DNA of 64,000 bases from Povalibacter uvarum. Its GTDB lineage: Bacteria > Pseudomonadota > Gammaproteobacteria > Steroidobacterales > Steroidobacteraceae. Of the stretch, positions 1-64,000 are shown one piece after another. Each line of letters starts with the position of its first letter. The stretch's first letter is position 1. The stretch lies in contig NZ_JACHHZ010000003.1 in the NCBI RefSeq assembly GCF_014202975.1, forward strand, positions 558,001-622,000. The letters run 5' to 3'. Made by a program: the position numbers and the translations under genes. The notes below the pieces were generated by a model. The model made no database searches and was not told where the DNA came from. It saw only the letters and a list, made by a program, of their open reading frames with translations.

Positions 1-127
1 GCGGGCGGTGTTTCTGCGCTGGAACTCACCATGCGGAGAGAATATCGCGAGCCGCCCCGGGTGGTGGACACGTACACAACGCAGTTGTGATGGGCAGTTG
101 TGGTGGGCAGTTGTGGTTGCCCTGTTT
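1..127. other. left-edge intergenic stretch
   Basis: No gene could be supported here. The open frames crossing it are antisense to the acetyltransferase that ends at 128. Its only clear structure is the three-unit 13-bp tandem repeat at 81-119. Whatever lies to the left of the window may end nearby, but no convincing protein tail can be read. Confidence 0.5.
81..119. repeat. 13-bp tandem repeat, three units
   Basis: Three head-to-tail units begin GCAGTTGTG (81-93, 94-106, 107-119) and differ only at one or two positions. They lie just beyond the 3' end of the acetyltransferase gene. This is a minisatellite-like array; copy number may vary between strains. Confidence 0.8.
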
Positions 128-640
128 TCAGCGCTTGAGGATGAACTCACGATCGACGGTCTCGCCGACGGGGAAGCCGTACTCGCCGACTTTGCTGAAA
201 CCGTGGCGCCCATAGAAGCGCTGCGCACCCAGATTCTCGGACCAGACGCCGATGTAGATCGGTGTCTGGCCTTGCGCCCGCAGCCATTCGAGACCGAGGT
301 CGATGAGGCGCGAGCCGAGCCGCAGGTTGTGATGCCGGGCCAGCACATAGAGCTGCTGGATCTCCCCGGCGGTCGCTTCCCGACCTTCGATCGGCAACTT
401 GCAGGCACCGACGGCAAGGAAGCCGATGGCGGTCGAATCGACGAGCGCTATCCAGATCGCGGTCTTTGGATCCGCAAACTTGCGGGTCCACACGTCGATC
501 GAATGAGACCCCTCGAGGAACGCATCCAGGTCTTGCGGCGGGTAAAGATGACCAAAGGTCTCCGTGAATGTCTCCGCGCCCAGAGCGGCGAGCGCCGGAG
601 CATCGGCGAGCGTCGCGCGACGAACAACCGGGCTGGTCAT
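128..640 (-). CDS. GNAT-family N-acetyltransferase
   Basis: A 170-residue protein of the Gcn5-related acetyltransferase fold, which moves an acetyl group from acetyl-CoA to an amine; the substrate cannot be inferred. The core reads QQLYVLARHHNLRLGSRLI, matching the QxxGxG/A CoA-pyrophosphate loop region, followed by the C-terminal pattern ENLGAQRFYGRHGF typical of the fold. The start is the ATG at 640, which overlaps the stop of the upstream DUF349 gene in an ATGA arrangement; a longer frame starting at 730 would run far into that gene. The four-base overlap suggests the two genes are translationally coupled. Confidence 0.88.
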   Translation of the reverse strand: MTSPVVRRATLADAPALAALGAETFTETFGHLYPPQDLDAFLEGSHSIDVWTRKFADPKTAIWIALVDSTAIGFLAVGACKLPIEGREATAGEIQQLYVLARHHNLRLGSRLIDLGLEWLRAQGQTPIYIGVWSENLGAQRFYGRHGFSKVGEYGFPVGETVDREFILKR

Positions 641-2940
641 GACGACAACGCCGCTCGCTTGCGGCATTCCTTGAAGCGCCCGATCAACTGCACGTAGACG
701 GCTTCCTCGACCGGGTCGGCCCGAAGCCACTCGATCGCCAGTGTTTCGAGCTTGTCGGTCTCCGCCGAGCGGCCCTGGCCCATGCTCTGAGTCAGGCGCT
801 TGAGCTGATATTCGCGGCGCAACGCATGATCTTCGGCGGGGGTCTGCGAGTCCGTAACGATCTCGGCGCGAATACAGAGCGTTCGCAGCGCCAGAGTGTT
901 TGCAACGAGATCGCTGTTGCCGGGCTGGGCGATAGCGCTCTTCAACGCCGTCAGTCCAACCTTGGGCGACTGCACCAGCGTGCTGAGATGTTGTTCGGCG
1001 GCCTGCTTCAGCGCGTCGACTTCGGTCACATCAGCGTTTCGGGCAACAGCGAGTCGATAGGTGCGCACGACATTCGCCGCGTCGAACAGGTCCGTCCAGC
1101 CACGTTCGGCATCGCGCGCATGCTGGCGCGTGACTGCTTTCCTGCAGCGCTCGAAGGCACGCTCGAACCGATCCTGCAGCTGCCGCGCATTCGCTTTCGG
1201 TAACTCGATCGAGTCGAAGGCGAGTCGCAGCTCAGGAAGCTTCTTCGCGCTCTCGATGAGCTCCTGGTCCGTCTGGCCCGCGATCTTCTCCATGTCTTCG
1301 CAAAGCGCGATGGCCTGGGATCTGTTGGCTTCGAACGCAGCGTTGCGGCTGTCGAACTCCTGCTGGCGCTTCTGGAAGAGTGCGTCGCACTGCTGGCGGA
1401 ACTCCTCCCAGAGCTTGCCGTCTTCGTCGCGCGGCACGGGTCCGACCGATTTCCACTGCTCCTGGAGTCGCTTCACTTCCTCGACGGCGGCCTTGTTGTC
1501 CGTCGACTCGACGAGTCCGCGTGCACGCTCGATCAGCGAGCGCTTGGCCTTCACGTTGCGGGCGTACTCCGCGTCGATGCGACTCTGGATGCTCGAAGTC
1601 AGTTCGTTGAACTTGCGCTGCAGCTCTTCCGCTTTCGTCGCATCGACGGGTGAATGCTGTCGCCAGAGCTGGCGGGATTCACGCACTGCCGTGATCGCAG
1701 TTCGCCAGTCCGGCTCGTCCCAGTTCTGCCGGCCTTCGAATGCCAGGAGGCGTTCGAACACCTGGTTGCGCTGAAGCAGGTTCTCTTCCTTGACCCGGTC
1801 CTGCGCGTCATAGAACTCGCGGCAGGGTTGAAACGCCTTTTGCGAGGCTTCGTGGAAGCGCTGCCAGTCCGCCTCGACTTCATCGCCGGCGCCCTTGCTC
1901 AGCGTGCGCCACTGTTCCTGCAGGTCCTTGATGTGACCCGCGATCGCCGTCGGATGCAGGGAGGCACCGATGAGCGACTCCATCCGTTCGATCAGGTCGA
2001 CGCGCTTCGGGGCGACGGAGAAGCTCTTCCAGTCTTTCAGTTCCTGGAGCTTTTCATCGAGCTGCTTGAGCTGGCTCGCGAGCTGTGCGGGTAACGACGG
2101 TGCATGCTGCAGCTTCTCTTCGATTGCGCGACGCAAGCCGGCGGCCGTCTTGCTGCTTCCCGATGCCAGCGCGCCGCGCGCCTTGCGCAGCAACCCGCCG
2201 ATCTGATGCAGCGCCTGCGTCTCCGCGTCGAGTTTTTCCTTTCGGACTTTGCGTTCCTCTTCGAGCGATTGCGCCTGTTCCGCAGCGGCGGTGGCCGCCT
2301 CCTTTTCCTGCTGCTCCCGGCGGGCTTGTGCCGCCGCCGCGGCATTGGCAGCGGCCAGCTCGCGTGAGGCCTGGGCTGCAATCTGTCTCAGATGCTGCGC
2401 GATCGTCTCCCGCGATCGATCGATCGCGGCTTGAGCGGTGGCGGCGACTTCGGCTGTCGCGTCCGTTGCCACGAGATTCCAGCGATTCTCGAGCTGTTCC
2501 AGGGTGGGCGTGAAAAGCGCATCGAAAGGTCGCCGGCTGTGCCGCTCTATCTCGGTGGACGCGGCAAGAATCTCCGCCTGCCGCTGCTCGATTTCGCGCT
2601 CCTGCGCCAGCAGCGCATCGCGCTTGCGTGTCAGGATTTTGTAGACGCTCTTGTCATTGCCGCCGCGAACCGTGCGGATGAGCTTCCGGATCTGCTCGGG
2701 GTCCTCGATGGCTTCGGCGGCCTGCTGTCGGATACGGGTAGACGCGCCTTCGAGCACCAGCTTTGCCACAGCGCCTGAATCCCCTGCGGCAATCGCGGCG
2801 CGCAGGGTTTCTTCCTCGTGCGCAGCCAGAACCGCGGGATCTGGAGCAGTGGGGGCGGGTGGATTCGGAGCGGCGGTCTCAGGCTGCTTCTTCGCAGCCG
2901 GGGCGGGCGGCGCTTTCTTGAAGCGCGAGAAGAGCGACAT
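637..2940 (-). CDS. DUF349 domain-containing protein
   Basis: A 767-residue, highly charged and probably largely coiled-coil protein. After an Ala/Pro-rich N-terminus (about residues 8-40) the rest holds repeated helical units with the DUF349 look: a Trp-containing segment such as LQEQWRTLS, WKSVGPVPRDEDGKLWEEFR and RDRVKEEN-like helices. Proteins of this family occur widely in proteobacteria, without a settled biochemical role. The gene starts at the ATG at 2940 and its stop overlaps the acetyltransferase start. Cytoplasmic: no signal peptide or membrane segment is visible. Confidence 0.85.
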   Translation of the reverse strand: MSLFSRFKKAPPAPAAKKQPETAAPNPPAPTAPDPAVLAAHEEETLRAAIAAGDSGAVAKLVLEGASTRIRQQAAEAIEDPEQIRKLIRTVRGGNDKSVYKILTRKRDALLAQEREIEQRQAEILAASTEIERHSRRPFDALFTPTLEQLENRWNLVATDATAEVAATAQAAIDRSRETIAQHLRQIAAQASRELAAANAAAAAQARREQQEKEAATAAAEQAQSLEEERKVRKEKLDAETQALHQIGGLLRKARGALASGSSKTAAGLRRAIEEKLQHAPSLPAQLASQLKQLDEKLQELKDWKSFSVAPKRVDLIERMESLIGASLHPTAIAGHIKDLQEQWRTLSKGAGDEVEADWQRFHEASQKAFQPCREFYDAQDRVKEENLLQRNQVFERLLAFEGRQNWDEPDWRTAITAVRESRQLWRQHSPVDATKAEELQRKFNELTSSIQSRIDAEYARNVKAKRSLIERARGLVESTDNKAAVEEVKRLQEQWKSVGPVPRDEDGKLWEEFRQQCDALFQKRQQEFDSRNAAFEANRSQAIALCEDMEKIAGQTDQELIESAKKLPELRLAFDSIELPKANARQLQDRFERAFERCRKAVTRQHARDAERGWTDLFDAANVVRTYRLAVARNADVTEVDALKQAAEQHLSTLVQSPKVGLTALKSAIAQPGNSDLVANTLALRTLCIRAEIVTDSQTPAEDHALRREYQLKRLTQSMGQGRSAETDKLETLAIEWLRADPVEEAVYVQLIGRFKECRKRAALSS

Positions 2941-2974
2941 CGATCGGACCTGGAGCGGGGGACGGGCGCCTATT

Positions 2975-3014
2975 CTAGCCAGCTAGCCGGCCAGCTAGTT
3001 AGCCAGCTGGCCGG
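2975..3014. repeat. CTAG-rich palindromic repeat, copy a
   Basis: A 40-bp block built from TAGCCAGCTAGCCGG-type units, also seen at 21414, 25566, 36323 and 36428. It lies upstream of the DUF349 gene and beyond the 3' end of the neighbouring hydrolase gene. Confidence 0.7.
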
Positions 3015-3015
3015 A

Positions 3016-3054
3016 CCGGTAGCTGCAACCGGTGCAGCTACCGGGGATCCCCGG
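3016..3054. repeat. perfect 12-bp hairpin followed by a 14-bp palindrome
   Basis: CCGGTAGCTGCA at 3016-3027 is repeated in exact inverse at 3033-3044 with a five-base loop. It runs into CCGGGGATCCCCGG (3041-3054), itself a perfect palindrome. There is no T-run on either side, so this is not a standard intrinsic terminator, though it could stop or pause transcription leaving the hydrolase gene. Confidence 0.75.
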
Positions 3055-3071
3055 GAATCAGCCGGAAATCG

Positions 3072-3899
3072 TCACGACTGGATCCAGGCCAGCAAGTCGG
3101 GGTTCACGACGTCCGCATTGATGGTGCAGAGGCCGTGTCCGAGTCCCGGGTACACCTTCAGTGTCCCCTTCTTCAGCAGCTTGATCGACAGCGGGGCGGA
3201 GTCGGCAAAGGGCACGATCTGGTCGTCGTCGCCGTGCATGACAAGTGTCGGCACGTCGATTTTCTTCAAGTCCTCGGTGAAGTCCGTTTCCGAGAAGGCC
3301 TTGATGCAATCGTAGTGGGCTTTGATGCCGCCCTGCATGCCCTGGCGCCACCAGTTGTCGATGACGCCATCGAGGACCTTCGCGCCGGGCCGATTGAAGC
3401 CGTAGAAGGGACCCGACGGAACATCGCGGTAGAACTGTGCGCGGTTGGCCACGAGTGCGGCGCGGAAGCTGTCGAATACTTCGATCGGCAGGCCGCCGGG
3501 ATTCTTTTCCGACTTCACCATGACAGGCGGCACTGCGCCGATCAGCACGGCTTTTCCTACGCGGCCGCCGCCGCCGTATTGCGCGACGTAGCGTGCGACT
3601 TCGCCGCCGCCGGTCGAGTGGCCGATGTGAACGGCGTTCTTCAGATCGAGATGGGCAGCGAGCGCGGCCACGTCGGCGGCGTACGTATCCATTTCATTGC
3701 CCTTGTCGGTCTGCGAAGACCGGCCGTGGCCGCGGCGATCGTGGGCAATGACGCGGAAGCCCTTCGCGAGGAAGAACATCATCTGTGCGTCCCAGTCGTC
3801 GCCGCTCAGTGGCCAGCCGTGATGGAACACGATCGGCTGACCCGTGCCCCAGTCTTTGTAGAAGATCTCGGTACCATCTTTGGTCTTGACGAAGCTCAT
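3072..3899 (-). CDS. alpha/beta hydrolase, cofactor-free haloperoxidase type
   Basis: A 275-residue single-domain alpha/beta hydrolase without a signal peptide. The catalytic triad is readable: nucleophile Ser95 in GHSTGG, an acidic residue in HGDDDQIVP (about 224-226) and His255 in PGLGHG. The oxyanion strand [12 protein letters not shown] and the segment [11 protein letters not shown] are characteristic of the non-heme chloroperoxidase/esterase subfamily. These enzymes hydrolyse esters and can make peracids; the natural substrate is unknown. The gene lies 66 bases downstream of a second alpha/beta hydrolase on the same strand, so the two could be co-transcribed. Confidence 0.9.
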
Positions 3900-3965
3900 C
3901 GCAATCTCCTTCGGCAGTCACAGGGAACGAATCAACAGGGTTTGCAGCGCTCGCGGATCGGCCTT

Positions 3966-4790
3966 TCAGGGAAGGCGCGCGTCGATCCAGCCGAGAATGT
4001 CTTTCATGACGCCTTCCTTGCCGACGTCATTCAGAAGATCGTGGAAATGGCCTGCGTAGAGACGCAGCGTCTTGTCGCGCGAGCCGACGGTGTCGTAGAA
4101 GAACTGGCTGCCGGCCGGGACGGTCGCTTTGTCGACGGTGCCGTGCATGATGAAAACGGGCAGCGTGATCGTCGGGAACTCGCGCCGCATGCGTTCGGTG
4201 GCGCGCACCAGCTCGGCGACCGTTCTTGCCGGCTGAACCTCTCCCTGCGTAAGCGGGTCGGCGTCCAGTTGCCGAACGGCTGCGGGATCGCGGGAGAAGT
4301 CCTTGTTCTTCAGCTTCAGCACCGGCAGGTTTGGTGCGATGCGGCCGAGCAGCTTGATGATGGCAATGACGAATCCCGGCGCCGGTACCTGGAAGGCGAA
4401 GCTCTCGCAGATGAATCCGGCGAGCTCCTTCTGATGATCGAGTGCGTAAGTGCTGGAGACGACTCCGCCCGCGCTGTGGCCGAGCAGGAAAACCTTGAGT
4501 CCCGGCTCGCGCGTCTTCACCAGCTGGATCAGCGTGCCGAGATCTTCGGTGTAGTCGCTGACGTGATCGATGTAGAAGCGCTTGCCCTCCGACTTGCCGC
4601 GCCCGCGCAGATCGATGGCGTAGACCGAGTAGCCAGCGGCTTGCAGCTGCTCTGCTGCCCACCCGTACTGGCCGCCATGGGAATTCACGCCGTGGCAGAT
4701 CACGACGGCTGCGCGAGGGGTCGAGGCCGGCTGCCACGAGTGCATGAAGATGCGTGTGCCGCCGCGCCCTGCGAAATATTCTTCTTTCAT
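3966..4790 (-). CDS. alpha/beta hydrolase, monoacylglycerol lipase-like (S33 family)
   Basis: A 274-residue hydrolase of the serine aminopeptidase S33 / monoacylglycerol lipase group. It has the HGVNSHGGQY oxyanion segment, AIDLRGRGKSEG, the nucleophile elbow GHSAGG, an acid in MHGTVDKAT, and a late His in YAGHFHDLLND. The start is the ATG at 4790, preceded by a GGGA ribosome site; the longer frame to 4880 adds 30 residues without family resemblance. It probably hydrolyses a lipid ester in the cytoplasm; no export signal is seen. It is divergent from the serine hydrolase at 4943. Confidence 0.88.
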   Translation of the reverse strand: MKEEYFAGRGGTRIFMHSWQPASTPRAAVVICHGVNSHGGQYGWAAEQLQAAGYSVYAIDLRGRGKSEGKRFYIDHVSDYTEDLGTLIQLVKTREPGLKVFLLGHSAGGVVSSTYALDHQKELAGFICESFAFQVPAPGFVIAIIKLLGRIAPNLPVLKLKNKDFSRDPAAVRQLDADPLTQGEVQPARTVAELVRATERMRREFPTITLPVFIMHGTVDKATVPAGSQFFYDTVGSRDKTLRLYAGHFHDLLNDVGKEGVMKDILGWIDARLP

Positions 4791-4942
4791 GATTTTCCCG
4801 GGTGACCTGCAACCAGCGTAACTGTGGAGCTTCGTCTGCGGATTGGACTGGAGTGCTTCGATGATCCTGCGCTGCACCACCGCGGACAGGTATGTCAGTA
4901 TCGGGCGGCGACGAAACGCGCAACGACGCGGGGGGACAAAGA

Positions 4943-6364
4943 ATGACGAAGAAGCGGAGTCGCTGGCTGGTGGCTGGCGTCGGAGTCCTGGCCGCAGCCG
5001 TCGTTGCCGCCTTCAGTTCCGGGCTTGTGAGACATGGGCCGGCGATGGGTGCCGGGGTCGCTGCGCAGCTGGCCTGCGCCGGTGTGTTCCTCATGAATCG
5101 CGATGTGGCGGAGGTCAAGGCGCGCGACGTCGAGCGCTTGAATCCGCTCACGGCGATGTTCGACCTCACGGTCGATCGTACAGCCCGGACCGTGACCGCG
5201 AGTCTCTTCGGACTGACGAGTCGGTCGGCGTACTACCGGCCGGGCATCGGATGCACTCTGACTGAAGGGACGAGTACATACGAGCTCGACCGGCAAGTGC
5301 AGGGTCTCGAAACGATGACTCTGCAGTCGCGAACTGGGTTGTGGCCCGAGGGCGATGATGTCGATGTCGAAGCGTCGTCTGCAGGCGTGGATCGGACTGC
5401 GTTGCTAGCGGCAGTCAATGCGGCTTTCGACGATCCGACACCGCAGAAAGGCATCGACACACGCGCGATCGTCGTCGTGCACGACGGCCGTATCGTCGCG
5501 GAACGTTACGCTCCCGGTTTCGATCGCGACAGCCGCTTTCTCGGATGGTCGATGAGCAAGAGCGTTACGGGCGCTCTCATCGGGATGCTGGTGGAGGATG
5601 GCAGGCTGAACCTGGACGCACCGGCTCCAGTACCCGAGTGGCGCGAGCCGGGCGATCCGCGTGCGGCGATCACTCTGCGCAACATGCTCAACATGGCGAG
5701 CGGTCTGAGCTTCGCCGAGCAGTATCTGCCGGGCGACGACAGCACGGTGATGCTGTTCGAAAGCGAGGACATGGGCGGTTACGCGGCGCTCAGGCCGCTC
5801 ATTCACCCGCCAGGAACCTCATGGTCATACTCATCCGGCACGACGAACATGTTGTCGCGCATCGTCAGGGATGCGACTGGCGGGTCACTGAAGAGTGTTT
5901 ATGAGTACGCGCGTCAGCGTCTGTTCGAACCGGCGGGCATGACGAGCGCGGTGTTCCAGCCCGATGGCAGCGGCGTGCCGATCGGCAGCTCGTTTCTGTA
6001 TGCGACCGCGCGCGACTGGGCACGCTTCGGCCAGTTGTTCCTTGGCGAAGGCGAGATCAATGGCCAGCGATTGCTGTCGAAGGAATGGGTCGCGTTCAGT
6101 CGCGAGCCGCTGGCGTTCGATCCGATGCGTCACTACGGCGCGCAGTTCTGGTTGAACGAAGGCAACGCATCGGCGGGACACGCGCCGATGCTCGATCGAT
6201 GCCCGGCGGACATGTACATGGCACGAGGCCACAATGCGCAGATTCTTGCAATCGTCCCATCGAAGCGGACGGTGATTGTGCGACTAGGGTGGACTGCGGA
6301 CGGTCACACGTTTGATGAGAACGGGGTCTTTTCGGGGATTCTGGCGGCAGTTGAGAAGCGGTGA
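4943..6364 (+). CDS. beta-lactamase-fold serine hydrolase
   Basis: A 473-residue protein of the class C beta-lactamase / esterase family (penicillin-binding fold). An N-terminal hydrophobic stretch (about residues 8-30) acts as signal or anchor, so the catalytic part is probably periplasmic. The SxxK motif is SMSK in LGWSMSKSVTGALIG, and the Tyr motif is YSSGTTN. The C-terminal third base is not a clean KTG; HNAQ and PSKRTVIV occupy that region. The ATG at 4943 follows a purine-rich GGGGGACAAAG and is preferred to the ATG at 4892. Family members include esterases and D-aminopeptidases, so antibiotic resistance should not be assumed. Confidence 0.85.
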   Translation: MTKKRSRWLVAGVGVLAAAVVAAFSSGLVRHGPAMGAGVAAQLACAGVFLMNRDVAEVKARDVERLNPLTAMFDLTVDRTARTVTASLFGLTSRSAYYRPGIGCTLTEGTSTYELDRQVQGLETMTLQSRTGLWPEGDDVDVEASSAGVDRTALLAAVNAAFDDPTPQKGIDTRAIVVVHDGRIVAERYAPGFDRDSRFLGWSMSKSVTGALIGMLVEDGRLNLDAPAPVPEWREPGDPRAAITLRNMLNMASGLSFAEQYLPGDDSTVMLFESEDMGGYAALRPLIHPPGTSWSYSSGTTNMLSRIVRDATGGSLKSVYEYARQRLFEPAGMTSAVFQPDGSGVPIGSSFLYATARDWARFGQLFLGEGEINGQRLLSKEWVAFSREPLAFDPMRHYGAQFWLNEGNASAGHAPMLDRCPADMYMARGHNAQILAIVPSKRTVIVRLGWTADGHTFDENGVFSGILAAVEKR

Positions 6365-6384
6365 GCTACGGGCAGCTCGCAGCC

Positions 6385-7578
6385 TCAGAATTTATCCCCC
6401 GGCACCCTCACTCTTCCCTCCATCAGCACCCGCGCGCTGCGACTCATGATCGCCTTCGTGACGATCCATTCACCGTCGGCCTGCTTCGCTTCGGCTCCGA
6501 CTCGCAGTGTCCCCGAGGGATGACCGAAGCGAACGGCTGCATGCGGCTTTCCACCGGCGGCGAGCGTGACGAGTGTGCCGGGAATGGCCGCTGCGGTTGC
6601 GATCGCGACAGCAGCGGTTCCCATCATCGCATGGTGCAGTTTGCCCATCGACAATGCGCGCACGAGCAGATCGACATCGTTCGTCGTGACTTTCTTGCCG
6701 CTCGATGAAACGTATTGCGTCGGCGGCGCGACGAACGCGATCTTCGGTGTGTGCTGACGCTTCGTGGCTTCTTCGATGCTCTTGATCAATCCCATGCGCT
6801 TCGCGCCGTAGGCGCGGATCGTTTCGAACATCGCGAGCGCTTTTACGTCGCCGTTGATCGCGTCCTGCAGTTCCGTGCCCTTGTAACCGATGGCATCGGC
6901 GTTGACGAAGATGGTCGGAATGCCGGCGTTGATCATCGTTGCCCTGAGCGTGCCGACGCCGGGGACTTCGAGATCGTCGATGAGATTGCCGGTGGGAAAC
7001 ATCGAGCCACCCGCATCGCCTTCACCTTCATCCGCGGGATCGATGAATTCGAGCTGCACTTCAGCCGCCGGAAAGGTCACGCCGTCGAGCTCGAAGTCGC
7101 CGGTTTCCTGCACGTCCCCATCGGTGATGGGGACGTGAGCGACGATCGTCTTGCTGATATTGGCCTGCCAGATGCGGATGGTCGCGACGCCGTTCTTCGG
7201 CACGCGGCTCGGGTCGACGAGCCCGTTGCTGATCGCGAAGGGGCCGACGGCCGCCGAGAGATTTCCGCAGTTGCCGCTCCAGTCGACGAACGCCTTGTCG
7301 ATCGAAACCTGGCCGAACAGATACTCGACGTCATGATCCGGGCGGCTGCTCTTCGAGAGGATCACCGTCTTGCTGGTGCTCGACGTCGCGCCTCCCATGC
7401 CGTCGATCTGCTTGCCGTACGGATCGGGACTGCCGATCACGCGCAGCAGGAACTGGTCGCGCGCCTCTCCCGGCTGCTGGCAACGCTCGGGCAGATCCTG
7501 CAGGCGGAAGAACACGCCTTTGCTGGTGCCACCGCGCATGTAGGTGGCGGAGACTTTGATCTGCGGTGCGTGAGGCAT
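6385..7578 (-). CDS. prpF: PrpF, aconitate isomerase of the methylcitrate cycle
   Basis: A 397-residue PrpF protein. With AcnD it replaces PrpD: AcnD dehydrates 2-methylcitrate to an isomer of methylaconitate that PrpF converts to 2-methyl-cis-aconitate. The N-terminus IKVSATYMRGGTSKGVFFR and the segment DGMGGATSSTSKT are PrpF hallmarks of this diaminopimelate-epimerase-like fold, including the conserved Lys of GGTSKG. The start is set at the ATG at 7578; a GTG at 7623 would add a 15-residue tail without homology. It is the last gene of prpB-prpC-acnD-prpF. Confidence 0.95.
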   Translation of the reverse strand: MPHAPQIKVSATYMRGGTSKGVFFRLQDLPERCQQPGEARDQFLLRVIGSPDPYGKQIDGMGGATSSTSKTVILSKSSRPDHDVEYLFGQVSIDKAFVDWSGNCGNLSAAVGPFAISNGLVDPSRVPKNGVATIRIWQANISKTIVAHVPITDGDVQETGDFELDGVTFPAAEVQLEFIDPADEGEGDAGGSMFPTGNLIDDLEVPGVGTLRATMINAGIPTIFVNADAIGYKGTELQDAINGDVKALAMFETIRAYGAKRMGLIKSIEEATKRQHTPKIAFVAPPTQYVSSSGKKVTTNDVDLLVRALSMGKLHHAMMGTAAVAIATAAAIPGTLVTLAAGGKPHAAVRFGHPSGTLRVGAEAKQADGEWIVTKAIMSRSARVLMEGRVRVPGDKF

Positions 7579-7689
7579 GGATTGTTGTCTCTGATGATGA
7601 AGAGAGAAGATGAAGATCTCCACGGGGCAATTTTATCCTCCGAACCCTGTGTAGCCCCGCGTACCCCGTGGAAAGTCTTCCTTCCGCCC

Positions 7690-10296
7690 CTATGCCGCCC
7701 GAGTCGACGAGAGGAAGTCCTGAGCGAAGCGCTGCAACACGCCGCCCGCTTCGTAGATCGAGACTTCTTCGGCGGTATCGAGCCGACACGTGACCGGCAC
7801 TTCCACCTTCTCGCCGTTCCTGCGGTGAATGACGAGGGTGAGGTCGGCACGCGGCATGAGTTTGCCGACGACGTCGTAAGTCTCGGTGCCATCGATGCCG
7901 AACGTCGTGCGATTCTGGCCCGGCTTGAACTCGAGCGGCAGCACGCCCATGCCGATGAGGTTGGTGCGATGAATGCGTTCGAAACCTTCGGCGACGATTG
8001 CTTCGACGCCGGCGAGACGAACGCCTTTCGCGGCCCAGTCGCGCGATGAGCCCTGGCCGTAGTCAGCGCCGGCGATGACGATCAGCGGCTGGCCGCGATC
8101 CATGTAGGTTTCGATCGCTTCCCACATGCGAACGATCTGACCTTCGGGCTCGAGGCGGGCCAGAGAACCTTTCTTCACTTTGCCGTCGACGACGGCCATT
8201 TCGTTCAGGAGCGTCGGATTGGCGAAGGTCGCGCGCTGCGCGGTGAGGTGATCGCCGCGATGCGTCGCGTAGGAGTTGTAGTCCTCCTCGGGCAGGCCCA
8301 TCTTCTTGAGGTACTCGCCCGCGGCGCTGTCGCCGAGAATCGCGTTGGACGGCGAGAGATGATCCGTCGTGATGTTGTCGCCGAGGACGGCGAGTGGCCG
8401 CATTGCTTTCAACGTACGCTCACGCGCCGCAAGCGCGCCCTGGCCTTCCTTGTCCCAGTAGGGCGGACGGCGAATGTACGTGCTCTGGGGGCGCCAGTCG
8501 TAGAGAGGGCTGCCTTTTCCGGTGCTCGCCTTGAACGTGAACATCGGCTCATACACCTTGCGGAAATGTTCGGGCTTGACGCTCCTGGCGACGATCGCGT
8601 CGATCTCCGCGTCTGTCGGCCAGAGGTCCTTCAGCAGAATGGGCTTGCCGTCTTTGTCGTGGCCCAGCGCATCCTTTTCGATGTCGAAGCGGATCGTGCC
8701 GGCGATCGCATAGGCGATCACGAGTGGCGGCGATGCGAGGAACGCCTGCTTGGCGTACGGGTGAATGCGGCCATCGAAATTGCGATTGCCGGAGAGCACC
8801 GCGGTCGCATACAGATCGCGATCGATGACTTCCTGCTGGATCCTGGGATCGAGCGCGCCGCTCATGCCGTTGCAGGTCGTGCAGGCGAAGGCGACGATAC
8901 CGAAGCCGAGTTGCTCCAGTTCGGGCAGCAGCTTCGCTTCCTCCAGGTAGAGCTGGACCGCTTTCGAGCCGGGCGCCAGCGAGCTCTTCACCCACGGCTT
9001 GCGCGTCAGGCCGCGTGCATTGGCATTGCGGGCGAGGAGGCCTGCGGCGATCACATTGCGGGGATTGCTCGTGTTGGTGCACGAGGTGATCGCGGCGATG
9101 ATCACTGCGCCATCGGGCATCTGGCCGGGGATCTCTTCCCATTTGCCAGCGATGCCGCGCTCGGCGAGCGCCGACGTGGGCAGGCGCTTGTGCGGGTTGG
9201 AGGGTCCCGCCATGTTGCGAACGACCGTGGACAGATCGAACGTCAGCACGCGCTCGTACTCGGCATTCGTCAATGCATCCGCCCACAGACCGGTGTGCTT
9301 CGCGTAGGTTTCGACGAGCTTGATCTGTGCGTCGTCACGGCCGGTGAGGCGTAGGTACTCGAGTGTCTGCTGGTCGATGAAGAACATCGCAGCAGTGGCG
9401 CCATACTCGGGGGCCATGTTGGAAATCGTGGCGCGATCGCCCAGCGTGAGTGCCGCGGCGCCAGCGCCGTAGAACTCGAGATAGGCGCCGACGACTTTTT
9501 CCTTGCGGAGGAACTCGGTCAGCGCAAGCACGACGTCGGTTGCCGTGATGCCAGGCTGCGGCCTGCCGGAGAGTTCGACGCCGACGATGTCGGGCAGGCG
9601 CATCCACGAGGCGCGACCGAGCATGACGTTCTCGGCTTCGAGGCCGCCGACGCCGATGGCGATCACACCGAGCGCGTCGACGTGCGGCGTGTGGCTGTCG
9701 GTACCGACCAGCGTATCCGGGAACGCGACGCCGTCCTTGTTGTGAATGACCGGCGACATCCGCTCCAGGTTGATCTGGTGCATGATGCCGTTGCCTGCCG
9801 GAATCACGTCGACATTGTCGAAGGCCTTCTTGGTCCACTCGATGAAGTGGAAGCGGTCTTCGTTGCGTCGGTCTTCCACCGCCCGGTTCTTGGCGAAGGC
9901 GTCCTTGTCGTAGCCGCCGTACTCGACGGCGAGCGAGTGATCGACGATCAGCTGGACCGGCACCACCGGATTCACTTTGGCCGGATCGCCGCCCTTCATC
10001 GCGATCGCATCGCGCAGGCCGGCAAGGTCGACCAGTGCGGTCTGGCCGAGGATGTCGTGGCAGACGACTCGCGCCGGGAACCAGGGGAAATCGAGGTCGC
10101 GCTTACGCCCGATCAACTGCTTCAGATAGGAATCGAGCTTCTCCGGTTCGGCGCGCCGGACCAGATTTTCCGCCAGCACTTTTGATGTGTACGGCAGTTT
10201 GTCGTACGAGCCGGGGGCGATGGCGTCCACGGCCGAGCGCGCATCGAAGTAGTGGAGGGAGGTGCCAGGCAGGGGTTTGCGATTGGCTGTGTTCAT
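7690..10296 (-). CDS. acnD: AcnD, Fe/S-dependent 2-methylcitrate dehydratase
   Basis: An 868-residue aconitase-family enzyme, of normal length for AcnD. The three [4Fe-4S] ligands are visible: Cys in AITSCTNTSNPRN, and two in FACTTCNGMSGALD. Other aconitase signatures are GTDSHTPHVDALGV, GDNITTDHLSPSNAI and GADYGQGSSRDWAAKG. It dehydrates 2-methylcitrate in the cytoplasm. Its placement between prpC and prpF identifies it as AcnD and not the TCA-cycle AcnA. The gene starts 10 bases after the prpC stop, so the two are almost certainly one message. Confidence 0.96.
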   Translation of the reverse strand: MNTANRKPLPGTSLHYFDARSAVDAIAPGSYDKLPYTSKVLAENLVRRAEPEKLDSYLKQLIGRKRDLDFPWFPARVVCHDILGQTALVDLAGLRDAIAMKGGDPAKVNPVVPVQLIVDHSLAVEYGGYDKDAFAKNRAVEDRRNEDRFHFIEWTKKAFDNVDVIPAGNGIMHQINLERMSPVIHNKDGVAFPDTLVGTDSHTPHVDALGVIAIGVGGLEAENVMLGRASWMRLPDIVGVELSGRPQPGITATDVVLALTEFLRKEKVVGAYLEFYGAGAAALTLGDRATISNMAPEYGATAAMFFIDQQTLEYLRLTGRDDAQIKLVETYAKHTGLWADALTNAEYERVLTFDLSTVVRNMAGPSNPHKRLPTSALAERGIAGKWEEIPGQMPDGAVIIAAITSCTNTSNPRNVIAAGLLARNANARGLTRKPWVKSSLAPGSKAVQLYLEEAKLLPELEQLGFGIVAFACTTCNGMSGALDPRIQQEVIDRDLYATAVLSGNRNFDGRIHPYAKQAFLASPPLVIAYAIAGTIRFDIEKDALGHDKDGKPILLKDLWPTDAEIDAIVARSVKPEHFRKVYEPMFTFKASTGKGSPLYDWRPQSTYIRRPPYWDKEGQGALAARERTLKAMRPLAVLGDNITTDHLSPSNAILGDSAAGEYLKKMGLPEEDYNSYATHRGDHLTAQRATFANPTLLNEMAVVDGKVKKGSLARLEPEGQIVRMWEAIETYMDRGQPLIVIAGADYGQGSSRDWAAKGVRLAGVEAIVAEGFERIHRTNLIGMGVLPLEFKPGQNRTTFGIDGTETYDVVGKLMPRADLTLVIHRRNGEKVEVPVTCRLDTAEEVSIYEAGGVLQRFAQDFLSSTRAA

Positions 10297-10306
10297 GGCC
10301 GGTAGC

Positions 10307-11464
10307 TTACTTGCGATCCTTCAGCGGCACGAACTTGAGGTCTTCCGGACCCGTGTAGTTCGCGCTCGGGCGAATGATCTTGCCGTCGATGCGCTGCTCG
10401 ATGATATGAGCGCTCCAGCCGCTGGTGCGCGCAATGACGAATAGCGGGGTGAACATCGCCGTCGGCACACCCATCATGTGATAGCTGACAGCGCTGAACC
10501 AGTCGAGATTCGGGAACATCTTCTTGATGTTCCACATGACGCTCTCGAGCCGCTCCGCGATATCGAACATCTTCGTGCTGTCCTGTTCCCGGGAGAGATC
10601 GAGCGCGACCTGCTTGATCACCTTGTTGCGCGGATCGGAGATCGTGTAGACCGGATGACCGAACCCGATGACGACTTCCTTGCGTTCGACGCGGGCCCGG
10701 ATATCGGCTTCCGCTTCGTCCGGATTCTCGTAGCGCTTCTGGATCTCGAAGGCGACTTCATTCGCGCCGCCATGCTTCGGGCCGCGCAGGGCGCCGATGG
10801 CGCCGCAGATCGACGAGTGCATGTCGGAGCCGGTGCCGGCGATGACGCGCGATGTGAACGTCGATGCATTGAACTCGTGCTCGGCGTACAGGATCAGCGA
10901 CGTATGCATCGCCTTCACCCAGGAGCGGGACGGCTTTTCCTGGTGCAGCAGGTGGAGGAAATGACCACCGATCGAGTCTTCGTCGGATTCGGTCTCGATG
11001 CGCTTGCCGTTCGTCGAATAGTGATACCAGTAGAGCAGCATCGAACCGAGCGAAGCCATCAGCTTGTCGGCGATGTCCCGTGCGCCGGCGATGTTGTGAT
11101 CATCCTTCTCCGGCGTGACGCAGCCGAGAACGGAAACGCCAGTGCGCATCACGTCCATCGGATGGGCCGACGGCGGCAGTTGCTCGAGCGCAGCTTTCAC
11201 CGCGGCGGGCACCCCGCGCAGTGCCTTCAGTTTCGTCTTGTAGCCGGTGAGCTCAGCAGCGTTCGGCAGCTTGCCGTGCACGAGCAGGTACGCGATCTCT
11301 TCGAACTCGCATTGGGAAGCAACATCGAGAATGTCATACCCGCGATAGTGCAGGTCATTGCCGGTGCGTCCGACGGTGCACAGTGCGGTGTTGCCGGCGA
11401 CGGTGCCGGACAGCGCTACGGACTTCTTGGGCTTGAAGCCCGGTTGTTGTGCGGTCTCGCTCAT
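10307..11464 (-). CDS. prpC: 2-methylcitrate synthase
   Basis: A 385-residue citrate-synthase-family enzyme that condenses propionyl-CoA with oxaloacetate to 2-methylcitrate. Signature segments are [11 protein letters not shown] (active-site His), [13 protein letters not shown] (second His) and [20 protein letters not shown]. Its length matches the short PrpC/type II form. It sits 26 bases downstream of prpB and 10 bases upstream of acnD in the propionate operon. Confidence 0.95.
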
Positions 11465-11490
11465 TGAGTATCCCCTGGTCGTACTTGCAG

Positions 11491-12369
11491 TTACTTGCGG
11501 GAAGCGAACAGCGCGTCGAGGTGCTGTTCGTACGCGTGATAGCCGATGCGCTCGTACAGTTCTTCGCGCGTTTGCATCGTGTCGACGACGTTGCGCTGAT
11601 GTCCATCGCGGCGGATCGCGGTGTAGACGTTCTCGGCGGCCTTGTTCATGGCGCGGAAGGCGCTGAGCGGATAGAGAACCATCGCAACGCCGGCCGTCTT
11701 GAGCTCGTCACGGGAGAAGAGCGGCGTCTTGCCGAATTCCGTGATGTTCGCGAGCACGGGGACCTTCACGGCATCGACGAAGCGACGATAGGTCGGCAGG
11801 TCGTATGCGGCCTCTGCAAAGATGCCGTCGGCGCCGGCTTCCACGCAGGCGATGGAGCGCTCGATGGCGGCATCGACGCCATCGACGGCGATCGCGTCGG
11901 TGCGTGCGATGAGGAAGAAGTTCGGATCGGTCTTCGCATCGGCGGCAGCCTTGACGCGATCGACCATTTCCTGGGCAGAGACGATTTCCTTGCCGGGGCG
12001 ATGACCGCAGCGCTTGGCGCCGACCTGGTCTTCGATGTGGCAGGCGGCGGCGCCGAACTTGATGAGGCTCTTCACCGTGCGTGCGATGTTGAACGCGCTC
12101 GGGCCGAAGCCGGTGTCGATGTCGACCATCAGCGGCACATCGCAAACGTCAGTGATGCGGCGGATATCGATCAGAACGTCATCGAGGTTGTTGATGCCGA
12201 GGTCCGGCATCCCGAGCGAGCCGGCTGCGACGCCGCCGCCGGAAAGGTAGATCGCGCGATAGCCGGCGCGCTTGGCGAGGAGGGCGTGATTCGCGTTGAT
12301 CGCGCCGACGACCTGCAGCGGGCTTTCCGTCTTCAGGGCGTCGCGAAAGCGGAGACCGGGTGTGCTCAT
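11491..12369 (-). CDS. prpB: 2-methylisocitrate lyase
   Basis: A 292-residue member of the isocitrate lyase / PEP mutase superfamily that splits 2-methylisocitrate into pyruvate and succinate. It carries the catalytic KRCGH motif ([16 protein letters not shown]), the metal-site segment MVDIDTGFG and the [14 protein letters not shown] loop. The start is the ATG at 12369, giving the usual [13 protein letters not shown]-terminus. It is the promoter-proximal gene of the operon and lies next to a sigma-54-type promoter and a PrpR-type operator. Confidence 0.95.
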
Positions 12370-12402
12370 GATGGGTTCTCGGGTTGCGGGTGCGGAAATC
12401 AA

Positions 12403-12418
12403 TTCACGTAACGTGCCA
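12403..12418 (-). promoter_or_regulatory. predicted sigma-54 promoter of the prp operon
   Basis: On the minus strand TGGCAC, five bases, then GTGAA, compared with the -24/-12 consensus TGGCAC-N5-TTGCA. The -24 element is perfect; the -12 element keeps three of five bases and lacks the usual GC. It lies 34 bases upstream of the prpB start codon, and the divergent prpR encodes a sigma-54 activator, which makes the assignment coherent. Confidence 0.6.
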
Positions 12419-12489
12419 GGACTGGGGCGCTAAAAAACCCATTAAAATCAATGGATCGCCGGGCTCGGGCTTGGCTGGGGCCGGGACGG

Positions 12490-12507
12490 TGTTTCATACT
12501 TGAAACA
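12490..12507. promoter_or_regulatory. predicted PrpR binding site
   Basis: TGTTTCATACTTGAAACA is a perfect 7-4-7 inverted repeat in the prpB-prpR divergent region. It lies 72 bases upstream of the predicted -24 element, a normal distance for a sigma-54 enhancer site, and 21 bases ahead of prpR, so it could also mediate autoregulation. Assignment to PrpR is inferred from position. Confidence 0.65.
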
Positions 12508-12527
12508 TTCTGTTCCGGAAGTGAATC

Positions 12528-14474
12528 ATGGCTACAGCCAGCAAGCAGGGTCGCCTGGTCGGCGTCCCGCCCCGGATCGTCGCCGTCGGGCTGCTGCATC
12601 GACTGCGGACGATGCTGCAGGAGTTGGCGCCTTCGTACCGCGACGTTGCGTCCGTAGAAATCCTCGAGCAGGGCTTCGATGCAGCGGTCGCGCGAATCCG
12701 CGAGCTGCACGCCGAACGACCCATCGATGCCCTGGTCGCAGCTGGTTCGAACGGCGCGTACTTGCGGCAACACCTGGAGCTGCCGGTCGTGTCGGTTCGC
12801 GTCGGCGGCTTCGACGTGATGCGCGCATTGGCACGGGCGCGGGGCATTTCATCGCGCATCGCGCTCGTGACGCATGGAGCCGTTCCGGATGAAGTGCAGT
12901 TGTTCGACGAGCTCTTCTCGCTCGGTATCGAGCAGCGCAGCTATCGCAGCGAGGAGGAAGCACGCGACTGCATCAAGGAACTGCGCGCGAAAGGTATCGA
13001 AGTCGTCGTTGCACCCGGTCTCGTCGTCGACCTGGCAGAGGAAGCCGGGATGCACGGCATCTTTCTGTACTCGACGGACGCGGTGCGCGAGGCGCTCGAC
13101 GATGCGCTGGAAGTTGCGCGACTCGCGCGAATCGAGGCGTCGAAGCGCGATCGCCTCAACACGATCCTGGCGCACCTGCATGATGCCGTGGTCGCTGTCG
13201 ACGCAGAGGAACGGATCGAGTCGGTGAATCTTGCGATGGAGCGATTGCTGGGTCAGCCGGCAACCCAGCTGCTCGGCCGCAGGCTCAGCGAGGTCGCGTC
13301 CGAGCTGACGCTGATGCCGACCCTGCGCGAGCAGCGTACCGAGATCGACGAACTGCAGAAGGTGGGTGCGCAGTCGCTCATCGTCAGCCGGTTGCCGATC
13401 ATCGAGCAGGGAACGCAGACGGGTGCGGTGTTGACCGCCAAGGATCCCGACGCGATTCAGCGCGTCGATCGGCATCTGCGAACCCAGCGCGAGCGGCCGT
13501 CGCGATCAGTGCGATTCAGGCTCACCGATCTTCTTGGCAGCTGCGCTCCGATCGTGCGTGCGCGAACACTCGCCAGCCAGTTTGCGCGCAGTGATGCGAC
13601 GACGCTCATCATCGGCGAGAGCGGCACAGGAAAGGAACTGCTGGCACAGGGCATTCACATGGCGAGTGCGCGGGCGAATCAGCCGTTCATCGCTCTGAAC
13701 TGCGCTGCGTTCCCGGAGTCTCTGCTGGAGAGCGAGCTGTTCGGCTACGAAGAGGGGGCGTTCACGGGCGCGAGGCGCGGCGGCAAGATCGGACTGTTCG
13801 AGGCAGCGCACACCGGAACGATCTTCCTCGACGAGATCGGTGAGATGCCCGTGTCATTGCAGACGCGCATGCTCCGCGTACTGCAGGAGCGCGAGGTGCT
13901 GCGCATAGGCGCGATCGAACCGACCCGCATCGATATTCGCGTGATCGCGGCAACGCATCGGAATCTCGAGGAGCAGATCGCCTCGGGCGGTTTTCGTCGC
14001 GACTTGTACTACCGCCTGAACATCCTGCGCCTCGACCTGCCCAGCCTTCGCGACCGGCTGCAGGATCTGCCCGAGCTTGCCGGCCACGTGCTGCGGCGAG
14101 TTGCCGATCGCTTCCCGACGACCAAGCTGACGGAAGATCTGGTGCGGGAGCTCGTGATTGCGGGCGCGCAGTATCGATGGCCAGGCAACGTTCGCGAGCT
14201 CGAGAACCTCATCGAGCGGCTCGCCACGGTGCGAGAACTTCCGTCCCGAATGAGTGCGCGAGATCAGCTGCGGCAGCTGATTCCCGAGCTGTTCGCCCAG
14301 GAGCCTTCGGCGAAGGTGCCTTCGCTGGCCAGTCATCGCGAGGAGACGGAACTGCAGATGATCGAGCGCGTACTCGCGGAATGCGGTGGTGATCGTCGAG
14401 CTGCTTGCGAGAAGCTCGGAATCGGCAGGTCGACATTGTGGCGGAAGCTGTCGCGCGGACGCGCGGCGGGGTAG
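12528..14474 (+). CDS. prpR: PrpR, sigma-54-dependent propionate regulator
   Basis: A 648-residue enhancer-binding protein. The N-terminal part (about 15-205) is a PrpR_N sensor domain, expected to bind 2-methylcitrate. A PAS-like segment follows, then the AAA+ domain with Walker A GESGTGKE, the sigma-54 contact loop GAFTGA ([13 protein letters not shown]), Walker [10 protein letters not shown] and [11 protein letters not shown]-type sensor II. A Fis-type helix-turn-helix ends it ([19 protein letters not shown]). It is divergent from prpB and should activate the operon through the nearby operator and sigma-54 promoter. Confidence 0.95.
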
Positions 14475-14571
14475 CCGCCGCGTCATCTGCGCGAGAGCGG
14501 CTAGCGCGGGAGTGACGAGGCAACGGCTGCATCGACGCCGGCGGCGCGAGCGGGCATTCGTCGAGCGTTGA

Positions 14572-16170
14572 TCAATGCGCAACCGCGGGCTCGGCGGATG
14601 GCGGGGCCGAAGCATTGCTGGCTTGCGCGGGCAGGGGTGGGCGCTTGCAGAACGGGACGATGACGAGCGCAACGATGAAGAGGCCTGCGAGCAGCATGAA
14701 CACGTCGCGAAAGGCCTCGACGGCCGCCGCCCGCGTGACGATCGCGGTGACCTGAGCTTGCGCACCCAGGACGGCATCCGCGTTGCCGTTGTTCTCCAGT
14801 TGTGATGCGAGCGCCGACACGACCCGGTTGCTGTCCGCGCCCCCGTGTCCCATGGCCTCGCTGATGCGAAGCGCATGGATGCGTGTGAAGTCCTGCAGCC
14901 AGGTGTTTACCGTAGCGATGCCGACAGCGCCGCCGAGATTGCGCATCACATTGAACAAGCCGCTCGCATAGGGAAGTTCCGCGGGCGTCGGAGTCGAAAG
15001 TGCGAGGCCCACGGCTGGAACGATGCACAGCAGGACCGCGAAGCCGCGCACCGCTTGAGGCAACAGGAGTTCACCAAAGCCCCATTCGGCAGTGATCCCG
15101 GTAAGCATCCAGACGCCGAGCGAGAACAGCAGGAAGCCGGCAGTGATCACGTAGCGCGGATCGACGCGAGTGGACATGCGCGCCGCGAGCGGCGCAGCGA
15201 AGAACATGAAGCAGCCGGTGACGAACACCGTCGTGCCGATCTCGAGGCTGGTGAAGTCGCGAACGCGCCCGAGGAAGACGGGCACCAGATAGATCGCCGA
15301 ATACAACCCGACCCCGATGATGAAGTTGAGAACGCACGCGAGAGCGAACGTCGGGTTGCGGAACGGTGACAGCTTGACGACCGGCGTCGCGCTGTAGATC
15401 GATCGCTCGAAGAACACCACCGCACCGATGAAGGAGAGCCACGCCGTGACGGCGATGATCGGATCGTCGAACCATTGCGCTCGCGGCCCTTCCTCCAGCA
15501 CGTACTGCAGCGCTCCCAGGAAGAGAGCGAGTCCCGTGACCTGCAGCCAGTCGATGCGGCGGAAGAGACGGGTGTTGGCGAGATCGACTTTGCCGAGGAT
15601 CGGAACGGCAATCGCAATCAGCAGTCCGGGCGCAATATTGATGAAGAACATCCAGCGCCAGCTCGCATGCTCGGTGATCCAGCCGCCGAGCGTCGGTCCC
15701 AGCGTCGGGGCCAACGTCGACACCATCCCGAGTACCGCGGGCACCATTGCGCGTCGCGGTCCCTGGAACAGAACGAAGCCTGTCGCGAACACCGTCGGCA
15801 CCATCGCGCCGCCGACGAATCCCTGGATGGCGCGGAAGACGATCATCGATTCGATGTTCCATGCGAGACCGCAGGCGAGGCTCGACACCGTGAACAGCGC
15901 CGCGGAAGTCGTGAACAGCCAGCGGGTGGACATCGCTTTCGCGAGGAAGGCGGCGAGCGGAATCATCACGATTTCCGCCATGAGGTACGAGGTCTGGATC
16001 CAGGCCACTTCATCCGGCCCGGCCAGCAGGCCCGCCTGAATCGAATTGAGCGATGACGCGACGATCTGCGTATCCAGCAGCGCCATGAATTGCCCGAACG
16101 CCATGACGGCGAACAGCATCAGCTTCGACCGCTCGCTCATCGAATCGGTGAAAGTCGCGGTCTGGGTCAC
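14572..16170 (-). CDS. emrB: EmrB-type DHA2 family MFS efflux transporter
   Basis: A 532-residue inner-membrane drug:proton antiporter of the 14-helix DHA2 family. Visible signatures are the motif C-like GMVSTLAPTLGPTLGGWI, the first-helix LLDTQIVASSLNSIQ and RAIQGFVGGAMVP. The N- and C-termini are short and hydrophilic. The matching membrane-fusion gene lies on the opposite strand at 17276, so the usual emrA-emrB operon is split around a shared regulatory region with tetR. A single operator there could control both halves. Confidence 0.92.
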   Translation of the reverse strand: MTQTATFTDSMSERSKLMLFAVMAFGQFMALLDTQIVASSLNSIQAGLLAGPDEVAWIQTSYLMAEIVMIPLAAFLAKAMSTRWLFTTSAALFTVSSLACGLAWNIESMIVFRAIQGFVGGAMVPTVFATGFVLFQGPRRAMVPAVLGMVSTLAPTLGPTLGGWITEHASWRWMFFINIAPGLLIAIAVPILGKVDLANTRLFRRIDWLQVTGLALFLGALQYVLEEGPRAQWFDDPIIAVTAWLSFIGAVVFFERSIYSATPVVKLSPFRNPTFALACVLNFIIGVGLYSAIYLVPVFLGRVRDFTSLEIGTTVFVTGCFMFFAAPLAARMSTRVDPRYVITAGFLLFSLGVWMLTGITAEWGFGELLLPQAVRGFAVLLCIVPAVGLALSTPTPAELPYASGLFNVMRNLGGAVGIATVNTWLQDFTRIHALRISEAMGHGGADSNRVVSALASQLENNGNADAVLGAQAQVTAIVTRAAAVEAFRDVFMLLAGLFIVALVIVPFCKRPPLPAQASNASAPPSAEPAVAH

Positions 16171-16204
16171 GGGAAGAGGGGCTTGCCGGCAAGGGGGTTG
16201 ATGA

Positions 16205-16220
16205 TATGATAAGCATCATA
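16205..16220. promoter_or_regulatory. palindromic operator between emrB and tetR
   Basis: TATGATAAGCATCATA is a perfect 6-4-6 inverted repeat in the short AT-rich gap between the divergent emrB and tetR starts. It is the obvious candidate site for the TetR product and would repress both directions. Confidence 0.65.
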
Positions 16221-16241
16221 CTATGAAGCCTGGAATCCACA

Positions 16242-16814
16242 ATGCGCTATGCGGCTGAGCACAAGGATCAGACCCGTTCTGCCTTGCTCAAGGCGGCGGC
16301 CGAGGAAATGCGGGCACACGGTCCGGATGGCGTAAGCGTCGCGGCCGTCATGAAGCGGGTGGGGCTCACTCACGGCGGCTTCTACGCGCATTTCGATTCC
16401 AAAGACGCGCTGATCGCGGCGGCGGTGGGCGAAATGTTCGTGCATGCAGCCAGGCGCCGGGAGAAGTACGCAGGCAGCATTACGTCGATCGATGGGTTCA
16501 TCGATTCCTATGTGTCCGCGGTGCATCGCGACAATCCATCACGAGGCTGTCCGATTCCCGCGCTGATGAGCGAGGCGGGGCGCTGGCCCAAGGGGGCTCG
16601 CAAAGCTTTCGATGAAGGGATTACACGCCTTGCGCAGCGGCTCGCTGTGCTCATGCCGTCGCATGTGACAGAGCCGCAGGCGGCGGCGATGTCGTTGATC
16701 GCGGAGATGGCTGGTGCAATCGCGCTGTCGAGGTCGGTTGCCGATGCCGCTCTGTCAGACGCCCTGCTCGATTCCTCTCGCGCCGCTCTGAAGCAGCGCT
16801 TCACTTCCAACTGA
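16242..16814 (+). CDS. TetR/AcrR-family transcriptional regulator
   Basis: A 190-residue repressor. Residues about 10-56 form the helix-turn-helix (ALLKAAAEEMRAHGPDGVSV, then VGLTHGGFYAHFDSKDALI, the classic GxFYxHFxSKxxL pattern). The C-terminal ligand domain includes NPSRGCPIPALMSEAGRWP, typical of the group that controls MFS efflux genes. It is divergent from emrB and upstream of the thioesterase and emrA genes on the same strand, and probably represses both units through the palindrome at 16205. Confidence 0.92.
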   Translation: MRYAAEHKDQTRSALLKAAAEEMRAHGPDGVSVAAVMKRVGLTHGGFYAHFDSKDALIAAAVGEMFVHAARRREKYAGSITSIDGFIDSYVSAVHRDNPSRGCPIPALMSEAGRWPKGARKAFDEGITRLAQRLAVLMPSHVTEPQAAAMSLIAEMAGAIALSRSVADAALSDALLDSSRAALKQRFTSN

Positions 16815-16822
16815 GTTTGTCC

Positions 16823-17272
16823 ATGAGCACTGAAGCCGTCTCGGTCGTCCCCTCTGGCCTCGAACAACTGCGCGCCTTCGCGGCTTCGGCTGCGGGCAAG
16901 CGCGGGATGGGCGCGACACTGCGTTTCCGGATCGTGAGCGTCGAGGAGGGGCAGGTTGTCTTCCAGGGTGATCCGGACGAAGACATGTACAACCCGATCG
17001 GCACGGTGCACGGTGGGTATGCAGCAACGCTGCTCGATTCAGCGCTGGGTTGTGCCGTGCATTCGAAATTGCAGCCGACACAGGGTTACACGACGCTCGA
17101 ACTGAAGATCAACTATCACCGTGCATTGACCGCCGACAGCGGCCCGGTCGTTGCGGAAGGCAAAGTCGTCACGTTCGGTCGCCGCGTCGCGTTTGCTGAA
17201 GCGACGTTGAAGGATGCCGCCGGACGACTCTGCGCCAGCGCGACGTCGACTCTGCTGGTGTTCGAGCGCTGA
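16823..17272 (+). CDS. PaaI-type hotdog thioesterase
   Basis: A 149-residue single hotdog-fold protein of the PaaI/YdiI group, which hydrolyses acyl- or aryl-CoA thioesters. The signature is NPIGTVHGGYAATLLDSALGCAV, which holds the HGG helix and the acidic catalytic residue, followed by YTTLELKINYHRAL. The ATG at 16823 lies 8 bases after the tetR stop; a TTG at 16817 is also possible. It lies between tetR and emrA, so it is probably co-expressed with the efflux system, for which it has no obvious role. Confidence 0.88.
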   Translation: MSTEAVSVVPSGLEQLRAFAASAAGKRGMGATLRFRIVSVEEGQVVFQGDPDEDMYNPIGTVHGGYAATLLDSALGCAVHSKLQPTQGYTTLELKINYHRALTADSGPVVAEGKVVTFGRRVAFAEATLKDAAGRLCASATSTLLVFER

Positions 17273-17275
17273 GCC

Positions 17276-18400
17276 ATGGACACGGAAGCGGAATCCTCGA
17301 GCGCTCCCAGATCGAAGCGGCCCCTGATCGTCGCGGTGCTCGCGGTCGTAGTCGGTGCCGCGGGTGCAGCATGGCTGCTTTCGGATGGCGCCAGCGTTTC
17401 GACCGACAACGCGTATCTCAAGGCCGATTCGAGCGACATCCCGCCACAAGTCGCGGGTCTGGTCATCGCCGTGCATGTCGAGGAGAACCAGCGCGTAGCG
17501 GCCGGTGATCCTCTCGTCGATCTCGATCCGGATGACTACAACCAGCGTGTGAGCGCAGCGGAAGCTGACGCGGCTGAATCGAGAGCGAGCCTCGCGGCCG
17601 CGCAAGCGGCTTTGGTTCGCTTGCGGACACAGCAGCGCCTCGCGCAGGCCAGCGTCGAAGAGGTCGGTTCGAGAATTCGGGCCGCGGATGCGCAACGCGA
17701 GCGGAAGCTTGCCGATCGCAAGCGGCATCAGGAGCTGGTGAACCAGCGACTCACGTCTCGTGAGCTCTACGACGCAGCGATCGCCGATGCGACGGAAGCG
17801 GAAGCCGAATCGGACCGCGCCCGCGCCGCGCTGAAGGTATCGGAACGCCAGGTCCAGGTAGTCGACAGCCAGCATGCCGAATTGCTGGCACAGATCGACG
17901 CAGCGCAGGCTTCAGTGCAGCGAGCGGATGCAGCACTGGCGGTCGCAAAGCGCAACGCGCAGAGAACCCACATCGTCGCGCCGATCGCAGGAGTCGTCGG
18001 CAACCGCCGTGTCCAGGTAGGTGAGTACGTGCAGGTCGGTACGCGCCTGATGACGATCGTGCCGGTCGACGATCTCTACGTCGTCGCGAACTTCAAGGAG
18101 ACGCAGACGACGCGCATGCTCGTCGGGCAGCGCGCTGAGATCGAGATCGATGCGTTGCCGGGACAGGTTCTGCACGGTCGCGTGGAAAGCCTCGCGCCGG
18201 GATCGGGCTCCGAGTTCGCACTACTGCCGTTCGAGCCGGCGAACGGCAACTTCACGAAGATCGTACAGCGCATACCCGTGCGGATTCGGTTGGAGGACGC
18301 TCAGGCGCTCGCGCGTCTGCGTCCGGGCCTGTCGGCGGAAGTTTCCGTTGACCTGGAGGCTGAATCGCCTCGAGTCGCGTCGGTCGCTCGGGCGAAATAG
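17276..18400 (+). CDS. emrA: EmrA-type membrane fusion protein (HlyD family)
   Basis: A 374-residue periplasmic adaptor. One N-terminal membrane anchor (about residues 17-36) is followed by a lipoyl half-motif (STDNAYLKADSSDIPPQVAGLV), a long alpha-helical coiled-coil hairpin rich in Ala, Glu and Arg (about 90-215), the second lipoyl half (IVAPIAGVVGNRRVQVGEYV) and a beta-barrel. It would link EmrB (14572-16170, opposite strand) to an outer-membrane channel; no TolC-like gene is present in the window. It starts three bases after the thioesterase stop. Confidence 0.92.
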   Translation: MDTEAESSSAPRSKRPLIVAVLAVVVGAAGAAWLLSDGASVSTDNAYLKADSSDIPPQVAGLVIAVHVEENQRVAAGDPLVDLDPDDYNQRVSAAEADAAESRASLAAAQAALVRLRTQQRLAQASVEEVGSRIRAADAQRERKLADRKRHQELVNQRLTSRELYDAAIADATEAEAESDRARAALKVSERQVQVVDSQHAELLAQIDAAQASVQRADAALAVAKRNAQRTHIVAPIAGVVGNRRVQVGEYVQVGTRLMTIVPVDDLYVVANFKETQTTRMLVGQRAEIEIDALPGQVLHGRVESLAPGSGSEFALLPFEPANGNFTKIVQRIPVRIRLEDAQALARLRPGLSAEVSVDLEAESPRVASVARAK

Positions 18401-18410
18401 AGGTATCCCA

Positions 18411-18514
18411 GAGAGAAGAATTTCACACGGAGTTCACGGAGATCACGGAGGCCAAGAAAAGTATCTCTTCTTTCTCCGTGATCTCCGTGCCCTCCGTGTG
18501 AAACTCTTTTCTCT
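18411..18514. repeat. long imperfect inverted repeat between convergent genes
   Basis: Arms at 18421-18450 and 18474-18503 match at 28 of 30 bases and are themselves built from repeated CACGGAG units. Pairing continues weakly outward to about 18411 and 18514. The element fills the gap between emrA and the convergent receiver-domain gene, and a pyrimidine-rich tract follows each arm, so it may work as a two-way terminator. Confidence 0.85.
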
Positions 18515-18525
18515 TCCTCTGAAGA

Positions 18526-19479
18526 CTAAGCCGCTTCGCTTTCGCGCTGCACGGTGCTGAGAGAAGTGCGCGGTGGGCTGTCCTTGCCTCGGCGCTGGCG
18601 TTCTGCCTGGCCAAGAAATTCGAGAGCAGTCGGATTCTCGCCATCGCGCGGCAGTGTTGCGACGCCGGCGGTCAATCGAACATCGCTCGCGGCCGAGCCG
18701 TTGTTCCAGTGAACGAATGCATTGCGGATGTCCTGCTCGAGGCGCGCCACTTCGGCGGGGCCGCATTCCGGCATGACGATCGCGAATCGGCAGGTGTTCG
18801 GTGCGGCAGGCAGTCGCGCAACCCAGTCGAGTTTCGGTCGCAGCGCGGCATGAACGACCGTCAGGAGTGCCGCCGAAGCGCTCGCTCCCAGGCCTTGCCG
18901 GGCAAAAACCTTCTCATCGGCGGTATCGATGCCGACGCTCAGGATGTGAAGCAGGCCCTTCGCGCGTGAAGCGTGAACCATCTCCGCCCGCAGCCGACCG
19001 ACGAGATGCCGTGCGGTGTGCGCGCCATTCTCGAGATCGACTGTCGCAGGTTCGTTGGCGCGGCCAATGCGAGACGACTGGCGACGACGCAGAGCGTGCA
19101 TGCCGCCTTGCGCCTTCGTGATGACTTCATTCTGGGAGTTCTGACGGACGACGTACTGATCGACGCCCGCGCAGAAGCCGCGCTCGTGTTCACGAACGTC
19201 GCTGCTGTCGGTCAGCATGATCACGTAGATCGGCGCGAGCGAGATCACGCGCAGGCGCGACACGAACTCGATGCCGTCGATGGCTGCTATGTTGCGGTCC
19301 GTGATGACGAGCGGATACCAGTCCCTGGCAAACAGGGTCAGTGCTTCGGCCCCATCGGCCGCATCCTGCACCTCGAAGCCCTGGAGTTTGAGCAGGGCAG
19401 TCGTCGACTCGCGGACGGATGGGTCGCCGTCGACCACCAGGGCCCTGCGGGGCAGCATGTTTTCTGCGGAGACACTCAT
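18526..19479 (-). CDS. response-regulator receiver protein with degenerate GGDEF-like domain
   Basis: A 317-residue protein. Residues about 12-130 are a receiver domain: acidic VDGDPS near 17-19 and the phospho-acceptor Asp in LVITDRNIAAIDG. The conserved Lys region reads YVVRQNS, so Lys is replaced. Residues about 165-305 resemble a GGDEF diguanylate cyclase in order (HILSVGIDTADEKVFARQGLGASA, then CRFAIVMPECGPAEVARLEQDIR, then LTAGVATLP), but the catalytic GGDEF stretch is lost (WVARLPAAPNTCRFAIVMPE). It is unlikely to make c-di-GMP and may be a scaffold or binding protein. It stands alone, without a kinase beside it. Confidence 0.8.
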   Translation of the reverse strand: MSVSAENMLPRRALVVDGDPSVRESTTALLKLQGFEVQDAADGAEALTLFARDWYPLVITDRNIAAIDGIEFVSRLRVISLAPIYVIMLTDSSDVREHERGFCAGVDQYVVRQNSQNEVITKAQGGMHALRRRQSSRIGRANEPATVDLENGAHTARHLVGRLRAEMVHASRAKGLLHILSVGIDTADEKVFARQGLGASASAALLTVVHAALRPKLDWVARLPAAPNTCRFAIVMPECGPAEVARLEQDIRNAFVHWNNGSAASDVRLTAGVATLPRDGENPTALEFLGQAERQRRGKDSPPRTSLSTVQRESEAA

Positions 19480-19650
19480 TCAGGTTTTGTCGGCCGACCC
19501 TGCGGATTCTTTACAGCCGGGGGACCCGAAGCCCGGAATGCGGCCCGCCAATGAGGAGTGCTTCACAGACTGGAGGGCTTCCAGGTGGCGGCGGCGCAGG
19601 GGTGGGGCTACCATCGCAACGCATTGAATCTGCGCGAAGTGAGGCGTTGG

Positions 19651-20319
19651 ATGAGGCTCGGGATCGGTTGCCTGCTGCTGGTCGGACTGGGATTGCTGTG
19701 CGTTCAGGCACAGGCCCAGATCTATACCTGCACGGCGCCCGACGGTTCCCGCGTGTTCTCGGACGAGAAGTGCGGTCCGGACGCCAAGGTCGTCAGGGGC
19801 ATCGAAACCCGCAAGCCGGCTGCCACGCGGGCCAAGTCCGCACCCGTCCCCCGCAAATCGCCGGCTGAACTGGAGCAGTTGCTCGCCGATTGCAACAGCG
19901 GCAACGAGTCGGCCTGCATGACCTGGACGAAGGGCGGCGGACCGAATCAGTTGCGGGCAAAGGAAAAGGAGCTCGAAGCGAGCTGCGAGGGCGGTTCGCT
20001 TCCTGCGTGCGAAGAGCGTTATTGCCGCGACGGCGCGACGGAGCAGTGCCGTACGCGTGTCATGTCGCTGGCGAGTGTTGCAGGCGAATCGTGGTATCTG
20101 CGCTTTCAGCGCAAGCCGGATGCGGCAAGCCCGACGACTTACGCCGTGCGCTGCATTCGAGAAGGCGAACGCCTGCTGCGCGACGTGACGATTGCATGCG
20201 CCGCCGCTGCTGGTCCAGAACGATGCCGCTCGTCGGTGGGGAATGAAGCTTTCCCGCGACTGGACGCCGCAGCGTCCAGCGCGTGTTCGGTGAAGGGAGT
20301 GGAAGTCGCTTCGCGCTAG
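19651..20319 (+). CDS. exported DUF4124-type protein
   Basis: A 222-residue protein with a clear signal peptide (MRLGIGCLLLVGLGLLCVQA, cleavage after AQA). The mature N-terminus IYTCTAPDGSRVFSDEKCG is the DUF4124 pattern. The rest is Cys-rich, with many paired cysteines (DCNSGNESAC, CEGGSLPACEERYCRDG), suggesting a disulphide-stabilised periplasmic protein. The ATG at 19651 follows GTGAGG; the longer frame from 19558 lacks a signal sequence. Function unknown. Confidence 0.8.
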   Translation: MRLGIGCLLLVGLGLLCVQAQAQIYTCTAPDGSRVFSDEKCGPDAKVVRGIETRKPAATRAKSAPVPRKSPAELEQLLADCNSGNESACMTWTKGGGPNQLRAKEKELEASCEGGSLPACEERYCRDGATEQCRTRVMSLASVAGESWYLRFQRKPDAASPTTYAVRCIREGERLLRDVTIACAAAAGPERCRSSVGNEAFPRLDAAASSACSVKGVEVASR

Positions 20320-20327
20320 CGACTTCC

Positions 20328-20436
20328 GTCACTCCCGCGAAAGCGGGAGTCCATGCCTCACTCAGATGGATTCCCGCGTTCGCGGGAATGACTTCGTGCG
20401 CAACTTGTCGTCACTCCCGCGAAAGCGGGAGTCCAT
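20328..20436. repeat. REP cluster, three palindromes
   Basis: Units at 20328-20354 and 20410-20436 in one orientation and 20366-20392 in the other share the core TCCCGCGAAAGCGGGA or a close variant. They fill the gap between two convergent genes, where they probably act as transcription terminators or mRNA 3'-end stabilisers. Confidence 0.9.
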
Positions 20437-20438
20437 GC

Positions 20439-20996
20439 TTATCCGCGGATCTTCCCGATCCACTTATCGAACGCCTCCGCGAAGCCCCGGAGGAATTTCT
20501 CCGTCGCGTCGTTCTGTACCTTGCCCGTGCTCTCGTTGATGAGGCTTCCCGCATTCGCGATGTAGGCCTCCGGCTGCTGCAGCACCGGCATGTTGAGGAA
20601 CACCAGAGACTGGCGCAGATGATGGTTCGCGCCGAATCCTGCGATGTTCCCCATCGACACCGAGACGACCGCGGCGGGCTTGCCATCGAATACGCTCTTG
20701 CCGTACGGGCGTGAGCCGACGTCGATCGCATTCTTCAGGACCGCGGGAACGGACCGGTTGTATTCGGGAGTGACGAAGAGGACTGCATCGGCAGCCTTGA
20801 TGCGCTGCCGGAACTCGGTCCACTGCTTCGGCGGCGAATCGGTTTCCAGATCCTGGTTGTAGAACGGCAGATCGCCGATCGGGATCTGCTCGAAGGCGAG
20901 TCCGGCAGGAGCAACCGCAGCGATCGCATCGGCGATCTTCCGGTTGAAGGAATCCTTGCGCAGACTGCCGACAAGGACGGCGACTTTGTGGGACAT
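20439..20996 (-). CDS. NAD(P)H-dependent FMN reductase
   Basis: A 185-residue flavodoxin-like oxidoreductase of the ChrR/YieF/ArsH-related group. The FMN-phosphate loop is VGSLRKDSFNRK and the family signature is VTPEYNRSVPAVLKNAIDVGSRP. It transfers electrons from NAD(P)H to FMN, quinones or similar acceptors in the cytoplasm. It stands alone, with a strong inverted repeat (21075-21099) about 80 bases upstream, which suggests specific control. Confidence 0.92.
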   Translation of the reverse strand: MSHKVAVLVGSLRKDSFNRKIADAIAAVAPAGLAFEQIPIGDLPFYNQDLETDSPPKQWTEFRQRIKAADAVLFVTPEYNRSVPAVLKNAIDVGSRPYGKSVFDGKPAAVVSVSMGNIAGFGANHHLRQSLVFLNMPVLQQPEAYIANAGSLINESTGKVQNDATEKFLRGFAEAFDKWIGKIRG

Positions 20997-21074
20997 CGAG
21001 ATCTCCTGCTGTCGGATGGGACGTCCGTACAGTAGCGACTCGATCCCGGCGGATCATGCCCCTTTCGGCAATAA

Positions 21075-21099
21075 GATTGATTCACCTATCGAATCAATC
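21075..21099. promoter_or_regulatory. 9-bp inverted repeat upstream of the FMN reductase
   Basis: GATTGATTC and GAATCAATC form a perfect 9-7-9 inverted repeat 79 bases upstream of the reductase start codon. Its AT-rich arms stand out from the GC-rich surroundings. This is a candidate operator; no regulator gene lies beside it. Confidence 0.5.
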
Positions 21100-21100
21100 G

Positions 21101-21123
21101 GCCGGCCAAAAAAGATGGCCGGC
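21101..21123. repeat. 8-bp stem hairpin with A-rich loop
   Basis: GCCGGCCA (21101-21108) and TGGCCGGC (21116-21123) pair perfectly around AAAAAGA. It lies downstream of the small membrane protein gene on the minus strand, but no T-run follows the stem. It may be a weak terminator or part of the GGCCGGCC-rich repeat class. Confidence 0.45.
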
Positions 21124-21169
21124 GCGGCTTCCACAGTAGAGGAGGTGGTCGCGACGCCGGCCAAGGGGG

Positions 21170-21325
21170 TCACTGGATCTGAGTCACCGTCACGGAGTAG
21201 CCGGGGTTCGACGCCATGTGCGCGGGGTACACGGCCGCGGCGAGCTGGAAGGCGACGATGACGGCCGACATCAGCAGGCACAACGTTTGCTGGGTGCGGC
21301 GGCTGAACTCGGTGAGGGCAAACAT
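21170..21325 (-). CDS. small single-span membrane protein
   Basis: A 51-residue protein starting at the ATG at 21325, 9 bases after a good AAAGGGAG ribosome site. It has one hydrophobic helix (about residues 14-33, LCLLMSAVIVAFQLAAAVY) and a short polar tail. I do not recognise the family. The ribosome site and helix make it more than a chance frame; the longer frame to 21481 has no support. Confidence 0.6.
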   Translation of the reverse strand: MFALTEFSRRTQQTLCLLMSAVIVAFQLAAAVYPAHMASNPGYSVTVTQIQ

Positions 21326-21413
21326 GGCTCGATCTCCCTTTCGCTTCATCCCGCGGTATTGCGGGGGTTCGTTATCTGGGGAGAGACAGTACCGACAGTG
21401 ATTTCGCGAATCT

Positions 21414-21431
21414 CTAGCTGGCCGGCCAGTT
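21414..21431. repeat. CTAG-type palindrome, copy b (short)
   Basis: CTAGCTGGCCGGCCAGTT contains the perfect 12-bp palindrome CTGGCCGGCCAG and the CTAGCTGGC unit shared with the blocks at 2975, 25566, 36323 and 36428. It is the weakest member of the family. Confidence 0.5.
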
Positions 21432-21545
21432 GCGGGAGCGTGCCGGCGAAGCGACGTGGGCTTCGGCGCCGGAGCTTTCACCGGTGCGATTTACCGGTGA
21501 AACGCGCAAAGAGGGCGGTGAGCGGGGGCGGTTCGTCACCTGTGG

Positions 21546-21641
21546 GTCCTCCCGCGAAAGCGGGAGTCCAAGTCCGTCACTCCCGCGAAAGCGGGAGTCC
21601 ATCGGAGCCAAGGCATGGATTCCCGCTTTCGCGGGAATGAC
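21546..21641. repeat. REP cluster, three palindromes
   Basis: Units at 21546-21570 and 21576-21602 in direct orientation and 21615-21641 inverted, all with the core TCCCGCGAAAGCGGGA. They end 14 bases before the stop codon of the DUF4287 gene. Confidence 0.9.
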
Positions 21642-21654
21642 GGCGTAGCGTGCG

Positions 21655-22221
21655 CTACGCCTCGAGCTGCTCCTGCAACCGTTCAACCGCCGCCTTCCAT
21701 GCCTTCCTTTCGCGCTCGACGTCGGCTTCCGCCTTGAGCTTGCCGACCTGGATCGCGATCTGGGCTTTGCCGTCCCCACTACCTTTCTTTGCGTAGAAGC
21801 CGACATTCAGGCGGGCTGATCCTTTCCACGACCCATTCAGATACTTGTTCTTCGTCTGCGAGGACGCAGCGAAGGCACCTGCTGGAAACCACTTCGCCCG
21901 ACGCGCTTCGGTCGCGGTGGCGGCGTAGAGAGCGCTCAATGTCGTTGCGATCGTCTTGTTGACGCCGACGGAGAATCCGCTCGTCGTCTGATGGCGCACT
22001 CGCAGTCCGCGAGAGCGCTCATATTCGACAGTGATGTTCTGCGCCCACCAGCCCGGCACTCCATGTTCCTTGGACAGCAGGTGAGCGATCGCTTTGTGAT
22101 CGAGCTTCTTCGCGCCCGCCTTGTCGAGGGCAGCGAACCACGCCTTCCACGTCTTGCCGGTCTTTGCCTCGACAGCGTCATCGCTCATGGAAGGCGTATA
22201 GGTCGATTTCTTCGTGGCCAT
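21655..22221 (-). CDS. DUF4287 domain protein
   Basis: A 188-residue cytoplasmic protein. Residues about 12-75 match the DUF4287 pattern (DDAVEAKTGKTWKAWFAALDKAGAKKLDH, then LSKEHGVPGWWAQNITVEYERSRGLR). The C-terminal part (about 80-188) contains WKGSARLNVGFYAKKGSGDGKAQIAIQ and a charged helix; this arrangement is common in DUF4287 proteins whose tail resembles Hsp90-activator-like folds. No biochemical function is known. Confidence 0.8.
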   Translation of the reverse strand: MATKKSTYTPSMSDDAVEAKTGKTWKAWFAALDKAGAKKLDHKAIAHLLSKEHGVPGWWAQNITVEYERSRGLRVRHQTTSGFSVGVNKTIATTLSALYAATATEARRAKWFPAGAFAASSQTKNKYLNGSWKGSARLNVGFYAKKGSGDGKAQIAIQVGKLKAEADVERERKAWKAAVERLQEQLEA

Positions 22222-22272
22222 GAGTGCGCCCCTGTGGTTTTGCTTTTCTTCATCGAATATCCGCCTCCGGGA

Positions 22273-22298
22273 CTATCCGCCATCCGCTATCCGCCATC
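22273..22298. repeat. 12-bp direct repeat
   Basis: CTATCCGCCATC occurs twice with a two-base spacer, 48 bases upstream of the Hsp70-like start codon. It could be a small tandem duplication or a regulator site. Confidence 0.5.
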
Positions 22299-22345
22299 TA
22301 CTTCTTTCTGCTACTTTGCGCGCCCCCTTCGTTCCCGGTGCGCTC

Positions 22346-23626
22346 ATGCAGCCCCTTTCCGTGGGTGTCGACTTCGGCACCAGCAATACAGTCATCGCTG
22401 TTGCCGGCCAGGGGCAGGCTGCTGTGTTGTCGGTTGCGGGACGTACTGGCATCGCCACGGCGCTGCCGTCCATTCTGTGCTTCCGCCCAGACGAACGAAA
22501 CGCACGCGATCGGCCTGTCAGCAGCGCGGGCGCCGATGCCATCGCCGACTACATCGGCAGGACGGGTCCGGCGCGTCTCGTTCAATCGATGAAGTCATTC
22601 CTGGGAAGCCGCAGCTTCGTGGAGACGCGCATCTTCTCGCACATGTACACGCTGGACGCGCTGATCGGCACGCTGCTGAATCATCTCTACGACTCGACAT
22701 CCGCGCGCGATTCGCTTGCGCAGGCACCGCTCGTCGCGGGTCGTCCGATTCGGTTCGCCGGAAACTCACCGGACGACGCACTCGCGCAATCACGACTCAT
22801 CGCAGCGTTCACGAGCGCAGGCAAAGCGCCGAGCCGGATGGGGCTCGAGCCCGAAGCAGCCGCTTACGCATTCGCTCGCAGAGTCACCGGCCGCCACCTG
22901 GTGCTGGTCGCTGATCTCGGCGGCGGTACGAGCGACTTCTCCATCGTCGAAGTCGACTCGAATGAACACGGATCGAAGATCACACCGCTCGCGCAGACGG
23001 GTATCGGCATCGCCGGCGATCGCTTCGACTACGGCATCGTCTACAACGCCGTGTGTCCCGCGCTCGGCATGGGTTCCGAGTTCCAGCCGGAAGCAAAGCG
23101 CCTGCCGATTCCGTTGTGGATCTATTCGAACTTCTCGAGCTGGCACCAGCTTTCGATGATGAACAACCGCGAAACGCTTCGTCGCATCATCGACGTGCTG
23201 CGCACTGCCGTCGACCGCGAAGCATTCGAAGGCCTGGTGCATGTCATCCGCAACGAAGAAGGTTTTTCGTTGTTCCAGGCCGTGTCACGCGTGAAGCAGA
23301 CGTTGACGTCGGAGACGTCGGCGCGATTGCGCTTCAAGGCGGGCCCTGTCGAGGTCGATCGAACCGTGACGCGCGCCGAGTTCGAGCACTGGATCGCGGA
23401 GGATCTGTCGAGCGTCGGTGCGACGATGGATCAAGCACTGTCGATCGCAGGCGTCAGCCGGTCGCAGATTACGCGTGTGTTCATGACAGGCGGGAGTGCG
23501 CTGGTGCCGGCAGTGCGCGAGTTGTTTGCGCGCAAGTTCGGCTCGGAAAAGCTCGTCGGCGGCGATGAGTTTTCTTCCGTCGCTCAGGGGCTGGCGTTGA
23601 TGGGGGTGGGGGGAGGAAACGCTTGA
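22346..23626 (+). CDS. short Hsp70-family protein (YegD-like)
   Basis: A 426-residue protein with the Hsp70 nucleotide-binding fold: phosphate-1 loop GVDFGTSNTVIAVAG, phosphate-2 VLVADLGGGTSDFSIVE, and the late VFMTGGSALVPAVRELF adenosine motif. The length covers only the ATPase domain, so the substrate-binding and lid domains of DnaK are absent, as in YegD-type proteins. The ATG at 22346 gives the usual N-terminus MQPLSVGVDFGTSN. It is not near dnaJ or grpE. Role unknown. Confidence 0.88.
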   Translation: MQPLSVGVDFGTSNTVIAVAGQGQAAVLSVAGRTGIATALPSILCFRPDERNARDRPVSSAGADAIADYIGRTGPARLVQSMKSFLGSRSFVETRIFSHMYTLDALIGTLLNHLYDSTSARDSLAQAPLVAGRPIRFAGNSPDDALAQSRLIAAFTSAGKAPSRMGLEPEAAAYAFARRVTGRHLVLVADLGGGTSDFSIVEVDSNEHGSKITPLAQTGIGIAGDRFDYGIVYNAVCPALGMGSEFQPEAKRLPIPLWIYSNFSSWHQLSMMNNRETLRRIIDVLRTAVDREAFEGLVHVIRNEEGFSLFQAVSRVKQTLTSETSARLRFKAGPVEVDRTVTRAEFEHWIAEDLSSVGATMDQALSIAGVSRSQITRVFMTGGSALVPAVRELFARKFGSEKLVGGDEFSSVAQGLALMGVGGGNA

Positions 23627-23644
23627 GTCCGAATCTCTAGAGCC

Positions 23645-24499
23645 TCATAACCCGATACGAGCCAGAATCGCCGGCCCCCAGTACTGCTTCGTGAATTGAT
23701 AGGTCGCGACGACGACAAAGGCCGTCGCGAGAACGAACGTCGTCGAGGCCGCGAATCGGCCTGCGACCGACGTCGTCGAGCGCGGCGCGCGAATCAGCGC
23801 TTCGACGATCAGCAGGTTGGGGACGTAGAAGAAGAAATCCATGAACACATCGAACGGGCCCTGGAAGTTGTCGAGATGGCCCGCGCCGTCGGCGACGAGA
23901 AACCAGAATCCGTACTCCATCCGGTAGAGCCACGATCCGATCGCGAGTGCGAACAGGCGCATTGCCCATTCACGATGAGCGTCGAACCGGCGAGCATGTG
24001 CGTGGCGATAGGCCTGGACCGCGGCGACGATCGTCAATGTGCCGTAGATCGCGAAGCCGATGTCCATCATCGTGCCGCCGATCGTACCTTTGACGGCGAT
24101 GAATGTGATTCCACCGACGCCGGTGAGGAAAGCTGCGGTGACATAGATGCGTCCGATCCAGCGATGCACGGCGGGGTAGAAGACGCGGATGCGCTGGACG
24201 AACTGGATGCAGCCGAGTGCGAGGATCACGCCGCCCGCCGCGAAGTGCAGGCCGATACCGGCGGTTGCTACGGGCGTGTGCGTTTCGTACAGGCGCGGCA
24301 GGCCTTCGTTCCATTTCTCGATGTTGCCGTCGAACAGCGCGGCGGCGTAGAACGCGAGGATGTAGATCCCGAAGAGGGCGGCGCTGGCCCAGACGGTGAC
24401 CGTCAGTGCCTGGCTGGTCCAGCGGAGCGTTGCTGCACCCGCACCCGTCTGTGTCAGTGTCGAATGCCGCGAGGATTCGAACGCATCGGTGGTTGCCAT
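23645..24499 (-). CDS. DUF2306 integral membrane protein
   Basis: A 284-residue protein with about seven hydrophobic segments and the DUF2306 pattern of conserved His and Arg residues: GLHFAAGGVILALGCIQFV, YPAVHRWIGRIYVTAAFL and DAHREWAMRLFALAIGSWLYR. The paired His residues recall heme- or redox-linked membrane proteins, but the function is not established. It is convergent with the Hsp70-like gene and has its own promoter region. Confidence 0.8.
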   Translation of the reverse strand: MATTDAFESSRHSTLTQTGAGAATLRWTSQALTVTVWASAALFGIYILAFYAAALFDGNIEKWNEGLPRLYETHTPVATAGIGLHFAAGGVILALGCIQFVQRIRVFYPAVHRWIGRIYVTAAFLTGVGGITFIAVKGTIGGTMMDIGFAIYGTLTIVAAVQAYRHAHARRFDAHREWAMRLFALAIGSWLYRMEYGFWFLVADGAGHLDNFQGPFDVFMDFFFYVPNLLIVEALIRAPRSTTSVAGRFAASTTFVLATAFVVVATYQFTKQYWGPAILARIGL

Positions 24500-24565
24500 G
24501 GTGGACCGTGGTCTTGCTGGTGTGCCGGAAGACTAGCACTCCCGCTGGCCGGCGGACTCGTCCGT

Positions 24566-25162
24566 TCAGCCGAGTTTGAACAGGTTCAATCCTGGCAGTG
24601 GCCCGCCGGGGAACTGATGCAACCGGCCGTTGGCCAGACCGCCCAGGTCGATGGTCGCGAAGCCGGCGGCTTCGAGAATGCCGCTGACGGTAGTCTTCGC
24701 GGCGGCATCGTCTCCGGAAACGAACAGAACTCGTCGGGTATCTGCGCGGACCGGATCGCTGCCCAGCAATTCCGGGGTCAGGGTATTCGCCGTCTTCACG
24801 ACGCGAGCGCCGGGCAGCAGGGACGCAACGATTTCACTCGATGTCCGTCCACCCAGTTCGGCGAACTCGAACGCCGGCATGATGATCGGGTTCATGGTGT
24901 CCACGACGATCTTGCCGTTCCATGCCGGGAGATCCGCGAGCGCCGAGGAAAGTTGTTGCCATTGCACGGCGAGGACGACGATGTCGGCCTGGGCCGCTTC
25001 CTGTCGTGTGCCTGCGCGAGCACGGTTTCCGAGTTTGAGCACCGCTTCGGCCAGCGACTGCGGTCCGCGGCTGTTGCTGACGATGACGTCGTGTCCGGCG
25101 TTGATCGCCTGCTTTGCAAAGGCGAGCCCGATCCCGCCCGCACCGATGATTCCGATTTTCAT
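24566..25162 (-). CDS. NADPH-dependent F420-reductase-like oxidoreductase
   Basis: A 198-residue protein with an N-terminal Rossmann fold (MKIGIIGAGGIGLAFAKQAI) and the segments DIVVLAVQWQQ and VVDTMNPI typical of the F420-dependent NADP oxidoreductase family. Most proteobacterial members act on NADP without F420; the substrate is unknown. The ATG at 25162 overlaps the stop of the GIY-YIG gene (ATGA), indicating translational coupling. A GTG at 25180 would add six residues. Confidence 0.85.
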   Translation of the reverse strand: MKIGIIGAGGIGLAFAKQAINAGHDVIVSNSRGPQSLAEAVLKLGNRARAGTRQEAAQADIVVLAVQWQQLSSALADLPAWNGKIVVDTMNPIIMPAFEFAELGGRTSSEIVASLLPGARVVKTANTLTPELLGSDPVRADTRRVLFVSGDDAAAKTTVSGILEAAGFATIDLGGLANGRLHQFPGGPLPGLNLFKLG

Positions 25163-25425
25163 GATGGCAATGGCTCGCACGCGCTGGCCCAGGCCAGCCT
25201 TTCTTTTCGATCCAGCTTCTTCAGAGCGGCTTCGGCCCTGAGCGCTTCGGATTTCGTCGCGAAGGCCCGGGCGCCGAGGACGCGAACCGGCGGATTGGCG
25301 CGAGTGAACTTCGCGCCTTTACCGCTGGTGTGCGCGGCGAATCGGCTTGCGACGTCGATCGCAATGCCTGCGTACGTGCGGCCGTCGCGACAAGCGAGCA
25401 GGTACAACCACCAAGTCTGATCCAT
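25159..25425 (-). CDS. GIY-YIG nuclease-superfamily protein
   Basis: An 88-residue protein of the UPF0213/YhbQ type. The two strand motifs read WWLYLLAC and RTYAGIAID, in place of the canonical GIY and YIG, followed by the conserved Arg in RFAAHTSGKGAKFTRANPP. These small proteins are single GIY-YIG domains; nuclease activity is demonstrated for only a few. It is the first gene of a two-gene unit overlapping the oxidoreductase downstream. Confidence 0.85.
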   Translation of the reverse strand: MDQTWWLYLLACRDGRTYAGIAIDVASRFAAHTSGKGAKFTRANPPVRVLGARAFATKSEALRAEAALKKLDRKERLAWASACEPLPS

Positions 25426-25474
25426 GCCGCGAGGTTAGCAGTCGCGGGCTCGTTCGGCATCTGTCGCGCTCTTG

Positions 25475-25551
25475 CTGTGGGTCCGACTTTAGTCGGACGT
25501 AAGCGAAGCATCGCCTGCGGCGATAACGTCCGGCTGAAGCCGGACCCACAG
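25475..25551. repeat. second REP family, inverted pair
   Basis: Each half (25475-25500 and 25526-25551) holds a hairpin of the type GTCCGACTTTAGTCGGAC or GTCCGGCTGAAGCCGGAC next to a GTGGG or CCCAC end. The halves are inverted copies around a GC-rich centre, the normal layout of a two-REP BIME. It lies upstream of the GIY-YIG gene and of the hybrid kinase. Confidence 0.85.
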
Positions 25552-25565
25552 GCAGTGTGCAACCG

Positions 25566-25599
25566 CTGGCTAGCCAGCTAGCCGGCTAGCTGGCTAATC
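25566..25599. repeat. CTAG-rich repeat, copy c (26-bp perfect palindrome)
   Basis: Positions 25571-25596 are a perfect 26-bp palindrome centred on CCGG and made of TAGCCAGCTAGCC plus its complement. It lies 46 bases upstream of the hybrid kinase start codon, close enough to affect its promoter. Confidence 0.8.
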
Positions 25600-25641
25600 T
25601 CCCTGCCTCCGGATCATTCCGGCGCTATAACGAGAACAGCC

Positions 25642-27393
25642 ATGCAGCTCAGCGACCGCATTCGCGCCGAACAGATTCGGTCGATCTATCGGAACACGCC
25701 GCCGGGGTTGTTCGGGACGCTGCTCGCGATCACCTTTCTCACGCTCGTTCTTGTCCATATCGATGCCGTCGCCGTGGATCGGGCCATGGTACTGATCGGC
25801 GTGATGGCGGCGCAGACTGGCGCCCGGGGATTTCTGTATCGCGCTTACCTGCGCGCCGTGCCCGACAGCAGCGAATGGCGATTCTGGGCGCGGTGGTTCA
25901 CTGTCGGAGCGACCGTCGGCGGGCTGACGATCGGCGCCGGGTCCATCTGGATCATGTCGCACGGCCGGGTCGATCTGCAGCTCGTTTCGCTCCTGTTGAT
26001 TTTTGCGATCACGAGCGGCGCGGTCAGTGCCTTCGCCGCCTACCTGCCCGCGTTCATTTCATTCTTCGTGTCGATCTCCGTGCCGCCGCTGCTCTGGTTG
26101 CTCTCGCAGGGAGAGGTCATTCACACTGCATTGGCCGTGCTGTATCTCGTCTGGTTCATCTCGATCGCCGAACAGGCGCGGCGGTCGAGTGCGGCATTCA
26201 TCGATGCGGTCAGGCTGCGTCTCGAGAATATCGACCTCGTCGAAGGGCTGCGTCGCGAGAAGGCGGCAGCAGAGCAGGCGAACGCTGCGAAGTCGCGCTT
26301 CCTGGCAGCTGCGAGCCATGACCTCCGCCAGCCGGTTCACGCGTTGAGTCTCTTCGTTGCGGCGTTGAGGCCGCGGTCAATGGATGATGAAGCTCGCAAC
26401 CTGCTCGATCACATCGACGGGTCGGTGCGTGCGATGAGCGGATTGTTCGGCGGCTTGCTGGACATCTCGCGCCTCGACGCAGGCGTCGTCGAGGTGAACA
26501 AGGAAGCCGTAGCCGTCGAACCGCTTCTGGACCGCGTGTGCCGCGACTACGAAGTGCAGGCGCGGGCGAAGGGATTGCAGCTGCGGGTCCGAAAATGCTC
26601 GGCGTTCGTCGAAAGCGATGCACTGCTGCTCGAGCGCATTCTCCGCAACATCATCGCCAATGCAGTCGCATACACAGATCGAGGGCGCGTGCTCGTGGGA
26701 TGTCGTCGCGGCCGCACGCTGCGCATCCAGGTGTGGGATACCGGCCGCGGAATTCCGCAGGCCGAGCAGGAGCACATCTTTCAGGAGTTCTATCAGCTCG
26801 GTAACCCGGAGCGCGACCGCACGAAGGGCGTGGGACTCGGGCTCGCGATCGTCCGCCGCCTGACGACGCTGCTGGATCATCCGCTCACGGTCCGTTCGAT
26901 CGCGGGCCGCGGCAGCCTCTTCGAGATCAAAGTGCCGCTCGGGGAGGCACGCGCCGAAACCACTGCATCGACAGGTCGATTCCTGAACCCGTTCCAGGGG
27001 CAGGGCAGTGGCCTCGTGCTGGTGATCGACGATGAGCTGGCGATCCAGCTCGCGATGAAGAGCCTGCTCGAGAGCTGGGGCTACGAAGTGCTGGCCGCGG
27101 GCTCGTGCGACGAAATGCTCGAGCGCATCGCGACACACCGGACCGTGCCGCGCCTCATCATCTGCGACTACCGATTGCGCGACAACGAAAGTGGCCCCGC
27201 CGTCATCGAGCGTTTGCGCTCGGAGTACAACGATGAAATTCCCGGCATGCTCATCACCGGCGACACGGCACCCGACAGGATTCGCGAAGCGCAGGAGAGC
27301 GGCTTTCTATTGCTGCACAAGCCCGTGCCGAACAGCAGGCTGCGCGCGTCGATCGCTCATCTGATCGATTCGCGGGAGACGGCTGCGGTGTAA
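25642..27393 (+). CDS. hybrid sensor histidine kinase
   Basis: A 583-residue membrane kinase. The N-terminal 175 residues hold about five to six hydrophobic helices forming the sensor. A short coiled coil leads to the HisKA domain with phospho-acceptor His in SHDLRQPVHALSLFVAALR, then the HATPase with ILRNIIANAVAYTDRG (N box), WDTGRGIPQ (G1) and GVGLGLAIV (G2). The C-terminal receiver (about 455-575) has its acceptor Asp in ICDYRLRDNESGP. The HDLRQPxHAL subgroup usually pairs with LuxR-type regulators, and one is encoded convergently at 27416. Confidence 0.92.
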   Translation: MQLSDRIRAEQIRSIYRNTPPGLFGTLLAITFLTLVLVHIDAVAVDRAMVLIGVMAAQTGARGFLYRAYLRAVPDSSEWRFWARWFTVGATVGGLTIGAGSIWIMSHGRVDLQLVSLLLIFAITSGAVSAFAAYLPAFISFFVSISVPPLLWLLSQGEVIHTALAVLYLVWFISIAEQARRSSAAFIDAVRLRLENIDLVEGLRREKAAAEQANAAKSRFLAAASHDLRQPVHALSLFVAALRPRSMDDEARNLLDHIDGSVRAMSGLFGGLLDISRLDAGVVEVNKEAVAVEPLLDRVCRDYEVQARAKGLQLRVRKCSAFVESDALLLERILRNIIANAVAYTDRGRVLVGCRRGRTLRIQVWDTGRGIPQAEQEHIFQEFYQLGNPERDRTKGVGLGLAIVRRLTTLLDHPLTVRSIAGRGSLFEIKVPLGEARAETTASTGRFLNPFQGQGSGLVLVIDDELAIQLAMKSLLESWGYEVLAAGSCDEMLERIATHRTVPRLIICDYRLRDNESGPAVIERLRSEYNDEIPGMLITGDTAPDRIREAQESGFLLLHKPVPNSRLRASIAHLIDSRETAAV

Positions 27394-27415
27394 GAGCGGA
27401 GTGAAACTCCGACCC

Positions 27416-28054
27416 TCAGAGCAGCTTCGCTTCACGTACGGCATTCGCCGCTTGCGTGCGATTCACGACATTGAGCGTCTTGAAGATTGCGGCGACGTGA
27501 ACCTTCACGGTTTTCTCGGCGATGCCGAGCCGGCTGCTGATTTCCTTGTTCGACAGGCCCGTGCAGAGATGGCGCAGCACGTCCATCTGCCGCTCTGTCA
27601 GTTGTTCGATCGGTGGCGGCGTGCCGGGCCCGTCGCCTTGCTGTTTCTGAGCTGCGCTCGCGGTCGCGAGCAAGGGCGGTACATAGATGTTGCCGGTGAG
27701 CACGAGCTGCAACGCGGACAGCAATGTCTGCGGGCTTGCGGACTTCGGAATGTAGCCCAGTGCGCCGGCGTTCAACGCGCGCCGTACATCGCTGGGATTT
27801 TCAGACCCTGACAGCACGATGACCGGCAGTTCCGGCCGGCGGCGGCCGAATTCGCGGACGGCGAGATCGCCGGACATGCCCGGCATCAACAGATCGACGA
27901 AGACCGCGTCGAGATCCGGATGCTGATCCGCGATGTCGAAGGCAGCAGCGCATTCCGCCGCCTGCAGGACGATCGTGTGCTCGCCAGCCTGCCGCAACAG
28001 GGCGGCAAGCCCGTCACGGAACACCGGATGATCGTCGATGACCAGCAACTTCAT
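27416..28054 (-). CDS. LuxR/NarL-family response regulator
   Basis: A 212-residue regulator. The receiver domain (1-120) has acidic residues in VIDDHPVFRDG, acceptor Asp in AVFVDLLMPGMSG and the conserved Lys in GYIPKSAS. The C-terminal helix-turn-helix (about 148-210) reads LTERQMDVLRHLCTGLSNKE, then KTVKVHVAAIFKTLNV. It is convergent with the hybrid kinase, separated by 22 bases, and is its likely partner. A palindrome-rich segment (28099-28130) lies in its own upstream region, shared with the gene at 28198. Confidence 0.92.
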   Translation of the reverse strand: MKLLVIDDHPVFRDGLAALLRQAGEHTIVLQAAECAAAFDIADQHPDLDAVFVDLLMPGMSGDLAVREFGRRRPELPVIVLSGSENPSDVRRALNAGALGYIPKSASPQTLLSALQLVLTGNIYVPPLLATASAAQKQQGDGPGTPPPIEQLTERQMDVLRHLCTGLSNKEISSRLGIAEKTVKVHVAAIFKTLNVVNRTQAANAVREAKLL

Positions 28055-28098
28055 GCGCGCAACTATCAGTCATCGCCTGTCGTGCGGGCAAGCCGATA

Positions 28099-28130
28099 GG
28101 TCCAAAGACCTAGGTCCCGGATGTAGGGAC
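28099..28130. promoter_or_regulatory. palindromic segment between the LuxR-type regulator and the unknown gene
   Basis: Overlapping inverted repeats: GGTCCAAAGACC (28099-28110), the perfect palindrome GACCTAGGTC (28107-28116) and a related GTCCC...GGGAC pair. It lies in the 143-bp divergent region, where a regulator site for one or both genes is expected. Binding by the LuxR-type regulator is inference. Confidence 0.45.
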
Positions 28131-28197
28131 GCCGGTCGATTTACAGAGGAACCCTCCGGCGGCTGCAATGGCGCCGACAGCTAAGGAGGTTCACGCG

Positions 28198-28716
28198 ATG
28201 TCCAGACTGAGGCAGCTCAACGACCTGATCACGGGGATCGACAGCGAACCCAAGGCGAATGCCCTGGTGAAGAGCGTCCTGCCGAACCAGGCCGCGGGCA
28301 TCGATTCACCGATGCTGGGCACCGAAGCCGGGGTGAGGAACTGTTCGCTGATCGCCGAGTTCGTCGTCACCTACTTCACCTACGGCAAGGTGCGGTACAG
28401 CGACCGGATCATCGGTAACTCGACCAGCGTCAAGAAGAACGGGCCGTTCGATGTGAAGAAGGCGTTGAGCGGCGACTCGCAGGCGGCGGTCGGCGAGTTC
28501 GGTGGTCACAACATTGCGCTCGTCAGGGATGGCAACCTGTTCGCGCTCTACCAGGCTTGGGAAGGCAAGTATCACGTATTCCCGCGCCTGAACGACGACG
28601 GCGAGTCGCACAATATTTTCGGGACAGGCGATGAGACGGCGTCGCTCATCAACAAGGAAGTCGCCGCGCTCGAGGCCGAGACCGGCACACAGATCGTGTT
28701 CAAGAACATGTCGTGA
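28198..28716 (+). CDS. unknown protein, possible papain-like fold
   Basis: A 172-residue soluble protein I do not recognise. Its start is firm: AAGGAGGT lies 8 bases before the ATG at 28198. Residue order suggests a papain-like cysteine hydrolase: Cys49 at the start of a hydrophobic helix (RNCSLIAEFVVTYF), His104 in GEFGGHNIALVRDGNLFALY, and Gln119 ahead of AWEGKYHVFPRL. No signal peptide or membrane helix is visible. It is divergent from the LuxR-type regulator across a palindromic region. The fold assignment is a pattern guess only. Confidence 0.7.
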   Translation: MSRLRQLNDLITGIDSEPKANALVKSVLPNQAAGIDSPMLGTEAGVRNCSLIAEFVVTYFTYGKVRYSDRIIGNSTSVKKNGPFDVKKALSGDSQAAVGEFGGHNIALVRDGNLFALYQAWEGKYHVFPRLNDDGESHNIFGTGDETASLINKEVAALEAETGTQIVFKNMS

Positions 28717-28732
28717 GCACGGGCGGCCCGCG

Positions 28733-29437
28733 CTACGCAGGCCGTTTCGGAATCGTCAGTCCCTTCGCCACTGCAGGACGGGCCAGGAAGGCATCGAGTG
28801 CACGCTTGACGTGCTTGAACTGCTCGAAGCCGACGAGCTCGCCCGCGTTGTAGTAGCCGATCAGGTTGCGCACCCAGGGGAAGGTGGCGATGTCGGCGAT
28901 CGAGTAGTCACCGGCGATCCATTCGCGATCGGCCAGTCGTTCATTGAGCACATCCAGCAGCCGCTTCGATTCCTCGACGTAGCGGTCGCGCGGGCGTTTG
29001 TCTTCGAACTCCTTGCCGGCGAATTTATGAAAGAAGCCGACCTGGCCGAACATCGGGCCGATGCCGGCGGCCTGGAACATCAGCCACTGGAGCGCTTCAT
29101 ATCGCGCGGCGCCGTTCTTCGGCAGCAGCTTGCCGCTCTTGTCCGCGAGATAGATGAGGATCGCTGCCGATTCGAACAGCGGTAGCGGCTTTCCGTCGGG
29201 GCCCTGCGGATCGATGATCGCGGGAATCTTGCCGTTGGGATTCAGCGAGCGAAATTCCTGCGACTTCTGGTCCACCGTATCGAAGTTCACATAGTGCGGC
29301 TCGTAGGGCAGCCCGGTCTCTTCCAGCATGATCGATGCCTTCACGCCGTTCGGCGTGGTCAGCGAATAGAGCTGGATGCGATCAGGATACTGAGACGGCC
29401 ATTTGCGCGTGATCGGGAAGTCGGAGAGCTTCGACAT
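28733..29437 (-). CDS. glutathione S-transferase, YghU/YfcG (nu-class) type
   Basis: A 234-residue GST. The thioredoxin-like domain has the nu-class active region LYSLTTPNGVKASIMLEETG, with the Thr-Pro-Asn that replaces Tyr/Ser/Cys, and the cis-Pro loop NGKIPAIID followed by LFESAAILIYLAD. The C-terminal helical domain is complete. Nu-class enzymes are disulphide reductases and peroxidases that bind two glutathiones. The gene is monocistronic and convergent with the unknown gene before it. Confidence 0.9.
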   Translation of the reverse strand: MSKLSDFPITRKWPSQYPDRIQLYSLTTPNGVKASIMLEETGLPYEPHYVNFDTVDQKSQEFRSLNPNGKIPAIIDPQGPDGKPLPLFESAAILIYLADKSGKLLPKNGAARYEALQWLMFQAAGIGPMFGQVGFFHKFAGKEFEDKRPRDRYVEESKRLLDVLNERLADREWIAGDYSIADIATFPWVRNLIGYYNAGELVGFEQFKHVKRALDAFLARPAVAKGLTIPKRPA

Positions 29438-29472
29438 GGTCAGGTTTTCCGCGGGTCAGTTTTTTCAACGCA

Positions 29473-29670
29473 TCATTCAATTTCGCTGACCGATGCGTTC
29501 AGTGCGGTCGCGAGGGCGGCATCGCCGCTCAACAGATCCTTCCACGCGAGGACGATTCCTTTGCGATGTCCTTTGCGTGTGAGTTTGATGTCTGTCGGGC
29601 TGAGCGTCACCACATACTGCTCATTGCCGACTTCGATCTCGCGTTTCAAGGGACGGTCGAGCTTTGTCAT
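29473..29670 (-). CDS. small conserved hypothetical protein
   Basis: A 65-residue basic protein beginning MTKLDRPLKREIEVGNEQYV and containing LTRKGHRKGIVLAWKDLLSG. From memory, similar short proteins with the KGHRKG...LAWKDLLSGDAALA pattern occur in many proteobacteria without assigned function. The ATG at 29670 is chosen because the family N-terminus begins there; the frame to 29754 adds a Cys/Arg-rich tail with no support. Confidence 0.65.
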   Translation of the reverse strand: MTKLDRPLKREIEVGNEQYVVTLSPTDIKLTRKGHRKGIVLAWKDLLSGDAALATALNASVSEIE

Positions 29671-29859
29671 GAGGACATACCTGCAGGTTCTGGACGCGCG
29701 TTTCATGCGGGGATTTCCCCTGCAAGACTCGCAGCGGCATGCAGGGGTTCCCATACATTCATGACGCGGCTGTCACGGGAGTCGTTCCTGCGCGGGCAGC
29801 ACTGAACGGTCAGCGGATCTCTACAATGCCGCCATCGTTTCTTACCCCGCGGAGTGTTC

Positions 29860-30975
29860 ATGACCAGTCGTCTGTTCGATCCCATCCGGATCGGTGAAGT
29901 GGAATTGCCGAATCGTCTCGCTGTCGCGCCGATGTGTCAGTACAGCGCGAGCGATGGATCGGCGAACGACTGGCATCTGCAGCATCTTTCGCAGCTCGCG
30001 TACTCCGGTGCCGGACTCGTGATGGTCGAAGCAACCGCGGTCGAGCGGCGCGGTCGCATCACGCACGGCTGCGTCGGCCTTTACACGGATGAGAATGAAG
30101 CCGCGCTCAGGCGCGTGCTCGATGCGGCTCGTCGGCTCGGTGGCGCAACTCGCTTCGGAGTGCAGCTTGCTCACGCCGGGCGCAAAGCCTCGAGCCGGAA
30201 GCCCTGGGATGGAGGTGCCGCGCTGACGGAAGGGGAAGACCCGTGGCAGACAGTGTCGTCGAGTGCAGTGGCGTTCGGCGAGGACTGGCATGTGCCGCAT
30301 GCGTTGACGAAGGAGGAGATCGCGCAGACTGTCGCAGCATTCGTACAGGCGGCGCATCGCGCGGTGCGAGCTGGATTCGAAGTCATCGAGATCCACAGCG
30401 CGCACGGCTATCTGATGCATGAATTCCTGTCGCCGCTCGTCAATGCACGCAAGGATGAATACGGTGGTTCATTCGAGAACCGGATTCGCTTCCCGCTCGA
30501 AGTCATTCGGGCTGTTCGTGCAGCGGTTCCTTCGCACGTTGCTGTTGGCCTGCGCGTATCCGCGACGGATTGGGTGGAGGGCGGCTGGGATCTCACGCAG
30601 ACCATCGCCTATGTTCGCGAAGCGAAGAAGCTGGGTATTGCATATGTGTGCGCATCGAGCGGTGGTATTCGTGCGCATGTGATGCCGCCCGTCGCGCCGG
30701 GGTTCCAGGTCGACTTTGCAGCAGAGATCAAAGCCTCGACGGGCGTCGTAACGCGCGCCGTTGGTCTCATCACTGATCCGAAGCAGGCCGAGCAGATTCT
30801 CGAGGAAGGCCGCGCCGACATGATCGCCCTCGGACGTGCGTTCCTCGACGATCCGCGCTGGGGCTGGCACGCGGCCGATGTGCTCGGTGCGAAGACGCAT
30901 TTCCCGCCGCAATACCACATGGCGCGTGGCTCGAACTGGCGGAAGTTTCGGGATCAAAGCGCGGCGAGAGTCTGA
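29860..30975 (+). CDS. old yellow enzyme, YqjM-type NADH:flavin oxidoreductase
   Basis: A 371-residue FMN TIM-barrel ene-reductase. Characteristic segments are NRLAVAPMCQYSASDG (with the active-site Cys of the YqjM class), VQLAHAGRKASS, GFEVIEIHSAHGYLMHEFLSPLVN (His-Ala-His substrate site) and NARKDEYGGSFENRIRF. It reduces activated C=C bonds with NAD(P)H in the cytoplasm. The ATG at 29860 is preferred over the GTG at 29854. It is monocistronic, followed by a REP pair. Confidence 0.93.
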   Translation: MTSRLFDPIRIGEVELPNRLAVAPMCQYSASDGSANDWHLQHLSQLAYSGAGLVMVEATAVERRGRITHGCVGLYTDENEAALRRVLDAARRLGGATRFGVQLAHAGRKASSRKPWDGGAALTEGEDPWQTVSSSAVAFGEDWHVPHALTKEEIAQTVAAFVQAAHRAVRAGFEVIEIHSAHGYLMHEFLSPLVNARKDEYGGSFENRIRFPLEVIRAVRAAVPSHVAVGLRVSATDWVEGGWDLTQTIAYVREAKKLGIAYVCASSGGIRAHVMPPVAPGFQVDFAAEIKASTGVVTRAVGLITDPKQAEQILEEGRADMIALGRAFLDDPRWGWHAADVLGAKTHFPPQYHMARGSNWRKFRDQSAARV

Positions 30976-30986
30976 ATTGCCACCAT

Positions 30987-31055
30987 GCCGTTCCCGCGAA
31001 AGCGGGAATCCATTCCGTGGTAGCCAGGATGGACTCCCGCCTGCGCGGGAGTGGC
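30987..31055. repeat. REP pair between convergent genes
   Basis: An inverted pair, 30987-31013 and 31029-31055, of the main REP family. The second unit ends on the last base of the stop codon of the sigma factor gene, so the element supplies the 3' end of that gene. Confidence 0.9.
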
Positions 31056-32272
31056 TACTTGACCTCCGCCGCTCTGCGTTGCAGGAACGCACGCTCCGCA
31101 TCGGTCTTCGTCAGGGCAATCGCTGCTTCATACGCGGCCACTGCCTCGCTGCGCCGATCGAGCCGGCGAAGCAGGTCCGCCCGTATCGCATGGAACATGC
31201 GGTACTCGCCGAGCTGTAACTCATCCACCAGTATCAGCGCGGCACCTGGCCCTTCGACTTCCGCGACCGCCACTGCGCGATTGAGCGCAACGACGGGCGT
31301 CGGCTCGAACGTGATGAGCTGGTTGTAGAGCACGAGAATCTGCGGCCAGTCGATGGCGCCCGTGAACAGGGCATCGCTGTGAACGGCATTGATCGCAGCC
31401 TGGATCTGATAGGGCCCCGGCTGATTCGCCTCGAGGCATTCGCGAACGATCGTCTGTCCCTCCGCGATCTTCACGCGATCCCACAACGAACGATCCTGCT
31501 CGCTCAGAATCACGAGGCAGCCATCGGCGCCAACACGAGAGGCGCGGCGTGCATCAATCAGCAGCAGCAACGCAAGCAGTCCCCAGGACTCAGCGTCGTC
31601 CGGCATCAATAATGCGAGCAAACGCGCCAGCCGGATCGCTTCGTCGCACAACTCCGTGCGGATCAGCTGTGATGTTTCGCTGGCGGAATGGCCTTCGTTG
31701 AAGATCAGATAGAGCGTCGCGCGCACTGCGCGAAGACGCAGCGGGAGCTGATCTTCAGGCGGGATGCGATAGGGGATGCCGGCGTCGCGGATCTTGCCCT
31801 TAGCCCGAACGATCCGTTGCGCCATCGTGGCTTCAGGTACAAGGAAGGCGCGCGCGATCTCGGCAGTCGTCAGTCCTCCCAGCAGACGCAGAGTCAGCGC
31901 GATCTGCGCACTCGTCGCCAGGGCCGGATGACAGCACGTGAAGATCAATCGCAAGTGATCGTCGCGCACGGCGTGCTCCTGCGACTCGACATCGGGAGTG
32001 TCCAGAAGCGTCGCTGCAAGATGGCGATCGGCACGCGATGCTTCACGACGTGCGCGATCGATGGCCCGATTGCGCGCCGTCGTGATGATCCAGCCAGCGG
32101 GGCTGGGCGGCAGTCCTGTAGCGGGCCAGCGCTCCAGTGCAGTGGAAAACGCATCCTGCACCGCTTCCTCAGCGGCATCGATCGAGCCGAATGACCTCGT
32201 GAGTACGGCAACGGCGCGGCCGTAATGTTCGCGAAAGATCTGCTCGATCTGTGCGTTGGTGGCCGTGGGCAT
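31055..32272 (-). CDS. ECF42-type RNA polymerase sigma factor with C-terminal extension
   Basis: A 405-residue protein, about twice the length of a plain ECF sigma factor. Region 2 is at about 10-75 (FGSIDAAEEAVQDAFSTALE, then PAGWIITTARNRAIDRARRE) and region 4 at about 110-170 (TLRLLGGLTTAEIARAFLVP). The long C-terminal half (about 180-405) includes the family-specific LYLIFNEGHSAS and an SnoaL-free helical TPR-like extension. The start shares one base with the stop of the YCII gene upstream, the pairing expected for ECF42 sigma factors, which lack a classical anti-sigma factor. Confidence 0.92.
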   Translation of the reverse strand: MPTATNAQIEQIFREHYGRAVAVLTRSFGSIDAAEEAVQDAFSTALERWPATGLPPSPAGWIITTARNRAIDRARREASRADRHLAATLLDTPDVESQEHAVRDDHLRLIFTCCHPALATSAQIALTLRLLGGLTTAEIARAFLVPEATMAQRIVRAKGKIRDAGIPYRIPPEDQLPLRLRAVRATLYLIFNEGHSASETSQLIRTELCDEAIRLARLLALLMPDDAESWGLLALLLLIDARRASRVGADGCLVILSEQDRSLWDRVKIAEGQTIVRECLEANQPGPYQIQAAINAVHSDALFTGAIDWPQILVLYNQLITFEPTPVVALNRAVAVAEVEGPGAALILVDELQLGEYRMFHAIRADLLRRLDRRSEAVAAYEAAIALTKTDAERAFLQRRAAEVK

Positions 32273-32628
32273 CAGCTCGGCCCTTCCTCCCGGAACGGGC
32301 GGACTTCAACCGGAAGTGTCGTCGCCGCGGCATAGCGCCGGCCCCATTCGAGTGCGGCGTCGAGATCGGGTGCCCGCAGGATGGTGAAGCCGCCGATGTG
32401 CTCCTTGCCTTCGGCGAACGGACCGTCGGTGATCAGCGTTTCGCCGTTGCGCACGCGAACGACCGTCGCTGTGCTGGCGTCATGCAATCCGCCCGCGAAC
32501 ACCCATGCGCCCTGCGCCTTGAGCTCGTCCCGAATCGCGTATACGTCCCGCATGATCCTGCCCAGTGCTTCTGGGTCGGGGCGGCCGGGGCCGTCGGGCT
32601 GGTAGAGGCTGATCAGGTACTGTTTCAT
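32272..32628 (-). CDS. YCII/DGPF-domain protein, ECF42 partner
   Basis: A 118-residue YCII-related protein with the DGPF signature in ITDGPFAEGKEHIGGFTIL. It starts at the ATG at 32628 behind CAGGAG; the upstream extension to 32883 is not credible. These small proteins are the usual genomic partners of ECF42 sigma factors and are thought to influence their activity or be their target. The one-base stop/start overlap with the sigma gene supports joint translation. Confidence 0.92.
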   Translation of the reverse strand: MKQYLISLYQPDGPGRPDPEALGRIMRDVYAIRDELKAQGAWVFAGGLHDASTATVVRVRNGETLITDGPFAEGKEHIGGFTILRAPDLDAALEWGRRYAAATTLPVEVRPFREEGPS

Positions 32629-32891
32629 GGTCCGCTCCTGAAATGCGTTGACGGGATGACCGGCAACAGCCGGTTCCGACCCTATACGAACGGCGAACCG
32701 GCGAATCGACATGTAGCACGCGGCAGCGGACAAAGAAATTGCGGGCCGCGATCTCGTCCCATCGTGCCGGAGCGGCCTTCCGTCGAATCGACACTGACCA
32801 AAGAGGGGACGACGTCCCGGACCACGTTCCGCGCCGGCGGTGTCTGTGTGACACTCGGCCTCTCGGCTTCCATAACAAGGCAAACCTGCGC

Positions 32892-35800
32892 ATGAGAGTC
32901 ACGCTTGCTCTGTTCGCTCTCCTGATCGGCTGTCCGGTTCTCTCTCATTCGGCCAGCCCGAGCGGCGGTATCGAGGGTTACTACCGTGATCCGGTTCTTC
33001 ACGGCGACACGCTGGTGTTCGCCGCGGAGGGCGACCTGTGGACTGTGCCAGTCACTGGCGGTGTCGCACGACGACTGACGACGCATCTCGCGGAGGAGAC
33101 GCATCCGGTCATATCACCGGACGGACGCACGCTCGCATTCACAGCTCGCTACGAAGGGCCGGCTGAGGTCTACACGATGCCGCTCGCAGGCGGGTTGCCA
33201 GTACGCCGGACTTTCGAGGGCGAGTCCGCCATTGCAACGACGTTTACTCCGACGGGCGAGCTCGTCTATGCGACGCAGCACTACGCGACGCTGCCTGATC
33301 CGCAGCTCGTGGCAATCGACCTGTCCACGGCGGAGAAGCGCCGCATTCCGTTGAGCCAGGCAAGCGAGGGGTCGTTCGACGCGAACGGCAAGACGCTGTA
33401 CTTCGTGCGGCCGGCGTTCCACAACAACGTCACCCGCTGGTACACCGGCGGCACGGCCCGGCAGATCTGGAAATTCCGCGATGGCGCGGCCGAAGCCGAG
33501 AAACTGACGCGCGACTACGCGGGCGAGAGCCATACTCCGATGTGGTGGAACGGTCGTGTCTATTTCGTGACCGATCGCAATCGCACGATGAATCTCTGGT
33601 CGATGGATGAGAGCGGCAGCGACCTGCAGCGCCATACGGACCACAACGGCTGGGATGTGCGCTATGCCTCGTTGAACGCAGGCCGGGTTGCCTATGTCGT
33701 CGGTGCCGACATCTGGATCCACGACATCGCCGCGAACGCGAAGCGCAAGGTCCCCATCACGCTTGCGTCCGATCTCGATCAGCTGCGCGAGAAGTGGGTG
33801 ACCAAGCCGATCGAGAACCTGACTGCGATGCATCTGCGGCCCGACGGCGAAGCGGTCGTGCTGACTGCTCGCGGCCGCGTATTCGTCGCCCCGGTCCGTG
33901 ACGGCCGATTCGTGCAGGTTTCCCGCAAGCCGGGCGTGCGCTATCGCGATGCCGTGTTCATGCCGGACGGCAAGTCACTCGTCGGATTGTCCGACGCCAG
34001 CGGCGAGATGGAGTTCGTCCAGATGCCGGCGAATGGGGTCGGCGCGGACCGCCCCTTGAGTCGCGATGGCAAGGTGCTGCGATTCGAAGGGGTGCCATCA
34101 CCCGATGGCAAGTGGATCGCGTTCGCCGACAACAACAATGAAGCGTGGCTGCTCAGTATCGCGTCGCGCTCGACGACACGCATTTCCACCAATCAGGAAG
34201 GCATCTTCGGATTCGCGTGGTCGCCGGACAGCCGGCACGTCGCGATCAATCAGGCCGCGGCCAACTCGTTCCTGCAGATCCTTCTCTACGACGTCGCCAG
34301 GCGTACGCACACGGCGCTCACGAGCGATCGCGCGAACAGTCACGATGCGGCGTTCAGCCCCGATGGCAAGTGGGTCTACTTCCTGTCCGATCGCAGCCTG
34401 AACTCGGTCGTGCAGAGCCCGTGGGGCCCGCGTGCGCCGGAGCCGTTCTTCGATCGACCCGACAAGCTCTATCAGGTCGCGCTTCGCAAGGGACTGCGCT
34501 CGCCCTTCAAGCCGGCGGATGAGCTGCATCCGGCAGTGCAGGAAAAGACCGAAGAGGATGACGACAAGGAGCGCGAAGAGGTCGAGGAAGAGCCTGCCGA
34601 TGAACCTCAGCCTCCTGAACCGGCGGAACCGGTCGAGCTCCCGCCACAGCTCCCACCAGAGCAGCTGGATCCGCCCGCGCCTGTGACGGCCCAGGCGGCG
34701 CAGAGCGAGAAGCCGCGCACCGGCAAGAAGAGCTCGAAGGACGACAAGGAAGAAAAGTCGAAGTCGTCAGCGCCGGCGATCGTGCGCATCGACTACGAGG
34801 GTCTCGCGCAACGTATCTACGAAGTACCGGCACCCGCCGGCGACTATTTCCGGCTGTCCGTCAGCGACAAAGCGATCTACTGGATGTCGCGCGATGTCGG
34901 TGCCGAGGCCAAGGCAAAGCTCATGGTGCTCGAGATCACGAACGATGATCCCGAGGCCGAGAAGTTCGTCGAGGATGTCTTGTCGTACGAGCTCTCGCGC
35001 GACGGGAAGAAGATCCTGCTGCGCAAGAACGACGATCTCTACGTCGTCGAAGCGGGCACCAAGGCGCCGTCGGAGCTGGACAAGTCGAAGCTGCGTCTGA
35101 CGTCGTGGAACTATGCGATCGACGTGCGTGAGGACTGGCGCCAGATGTTCATCGATGCATGGCGGATGGAGCGCGACTACTTCTACGACCCGGGCATGCA
35201 TGGCGTCGACTGGAATGCGGTGCGCGACAAATATCTTCCGCTCGTCGATCGCGTCACCACGCGCGACGAATTGTCGGATGTGATCGGCCTTGCAGTCGGC
35301 GAGTTGTCCGCGCTGCATACGTCGGTTCGTGGCGGTGACATGCGCCGCGGCAACGACGACATCAAGGTGCCGACGCTCGGTGCCCGGCTCCTGCTGGATC
35401 GCCGCGCCGGCGGTTATCGCATCGATCACATTTACCAGGCCGATCCGGACTATCCGGATGAGCGTTCACCGCTTGCCGATCCCGAGCTGGGCGTGTCGGT
35501 CGGCGATGTCATCACGATGATCAACGGCGTGAACGTGCTTGCGGTCAGCCATCCGAACGCGTTGATGCGCAACCAGGTCGAGCAGCAAGTGCTGCTGCGC
35601 CTGAAGTCGAAGGCGACAGGGAAGGCACGGGACATCGTCGTATATCCGGCCACGGACGAAGCGTCCCTGCGCTACAGCGATTGGGAGCTGACCCGGCGCC
35701 AGCGTACCGATTCGTTGTCGGAGAACCGGATCGGCTACGTGCATCTGCGTGCGATGACGGCTTCGGACATCACGTCGTGGTTCCGCAACTTCTATCCTGT

Positions 35801-36338
35801 GTTCAACCGGCCCGGCCTCATCGTCGACGCGCGACACAATCGCGGCGGCAACATCGACAGCTTCATCCTCGCGCGATTACTGCGAAAGCCCTGGATGTAC
35901 TGGCAGACGAGAGCAGGGCAGCCCTACTCGAACATGCAATACGCGTTCGGCGGCCACGCCGTCGTGCTCGTCGATGAGCAGACCGGTTCGGATGGCGAAG
36001 CCTTCGCGGAAGGCTTCCGCCGCCTCGGCATCGGCAAGGTGATCGGTACCCGCACCTGGGGCGGCGAGATCTGGCTGGGGTCGGACAATCGTCTTACGGA
36101 CAACGGTTTCGCCCGTGCGCCCGGCGCGGGTGTCTACGGACCGGAACGCAAATGGCTCATCGAGCAGCACGGCGTCGACCCTGACATCGTCGTCGACAAT
36201 CTGCCGCACGCGACGTTCAACGGTGGCGATGCGCAGCTGGAGGAGGCGGTGAAGTATCTGCTCGGAGAAATTCAGCGCGATCCGAGGACGGTGCCCGCGG
36301 CGCCGGAGTATCCGAAGCTGAAGCCAGCTAGCCGTTAG
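32892..36338 (+). CDS. tricorn-type protease (S41 family), exported
   Basis: A 1148-residue protein with a signal peptide (MRVTLALFALLIGCPVLSHS). The first 540 residues are beta-propeller repeats of the TolB/DPP type (ISPDGRTLAFT, FSPDGKWVYFLSD). Residues about 550-625 are an acidic, Pro- and Lys-rich low-complexity insert. Then come the tricorn core with His near 806 (GELSALHTSVRGGD), a PDZ-like domain (GVSVGDVITMINGVNV) and the S41 catalytic part with Ser near 1033 (EQTGSDGEAFAEGF) and RGTRTWGGE-like strands. It probably degrades peptides in the periplasm. The stop codon lies inside a CTAG repeat. Confidence 0.93.
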   Translation: MRVTLALFALLIGCPVLSHSASPSGGIEGYYRDPVLHGDTLVFAAEGDLWTVPVTGGVARRLTTHLAEETHPVISPDGRTLAFTARYEGPAEVYTMPLAGGLPVRRTFEGESAIATTFTPTGELVYATQHYATLPDPQLVAIDLSTAEKRRIPLSQASEGSFDANGKTLYFVRPAFHNNVTRWYTGGTARQIWKFRDGAAEAEKLTRDYAGESHTPMWWNGRVYFVTDRNRTMNLWSMDESGSDLQRHTDHNGWDVRYASLNAGRVAYVVGADIWIHDIAANAKRKVPITLASDLDQLREKWVTKPIENLTAMHLRPDGEAVVLTARGRVFVAPVRDGRFVQVSRKPGVRYRDAVFMPDGKSLVGLSDASGEMEFVQMPANGVGADRPLSRDGKVLRFEGVPSPDGKWIAFADNNNEAWLLSIASRSTTRISTNQEGIFGFAWSPDSRHVAINQAAANSFLQILLYDVARRTHTALTSDRANSHDAAFSPDGKWVYFLSDRSLNSVVQSPWGPRAPEPFFDRPDKLYQVALRKGLRSPFKPADELHPAVQEKTEEDDDKEREEVEEEPADEPQPPEPAEPVELPPQLPPEQLDPPAPVTAQAAQSEKPRTGKKSSKDDKEEKSKSSAPAIVRIDYEGLAQRIYEVPAPAGDYFRLSVSDKAIYWMSRDVGAEAKAKLMVLEITNDDPEAEKFVEDVLSYELSRDGKKILLRKNDDLYVVEAGTKAPSELDKSKLRLTSWNYAIDVREDWRQMFIDAWRMERDYFYDPGMHGVDWNAVRDKYLPLVDRVTTRDELSDVIGLAVGELSALHTSVRGGDMRRGNDDIKVPTLGARLLLDRRAGGYRIDHIYQADPDYPDERSPLADPELGVSVGDVITMINGVNVLAVSHPNALMRNQVEQQVLLRLKSKATGKARDIVVYPATDEASLRYSDWELTRRQRTDSLSENRIGYVHLRAMTASDITSWFRNFYPVFNRPGLIVDARHNRGGNIDSFILARLLRKPWMYWQTRAGQPYSNMQYAFGGHAVVLVDEQTGSDGEAFAEGFRRLGIGKVIGTRTWGGEIWLGSDNRLTDNGFARAPGAGVYGPERKWLIEQHGVDPDIVVDNLPHATFNGGDAQLEEAVKYLLGEIQRDPRTVPAAPEYPKLKPASR

Positions 36339-36350
36339 CCAGCTAGCCAG
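36323..36350. repeat. CTAG-rich repeat, copy d
   Basis: Two TAGCCAGCTAGCC-type units in direct order. The TAG stop codon of the tricorn gene (36336-36338) lies inside the element, so the repeat has either invaded or created the gene's end. Confidence 0.75.
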
Positions 36351-36369
36351 ATTCGGAGGATGTGAACGG

Positions 36370-36395
36370 ATGGATCCCCGCGTTCGCGGGATGAC
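36370..36395. repeat. single REP unit
   Basis: One copy of the main REP family, with a one-base-shorter arm (ATCCCCGCGTTCGCGGGAT core). It is flanked on both sides by CTAG-rich repeats, between two convergent genes. Confidence 0.85.
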
Positions 36396-36427
36396 GGACT
36401 GCAGGCGCCGCATGCGGCCTTCCTGTT

Positions 36428-36463
36428 CTGGCTAGCTGGCTAGCCGGCTAACAGCTAGCCGGC
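36428..36463. repeat. CTAG-rich repeat, copy e
   Basis: Contains CTAGCTGGCTAGCCGGCTA and a second AGCTAGCCGGC. It ends 8 bases before the stop of the deamidase-like gene and forms the right half of a CTAG-REP-CTAG composite. Confidence 0.75.
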
Positions 36464-36471
36464 TTCTTGCC

Positions 36472-37035
36472 TCACACCACCTTCAGCACCTTATATATGT
36501 GCGCCTGATCTCGGAACACCGCCACCCGCGTGATGCTGTAGTACTTCGTCGGCGAGGCGATGCAGAGGATCGAGATGCCGGCGCCTTGCTTGAGCAGCTT
36601 CTTGTCGGTCATGCCCGAGATGAGTTTCGGAATGAGGCCCGCGGTTGAGGACTCGTTGAAGAGCTCGATGTCGCCGCGCCTTTTCAGGGCTTCCCAAGCT
36701 TGCTTCTGCGGCATCTGGCCGAAGCCGTCCTTCTCCGTGTCGACGTGATTGACCATGGCGATGCCCTGGTCCTTGTAGATGCCCATGATGCAGCCGCTGA
36801 ATTCGCCGCTGATGACTTCGTCGCCGGCCATTGGCGTGTTCGCGTTCTGGCCGCGCTTGTACGGGAGGATCCGGACGGGATTGGCGCCGCTCGTGTCGCC
36901 GAAGAACTTGATGAGGTTCGGTGAAGTCAGGTGATGCTCGAACGTCCAGCTGCCGTCGAAGGCATCCTGCCCCCTGCTGATGAGGTCGAAGAGTCCCTCG
37001 ATCCGCACCCCTTGTTTCAGGAAGTCCTTCAGCAT
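36472..37035 (-). CDS. unknown protein with CNF1/BLF1-like Cys-His signature
   Basis: A 187-residue soluble protein. The segment EFSGCIMGIYKDQGIAMVNH has Cys82 in an SGC motif and His97 exactly 15 residues later, the layout of glutamine deamidases of the CNF1/BLF1/CheD superfamily (CNF1 has 15 residues between Cys and His; BLF1 12). The N-terminal region (GSWTFEHHLTSPNLIKFFGD) is unfamiliar and there is no signal peptide. The ATG at 37035 follows GAGCGGG; an overlapping frame from 37048 gives an Arg-rich, low-quality product. Convergent with the tricorn gene. Function is inferred from the motif alone. Confidence 0.72.
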   Translation of the reverse strand: MLKDFLKQGVRIEGLFDLISRGQDAFDGSWTFEHHLTSPNLIKFFGDTSGANPVRILPYKRGQNANTPMAGDEVISGEFSGCIMGIYKDQGIAMVNHVDTEKDGFGQMPQKQAWEALKRRGDIELFNESSTAGLIPKLISGMTDKKLLKQGAGISILCIASPTKYYSITRVAVFRDQAHIYKVLKVV

Positions 37036-37295
37036 CGTGCCCGCTCACATCGCTGTTGTCGTTTCGACGAAGAATGCCTCAAGCGACGCGGAAGGAAAAC
37101 AGTCCGTGGGGCGCGTTTTGCTTGCTATCTTCGTGCCGCATGGAACGAAAGACTTAGGTCCGTCGTTATCCGGGGTCGTGCCCGGACAAGGCAGCCAATG
37201 AACTCGAGCCGGGATTTCGAGCTGGCACGAGATGTGATTCCCTTGCAATGGGATGGGATCGAAGAGCGTAACGCAACAATCATGACGCAGACGGC

Positions 37296-38816
37296 ATGAT
37301 GCAGACGGACGGGCCGCCCGAGGCCGCCAAGCCGGAACCCGCGAAGGGTCTGAGTTCCATTGCGCGTCGCGGCGCGGTGCTGACCATGGGCGGTCAGTTC
37401 CTCACTATCGCGATCCAGGTCGGCGGGCTCATCGTCCTTGCGCGCCTGCTGTCGCCCAAAGACTACGGCATGCTCGCGATGGTGCTGGCCGTCATCGGCG
37501 TTGGAGAAGTACTGCGCGAGTTCGGCTTGTCGTCAGCAACAGTGCAGGCGGCGAGCGTGACGCACCAGCAGCGAACGAATCTGTTCTGGATCAATACCGG
37601 GATCGGCCTGGGACTGAGTCTGGCGACGGTTCTTTGCGCGCCGCTGATCGCAGCCTTCTATCACACACCGGCGCTGTCGCCGATGACGCAGGCGCTGGCG
37701 ATCACGTTCGTCCTGAACGGCATCGCGACCCAGTATCGTGCGCAGTTGAATCGGGACATGCGCTTTGGGCGGCTCGCGATCTGTACCGTTTCCGGCCAGG
37801 CGACCGGGCTTGCGATCGGAGTGGTCATGGCGCTCAAGGGCTTCGGCTACTGGGCGCTCGTGGGGCAGCAAATCGGGTTCGCGCTGTCGATGCTGATCTT
37901 CTTCCTGCTCGCGGGCCGATGGATGCCGGGACTGCCGCGGCGCTGCGCCGGAATGGGCGAGTTCCTGCGCTATGGCTGGAACCTGATGCTGTCGCAAGTC
38001 ATCGTCTACTTCAGCCGCAACGTGGACAGCATGGTGATCGGCGAGCGGTTCGGTGCGAATGCGCTGGGGTTCTACAACCGCGCCTATCAGCTGGTGATGC
38101 TGCCGCTCTATCAGATCACTTCGCCGGCCGGGACGGTGGCGCTGCCGATCCTGTCGCGGCTGCGAGACGATCCGAAGCGTTACGATGATTTTCTGCTGGC
38201 GGGGCAGGCGGCATTGCTGCACGCGATCTTCGCGATCCTGGCATTCGCGTGCGCCCAGGCGCATGCGCTCGTCGATGTCATCCTCGGCGAACGATGGATG
38301 CCGATGGCGGCGCTGTTCCAGTTGCTCTGCATCGGGGGCATGTTTCAGGCAGCCACCAATGCGACGTACTGGGTGTTTCTCTCGAAAGGGCTGACCGGCA
38401 CGCATTTCCGCTTCACCGCAATCAGCAAGCCGCTGCTGATCGCCGGCATCATCGTCGGTGCCAATTGGGGCGTGATGGGTGTGGCAATCGCGCAGGTCAT
38501 CGGATTGGGATTGACCTGGCTGGCCGCGCTCGCATGGCTGCGCGGTACCGGTTCGCCGGTGAGGAGGCTGTTCACCGATACGTTGCTGCTGCTGGTCGGC
38601 TATGGCTTTTGCGGTCTCGCGGCGGGTGTCGTGCCCTGGTTGCTGCACCTCTCGGGGATTGCTGCCATTGCCGCCGGAGCTGGCGTGATGATTGTGGCAT
38701 TCGGCCTGCTGTATCTCGTGAGCCCTCATTTCCGCGGGTCCGTGAAGGCCGTGTTCCGGACGATGGCGATCGCCCGATCGTCCAAGGCAGCGAAGGGTTC
38801 GGTGGCCCCCAATTGA
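37296..38816 (+). CDS. polysaccharide flippase, Wzx/WzxC family
   Basis: A 506-residue membrane protein with about 12-14 hydrophobic helices of the MATE/MVF-like polysaccharide exporter superfamily. The N-terminal pattern GAVLTMGGQFLTIAIQVGGLIVLARLLSPKDYGMLAM and the loop RNVDSMVIGERFGANALGFYNRAYQL are typical of WzxC/Wzx O-antigen or exopolysaccharide flippases. No glycosyltransferase, wzy or wzz lies nearby, so it is an isolated exporter gene. The ATG at 37296 or 37299 is possible; neither has a strong ribosome site. Confidence 0.9.
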   Translation: MMQTDGPPEAAKPEPAKGLSSIARRGAVLTMGGQFLTIAIQVGGLIVLARLLSPKDYGMLAMVLAVIGVGEVLREFGLSSATVQAASVTHQQRTNLFWINTGIGLGLSLATVLCAPLIAAFYHTPALSPMTQALAITFVLNGIATQYRAQLNRDMRFGRLAICTVSGQATGLAIGVVMALKGFGYWALVGQQIGFALSMLIFFLLAGRWMPGLPRRCAGMGEFLRYGWNLMLSQVIVYFSRNVDSMVIGERFGANALGFYNRAYQLVMLPLYQITSPAGTVALPILSRLRDDPKRYDDFLLAGQAALLHAIFAILAFACAQAHALVDVILGERWMPMAALFQLLCIGGMFQAATNATYWVFLSKGLTGTHFRFTAISKPLLIAGIIVGANWGVMGVAIAQVIGLGLTWLAALAWLRGTGSPVRRLFTDTLLLLVGYGFCGLAAGVVPWLLHLSGIAAIAAGAGVMIVAFGLLYLVSPHFRGSVKAVFRTMAIARSSKAAKGSVAPN

Positions 38817-38872
38817 AAGGGGGCGATGCGCCCCGATAATCCCACGATCTCCCTCGCAACCTGCGAACCCCT

Positions 38873-40009
38873 GTGCGCGTAAGCCGTTCCTTCCTGATCG
38901 CATCAGCGCTGCTCGTGCTGCTGCACTTCTACATTGGTGCCCGATTGCTCCCAGACCTGGGGCTCAATGGGTTCGGATGGACGATCGGAGTAGTCGTCCT
39001 GATCGCGTCCTGCCTGCTGATGCCCGCGTCGATGATGACGCGGCCGCTCGAGTCACGCTCGCTCGCGGATCGAATCGCATGGGCGGGCCTCCTGATGATG
39101 GGCTTCTTCTCTTCGCTGTTCGTGCTCACGTTGCTGCGCGACATCGCGCTGCTGGTGGCCGCGCTCGTGTCGACCGCGCAGGCAGCAGCGATGGTCCGGC
39201 CCTCAGCCGCAGGCGTCGTCGTACTGGCCATTCTCGTAACGCTGATCGGCTTCTTCAATGCGAGACGGCGCGCCCGCGTCGTCGAGATCGACGTCCCGAT
39301 CGCGAAGCTTCCGGCACAGTTGCATGGGTTCTCGATTGTGCAGATCAGCGACGTTCACGTCGGCCCAACCATCAAGCGCGGCTACGTGAACGCGATCGTC
39401 GAAGCGGCGAATGGACTCAACGCCGACGTCATTGCCATCACGGGCGATCTCGTTGATGGCAGCGTGCAGCAACTCGCTGCCGATGTTCAGCCGCTGTCAC
39501 AACTCACGGCGAAGCACGGCGTGTACTTCGTTACGGGCAATCATGAGTACTACTCGGGTGCGCGCGCCTGGACACAGGAGCTGCGCAAGCTCGGGCTCAC
39601 AGTCCTCATAAATGAGCATGTCGTGCTCGCTCGGGACGAAGCATCGCTGGTACTGGCGGGAGTGACTGACTACACCGCGCATCATTTCGAACCGCAGAGT
39701 CGCAGCGATCCGTCAGCGGCGTTGCACGGCGCGCCGCTCGATGCAGTCAAGATCTTGCTGGCGCATCAACCGCGTTCCGCGCCGGCTGCGGCATCCGCCG
39801 GTTTCGATTTGCAGCTCTCAGGTCACACGCACGGCGGTCAGTTCTGGCCATGGAATCTTTTCGTGCCGCTGCAGCAACCGTTCACCGCAGGACTGCATCG
39901 GCTCGGACAGCTATGGGTCTACGTAAGCCGCGGCACAGGCTACTGGGGCCCGCCGAAACGATTCGGTGCGCCGTCGGAGATCACGCGGATCAGGCTCGTG
40001 GCGGCGTGA
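38873..40009 (+). CDS. membrane-anchored metallophosphoesterase
   Basis: A 378-residue protein starting at GTG (38873). The first 130 residues hold four to five hydrophobic helices. The calcineurin-type domain follows with all metal-site motifs: QISDVHVGP, ITGDLVDG, VTGNHEYYSG and SGHTHGGQFWPW. It belongs to the YaeI/YkuE-like group, whose members hydrolyse phosphoester bonds, some in UDP-sugar or lipid precursors. It lies 56 bases after the flippase on the same strand, perhaps in one transcript. Confidence 0.9.
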   Translation: MRVSRSFLIASALLVLLHFYIGARLLPDLGLNGFGWTIGVVVLIASCLLMPASMMTRPLESRSLADRIAWAGLLMMGFFSSLFVLTLLRDIALLVAALVSTAQAAAMVRPSAAGVVVLAILVTLIGFFNARRRARVVEIDVPIAKLPAQLHGFSIVQISDVHVGPTIKRGYVNAIVEAANGLNADVIAITGDLVDGSVQQLAADVQPLSQLTAKHGVYFVTGNHEYYSGARAWTQELRKLGLTVLINEHVVLARDEASLVLAGVTDYTAHHFEPQSRSDPSAALHGAPLDAVKILLAHQPRSAPAAASAGFDLQLSGHTHGGQFWPWNLFVPLQQPFTAGLHRLGQLWVYVSRGTGYWGPPKRFGAPSEITRIRLVAA

Positions 40010-40063
40010 CGCGCTGGAGCGCATAGCTGTCAATCGCAGATCTTCGTCGGCTACCATGCGTGC

Positions 40064-40996
40064 ATGATTACGCGCCGACAGTTCTCCAAAGCCGCTCTTG
40101 CATCTCTCGCACTGCCATCCGCTGCGGCGGCTTCCGCATTTGGTCCCGACTCGACGGCCGATGAGGTCACAGCAGGCTTGAATCTGAAGGGCAGGACCGC
40201 GCTCGTCACCGGCTGCAACACAGGGATCGGTTACGAAACCCTGCGTGTTCTCGCGCTGCGCGGCGCTACAGTGATTGGCACAGCGCGTACGAAGGACAAG
40301 GCGGCCGAGGCCTGTCGCAGCGTCAGCGGGAAAGCGATTCCCGTAGTGCTCGAGCTCACTGATTTCGGCTCCGTCGTTGCGTGCGCCGGACAGGTGCGTC
40401 GCATGGACGTGCCGATCGACATCCTGATCTGCAACGCAGGCATAGTGCTCGACAGCCACGAACAGGTCAGAGGGCTCGAGAAACAGTTCGTCGTGAACCA
40501 CCTCGGCCATTTCATTCTGGTGAACCAGCTGCAGGATCGCGTGGTGGACTCGCCCGAAGGCCGCGTCGTTGTCGTGGGCAGCGGCAACCATCGCGATGCG
40601 CCGCCCGGCGGCATTCAGTTCGATGCGCTTTCGGGTGACGGCTGGTTCAAGCGTGGCTATGCGCATTCAAAGCTTGCGAACGGCCTGTTCTCGCTGGAGC
40701 TGTCCCGTCGATTGAAGTCGACGCGTGCGACATCCAATTGCGTGACACCTGGACCGACCCGCACGGACATTCTCCGATACACGGATTCCAGCACCGCGAA
40801 CTATCGCAAGTCGCCAGCGCAAGGTGCGGCGACGCAATGCTACGTCGCTGCACATCCGGCAGTGAAGGGAATCACGGGCGAGTATTTCAAGGATTGCGCG
40901 CCAGCACCGCAGGGCGAGTATCAGACGGATGCCGCGATGGCATCGCGTCTGTGGACCGTTTCGGAGCAACTGGCGCGCGGATATCTGCGCAGCTAG
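40064..40996 (+). CDS. short-chain dehydrogenase with Tat-type signal
   Basis: A 310-residue SDR. The N-terminus ITRRQFSKAALASLALPSAAAASA looks like a twin-arginine signal peptide, unusual for this cytosolic family. The dehydrogenase core has TGCNTGIGYETLRVLA (cofactor glycine loop), ICNAGIV and the catalytic YAHSK with Ser in VVVGSGNHRD. It resembles retinol-dehydrogenase-like SDRs. If exported, it must carry its nicotinamide cofactor through the Tat pathway. Its stop overlaps the convergent argO stop by four bases. Confidence 0.85.
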   Translation: MITRRQFSKAALASLALPSAAAASAFGPDSTADEVTAGLNLKGRTALVTGCNTGIGYETLRVLALRGATVIGTARTKDKAAEACRSVSGKAIPVVLELTDFGSVVACAGQVRRMDVPIDILICNAGIVLDSHEQVRGLEKQFVVNHLGHFILVNQLQDRVVDSPEGRVVVVGSGNHRDAPPGGIQFDALSGDGWFKRGYAHSKLANGLFSLELSRRLKSTRATSNCVTPGPTRTDILRYTDSSTANYRKSPAQGAATQCYVAAHPAVKGITGEYFKDCAPAPQGEYQTDAAMASRLWTVSEQLARGYLRS

Positions 40997-41607
40997 GCGA
41001 GAACCTGGCGCACCAGAAGTGCGGCCAGCGTCAACATCGTCAATCCCACCAAGGCATCCAGAATGCGCCACGCCATCGGCCGGGCGAACAGCGGCACGAG
41101 CAGTCGCGCACCGAATCCCAGCGCGGAGAACCAGCCGGCACTGGCAACAGCAGCGCCGCCGATGAACCAGCCGCGCAACTCCGCCGGCTGTCGTGCGCCG
41201 ATCGATCCGACGAGCAGGATCGTGTCCAGATAGACGTGGGGATTCAGGAACGTAAAGCCTGCTGCCTGGGCGAGCGCGGAGCGCAGCGAGATCTGGCTGC
41301 CTGATCCGTTAGCGGCCATTGATCGGGGCTGCAGCGCATTCCTCAGCGCACGGATACCGTAGGCAGCCAGAAACACCACGCCCCCGAATGTGAGTATCGT
41401 TGTGAGCATCGGTGCGTCGCCGAGTATCGTCGACAGGCCCGCGACGCCGGCCGCGATCAACATGAAATCGGCGACGATACAGAATGCAACGATGGGGACG
41501 ACGTGCTCCCGCCGCAGCCCCTGTCGCAGGACGAAAGCGTTCTGGGCGCCTATGGCAATGATGAGTGTGGTGCTGAGCACCAGGCCGGTCATGAATGCGG
41601 TGTTCAT
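40993..41607 (-). CDS. argO: LysE/ArgO-family amino acid exporter
   Basis: A 204-residue inner-membrane protein with six hydrophobic helices. The signature IIAIGAQNAFVLRQGLRREHV and GFTFLNPHVYLDTILLVGSIGA identify the LysE/ArgO exporters of basic amino acids. It is divergent from an ArgP/LysG-like regulator 74 bases away, the standard arrangement for this pair, which responds to lysine or arginine. Confidence 0.9.
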   Translation of the reverse strand: MNTAFMTGLVLSTTLIIAIGAQNAFVLRQGLRREHVVPIVAFCIVADFMLIAAGVAGLSTILGDAPMLTTILTFGGVVFLAAYGIRALRNALQPRSMAANGSGSQISLRSALAQAAGFTFLNPHVYLDTILLVGSIGARQPAELRGWFIGGAAVASAGWFSALGFGARLLVPLFARPMAWRILDALVGLTMLTLAALLVRQVLA

Positions 41608-41681
41608 GGCGCGCAGTCTCGTGGCCGCGTTCGCTTCGGTCCAGTTAGACTCTCTGTTCCTGCTGAAGCGGAACTAATCCC

Positions 41682-42575
41682 ATGCTGGACTATGCGTCGC
41701 TCGCCGCGGTGGCGGCCGTTGTACAGGAAGGCAGCTTCGAACGGGCTGCGCGGCTGCTCAACGTCACATCGTCCGCGATCTCACAACGAATCAAGCTGCT
41801 CGAGGAGCGCGTCGGCAGCGTGCTCATCGTTCGCGGCCAGCCCTGCACGGCGACCGCGGCCGGCAATCTCATTTGCCGCCACGTAGAGCGTGTCGGCATG
41901 CTGGAAAGCGAGCTGCGCGATTCGCTGCCACAACTCGTTCCAGCTTCGGCGGGCGATCGAATCACATTGCGGATCGGGGTGAACGCCGACTCGCTCGGGA
42001 GCTGGTTCCTGGCGGCGATGGCGACGTTCACCCGGGAAGAGGCGGCGCTGCTCGACGTCGTCGTCGACGACGAAGAGCACACGATCGATGGATTGAAGAA
42101 CGGCCAGGTGCTCGCAGCCATTACGTCGCACGCGCAATCCGTGCAAGGCTGCAAGAGTGTGGAGCTCGGGAAGTTGCGCTATCGGGCTGTCGCGAGCCCC
42201 GACTTCGTCCAGCGCTACTTCCCCGATGGTGTGACAGCCGAGAGCCTCGGTGTGACGCCCTCGCTGCGCTTCAATCACAAGGACCAGATGCAGGCGACAT
42301 GGATTCGCACCCGGCTCGGCAATGACGTCGCGACGCCGGCGCACTGGCTGCCGTCGACGCAGGCCTTCCTCGATGCCAGTCTCGCCGGGATCGGCTGGAG
42401 CATGAACCCGGAACCGCTGATTCAGCCGCATCTGAGAGCGGGCACGTTGATCGAGTTGATCGCTGACAGTCCGCTCGATGTGCCGCTGTACTGGCAGCAC
42501 ACGCGCCTGCAGGTACCGACGCTGGAGCGACTCACTCGCGCGGTCAGTACAGCGGCGCGGGCCGTACTCCTGTAG
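41682..42575 (+). CDS. argP: LysR-family regulator ArgP/LysG
   Basis: A 297-residue LysR-type activator. The helix-turn-helix (about 1-60) reads MLDYASLAAVAAVVQEGSFERAA, then SSAISQRIKLLEERVG, close to ArgP. The effector domain fills the rest. In the divergent argO-argP arrangement it should activate argO in response to basic amino acids. The 74-base intergenic gap must hold its binding site, though I see no clean T-N11-A palindrome. Confidence 0.9.
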   Translation: MLDYASLAAVAAVVQEGSFERAARLLNVTSSAISQRIKLLEERVGSVLIVRGQPCTATAAGNLICRHVERVGMLESELRDSLPQLVPASAGDRITLRIGVNADSLGSWFLAAMATFTREEAALLDVVVDDEEHTIDGLKNGQVLAAITSHAQSVQGCKSVELGKLRYRAVASPDFVQRYFPDGVTAESLGVTPSLRFNHKDQMQATWIRTRLGNDVATPAHWLPSTQAFLDASLAGIGWSMNPEPLIQPHLRAGTLIELIADSPLDVPLYWQHTRLQVPTLERLTRAVSTAARAVLL

Positions 42576-42581
42576 CCGCGC

Positions 42582-43844
42582 TCACAATGCGGATGTGGTG
42601 CGAGTCGGTATTGCACTGGTCCGATCGACTCGCGAGTACCACGGCATCAGGACGAAGAAAGAGAAGTAAACCACGGCGAACACGCGCGCCGCGTTGGTGG
42701 CGGCAGGGGTCGCTGGTTGCAATCCGAGATAGCCCAGTGCGAGGAAGCTGGTTGCGAATGCGATCAGGAATCCCCGATATAGCCAGCCGCGGTAACGGAT
42801 CGACTTCACCTTCGAGCGGTCGAGCCAGGGCAGGAATAGAAATGCGACCACCGCGGCGCCCATCAGCAACACGCCCAGGAGCTTGTCCGGCACGGCGCGC
42901 AGGATGGCGTAGAAAGGAGTGAAGTACCACACGGGCGCGATGTGCTCGGGTGTTCGCAATGGATCGGCCGGTTCGAAGTTCGCGGACTCGAGGAAGTAGC
43001 CGCCCATCCCCGGCGCGAAGAACACGACGGCCGCCAGGACTGCGATGAAGGCGATCACGCTGACCAGGTCCTTCACGGTGTAGTAGGGATGGAACGGAAT
43101 GCCGTCCGCGGGATGGCCGGCCGTATCTTTGACGTCGTCGATCTCGATGCCATCCGGATTGTTCGAACCCACCTCGTGCAGGGCGAGGATGTGCACGATC
43201 ACCAGGAAGACGAGTGCCAGAGGCAGCGCCACGACGTGCAGCGCGAAGAACCGGTTCAGCGTGCTGTCGGAAATGTAGTAGTCGCCGCGGATCCATTCGA
43301 CGAGTGATTCGCCGATGCCCGGAATCGCGCCGAAGAGTGACACGATGACCTGCGCACCCCAGTAAGACATGTTTCCCCACGGCAGCAGGTAACCGAAGAA
43401 CGCTTCGGCCATCAGGCACAGGCAGATCAGCATGCCGAGAATCCACACGAGCTCTCGAGGGTTCCTGTACGAGCCGTACAGAAGGCTCCGGAACATGTGC
43501 AGGTACACGACGACGAAGAATGCGGACGCACCCGTCGAATGCAGGTAGCGGATCAGCCAGCCCCATTCCACGTCACGCATGATGTACTCGACCGATGCGA
43601 AAGCCTCCGCAGCGGACGGCTTGTAGTGCATCGCGAGGAAGAGGCCGGTGACCAGCTGCAGGATGAGCGCGACGAGTGCCATCGCGCCGAAGTAGTACCA
43701 CACGTTGAAGTTCTTCGGCGCGTAGTACTCGCTCGCGTGCTTCTTGAACGTGCTCGTCAGCGGGAATCGGGCATCGATCCACGCGAGGAGCGACGCACCG
43801 AACGAGCGTCGCGATACCGGTGCGTCTTGTGGCGCGGCGCTCAT
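42582..43844 (-). CDS. petB: cytochrome b of a bc1-type complex
   Basis: A 420-residue integral membrane cytochrome b with eight hydrophobic helices. The four heme ligands are His102, His116, His203 and His218. The Qo-site motif is PVWY (304-307) in PEHIAPVWYFTPFYAILRA, the variant of PEWY known from some proteobacteria. It would oxidise ubiquinol with a Rieske protein and cytochrome c1, but neither gene lies beside it, so this is an orphan petB. It starts 10 bases after the stop of a GST gene and may share its transcript. Convergent with argP, with a 6-base gap. Confidence 0.92.
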   Translation of the reverse strand: MSAAPQDAPVSRRSFGASLLAWIDARFPLTSTFKKHASEYYAPKNFNVWYYFGAMALVALILQLVTGLFLAMHYKPSAAEAFASVEYIMRDVEWGWLIRYLHSTGASAFFVVVYLHMFRSLLYGSYRNPRELVWILGMLICLCLMAEAFFGYLLPWGNMSYWGAQVIVSLFGAIPGIGESLVEWIRGDYYISDSTLNRFFALHVVALPLALVFLVIVHILALHEVGSNNPDGIEIDDVKDTAGHPADGIPFHPYYTVKDLVSVIAFIAVLAAVVFFAPGMGGYFLESANFEPADPLRTPEHIAPVWYFTPFYAILRAVPDKLLGVLLMGAAVVAFLFLPWLDRSKVKSIRYRGWLYRGFLIAFATSFLALGYLGLQPATPAATNAARVFAVVYFSFFVLMPWYSRVDRTSAIPTRTTSAL

Positions 43845-43854
43845 GATGATGACT

Positions 43855-44493
43855 TCAGGCGGTCGCTCGCGCGGATTCGAGAACGCGACCTTCCTCGTCG
43901 AGAATCGCCCGCCTGACGCTCACGTCGAGCAGTTGGGTCTCCATGAAGCGGCTCAGATTGCCGAATCCGTCGAGATCGATGTGCAGCCGCGTTGCCCAGC
44001 GGAGCATGACCAGCAAGTACGGGTCAGCGACCGAGCGTTCGCCGGTGATCCATTCGCGCTTCTCGAGCTGTGTGTCGAGGATGCCGAGATACTTGCGCAC
44101 GTTCTGGCGCGCTGTGTCCGCGATCTCGGTAGCCCGTGCGGGATCGGCCAGGAACCGGTGCGGGACGAAGATGGGCTTGAACGCGGGGTGAAGATCGGAG
44201 TTGAGCAACCCGAGCCACCGCATGACTTCCGCGCGGCCCCGCGGCGAGCCGTCGCCGAACAGTCGAGCGGCGGGATAGCGCTCGGCGAGATAGCAGAGAA
44301 TCGCGACGTTCTGCGTAAGCATGAAGTCGCCATCGACGAGCAGCGGCACGGTGCCGGCCGGATTGAGTGCGAGATAGCGGGGCGATCTGATGCTGTCGTG
44401 ATCGATCTTGACGGCCTCGTAAGGCACACCGATCCACTCGAGCACGATGTGATCGGCCAGCGAACAGGAACCAGGGAAGTAGTAGAGCCTCAT
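43855..44493 (-). CDS. glutathione S-transferase, beta-like
   Basis: A 212-residue GST. The N-terminal domain begins MRLYYFPGSCSLADHIVLEW and contains NPAGTVPLLVDGD and LTQNVAILCYLAER, the glutathione site. The C-terminal helical domain has GERSVADPYLLVMLRWA. The ATG at 44493 sits behind GGGAGA; a longer frame to 44739 has no homology. It lies directly upstream of the orphan cytochrome b gene. It is not clearly SspA, the GST-like protein often encoded near cytochrome bc1 genes. Confidence 0.88.
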   Translation of the reverse strand: MRLYYFPGSCSLADHIVLEWIGVPYEAVKIDHDSIRSPRYLALNPAGTVPLLVDGDFMLTQNVAILCYLAERYPAARLFGDGSPRGRAEVMRWLGLLNSDLHPAFKPIFVPHRFLADPARATEIADTARQNVRKYLGILDTQLEKREWITGERSVADPYLLVMLRWATRLHIDLDGFGNLSRFMETQLLDVSVRRAILDEEGRVLESARATA

Positions 44494-44578
44494 GTCGATC
44501 TCCCAATCGAAACGGCTGGCTCCGGGGCGGCGCTTGCCGATATCCGGAGCCGGCCTCCTGCGGAAGTTGTTGCTGCGA

Positions 44579-45373
44579 TCAGTGGCGTGCGGAAGGCTGT
44601 GTCGGTGCCTTGGCCGCCGGCCGCTGCGATCCTGCCTCCTGCAGCCAGTCTTCGAAGCGCTTCGCGCCAATGCGTGCACCGGGGCCGGTAACGAGGCTCT
44701 CGTCGTTGAGCTCGGCACCGAAGTAGGGTGCATGAGCATCCGTGATCACTTCGCGCTCATCGCCGTTCGCCTTCAGAACGCGTCGCACGAGCTCGTCGAT
44801 TCGATAGCGTTCCGGTCCGCCGACTTCGACAGTGCCCATGATCGGCTTGCCGACCGTGATGTCGGCGAGCGCCGAGACGACATCCGCAGAGAGGATCGGC
44901 TGGAACAGTGCGCCTGAAACGCGAACGCTCTTGCCGTCGGTAGCGGCCTGGGCGATGCGGCCGATGAACTCGAAGAACTGCGTCGAACGCAGGATCGAGT
45001 AGGGGACACCCGAGCTCTTGATCAGATTCTCCTGGACCAGCTTCGCGCGCAGATAGCCGCTGTCGCTGACCCGATCGGTGCCGACGATCGACAGCGCAAC
45101 GTGATGGCCGACGCCGGCGCGTGCTTCGGCGGCGAGAAGATTCGTTCCCGACGTCTCGAAGAACTTTCTCACGGCTTCGTCTTCGAACGAGGGTGAGTTG
45201 GCGACGTCGACGACCACCTGCGCACCGGCGAGCGCCGCGTCCAGTCCTTCGCCGGTGATCGTGTTGACGCCGGAATCAGGAGACGCGGCGAGCACCTCAT
45301 GACCTTTGCTGCGAAGAATGCTCACGAGCCTGGAACCGATGAGGCCGCTGCCACCAATGACGACGATTTTCAT
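44579..45373 (-). CDS. NmrA-like NAD(P)-binding protein, copy 1
   Basis: A 264-residue atypical SDR. The Rossmann loop is MKIVVIGGSGLIGSRLV; later come VVVDVANSPSFEDEAVRKFF, HHVALSIVGTDRV, YLRAKLVQENLIKSSGVPYS and RSTQFFEFIGRIAQ. Such proteins bind NAD(P) and act as redox sensors or oxidoreductases on small substrates. It is clearly paralogous to the gene at 45733, with the same domain order and motifs. It precedes the GST and cytochrome b genes on the same strand. Confidence 0.88.
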   Translation of the reverse strand: MKIVVIGGSGLIGSRLVSILRSKGHEVLAASPDSGVNTITGEGLDAALAGAQVVVDVANSPSFEDEAVRKFFETSGTNLLAAEARAGVGHHVALSIVGTDRVSDSGYLRAKLVQENLIKSSGVPYSILRSTQFFEFIGRIAQAATDGKSVRVSGALFQPILSADVVSALADITVGKPIMGTVEVGGPERYRIDELVRRVLKANGDEREVITDAHAPYFGAELNDESLVTGPGARIGAKRFEDWLQEAGSQRPAAKAPTQPSARH

Positions 45374-45732
45374 GTCCTACTCCTGCGTTGCTGTCGACGG
45401 ATCCGGAGTCACGCATGTGCTCCTGTGACGCTATGTTGCGGAGGCAGGCGGCGGATCTCTTGATGAAGGCGGCGGCAACTTGGATGAAACGTGTTTTCGC
45501 TCGCGGCGCCGTCATTCCCGCGAAAGCGGGAGTGCATCTGCATCAAAGGCATGGACTCCCGCTTTCGCGGGAGTGACAGATGGCTTGCCCCTCCATCGCG
45601 TCATCGTGTAGCTGTCCGGCACCTTGCGGTGGAATTGCGCATGAACGGGTGGAAAATGCGCCTTCCGGAACAGCCCCTCGACGAACTGACGCCCCGTCTT
45701 CTTCGTTGCGACGGCGGGCAATGAACGAATGC
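45374..45732. other. intergenic region between NmrA paralogues
   Basis: 359 bases without a supportable gene. It holds the REP pair at 45511-45577. Frames crossing it are short and mostly translate the REP or run into the flanking genes; no remnant of a third paralogue could be read. Confidence 0.55.
45511..45577. repeat. REP pair
   Basis: Units at 45511-45537 and 45551-45577, inverted relative to each other, main REP family. They lie between two genes pointing the same way, unlike most other copies here. Confidence 0.88.
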
Positions 45733-46551
45733 TCAGTACAACGGTCCGGTGCGGTTCCCTTGCTCCTGCACTGAACGACGCGGGAGCGCACGATGAAGTT
45801 TCGGATCGAGCGCGGACTCCAGCCACTCATCGAAGCCGCCCACACCGATGATCGCGCCCTCATCCGGAATCAGTGTGTCTTCACCCAGCGGCGCACCGAA
45901 GTAGCGAGCGCTCCGATCCGCGATGACTTCGCGCGGGTCCTGCTGGGCCTGCATGACGCGCCGTACGACTTCGTCAAGCCGCAGCAGTTGCGGGCCGGCA
46001 AACTCGATCATGCCGTTGCGCGGCGCCGCGGTTGCGATGTCGGCGAGGGCCGCGGCTGTTTCACCTGAAGCCAGTGGCTGGACGAGAGCGGGCGATACCC
46101 GAACCGCGCTTGCGCTCTCGTCAGGCTCGGCGATCCGGGGCAGGAACTCGAAGAACTGCGTCGAGCGCAGGATCGTGTGCGGAATCGGCGAGGCCGAGAC
46201 GAGATCCTCCTGCGCCATCTTCGCGCGGAAGTAACCGCTTTCGAGCAATCGATCGGTCCCGACGATCGAAAGCGCAATGCAGTGCTTTACATGAGCGGCT
46301 TCGGCTGCCGCGAGCAGGTTGCGAGTCGAGGTGCCGAAGAACTCCAGGGCTTTCGCATCCTCGAAGGAGGGCGAGTTGGTCACGTCGACCAGAACTTTCG
46401 CGCCCGCAAGTGTTTCGACGAGACCGTCACCCGTGAGAGTGTTCACGCCGGTGCGCCGTGAAGCCGCGACAACGTCGTGGCCACGACGGCGCAGATTGTC
46501 GACGAGCTGCGTTCCTACGACGCCGCTGCCGCCAATGACTACGATTCGCAT
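45733..46551 (-). CDS. NmrA-like NAD(P)-binding protein, copy 2
   Basis: A 272-residue paralogue of the protein at 44579. It shares VVIGGSGVVGTQLVDNLRRRGHDV, VLVDVTNSPSFEDAKALEFF, ALSIVGTDRLLESGYFRAKM and ILRSTQFFEFLPRIAEPDES. The C-terminal tail is about 20 residues longer and basic. The two copies are separated by a REP-bearing gap, pointing to an old tandem duplication. Divergent from the metal operon at 46711. Confidence 0.88.
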   Translation of the reverse strand: MRIVVIGGSGVVGTQLVDNLRRRGHDVVAASRRTGVNTLTGDGLVETLAGAKVLVDVTNSPSFEDAKALEFFGTSTRNLLAAAEAAHVKHCIALSIVGTDRLLESGYFRAKMAQEDLVSASPIPHTILRSTQFFEFLPRIAEPDESASAVRVSPALVQPLASGETAAALADIATAAPRNGMIEFAGPQLLRLDEVVRRVMQAQQDPREVIADRSARYFGAPLGEDTLIPDEGAIIGVGGFDEWLESALDPKLHRALPRRSVQEQGNRTGPLY

Positions 46552-46710
46552 GAGAGGCTCCGCTATGGAGCTGTCGGTGAGCTCCCGTGGGGAACAGCTT
46601 CGGCCATGCCGTGCCGCGGCTCTTGTTCGCGTCTGCGGTCATTTGGACGAGGGCTGCAGCAACGGTTGGGTTGTTCCCGCAGCGCGTCCCGATCTACACT
46701 CGGTCAAGTC

Positions 46711-47031
46711 ATGCGTCGCCACCTTCTAAATCTGCTGGTTTTCGTCGCTCTGGTCTTCCAGGGCGTCGTGGCCGTTGGCGGCGATGTGATCATTGATGGC
46801 GGTCAGGAGCAGCATTGTGCGGGGCATGATGCGCCGCAGAAGGATTGCCCCTGTTGCCCCGAAGGCTCAGCGGCGGGGATGAGTTGCACAGTCCAGTGCT
46901 CGGTGTCTCAGGCGCCCATGATCGTGCCGATGCCTGTTCGCGTCGCCAGCTACAGCACGGACACCGCTTTCAGTCAGCGGGTATCGGCTGGCCCCAGCTA
47001 CGTCCCACTGGTCCCTCCACCTATCGCGTGA
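46711..47031 (+). CDS. Cys-rich exported protein, first gene of a metal-type operon
   Basis: A 106-residue protein with a signal peptide or membrane anchor (LLNLLVFVALVFQGVVAVGG). The mature part has a His/Cys cluster (GGQEQHCAGHDAPQKDCPCC, then SCTVQCSV and a Met near APMIVPMPVR) that suggests binding of copper or another soft metal. It lies 65 bases ahead of an outer-membrane protein gene and opens the four-gene set ending with a MerT-like protein. I do not recognise a named family; CopL-like leader or periplasmic metal-binding proteins are the closest idea. Confidence 0.65.
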   Translation: MRRHLLNLLVFVALVFQGVVAVGGDVIIDGGQEQHCAGHDAPQKDCPCCPEGSAAGMSCTVQCSVSQAPMIVPMPVRVASYSTDTAFSQRVSAGPSYVPLVPPPIA

Positions 47032-47096
47032 TTCCGAGCTCGTAACCCTCGCGGCACTCGCGTTGCCGTGCGTTTCGTTACCTCTTGGAGTTACCC

Positions 47097-47759
47097 ATGA
47101 AGAATCTTCCTGGGCGCATCGCCGTGCCGATGACGCTCATGATCGGCGCCGCCTGCGCAAGCGCGGTTGCCAAGCCCATTGCCTTCGCTGATGGCACGAC
47201 CGTCATGGCGGAATACGGTGCGGGCACGATGACGGAGGTCCAGGCGTTCTACGCGCCGACTTTCCGTTACTCGCTCGGTGGCGGCCATCTTTCGCTGAAC
47301 AGCGCGGAGAATGACGACGCGCGTGACATCACTTACCTGCGGCTCAACTACCTGCCCAAGCGCTGGAACTTCGAAGCGGCGCAGGCCAACGTGTTTGTCT
47401 GGGGCGGCGCCGGGCGGGCGCACATCGGCGAGACCGGCGACGACGAGTTCACGTGGAATGCGGGCGGGCAGATCGACTACGAAACACGTCGCGTCTACGC
47501 ATCGCTGCGCACGGACTACTACGACGCGAGTGCATTCAGTCATCGCATCGACACGCTGCAACTCGGTATCGCCCCCTACGAGCACGACTACGAGACGCTC
47601 GCCGTGTGGTTCGTGATTCAGGGCCGGGAGTACACCGGCGATCTGTTCGAAGGCACCGAATGGGCGGCCCTGCTGCGACTGTTCAAACACAGCGCATGGC
47701 TGGAGGCCGGCGCAACGCGCGAAGGCAAGCTCCAGGCCATGCTCATGTTCAATTTCTAG
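47097..47759 (+). CDS. small outer-membrane beta-barrel protein of the metal operon
   Basis: A 220-residue exported protein: signal peptide near residues 10-30 (PMTLMIGAACASAVA) and a mature part of alternating aromatic/polar strands (LRLNYLPKRWNFEAAQANVF, RRVYASLRTDYYDASAF) ending in an aromatic residue (AMLMFNF), as in outer-membrane barrels. The ATG at 47097 follows TTGGAG. It lies between the Cys-rich exported protein and the MerP-like protein, 8 bases before the latter. A role as an outer-membrane metal channel is inferred from context only. Confidence 0.7.
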   Translation: MKNLPGRIAVPMTLMIGAACASAVAKPIAFADGTTVMAEYGAGTMTEVQAFYAPTFRYSLGGGHLSLNSAENDDARDITYLRLNYLPKRWNFEAAQANVFVWGGAGRAHIGETGDDEFTWNAGGQIDYETRRVYASLRTDYYDASAFSHRIDTLQLGIAPYEHDYETLAVWFVIQGREYTGDLFEGTEWAALLRLFKHSAWLEAGATREGKLQAMLMFNF

Positions 47760-47767
47760 GGACCGAT

Positions 47768-48091
47768 ATGAAGTCATCCAAACTGCTGATCGTGTTCGCG
47801 CTGATCGCCACCAGCGCCTACTCCGACACTATCGAAATGACGGTGAACGGGCTGGTCTGCGGCTTCTGCGCGCAGGGAATCGAGAAGACACTGCGCAAGA
47901 ATCCGGCAACCGCCGATGTGCTGGTCAGTCTCGAGAACCGGCTCGTTGCCGTTGTCACTCGCGAGGGTACGGACATCCCGGACACAGACCTGCGCAAGGC
48001 GCTCACCAATGCCGGCTATGACGTCAAGGCGATCGAGCGGACGCACCGCTCCGTGAACGAGCTTCGCACCGTCCTCAAGGAAGGGAAATGA
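47768..48091 (+). CDS. exported heavy-metal-associated (MerP-like) protein
   Basis: A 107-residue protein with a signal peptide (KLLIVFALIATSAYS) and one HMA domain whose metal site is GLVCGFCAQGIEKTL, a CxxC with the usual spacing. The rest follows the ferredoxin-like HMA pattern (TADVLVSLENRLVAVVTREG, LRKALTNAGYDVKAIE). It should hand metal ions from the periplasm to the MerT-like protein encoded next, whose start overlaps its stop (ATGA). The metal is unknown. Confidence 0.85.
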   Translation: MKSSKLLIVFALIATSAYSDTIEMTVNGLVCGFCAQGIEKTLRKNPATADVLVSLENRLVAVVTREGTDIPDTDLRKALTNAGYDVKAIERTHRSVNELRTVLKEGK

Positions 48092-48471
48092 GCGTCACGT
48101 TGAAAGGCGCTGTCGGCGCATCGGCCGCTGCGCTGCTGGCCAGTTCAGCGACGCTTGTTTGCTGCGTTCTGCCGGCGGTGATGGTGTCGCTGGGCGCCGG
48201 AGCAGTGCTGGTCGGGCTGGTTTCGGCGGTGCCACAGCTCATCTGGCTCAGCGAGCACAAGATCATGGTCTTTGCGATCGCCGGTGGAATGCTGTTGGCC
48301 AGCGGACTGATGCTGCGACGTGCGGCGTATCTCCCGTGCCCCACTGATCCTGTGGCCGCGAAGGCGTGTATCAGGCTTCGGCGTATCAGCTCCGCGTTGT
48401 TCTGGTCCGCGGTCGTGGCTTACTCCATCGGTGCGGGTTTTTTGTGGATCGTTCCGCTGGTTTCCGGCTGA
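48088..48471 (+). CDS. MerT-like membrane metal transporter
   Basis: A 127-residue protein with three hydrophobic segments. It has the vicinal Cys pair in the first helix (ASSATLVCCVLPAVMVSLGAGA), a Cys pair in the cytosolic loop (LPCPTDPVAAKAC) and a last helix of the MerT type (ISSALFWSAVVAYSIGAGFLWIVP). The order matches MerT, the mercuric ion importer. No merR or merA is present, so transport of mercury is not assured; another soft metal is as likely. Last gene of the operon. Confidence 0.8.
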   Translation: MSVTLKGAVGASAAALLASSATLVCCVLPAVMVSLGAGAVLVGLVSAVPQLIWLSEHKIMVFAIAGGMLLASGLMLRRAAYLPCPTDPVAAKACIRLRRISSALFWSAVVAYSIGAGFLWIVPLVSG

Positions 48472-48599
48472 TGAGTGTCCTGCGGATTCTCTGATGCCAG
48501 GGGACTGTGCCGGTTTCGAGTGTGCCGAGAGACAGGAAAGGACGCTCAGCGCCACGAACGTCAATGCGGCCATCGTCATCCCCTGACCGTCCTCGAGTG

Positions 48600-50135
48600 C
48601 TACGGAACTGGAGTGAGGGTCGAACGGCTCCGCTCGCTGGCGCGCCGTTTCGCCAGTGCGTATTCCCGCTCGACGAGCGTCTCGCCCATGAACTGACGCA
48701 GCGTCGGCCCGATGCGCAGCGGTCTCACGCTGAACAGGAACTCGAGCACCTCGTGGAACCACACGCGCCTGCCGATACGCGTGTACCAGCGCATCGCATG
48801 GCGGTAGTCGGCATCGTGATGGAACAGCATGCGGGCCAGGACTTTCGGACGTGCCTGCATCAGGACCTCGATGGTCTTGAACCATAAGAACACCCGCCAT
48901 GAGGGTACGCCTCGCGCACTGAGGACCTGATGTTTGTAGTCCCAGCGCCGCAGATCGTATTGCAGTACTTCGCGGTCCAGGACGGTCGCATAGAACGGCG
49001 TCCAGCGATGCGGTGTCGCATAGAGCAACTGCACCTGGTCGGGATCGTAGTGGAGCAGGTGGCGATACGACTTCCAATAGTCGCGATCCGATTCCTCGTT
49101 GAAGCCGACCACGTACGTCGCCATCGAGATGATGCCGTGCGCTCGCAGCAGGCGGATCGCGCGCTGGTCCTCGGAGGTTGACGCTCCTTTGCGGATCCTT
49201 CGAATCGTTTCGTCGTCGTAGCTCTCGATACCCAGCAGGAAGCGGATGACACCGGCGCGCTTGTAGAGGTGCAGGATGTCACGGTCCCGGACGATGTCGC
49301 TTGCGCGAGTCGAGCCTACGAGCAGCAGCGGCACGCGTTCGGCGATCAGCGCCTCGAGAAATTCCTTCCACGCCTTGCGGGATCCGGTCGGCAGCTCATC
49401 GGCGAAGTTGATCAACTCGACGCCATGTTTGCGGTGGAGCCACGCCAGCTCGCGGGCGAGCTTCACCGGATCGCGATGTCGCCACTGAGTCCAGAAGCCA
49501 CGCTGTCCGCAGTAGCTGCACAGATACGGGCAGCCTCGTGAGAACTGCACGACGACAGCGCGCTTGCCGCCCCAGTAGGAGTAGCGCGTGAGCTCGACGA
49601 GCTCCCAGCCGATACGATAAGCGTCGAGGTCGCGAATCATTGCGGCCGGCGGTGTTGCGACCGCGTCACCATCCTTCCGGAACGCAATGCCGTTCGTAAG
49701 CGAAAGATCAGCGCCACTCGCGAGCGAGTGCATCAGGCGCAACGCCGTCTCTTCACCTTCACCGCGCACCACAATGTCGACATGCGCGCATTCGCGCAGG
49801 ATTTCGTCCCAGTGATACGTCGGGTGAACGCCGCCGTAGACGATCGTGAGATGCGGCATGGCGAGTTTGAGCAGCCGGCACAGTTCGACGACTGTCGGAT
49901 GAGCCGTGCTCGAACCCGAGTGACCGATCATGACGACTTTCGTCTCGAGCAGTTGCACCTGGCGCGCGATCTCGGTCAGCGGCAGCGGACCAAACTCCGC
50001 ATCGATCAGCCGTACCGTGAATCCCGCATCGATGAGCGGCCCCCCGACGCTCAGGAGTCCGAGCGGCGGCAGATGCTCCTTAGGAATGCGACTGCCGATG
50101 GCTGTGTGCGGCGGATTGATGAGCGTGATGTTCAT
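48600..50135 (-). CDS. B12-binding radical SAM protein, BchE-like
   Basis: A 511-residue protein. Residues 1-150 form a cobalamin-binding domain (PPLGLLSVGGPLIDAGF, IGHSGSSTAHPTV, VYGGVHPTYHW). The radical SAM core follows, with Cys motif GCPYLCSYC (CxxxCxxC) in FSRGCPYLCSYCGQRGFW and the run WRHRDPVKLARELAWLHRKH. Relatives with this signature are commonly annotated as anaerobic Mg-protoporphyrin monomethyl ester cyclase (BchE). No other bacteriochlorophyll gene is present, so the function may differ. Convergent with the MerT-like gene. Confidence 0.85.
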   Translation of the reverse strand: MNITLINPPHTAIGSRIPKEHLPPLGLLSVGGPLIDAGFTVRLIDAEFGPLPLTEIARQVQLLETKVVMIGHSGSSTAHPTVVELCRLLKLAMPHLTIVYGGVHPTYHWDEILRECAHVDIVVRGEGEETALRLMHSLASGADLSLTNGIAFRKDGDAVATPPAAMIRDLDAYRIGWELVELTRYSYWGGKRAVVVQFSRGCPYLCSYCGQRGFWTQWRHRDPVKLARELAWLHRKHGVELINFADELPTGSRKAWKEFLEALIAERVPLLLVGSTRASDIVRDRDILHLYKRAGVIRFLLGIESYDDETIRRIRKGASTSEDQRAIRLLRAHGIISMATYVVGFNEESDRDYWKSYRHLLHYDPDQVQLLYATPHRWTPFYATVLDREVLQYDLRRWDYKHQVLSARGVPSWRVFLWFKTIEVLMQARPKVLARMLFHHDADYRHAMRWYTRIGRRVWFHEVLEFLFSVRPLRIGPTLRQFMGETLVEREYALAKRRASERSRSTLTPVP

Positions 50136-50447
50136 GTCTGCATGCGCGGTAGGGCGGTGCGGACATGGTCATCAAGCCACGAGCTGCGGGCAATGAACTA
50201 CGGGTGATGGATTGTGATGAATCGTGCACGAACAACAGTGTCGGTGCGAGCGCTAACGCCATTCAGGTCGAGGATGCGCAGGCGCCGATCACACCGCTGC
50301 CTTGCCCGAAGTACGTAGTGTCCTTGCACACCCTGCAGTGCATCTTGAAATCCATCGAACCGCGGTGGCGTTGCGACTCTACGGCACCGGCGTCGAGTTT
50401 TTCGATCAGACCTGGAAGCCGGATGATGTAGTGAAGGTGAGATAGGA
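50136..50447. other. intergenic region upstream of the BchE-like gene and outer-membrane protein
   Basis: 312 bases between two divergent genes. No gene, repeat or clear regulator site was found. It must contain both promoters. Confidence 0.5.
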
Positions 50448-51260
50448 ATGGCCATGACATACTGCAACCGTTTCGCGAGCCTTGCTGCGGCCTTGTGGCT
50501 TGTCTTTCTGTCTCACTGCGCACTTGCCCAGGATCACGACGCAGATGTGCTCGCGAAGCAGTTGTCCAACCCTGTTGCAGCACTCATCAGCGTTCCGCTG
50601 CAATTGAACTACGACACCGGCTACGCGAATGACGGTGAGAAATGGCTGCTCAATGTGCAGCCGGTGGTTCCGATCAGCCTCAACGAAAAATGGAATATGA
50701 TCTCGCGGACCATCCTGCCGCTCGCCGATCAACACGATGTGGTGAACAGCGGCAGCCAATCCGGCATCGGCGACATCACGCAGAGCCTGTTTTTCTCGCC
50801 CAAGCAGCCCACTGCAAGCGGATGGATCATCGGTGTCGGGCCGGCGTTCCTGTTGCCGACTGCGACTGACGATCTGCTCGGGACGGAGAAGTGGGGCCTC
50901 GGACCGACGGCCGTCGTACTCAAGCAGACTGCGGCCGGTTGGACTTACGGCGCGCTGGTCAATCACATCTGGTCGGTGGCAGGTGACGACGATCGCTCTG
51001 ATATCAGCTCGACGTTCCTGCAGCCATTCCTGAGCAAAGGATTGGGGCAGGGCAGGACCGCAACGATCAATCTCGAGTCCACCTACGACTGGGAACATGA
51101 GCAGTGGACGGTGCCGGTGAACTTCATGTACTCGAAGGTCCTGAAGGTCGGCAATCAGCTCGTCAGCGTCGCTGGAGGCGCGCGTTACTACGTTGAGTCA
51201 CCCGACGGCGGACCCGACTGGGGCGTGCGGGTTGTGTTCACACTCCTTTACCCGCGGTGA
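50448..51260 (+). CDS. outer-membrane beta-barrel protein, phenol-MetA/neuromedin-U-like
   Basis: A 270-residue exported protein with signal peptide (RFASLAAALWLVFLSHCALAQ). The mature part has the regular strand pattern of the group often annotated as transporter, neuromedin U or MetA-pathway-of-phenol protein: SVPLQLNYDTGY, LLNVQPVVPISLNEKWNMIS, FLLPTATDDLLGTEKWGLGP, and it ends VRVVFTLLYPR. These are outer-membrane barrels of unknown substrate. The gene is monocistronic. An in-frame ATG at 50454 is also possible. Confidence 0.8.
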   Translation: MAMTYCNRFASLAAALWLVFLSHCALAQDHDADVLAKQLSNPVAALISVPLQLNYDTGYANDGEKWLLNVQPVVPISLNEKWNMISRTILPLADQHDVVNSGSQSGIGDITQSLFFSPKQPTASGWIIGVGPAFLLPTATDDLLGTEKWGLGPTAVVLKQTAAGWTYGALVNHIWSVAGDDDRSDISSTFLQPFLSKGLGQGRTATINLESTYDWEHEQWTVPVNFMYSKVLKVGNQLVSVAGGARYYVESPDGGPDWGVRVVFTLLYPR

Positions 51261-51340
51261 TCTGGCCCGCACAGGGTTCCACAACCGCGCATCCGACGCA
51301 GATCAATTCGTCGGATGCGCAGGCGCTGCTTCGGCCTGGG

Positions 51341-51889
51341 TTAGTGAGTAGCGGCGGGAGAGCTTTTGTTGATCGCCGGCGCCGGTGCAGATGTCGCCAG
51401 CAGGCCCAGTTGTCTCATCATTCCCAGCGAATTGGCGCATGTCCATTCTTCAGCGATTCGCCCATCATCCATTCGGAACAGTGTCGTGCCGGTGATTTCC
51501 ACTGCGCGACCGGTGGCCGGAATGCCGTTGCCGGTGCCGGTGTTGGTCCCGCGCGCCGTCCAATGCACTGCCACCATGTCCCGCTCAGCAACCTGCTTTT
51601 CGACCGTGATGTTCAGATCCGGAAACGCCTCGCGCCAACCTCTGGCTTCCGCCATGCCATCGGCATGGGTGAAGGTTGTCTTGCCGCCGTGGCCAACGAA
51701 GTCCGCGCTGTACGGTACTTCGAATCGACCCTGATTGAGACCTTCCTCGTACACCCTCCGGGTGATCGACTTGTTGGTCTCCAGAGATTCGGCGCGAACG
51801 CGGTCGGACGCATCGGCGCCCAACGAAATTACGCCGGCGAGAATGGCGATTGATGCCGCTGCGGACAGCAGGATATTGAAAGTTTTCAT
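51341..51889 (-). CDS. exported SnoaL-like NTF2-fold protein
   Basis: A 182-residue protein with a signal peptide (LLSAAASIAILAGVISLGADA). The mature part is a SnoaL-like ester-cyclase fold: TRRVYEEGLNQGRF, GWREAFPDLNITVEKQVAERD, VHWTARGTNTG, GTTLFRMDDGRIAEEW and the tail SLGMMRQLGLL. The usual SnoaL acid/His pair is only partly visible. It lies just downstream of the LytTR/LytS genes on the same strand; a decayed relative lies on the other side of that pair. Confidence 0.85.
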   Translation of the reverse strand: MKTFNILLSAAASIAILAGVISLGADASDRVRAESLETNKSITRRVYEEGLNQGRFEVPYSADFVGHGGKTTFTHADGMAEARGWREAFPDLNITVEKQVAERDMVAVHWTARGTNTGTGNGIPATGRAVEITGTTLFRMDDGRIAEEWTCANSLGMMRQLGLLATSAPAPAINKSSPAATH

Positions 51890-52014
51890 GACCAGCTCCT
51901 AAACGCAGAAGTGCGTGCTGCGGATGATGAGCGGTCGTGCGCTCGCTCGCGCCAACTTGGTGTCGAGCGGACGCGGCGGTGGGAGGAGTGGGGGCTGCGC
52001 AGTGACGAGGTCGC

Positions 52015-52776
52015 TCAGCGCAGCAACACGTCGAGCGCCTCCCGATAGCGGCGGCTGCCGTTCACCTGCGCGCCATTCTTGAGGAGAACGACGAAGTCTC
52101 CATTGAACAGTGGCTGCACTTCGCGAATCTGGGCAATGCTGACGATTGCCGCCCGCGATACCCGGATGAAGCGTTGTGGGTCCAGGCGGGATTCGAGACT
52201 GGCCATCGTCTCGCGCAGCAGGTGCTGTTTCGCGCCTGTGTGGATCTCGACGTAGTTTCCCGCGGCGACGATGCGATCGACCTCGCCGATGTCGAGCAAT
52301 CGAACGCGACCCTCGGAACGGATTGCGAGTCGCAAGGGGTAGCGCAGCAGCTCTCCTCGATCGATCGACTTCAATGCCTCGGAAACGCGGCGGACGAAGC
52401 CGTCATCCGGATGGGCCAGGTGGGAACGGGCGCGTTGCAGTGCACGGCGAAAGCGTTCCGGATCGATCGGCTTCAGCACGTAGTCGAGCGCTTGCGCATC
52501 GAACGCGCGCACGGCGTGTTGATCGAATGCAGTCACGAATATGACCGCCGGCATGCGGTTGCCCCCAATGGCTTCGATGACGGCGAACCCATCGAGCTCG
52601 GGCATCTGCACATCGAGAAACACGAGGTCGGGCGAAAGCGCGCTGATCGCCGAGATCGCGGCCTCACCGTCGCCGCACTCTTCGACGACTTCGATGTCCG
52701 GTTCCTGCCCCAGCAGCCGCAATATCCCGCGGCGGGCGACCGGTTCATCGTCAACGATCAGTACGCGGATGGTCAT
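52015..52776 (-). CDS. LytTR-family response regulator
   Basis: A 253-residue regulator. The receiver domain has VDDEPVARRGILRLLG, acceptor Asp in LVFLDVQMPELDG and Lys in LDYVLKPID. The C-terminal LytTR DNA-binding domain (about 150-253) includes VDRIVAAGNYVEIHTGAKQH and FIRVSRAAIVSIAQIREV. Its start overlaps the stop of the kinase gene by four bases (ATGA), so the pair is one unit. Targets are unknown; the exported SnoaL-like gene next to it is a candidate. Confidence 0.93.
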   Translation of the reverse strand: MTIRVLIVDDEPVARRGILRLLGQEPDIEVVEECGDGEAAISAISALSPDLVFLDVQMPELDGFAVIEAIGGNRMPAVIFVTAFDQHAVRAFDAQALDYVLKPIDPERFRRALQRARSHLAHPDDGFVRRVSEALKSIDRGELLRYPLRLAIRSEGRVRLLDIGEVDRIVAAGNYVEIHTGAKQHLLRETMASLESRLDPQRFIRVSRAAIVSIAQIREVQPLFNGDFVVLLKNGAQVNGSRRYREALDVLLR

Positions 52777-53912
52777 GGGCCAGTGATTGTCATGGGTCCA
52801 GTGCGCCAAGGTAACTCGATCTCGGCGATGACGCCGCCGTCCGCGGAATTTCGTACGTCGAAGCGTTGCCTGTCCGCGTATAGCAAGCGCAGTCGCGCCC
52901 TCGTGTTCGCCAGGCCGACGCGTTCGGTCGTCGCCGGCGGCAGACCCCGTCCGTCATCGACAACACACAGCAGGAGAGAGTCGCCTTGCCGGTCCGCTTT
53001 GATTTCCACGTGCCCCGGTCCGGCGCGCGTGGCTAGCCCATGTCGCAGCGCGTTCTCGACCAGTGGTTGGAGGATCAGGTTCGGAACCCGCGCTTCGAGA
53101 ACGTGATCGGGAATGAGGACCCGGTAGCTCAGGCGCCCGCCGAAGCGGGCCTGCTCGATCTCGAGATAGTTCTCGAGAAAGCCGATCTCTTCGCCGAGCG
53201 TCACTTCGTGTGCGTCGGTGCTGTCAAGGGAGCGGCGCAGCAACGCGCTGAGCTGCAGGAGGATCCGATCTGCCGAGTCGACGTTCTCGTGCATCAGCAC
53301 CGAGATCGTATTGAGGGCGTTGAAAAGGAAATGGGGTTGCAGCTGAGTGCGCAATGTCTGCAGGCGGGCATCGGCGAGCTGCGCTTCGAGGCGGAGTTGC
53401 CGACGATCCTTTTCCCGGGCGTTCCGCACGAGTCGCTCCACATGTGCCGCTGCGACGATCAGCCAATAGACCGGGAGGTTCAGCAGAAGCGTCGTGCCAA
53501 GCAGCCTGCTGAAAGTGCCGAGCCAGGTGGGCTCCGCGTGGGTCGCACCGATGACTGGCGCCGCCAGCGCGAAGAGAGCCAGGTTGACCAGGGCGCAGGC
53601 CGCCGAAGCGACGCCGTGCACCGCAAGCGCGCCAAGGAAGCGCGGTCGCTGGAGCGGAAACCGCGCCTCGAGTCTCAGCGCGATCGGTGTGAGCGCAGCC
53701 CAAACCGCGGCCCAGACGAGCCAGATGACACTGGCACGTGCCCACGCCAACGGTTCGCCGCGTACCTGTGCGGCAAACCAGGCCTGCCCCGCGAAGAGCA
53801 TCGCGACCAGCGTCCACGCCGCCAGAATGGCTACGCCCCTGCGGCCGATTCCGGACCCGTTCTCCACCACCGGTCGCGCTCCTTCGTGCTCTTCTCTAGC
53901 GAGCTGTGCCAT
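52773..53912 (-). CDS. LytS-type sensor histidine kinase
   Basis: A 379-residue membrane kinase with four N-terminal hydrophobic helices (about 25-170). A coiled-coil linker follows, then the His_kinase domain with the acceptor His in QLQPHFLFNALNTISVLMHENV, and an HATPase with VPNLILQPLVENALRHGL and VVDDGRGLPPA. It is the partner of the LytTR regulator, whose start overlaps its stop. The signal it senses is unknown. Confidence 0.92.
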   Translation of the reverse strand: MAQLAREEHEGARPVVENGSGIGRRGVAILAAWTLVAMLFAGQAWFAAQVRGEPLAWARASVIWLVWAAVWAALTPIALRLEARFPLQRPRFLGALAVHGVASAACALVNLALFALAAPVIGATHAEPTWLGTFSRLLGTTLLLNLPVYWLIVAAAHVERLVRNAREKDRRQLRLEAQLADARLQTLRTQLQPHFLFNALNTISVLMHENVDSADRILLQLSALLRRSLDSTDAHEVTLGEEIGFLENYLEIEQARFGGRLSYRVLIPDHVLEARVPNLILQPLVENALRHGLATRAGPGHVEIKADRQGDSLLLCVVDDGRGLPPATTERVGLANTRARLRLLYADRQRFDVRNSADGGVIAEIELPWRTGPMTITGP

Positions 53913-53994
53913 CAGCCGGACTACCTCCAGTCGCCGACCCCGTCGCCGGCGTTGGCAGCATACCCAATTGCTTCATCAGCCCGTGCGAGTGGCG
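53896..53994 (-). pseudogene. 3' remnant of a SnoaL-like gene
   Basis: The minus-strand frame ending at the TAG at 53896 reads SHGLMKQLGMLPTPATGS, matching the tail of SnoaL-like proteins (compare SLGMMRQLGLLATSAP of the intact gene at 51341). Upstream of about 53994 the same frame is unrelated Arg/Pro-rich sequence, so the rest of the gene is gone. It overlaps the first codons of the LytS gene. Duplication of the intact neighbour is one explanation. Confidence 0.6.
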
Positions 53995-54250
53995 GAGTAC
54001 TCCGTGACGAGCTCCCGCCGACGCCATCATCCTCTGGTCGCGGGTTCCCGAGGCCCAGGGAGTGACGACTGGAGGCTGCAGCGGGGTGAGTGGAGGCTGC
54101 GGCCGGAGAGGACTCGTCACCGGCGCGCGCGCCAGTGCCGGCCTGCGCGTTCGTCTACCGCCGTGGGTCGAAAAGCCTTGTGCAACGGCGACCCGCCAGC
54201 CGACCATTGAGCGGCTCGCCCCCACACAGCACGAAGACACGGGCCCATAA
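53995..54250. other. intergenic region upstream of gamma-glutamyltransferase
   Basis: No further gene. It contains a short direct repeat (GGAGGCTGC twice, near 54071 and 54093). The rest is GC-rich sequence without recognisable motifs; the promoters of the transferase gene and of the LytS operon must lie here. Confidence 0.5.
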
Positions 54251-56122
54251 ATGCCTTACTCATGCCAGCTTTCCCTTCGTCCCTTGTTGATGCTGCTCGG
54301 CGCTCTGTGCGGCTTTCCCGCCTACGCGCAGTCCCCGATCCAGTCCTGCAACGACACACCGAAACCGGCCTGGTGCAGCGCCGTCATCGGCGACCGTTCT
54401 CAAGGATGGCTCGCACAGTCACGGTCCGAAGTCATGGCGCGCAACGGCATCGTTGCAACGAGTCATCCGCTTGCCGCACAGGCGGGACTCGAGATGCTTC
54501 GCAAGGGTGGGAATGCAATCGATGCCGCAGTCGCCACGGCGGCGGTACTCAGTGTCGTCGAGCCGATGAACGTGGGGCCGGCGGGCGACCTGTTCGCCAT
54601 CATCTACATCGCAAAGGAAAACAAGCTCTATGCGTTGAACGCGAGCGGCATGGCACCGAGCGGCTCGACGGTCGCGCGCATGAATGAGTTGGGCTATCAG
54701 TGGAATCCAAAGAACTGGGGACCGGGGTCAGGCATGCCGACCGGCGGCATTCTGACCGTGACCGTACCGGGTGCCGTCTGGGGATGGGACGAAGTGCAGC
54801 GACGCTTTGGCTCGCTCGCTTTCAAACAGACATTGCAACCAGCGATCGACTACGCAGAACAGGGCTTCCCGATTTCTGAGCGCATCGCGTTCGACTGGAC
54901 GCTGCCGAATGCGCTCGCCCCGACACCGTCCGATCCACGAGCATGCTGCACGCAGCTCGACCCCGACGCCGTGGCCACCTGGTACATCAATGGCAAACAT
55001 CCGACTGCCGGACAGATTCATCGCAATCCGGGTCTGGCGAAAACATTTCGTGTTCTCCAGCAGCAGGGACGCGATGGGTTCTACAAGGGCGAGATCGCCA
55101 GGGCGATCGTCGACAAGTCGACGCGACTCGGCGGTTCCATGACGCCCAGCGATCTGGCGTCCTATCGCGGTGAATGGGTGACGCCTGCGACGGTGAACTA
55201 TCACGGGTTCGATGTCTTCACGTTGCCGCCACCCGCGCAGACGTGGGTGACGGCGGAGATGCTCAACATCCTCGAGGCCTGTGTCCCCAAATGGGCACCC
55301 GGCCAGACACTCGCGACGCTCGGCCCCGCCAATGCGAAATACTGGCACCTGCTGGTCGAGGCAAAAAAGCTCGCGTTCAACGATCTGTATGCGTTCAACG
55401 GCGATCCGGCCTTCACGAAGGTGCCGCTCGACAGGCTCCTGTCGAAACCATACGCCGCGTCGCTGTGCGAACGCGTCGATCCGGATCGTGCGTCGGGCAC
55501 GGCGCCTTCGTCGGACGCGTACAGCGGGGGAGATACGATCGTGCTCTCGACCGCCGACCGGCACGGCAATATGGTCGCGTGGGTCAACAGCCTCTACGAT
55601 TCCTTCGGCTCCGGCATCGTGGTGCCTGGCTACGGGCTCTCACTGCACAATCGCGGCAATCTGTTTACGCTCGATCCGAAGAGCCCGAACCGGATCGAGC
55701 CCCACAAGCGTCCGTACAACACGCTCTCCGCGGCCTTCGTCATGCGCGCCAACAAACCGTTACTGTCGGTGACGCTGATGGGCGGCGACGTTCAGGCACA
55801 AGGCATCGCCCAGGTGCTCGTCGACATGCTCGACCTTGGCGCCAACGTACAGTCCGCTTCCGACATTGCACGCTTCAGACATACGCAGGTTCCGAATGTG
55901 CTCGCGCTCGAATCGCAGCTGTTCGATCTGGTCGGTACGCAGTTGAAGGCGATGGGCCACGAGGTGCGTTCAAGCAGCGGTGCACCGATGGGCGGTTATC
56001 AATCGATCATGTTCACGCCCAGCGATGTCGGCGCATCGATCAGTGATGAACCGCGCCCGGTTGCGGGTTTCTACCGGGCGGGTTCGGATCATCGGAAGGA
56101 CGGGCAGGCGGTGGGGTATTGA
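54251..56122 (+). CDS. ggt: gamma-glutamyltransferase
   Basis: A 623-residue periplasmic Ntn-hydrolase with signal peptide (LLMLLGALCGFPAYAQ). Characteristic segments are ATSHPLAAQAGLEMLRKGGNAIDAAVATA and NVGPAGDLFAIIY. The autoprocessing and nucleophile Thr is Thr429 in SGGDTIVLSTADRHGNMVAW. The usual TTH[YF]S motif reads TIVLS here, so the second Thr and the His are missing, a known trait of the more distant members. It cleaves gamma-glutamyl bonds such as in glutathione. Monocistronic. Confidence 0.92.
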   Translation: MPYSCQLSLRPLLMLLGALCGFPAYAQSPIQSCNDTPKPAWCSAVIGDRSQGWLAQSRSEVMARNGIVATSHPLAAQAGLEMLRKGGNAIDAAVATAAVLSVVEPMNVGPAGDLFAIIYIAKENKLYALNASGMAPSGSTVARMNELGYQWNPKNWGPGSGMPTGGILTVTVPGAVWGWDEVQRRFGSLAFKQTLQPAIDYAEQGFPISERIAFDWTLPNALAPTPSDPRACCTQLDPDAVATWYINGKHPTAGQIHRNPGLAKTFRVLQQQGRDGFYKGEIARAIVDKSTRLGGSMTPSDLASYRGEWVTPATVNYHGFDVFTLPPPAQTWVTAEMLNILEACVPKWAPGQTLATLGPANAKYWHLLVEAKKLAFNDLYAFNGDPAFTKVPLDRLLSKPYAASLCERVDPDRASGTAPSSDAYSGGDTIVLSTADRHGNMVAWVNSLYDSFGSGIVVPGYGLSLHNRGNLFTLDPKSPNRIEPHKRPYNTLSAAFVMRANKPLLSVTLMGGDVQAQGIAQVLVDMLDLGANVQSASDIARFRHTQVPNVLALESQLFDLVGTQLKAMGHEVRSSSGAPMGGYQSIMFTPSDVGASISDEPRPVAGFYRAGSDHRKDGQAVGY

Positions 56123-56241
56123 GTTTCTGGAGGGACCCGCGAGATGGAAAACCTCCCACATTCACCCCGAAGACCTTGCCGAGCGCGCTTTCAGCAAGGT
56201 GATGTACTACTGGGAATTTGGCTGACGCAGGGAGAGGTCGA

Positions 56242-56778
56242 ATGAACTCGCAGCGACGAGCGTCGGGAACCGCCGTGCAACGGACCATTGCCGTCCTTGG
56301 CTCGTCGGTTTTCTTCGTGGTCGCCCCATGTACGCTGGCGGGGCTCGTCCCATGGTGGATCACGGGTTGGCAACTCCAGCCGCCGTTCCTTGGTCTGGAG
56401 CTGACGCGCGGTATCGGCGCGATAACGATTCTCGCAGGCGTGCCTGGGCTCGTTGACGCATTTGCGCGTTTCGCGCTCCAGGGTCTCGGCACCCCCGCGC
56501 CTATTGCGCCGACCCGGAATCTCGTGGTGACCGGTCTCTACCGTTATGTGCGCAATCCGATATACATCGCGGTCGTTGCCATCATCCTGGGTCAAGCGGT
56601 GCTGATGGCCGATTGGCGCCTCATCGTTTACGGCGCGCTGCTCTGGCTCTTCTTCCACGTCTTCGTCGTGGCGTACGAAGAACCCACGCTCGAGCAGACG
56701 TTCGGGAGAGAGTACGAGGCGTTCCGCGCCGCCGTACCGCGCTGGATTCCGCGAATGACCCCATGGCGCTCGGAATGA
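56242..56778 (+). CDS. isoprenylcysteine/phospholipid methyltransferase-type membrane protein
   Basis: A 178-residue protein with four to five hydrophobic helices and the ICMT/PEMT signature near the C-terminus: NLVVTGLYRYVRNPIYIAVVAIILGQ, then YEEPTLEQTFGREYEAFRAAVPRWIP. The RYVRNPxY and EExxLxxxFG elements form the SAM site. Substrates of bacterial members are mostly unknown. The ATG at 56242 follows GGGAGAGG. It is 119 bases after ggt on the same strand. Confidence 0.88.
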   Translation: MNSQRRASGTAVQRTIAVLGSSVFFVVAPCTLAGLVPWWITGWQLQPPFLGLELTRGIGAITILAGVPGLVDAFARFALQGLGTPAPIAPTRNLVVTGLYRYVRNPIYIAVVAIILGQAVLMADWRLIVYGALLWLFFHVFVVAYEEPTLEQTFGREYEAFRAAVPRWIPRMTPWRSE

Positions 56779-56828
56779 TTTAGCGGAGCGTCTGCTCCGG
56801 GCGTGTCCGGAGTCAGAGTGTGCGGCGC

Positions 56829-56924
56829 CTACTCGCGCCTCTGCTTGAGCAGCCACTCGATGACGTCTATCCGAGCGTAAGCCGGGTCCCAGGCGTTGTG
56901 GGCCACGCCAGGCAGTTCGGTGCG
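56829..56924 (-). pseudogene. 3' remnant of an alpha/beta hydrolase gene
   Basis: The minus-strand frame reads ELPGVAHNAWDPAYARIDVI followed by EWLLKQRRE and a TAG. This is the C-terminal end of carboxylesterase/dienelactone-hydrolase-like proteins (typically GVGHNSWDPAY...WLL.Q), with the catalytic His. A TAA lies in frame at 56925-56927, and nothing upstream continues the protein, because the crotonase gene begins at 56989. It is a leftover of a deleted gene. Confidence 0.65.
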
Positions 56925-56988
56925 TTAGTGTTCACGATGCACCCGCGGACCGCTGAATCGCGGCTCTGCCGGCATAAGGAGTGAAGCG

Positions 56989-57804
56989 ATGAGCGATCGT
57001 GTCGCAATCCAGCTCGACAGCGAGGGCGTCGCCGACGTCCGGCTGAATCGAGCCGAAAAGATGAACGCAATCGATAGTGCAATGATCGAGGGCATCCTCG
57101 CTGCCCAGGATCGGCTGCGAGCCGAGCCGCGCCTGCGCGCCGTCGTCTTGCACGGTGACGGCCGTGCATTCTGCGCTGGCCTGGACATCAGTCGATTCAG
57201 CAGCGTGGGGGCTGAGCGAAGCGGTCGCAGCTACACGCTGGCCGGGCGCACTCACGGCATCGCTAACGCGCCCCAGCAAACCGCCTGGGGTTGGCGCGAT
57301 CTCGCAGTGCCCGTGATTGCGGCCGTTCACGGCGTGGCATTTGGCGGTGGACTGCAGATCGCCCTTGGCGCCGACATCCGCTGCGTGACCTCGGACGTGA
57401 AGCTCTCGGTGATGGAGATCAAATGGGGACTCGTGCCGGATATGGCTGGCATTGCGTTACTGCGCGAACTGGTGCGCGGTGACGTTGCACGCGAGCTGAC
57501 CTATTCCGGGCGGATCATCGATGGCAATGAGGCAGTGCGGCTGGGACTCGCAACCTGGGTCGGCGCCGATCCTTTGGCACATGCGCGCAATATGGCTCGC
57601 AATATTGCGCGCCGTAACCCCGACGCCATCAGGGCGGCGAAGCGCCTCCTGAATCGAAGCAGTGACGCTGATGCCGCGACGCTGCTCGCGAGCGAGTCAC
57701 ATGAGCAGGATCGCTTGATGTCCAGTCCGAACCAGGTCGAAGCGGTTCGGGCAGAGACGGAGCAGCGCCTGCCTGCGTTTGGCGATCTCCTGCCCGATCC
57801 CTGA
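56989..57804 (+). CDS. enoyl-CoA hydratase/isomerase (crotonase) family protein
   Basis: A 271-residue crotonase-fold enzyme. The two oxyanion-hole segments are DGRAFCAGLDISRF and HGVAFGGGLQIALGADIR; catalytic acidic positions lie around MEIKWGLVPDMAG. It acts on acyl-CoA in the cytoplasm. The absence of one of the two classical Glu residues (the loop reads FGGGLQIALG) leaves open hydratase versus isomerase. No other beta-oxidation genes are adjacent. Confidence 0.9.
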   Translation: MSDRVAIQLDSEGVADVRLNRAEKMNAIDSAMIEGILAAQDRLRAEPRLRAVVLHGDGRAFCAGLDISRFSSVGAERSGRSYTLAGRTHGIANAPQQTAWGWRDLAVPVIAAVHGVAFGGGLQIALGADIRCVTSDVKLSVMEIKWGLVPDMAGIALLRELVRGDVARELTYSGRIIDGNEAVRLGLATWVGADPLAHARNMARNIARRNPDAIRAAKRLLNRSSDADAATLLASESHEQDRLMSSPNQVEAVRAETEQRLPAFGDLLPDP

Positions 57805-57820
57805 GAAGTCTCAGCTGCAT

Positions 57821-58216
57821 TCAAAAGTCGGACTTGCCGAATCTGGCAACGCCTTGATTCATGCCGGGTGGATCCAGTACCGAAAGGTCCAGAGGCAAGG
57901 GCTCTCCTATCCAAAGGGCCTGCGACGTATGGTCTGCAAGATCATCGTCGGTCAACTGATGGACCAGCGCTCTCAGGCGACTCGCCTTGATTCGTTCGAG
58001 GACTGTCGCCAGGGCCTTCCGGTGGAAGTGAACTTCGTATTGAGGTATCGGATGCGGTCCAACCGGCCGGTCCGTCATCTCCCCTACAAAGAGGATGTCC
58101 ACGAGGTCGCCTGTGCCCTGCCTCGTTCGCAGATCGGAGTGAAGCTGCGCTGCGGCGGAACGATCGGAGGCGTCGTAGTAGATATGAGCGTGAAAGGGAT
58201 CACATGCGTCAGCCAT
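57821..58216 (-). CDS. DOPA 4,5-dioxygenase-family protein
   Basis: A 131-residue protein matching the small DOPA 4,5-dioxygenase family: HAHIYYDASDRSAAAQLHSD at the N-terminus, then GPHPIPQYEVHFH and a late DDLADHTSQALWIGEPLPLDL. The His residues of HAHIYYD and GPHPIPQYEVHF are the likely metal ligands. These proteins open catechol rings. It stands alone and is convergent with the crotonase gene. The ATG at 58216 follows GCGGGAGC. Confidence 0.88.
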   Translation of the reverse strand: MADACDPFHAHIYYDASDRSAAAQLHSDLRTRQGTGDLVDILFVGEMTDRPVGPHPIPQYEVHFHRKALATVLERIKASRLRALVHQLTDDDLADHTSQALWIGEPLPLDLSVLDPPGMNQGVARFGKSDF

Positions 58217-58439
58217 ATGGATGCTCCCGCAAAGATCAATGCGCCTGGCTCACCACCGTGACACGCGTCTGAACGCTACAGGTGCGGCGCCCATCCGCTT
58301 GATCTACTCGTATCCGTCGATTGTGGCGCATACGGATCGAGATGTCCTCTCCTGGACGAAAGCAGACGCCCACGAGCCCAAGCCAGACCTTGCGACGAGG
58401 GGCAGCCGCTCATCGCAAGCTCTGACGTCACGTGCAGGA

Positions 58440-58883
58440 CTAGCCCTTCGGTTTCCAACCCTCTTGCGGAATGGTGTTGACCATCCAGGGCACGCCGAAC
58501 TTGTCGACCAGGCCACCGAAGCCCGGGGACCAGAATGTCTCTCCGAAAGGCATGTTGGCCGTACCGCCCGCGGACAGCTGATCGAACCAGCGGCGTGCCT
58601 CCTCGATCGATGTGCTGTGAAGCGTGACATCGAAGCCGTTCTTCGGCTTGTCGATGTTCGGGGCCCAGCCGACATCCATGTCCGCGCCCATGATTGCCTG
58701 GTCACCGACATCGAGCCAGCAATGCATCAGCCACGTCTTGTACTTCGGATCGCTGATCGGCATGCCGGGAGGTGCGTCGCCATAGGGAATGGCGGCGGTG
58801 ATTTTTCCCCCGAGCACTTTCGCATAGAACGCGAAAGCCTCGGCGCATTGGCCCCGAAAGCTCAAGCTGGTGACGATTTTCAT
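58440..58883 (-). CDS. VOC/PhnB-like glyoxalase-fold protein
   Basis: A 147-residue protein of the PhnB/3-demethylubiquinone-methyltransferase-like VOC family: SFRGQCAEAFAFYAKVLGGKI, MHCWLDVGDQAIMGADM, TLHSTSIEEARRWFDQLSAGG, FWSPGFGGLVDKFGVPWMVN. The metal-binding residues of classical glyoxalase I are not all present, which is normal for this subgroup. Divergent from the TIP30-like SDR gene. Confidence 0.9.
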   Translation of the reverse strand: MKIVTSLSFRGQCAEAFAFYAKVLGGKITAAIPYGDAPPGMPISDPKYKTWLMHCWLDVGDQAIMGADMDVGWAPNIDKPKNGFDVTLHSTSIEEARRWFDQLSAGGTANMPFGETFWSPGFGGLVDKFGVPWMVNTIPQEGWKPKG

Positions 58884-59077
58884 GGTTGAAGTTCCTGTGG
58901 CGCTTGTAGGATCGTGACTGCAAACCCGTTCGCGTCAAATGCAGTCTGGGTACTGCAAGGACGAACCAGTGGCTTGGGAACCGACATCGGGTGCCGGGAA
59001 TGAGCAATCTCGCGATCGATCGTACCCGCAATCTCATAGAATCATCCCACCCGTAATCTGAACCGCCTAAGGCAGTC

Positions 59078-59782
59078 ATGACCAACGCCGCGATCGTCCT
59101 GGGAGCATCGGGTTCAGTCGGCCAGGCGCTCCTCGCGGAGATCATCAGCAGCGGCCGCTTCAGCCGTGTCCTGGTCATGACGCGACGGCCGCTCAATCCG
59201 GGAGCGGGTGCGCAGGCAGAGGAGCGGTTGGTGCCGCAAATGGAGCCGGCCAGACTTTCTCAGGCTGTAGTCGACGCATTGCACGATTGCGCCACGGAAG
59301 CTGTGGGCTTCAGCGTGTTGGGTGTAGGTGCCGGTACGGCGAAACTTTCCCTGGAAGAGCATCGCGCGGTCGATGTCGATCTCAACGTTGCGTTCGCTCG
59401 AGGCCTGAAGCTATCCGGCAAGGTACAACATCTCTGCTTCATGTCGGCGCTCGGGGCTGACATCAATGCGAAAACGACCGGCTCAGGTGCGGCGGGAATG
59501 CCGCGCTACGCTCGCGTGAAAGGCGAGTCGGAGGCGGGTGTCGTGAGCGAAGGGCCGCCCATCGTGAGCATCTTCCGCCCGGGCGTGATCATCGGATCCC
59601 AACATACTCCGCGGTCACTCGCATTTCTTCTGCCGTTGCTCGCGCCGCTGACTCCGGTGAAGTTTCGCCCAATCAGAACAACCGAGATCGCCCAGGCGAT
59701 GGTTGCTGCCGCTCTGCGGCCCGCGGCAGGGAACGGGATCTATCACTATCCAGAGATGATGGCGTTGATTGCCGGCAGATGA
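59078..59782 (+). CDS. TIP30/HTATIP2-like atypical SDR
   Basis: A 234-residue NAD(P)-binding protein. The Rossmann loop is VLGASGSVGQALLAEII; later come VLGVGAGTAKLS, HLCFMSALGADINAK, RYARVKGESEAGV (the YxxxK position reads RYARVK, with Tyr) and IFRPGVIIGSQHTPRS. It resembles the TIP30 branch of atypical SDRs, whose bacterial roles are unknown. It is followed by the small transcript at 59858-60224. Confidence 0.88.
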   Translation: MTNAAIVLGASGSVGQALLAEIISSGRFSRVLVMTRRPLNPGAGAQAEERLVPQMEPARLSQAVVDALHDCATEAVGFSVLGVGAGTAKLSLEEHRAVDVDLNVAFARGLKLSGKVQHLCFMSALGADINAKTTGSGAAGMPRYARVKGESEAGVVSEGPPIVSIFRPGVIIGSQHTPRSLAFLLPLLAPLTPVKFRPIRTTEIAQAMVAAALRPAAGNGIYHYPEMMALIAGR

Positions 59783-59857
59783 GGAGCTCATGAGCATGGC
59801 CTTACGCGGCAGGTTCAGCGTAGACCTGAACGCAGCGCTCACGCCTTGAAATCTTCA

Positions 59858-59887
59858 CTGACGGCGCCACTTGGTCCCCCATAGAAT
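59858..59887 (+). promoter_or_regulatory. candidate sigma-70 promoter of the small transcript
   Basis: CTGACG at 59858-59863 and TAGAAT at 59882-59887 with an 18-base spacer: four and five matches to the -35 and -10 consensus. Transcription would start near 59894, giving a transcript of about 330 bases that ends at the terminator at 60189. Confidence 0.45.
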
Positions 59888-59949
59888 CTAAGATATCGGC
59901 GCGTGGCTTCGGTGGGCGGTCCGCGTCGGCAATCAGCCCACGGCAACTG

Positions 59950-60029
59950 AAGGAGGTGATCCAATGGTTCATTCAAACGTTGGTTCGGTCGCAACTCTGG
60001 GTGTCCTGGTGAGCGGGGCTCGTCGATAA
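59950..60029 (+). CDS. 21-residue ORF with extended Shine-Dalgarno
   Basis: AAGGAGGTGATCC at 59950-59962 is complementary to 13 bases of the 16S rRNA 3' end, far more than a normal site. The ATG at 59964 (7 bases after AGGAGG) opens an ORF that begins MVHSNVGSVATLGV, ends GARR, and stops with TAA at 60027. Coordinates include the ribosome site. The peptide matches nothing I know; it may matter for its translation and not for its product. Confidence 0.45.
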
Positions 60030-60188
60030 ACGACGACCTGCACTGACAGGACGACCTCAGACGATGCGCGCAGGCTTTTCGCCACGCGCGCGACCGAGGT
60101 CCCCAACGCCTTCCTTGAGTGGAAGGGCGGCTCCGATGCAGTTGCCGTGCGGTAGCCTTGTGCCGCATGGGATTCATGCTCGAGCAGG

Positions 60189-60224
60189 AATGGCGGAGTC
60201 CGCAAGGGCTCCGCCATTTTCTTA
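60189..60224 (+). terminator. intrinsic terminator
   Basis: AATGGCGGAG (60189-60198) pairs exactly with CTCCGCCATT (60209-60218). The stem extends by three more pairs, including one G-T wobble, to a GCAA tetraloop, giving a 13-bp stem. TTTTCTTA follows. It terminates plus-strand transcription and marks the 3' end of the small transcript. Confidence 0.85.
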
Positions 60225-60233
60225 CTCTATCCG

Positions 60234-62828
60234 CTACTCGATTCGCCCCAGGTGCCGATCGAACCAATCGGTCACATCCGCGGCAACCCTGTTCGGCGGC
60301 ATGGTGAAATGGCCCGTATCGTAAGTGATCTGCGTTTTCCGGTCGGCCGGCGTTCCCAGCAGTTCGAAGGTTCGCTTCTGTGATTGCTCGTAGGGATAGA
60401 TGTGATCGTAGCGGCCGCTCAGCATCAGCACTGGGATGGTGATGCGGGGAGCGTAGTTGACGAGATCGATCATCGGGTGCACCGGATCGTTGAGCCAGAT
60501 GCCGCCCGAAGCGAGCACAGCCGCGGCAATGCGCTTCTCGATGGCGAGATTGATTGCTCCCGCGAACGCCGCGCCCCGACTGATTCCCAGGTAACCGATG
60601 CGATCCGCCCGCATGTCCGGTCGCGTTTCCAGATAGTCGATCGTGGCGCTCAGGTCGTGTTGCCACAGCAGCGGCCGGCTACGCTCGACGTCAAAGGACG
60701 TGGCCATATCGGTCGGCGCGGGCGAATAGCGTTCGTAGCCGCCGGCCCAGATCGGCATGATCAGCGCCCGGCCGCTGTTCACGACGAACCCTGCGATCTG
60801 CAGTTGTTCGAGCACCGCTCGGTTCGGGCGTCGCATATAGCAGCAATCGCCGACTCCTGAATACACGATGGGCTGCAACGGTTTGTCGTGAGCCTTTGGT
60901 CGCACGACATAGATCGTCGTCCGATCCTGTTCGGTGAACGTGAGAACGACTTCTTCGGCGACCCACAGCGCCGACTCTTCCACCGGGCTCACGGTGACCT
61001 GGCTCGGCGCAGTGTGCGGAGTCGTGAACTGAAAGCGCATCGCTGCAAATGCGTCGTCGGAAACGGGAGCGCGATTCGCGAATGGGGTATCGCGGACGAG
61101 CCGGATCGGTTCGAGCAGCGTGGTTTCGACCTGCGATTCGCCGAGCGGAAGCATGAGGCGCATGCCGTGATCCGGGAGTCGACTCATTGGATCGGCGGTG
61201 TAAGCGAGCGCCGAGTTCGATGCGTACTCCGGCCAGCCGCTGCCCAGCGCAACCGCTTCGTCACCCGCTGAATTCCAGACCCACTCGCGCACGTTGCCGG
61301 CCATGTGATACGTACCCCACGGTCCCGCTCCTTGTTCCGTGAGCGCCGACACCGGGCCATAGGTGAGGAACCTGCTGTGCGAAGCGATCACAGCCGAGGT
61401 CGGGAACATCGCGTCGTAGGGCGTGAATGCGGCTCGCAGCCAATGATGAATCGTTGGCAACATCTGTTTTCGATAACGCGCGTACGCAACCGCTTCGTAC
61501 CAGCTGATTCCGCCGACCGGCATGTCCTCCTCGCCACGCGGATATGTGCTGAGCTGCCAGCCGGCGGGACCCGCGCGTCCAGTGGCGTCGATGAAGTATC
61601 GGCGCGCGTCAGGCCACGACAGCGTGCGGCCTTCTCGAGTGAACTTCAGGTCCTGCCAGTACTCGGCTTGTTCGTAGCCGCCCGCGTCCACGAATTCCTT
61701 GAACTGCCGGTTGGTGACTTCGCTGCGTCCGATCGCAAAGGCCGGAATGTCGTGCTGCTCGCCACCGAGTATTCCCCTGGACCAGCCGGCGAGATATACC
61801 GGCACATTGGTGTGCGGGACGAACACCATGTCCCGCGGCAGCGCATCCTCATCGATGAGCGAGAGCGGAATGCTCGGCTGATTGAAGGGGAATCGCTTCG
61901 GCGTATCCGACTCGCCAACCTCCACCGAGGGTCCCGGTATCGCGACGACGAAATAGCCCGTGCGAAATCCGTCCTTCGTGACCTTGAGGCGGACGGCTCC
62001 GCGCGGCGCCTCGATCCATGTCTCGATGGGTGTCGTGCCCGCCAGAATCCACTCGCCGTTCTCGTCGTCGTAAGACTTGAAGTAAACAGTGGCGCCCGGC
62101 TGCGAGACCAACGGTCGCATCGGAACGATGATCTTTCGCCACAGTGCCTCGAAGGCCGGGTCCTCGCGGACGCGATCCATTCTGCTTGCTCGCGAAAGCA
62201 CGAACGCCGCGCTGTACTGATCCTTGGCTACTAGCGCGGCGATCTCTGACATCGCCTTTACATCCTTTGCGCGCTGTTGGGAGCTCAGATGCGTAAAGAC
62301 GAAATAACTCGCACCCACCGCCAACACTGCGGCTGCGGCAAGCCCGATGGTCCACTTCGACCGCCGACGCTGGGGCTCCCCGGCGGTGTCCGTTGAAGTG
62401 GGCGAGGGCGGTTCCGGACTTTCCTGGATCTCCGGCGCCGTTTGTCCCGGTTCTGCGACCCCGACCTGTGCCTTGGGAGTGCCTGCCAGTTCCGTTAGCC
62501 GATAGCCGACCCGCGCGATCGTTTCGATCGAGAAGCCGCCGTGCGCTTCCGCCAGGCGCCGGATTCTGGCGATGCAACGGTTGATTGCATCCTCACCGAC
62601 GACGCGACCGGCCCAGCACTCATCGATGAGTTGATCGCGTGAGACGACCTGGCCCCGGCGGCGCGCCAGGACGACGAGCACCTGCATCACCCTCGGTTCG
62701 AGGACTTCCCGGCTGTCGCCGGCTACGACCTCCCGGGACGAAGGCCGGATCAGCAAGTCGCCGAGCGTGAAGTCGGGTTCACCTGCCAGATCCACCGAAA
62801 ACGGCCCCTGATCGGCGCTCATCGGCAT
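60234..62828 (-). CDS. wHTH-TM-PEGA-FGE-alpha/beta hydrolase fusion protein
   Basis: An 864-residue multi-domain protein. Residues about 18-112 are an OmpR/CadC-type winged helix (SREVLEPRVMQVLVVLARRR, SRDQLIDECWAGRVVGEDAI, ETIARVGYRL). A Pro-rich linker leads to one membrane helix (about 159-181). A PEGA-like domain spans about 245-295 and an FGE-sulfatase/SUMF1-type domain about 330-565 (IGRSEVTNRQFKEFV, GISWYEAVAYARY, MAGNVREWVW). The C-terminal alpha/beta hydrolase (about 590-864) has Ser750 in YLGISRGAA, Asp808 in SGRYDHIYP and His840 in DTGHFTMP. The FGE catalytic Cys pair is not visible. The start may be 62828 or 62822. Function unknown. Confidence 0.88.
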   Translation of the reverse strand: MPMSADQGPFSVDLAGEPDFTLGDLLIRPSSREVVAGDSREVLEPRVMQVLVVLARRRGQVVSRDQLIDECWAGRVVGEDAINRCIARIRRLAEAHGGFSIETIARVGYRLTELAGTPKAQVGVAEPGQTAPEIQESPEPPSPTSTDTAGEPQRRRSKWTIGLAAAAVLAVGASYFVFTHLSSQQRAKDVKAMSEIAALVAKDQYSAAFVLSRASRMDRVREDPAFEALWRKIIVPMRPLVSQPGATVYFKSYDDENGEWILAGTTPIETWIEAPRGAVRLKVTKDGFRTGYFVVAIPGPSVEVGESDTPKRFPFNQPSIPLSLIDEDALPRDMVFVPHTNVPVYLAGWSRGILGGEQHDIPAFAIGRSEVTNRQFKEFVDAGGYEQAEYWQDLKFTREGRTLSWPDARRYFIDATGRAGPAGWQLSTYPRGEEDMPVGGISWYEAVAYARYRKQMLPTIHHWLRAAFTPYDAMFPTSAVIASHSRFLTYGPVSALTEQGAGPWGTYHMAGNVREWVWNSAGDEAVALGSGWPEYASNSALAYTADPMSRLPDHGMRLMLPLGESQVETTLLEPIRLVRDTPFANRAPVSDDAFAAMRFQFTTPHTAPSQVTVSPVEESALWVAEEVVLTFTEQDRTTIYVVRPKAHDKPLQPIVYSGVGDCCYMRRPNRAVLEQLQIAGFVVNSGRALIMPIWAGGYERYSPAPTDMATSFDVERSRPLLWQHDLSATIDYLETRPDMRADRIGYLGISRGAAFAGAINLAIEKRIAAAVLASGGIWLNDPVHPMIDLVNYAPRITIPVLMLSGRYDHIYPYEQSQKRTFELLGTPADRKTQITYDTGHFTMPPNRVAADVTDWFDRHLGRIE

Positions 62829-63038
62829 TCCATCGGCGATTCATCAGGCACTGATCCTGTCCGGCGCGGCGCTGAAGCGGTGTCATGGCCCCGCGATCGC
62901 ACCCCGGTGTCGGTCGCACAGATCCGCCTCGGGCAGGGTGGCAGTGGCATCGCTGAAGGCTCCGGCCATGTTTTTCGGAGCATAACGCGAACCCTGCTGC
63001 ACCTGCGATTGGCGCCACGTTGGTCCGGTGAGTACGTC

Positions 63039-64000
63039 ATGTTGCGAGCCTTTCCATCCCTGATCATCGCGGCGATCGCGCTGCCCGGCATCTTGTTGCA
63101 TTCGGCACTCGCGGAGGCCGCGGACCCGCTGCCGAGGCATCTTCACGAGACGGGGCTGTTTGCGGATGCGGGGACGACGATCGACGCGAGGAACCTCCCA
63201 TTCGCACCGCAGTATCCGCTCTGGTCGGACGGCGCACGCAAGCGTCGATGGATCCATCTGCCGCCGGGCAGTGCGATCGACGCATCGCGGCCCGATGCAT
63301 GGGAGTTCCCGGTCGGGACCCGGCTGTGGAAAGAGTTCTCGCTCGGGCGCCCCATCGAAACCCGCTTCATCGAGCGGCTGGCCGACGGCACCTGGCGATT
63401 CGCCGCGTATGTTTGGAACGAAGCGGGCACGGAAGCAACGCTCGCTCCGCGCGAAGGCATGTCGCTCAGCGTGCCGATGGCGCCGCAGGGTCGCTACTCG
63501 ATACCCGCAAGCGACGATTGTCGCGCGTGTCACGAAGGCGCGGCTGTTCCCGTGCTGGGCTTCAGTGCGTTGCAGTTGTCGTCAGACCGTGACCCGCTCG
63601 CACCGCACACCGAAGCACACACGGGGATCAGTGTCGCCGATTTCGTCAGGCGCGGTCTGATTCGGAATGCGCCCGCTGCACTGATCGACGATCCACCCCG
63701 CATCGCAGCCACTTCTCCAGTGGAGCGCGCTGCGCTCGGCTACCTGCATGGCAACTGCGCGCACTGTCACAACGACAGCGGCGCACCCGCACCGGTCGAT
63801 CTGGTGCTAGCGCAGAGCGCAGGCGATCCGGCGAGCACGCAGCGCGTACTGCACTCGATGATCGGCGGGGCTGTGCGCTTTCGTGGTCACGGGCTGGGAA
63901 ACGATGCCACGTTGATCGCTGTGGGCAACCCACAGTCGAGCGTGCTCATCGCGCGCATGCGTTCGCGCAATCCGAACACACAGATGCCGCCGATAGGAAC
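63039..64000 (+). CDS. diheme cytochrome c-like exported protein, SO_2930-type (partial)
   Basis: An open frame from the ATG at 63039 to the window end (320 codons, no stop). The signal peptide is [20 protein letters not shown]. The body has [40 protein letters not shown] and [14 protein letters not shown], matching the SO_2930-like heme protein family, and two heme c motifs: CRACH in [11 protein letters not shown] and CAHCH in [11 protein letters not shown]. It should be a periplasmic electron-transfer protein. Divergent from the fusion protein gene. The 3' end lies beyond the window. Confidence 0.88.

Follow-up and report, generated by a model that had tools for sequence, protein, structure and literature searches.

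A winged-helix membrane protein of Povalibacter uvarum with a probable periplasmic hydrolase cassette that recurs behind TIR and kinase domains

In the 64,000-nucleotide stretch of Povalibacter uvarum DNA analysed here (the window), a single protein of 864 residues joins, in this order, a winged helix-turn-helix (wHTH), one transmembrane helix, a linker, a PEGA-like stretch, a domain of the formylglycine-generating enzyme (FGE) type and an alpha/beta hydrolase. We favour, with moderate confidence, an explanation in which this protein is a one-component transmembrane regulator that switches nearby genes through a periplasmic hydrolase receptor cassette. In the mechanism that we propose, the winged helix would bind DNA on the cytoplasmic side, and one helix would span the inner membrane. 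The PEGA-like stretch and a catalytically dead FGE/C-type-lectin fold could hold or position a ligand or a cell-wall component, and the hydrolase, with its full Ser-Asp-His set, would bind an ester-like or lactone-like compound and probably turn it over or become acylated by it. This ligand event would alter the linker and, through it, the pairing of the winged helices, thus switching nearby genes, with a divergent di-haem cytochrome pair as the leading candidate; in relatives, the output driven by this change would be a TIR domain or a Ser/Thr kinase. The features concerned are collected in Table 1.

Table 1. Features of the wHTH-hydrolase gene and of its divergent neighbour, in window positions. 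For the triad residues, counts are rows identical to the window among those with a residue at the site, out of 43 rows in total; rows without a residue there are partial sequences.
Feature	Position	Strand	Basis
Whole gene, 864 aa, ATG start	60234..62828	-	Open frame, Pfam, hydropathy scan
OmpR/CadC-type winged helix, residues 15-112, putatively cytoplasmic	62493..62786	-	Pfam, CadC match
Single transmembrane helix, residues 159-183	62280..62354	-	Hydropathy scan
Linker after the membrane, residues 187-235, probably helical; start of the shared cassette	62124..62270	-	Alignment A1, conservation
PEGA-like stretch, residues 236-290	61959..62123	-	Aligned with PEGA matches of relatives
FGE/C-type-lectin-fold domain, residues 330-560, no cysteines	61149..61841	-	Pfam, profile matches, cysteine list
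Alpha/beta hydrolase domain, residues 631-864	60237..60938	-	Pfam DLH, profile matches
Ser750, nucleophile in GISRG	60579..60581	-	S in 39/39
Asp808	60405..60407	-	D in 39/39
His840	60309..60311	-	H in 38/38
Divergent intergenic region, candidate operator	62829..63038	.	Position only
Divergent SO2930-family di-haem cytochrome c gene	63039..64000	+	Runs past the window edge, continues in region L055

The frame described in the preliminary description, with its wHTH, membrane helix, FGE-like domain and hydrolase, is borne out by Pfam (scanned at an E-value limit of 1) and by the hydropathy scan. The odd combination of domains, and nothing more, speaks for an artefact in which two adjacent genes have been joined by a frameshift or a misassembly, and such an origin is very improbable. 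First of all, an uncultured Steroidobacter MAG (L009) carries the same fusion in the same domain order, with 62% identity in the best segment and 62-80% by segment; its contig is apparently that of G179, a genome of the same genus as the window, and the gene there is broken by a run of N (L009:4443-4542). Second, a genome of a different family in the window's order carries a third wHTH fusion (L049). Third, GC at third codon positions is even along the whole gene, at 0.67-0.80. The architecture thus recurs elsewhere, and the frameshift that had been named as a danger is contradicted, since a relative with 62% identity has the same architecture; fusion by frameshift or misassembly was rejected on these three grounds. 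Within the organism's own genome, only the gene at 60234-62828 matches beyond query residue 190; eight further matches are confined to query residues 8-190, so that they take in the winged helix and extend no further than the membrane helix, and the two of them that were scanned (L002, L003) are Trans_reg_C and TPR proteins.

The winged helix matches Trans_reg_C (PF00486) at residues 43-111 with an E-value of 1.4e-12, above the cut-off, and its top match among solved structures is CadC (5ju7; residues 15-111, E 2.1e-10); the CadC equivalog model of NCBIfam (NF007540) scores 45.1 bits, far below its cut-off of 400. The hydropathy scan has one peak, preceded on its N-terminal side by RRRSK, and because these positive charges stand before the membrane helix, the C-terminal three quarters of the protein would be periplasmic, a placement taken from the charge pattern only. 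We thus regard the protein as a membrane-anchored one-component regulator whose enzyme-like part is probably periplasmic. Such a regulator, with an enzyme-like sensor or an active hydrolase, had been proposed before; the architecture and the invariant triad agree with that proposal, while the enzymatic identity of the FGE-like domain is lost and the PEGA-like part is seen through relatives only.

As for PEGA, Pfam finds no match in the 864-residue protein even at an E-value of 1, and the assignment is carried by alignment A1 to relatives that match PEGA at the same place, above the cut-off in two (L015, L016) and below it in three (L010, L011, L013). The FGE fold that had been noted stands, with FGE-sulfatase (PF03781) at residues 357-520 (E 7.7e-21) and profile matches to solved FGE, EgtB and OvsA chains. 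The protein has cysteines at positions 71, 85, 662 and 663 only, hence none in residues 330-560, and in the FGE-like part of its relatives cysteine occurs in at most 17 of 43 rows at any column. For this reason, the domain was rejected as a formylglycine-generating enzyme, the catalytic pair being absent from what we take to be its place in the motif. Ergothioneine synthase was also considered and rejected, on account of the missing cysteines and of the missing DinB domain, for which Pfam gives no match in the protein at an E-value of 1; the curated EgtB model reaches 58 bits against a cut-off of 360.

The C-terminal part matches DLH at residues 689-823 (E 4.5e-6, 26.8 bits against a cut-off of 21) and BAAT_C (22.6 bits against 20.9), so that the domain search returns significant matches for both the wHTH and the hydrolase; solved relatives in the profile matches include esterases, MHETase, cutinases and dienelactone hydrolases. 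The Ser750-Asp808-His840 triad that had been read from the sequence lies at the predicted places, and all rows that extend this far have it in full; the surrounding GxSxG motif keeps its first G in 38 of 39 rows (A in L049) and its last in all 39. Since the triad is invariant in the relatives, a working, catalytically competent enzyme is favoured, and we infer that it acts on, or is acylated by, its signal; a conserved triad alone is no proof that catalysis takes part in signalling. Enzyme folds often serve again as receptors, and the FGE-like domain has lost its catalytic cysteines; both points would suit a receptor that purely binds its ligand, in which the FGE-like and hydrolase folds are scaffolds and no bond is cut. 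A scaffold, however, would be expected to lose some of Ser, Asp and His, and all rows that reach these residues keep them, most rows being about 30-40% identical to the window protein. We consider pure binding improbable and retain the receptor cassette with a competent hydrolase.

The part of the protein after the membrane helix is a transferable cassette. A search with residues 187-864 at an E-value of 1e-20 gave matches in 13 of 217 family genomes, in 25 of 396 genomes of an order sample that overlaps the family set and in one of 369 genomes of a class sample, namely the window's own; a family search centred on G788 (E 1e-40), with the cassette in 13 of 107 genomes, gave no new locus. Six short peptide patterns, run against the genome_contigs collection in a procedure that overlooks diverged copies, yielded 14 loci: the Steroidobacter MAG, a 54-residue match that was set aside (L022) and 12 with the cassette or part of it (L010-L021), from Gammaproteobacteria including SAR86, Gemmatimonadota, Acidobacteriota, Ignavibacteriales and one unplaced bacterium. 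Among 72,556 plasmid records, 13 match, each within residues 141-381 (the FGE part) of the 678-residue query, and none covers 80% of it.

For counting, we used 43 rows from several phyla, the window included, having left out two copies of the window gene (L001, L023), two records that are apparently the L009 contig (L024, L036) and two fragments (L037, L020:6278-6787); the short match L022 was never part of the set. At the N-terminus, 3 rows have a winged helix, 10 a TIR domain, 10 a Ser/Thr kinase, 17 a two-helix membrane module and 2 the same module with a TolB_N-like part; one (L011) shows nothing recognised, having no N-terminal domain past a membrane helix. Pfam supports every row of the first three classes (Trans_reg_C in 3/3, TIR_2 in 10/10, Pkinase in 10/10). 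The two helices were seen by eye in all 17 rows of the membrane class; in the 13 of these that were scanned Pfam names no N-terminal family, and in the other four (L020, L040, L047, L053) the label itself is by eye. Of the two TolB_N-like rows, L029 has a weak Pfam match (E 0.001, below the cut-off) and L034 is placed by likeness. Motifs that we take to be those of kinases are kept, HRDxKxxN and DFG in 10/10 kinase rows and VA(I/L)K in 9/10, and S..C..E, a crude pattern that is presumably the catalytic one of TIR domains, occurs in 3 of 10 TIR rows (L010, L048, L050). The preliminary description had overlooked this cassette common to TIR, kinase and membrane-only proteins.

The N-terminal parts have been exchanged repeatedly. 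A tree of 39 cassettes, leaving out four partial ones (L020, L021, L035, L052), requires 11 changes of N-terminal type, a number reached or undercut in none of 200 shuffles. Closely related cassettes can differ in this respect, L029 and L034 having the membrane module with a TolB_N-like part and L030 and L031 a kinase. A single clade of the three wHTH rows is rejected (p-AU 0.0049), although L049 sits on a long branch, which makes its independent origin less certain than this value suggests.

We read the cassette as a receptor module, in which a non-catalytic FGE/lectin fold and a competent hydrolase are joined to interchangeable outputs. Because relatives join the same sensor to different signalling parts, the sensor may detect a chemical by enzyme-like handling. 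Against a receptor, it can be said that the two-helix module stands alone in 17 of 43 rows, so that the cassette exists without a recognised output and the enzyme may matter for itself. The protein could then be a membrane-anchored periplasmic esterase-like enzyme, selected for hydrolysis and not for sensing, whose N-terminus reports on the enzyme or tunes its production. The triad, invariant whatever the N-terminal part, agrees with this, as do the rows that have membrane helices only (four of the 17 by eye) and the row that has no N-terminal domain past its membrane helix. A plain anchored enzyme, on the other hand, has no need to swap among wHTH, TIR and kinase, which is the behaviour of a sensor, and the FGE-like domain is at least equally conserved, being the region richest in conserved columns, where 31 reach 95% or more, compared with 15 in the hydrolase. 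We thus consider an anchored enzyme rather unlikely and continue with the receptor cassette as the preferred explanation. A further-reaching proposal, which we hold only tentatively, is that sensing occurs by chemistry: the periplasmic hydrolase would have to be acylated by its signal, or cleave it, before transcription is switched, and the cassette would be a general-purpose extracytoplasmic receptor for DNA-binding, TIR and kinase outputs. Plants have hydrolase receptors, and the cassette would be their bacterial counterpart outside the membrane.

Gene neighbourhoods were compared all against all in 29 regions, using open frames of at least 120 aa and counting outside the cassette genes. Clusters common to at least two regions number 34, of which the widest spans 4 of 29 regions (L055, L057, L061, L066); three are common to the three SAR86 regions, and the others among the 25 of 34 listed are pairs, mostly of L069 and L073. 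Judged by eye, the start of the widest cluster's L055 member is that of a protein kinase and the start of its L057 member that of a membrane-helix protein. No widely shared neighbour of the cassette genes was found among the 29 regions, so that synteny does not point to a common signal.

Closer to home, the divergent neighbour of the wHTH gene matches TIGR03806 (E 3.2e-53; 181 bits, below the cut-off of 313), and a second cytochrome c gene follows it in the adjoining region (L055; Pfam Cytochrom_C, E 7.4e-6). The same pair, also divergent, lies beside the L009 gene, with the second cytochrome 73% identical over 180 residues. Because this divergent pairing recurs in a second genome, the di-haem cytochrome, which had been named as an obvious first target, is a plausible first candidate. 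Several findings hold this back. No motif common to the divergent promoter regions of the window and L009 was found by alignment, repeat and promoter scans, and no sigma-70-like site in 62829..63038. No cytochrome adjoins the third wHTH fusion in the 12 kb covered there (L056). Among the 217 family genomes, the first cytochrome has matches in 49 (E 1e-20), close ones (at least 57% identity) in 7, and in all 7 the second cytochrome adjoins the first. The cassette regulator, however, stands upstream in two of these (the window's genome and G179); two have a LuxR/GerE-type regulator with an AAA domain there (G163, G165), and in three no regulator was recognised by eye (G172, G084, G159). None of these last five genomes has a cassette match at 1e-20. 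This distribution, which is a matter of synteny and no proof, fits the cytochrome pair being a regulated unit with changing controllers.

Comparisons with known systems place the protein near several of them. Like CadC/ToxR-type regulators, it has an N-terminal OmpR-type winged helix, one membrane helix and a C-terminal, probably periplasmic sensor; unlike them, its C-terminal part is an FGE-like domain and a hydrolase with an intact triad, and the words 'hydrolase' and 'FGE' are absent from the main text of a survey of transmembrane regulators (PMC10269533). The nearest precedent for the logic of the cassette is RsbQ-RsbP. In the parts of the source at hand, RsbQ is an alpha/beta hydrolase whose catalytic triad is required for signalling, and the RsbQ-RsbP sensing module feeds a phosphatase, a histidine kinase or a diguanylate cyclase (PMC3183031). 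Common to both systems, on that account, are a catalytically intact alpha/beta hydrolase in a sensory module and interchangeable outputs. RsbQ, however, is described there as a stand-alone protein that acts on a PAS domain with a coiled coil, whereas the hydrolase of the window, compared here by its general fold, is fused with FGE-like and PEGA-like parts and probably lies on the outer side of the membrane; Pfam gives no PAS match in the 864-residue protein at an E-value of 1. OCTIN-related bacterial proteins, as excerpts of their description have it, share an FGE fold without catalytic cysteines and bear N-terminal kinase, caspase, DinB, NATCH (as printed) or PEGA extensions, of which kinase and PEGA recur with our cassette (PMC5915273). 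In contrast, these excerpts name no combination with a wHTH, a TIR domain or a C-terminal hydrolase, and the single use that the paper makes of the word 'hydrolase' concerns vacuolar enzymes (PMC5915273). Finally, FGE/FGS domains of the C-type-lectin fold are reported, in the text available, from conflict systems and diversity-generating retroelements, where they likewise stand alongside signalling or effector domains; those systems are NTPase-based or retroelement-diversified, whereas here a single membrane protein also carries a hydrolase (PMC7159879, PMC8195603, PMC10907252).

Among the matches listed from the openly licensed literature, we found no description of a fusion of wHTH, FGE-like domain and hydrolase. 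Database entries named as kinase and FGE proteins very likely exist. The winged-helix form would extend the CadC/ToxR kind of regulator, and the cassette would add to the RsbQ-like idea a hydrolase that is fused and probably extracytoplasmic. To our knowledge, few receptors retain a functional enzyme active site, and the coupling of catalysis to signalling is debated. With one cassette, traceable by sequence, placed on three well-understood signalling domains, a ligand found with one fusion would be readable with the others. Transcription fusions such as the 864-residue protein would make an easy reporter, and the TIR and kinase fusions would offer a route to the extracytoplasmic signals of such bacterial proteins.

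The hydrolase cassette (the part of the window protein after its membrane helix) is joined to TIR domains in loci L010, L025-L028, L032, L033, L035, L048 and L050. Among four loci with closely related cassettes, the N-termini are unlike: L029 and L034 carry a membrane module plus a TolB_N-like stretch, whereas L030 and L031 carry a protein kinase, a difference that probably arose by recent exchange. Separately, the single Acidobacteria contig L012 carries two kinase-cassette genes in a head-to-head arrangement, which perhaps encode paired receptors.

The di-haem and second cytochrome c genes adjoin in all seven sampled family genomes with a close copy, and the regulator beside them varies, being the window protein or its counterpart in two and of LuxR/GerE type in two; inspection by eye recognised no adjacent regulator in the remaining 3/7. 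Two adjacent cysteines in the hydrolase part of the window protein, residues 662-663, are present in L009, the 62%-identical relative, and absent from the remaining 12 rows of alignment A1 (the window protein with its cassette relatives). They could form a disulphide or a redox-sensitive spot, in a regulator adjoining a cytochrome gene.

Coordinates of the features discussed
Feature	Location	Strand	Remark
Kinase-cassette gene 1	L012:137-3097	-	Acidobacteria contig
Kinase-cassette gene 2	L012:3290-6280	+	same contig as gene 1
Cysteines 662-663	window 60840-60845		hydrolase part
Di-haem and second cytochrome c genes	L055:4037-5664		extending window 63039-64000
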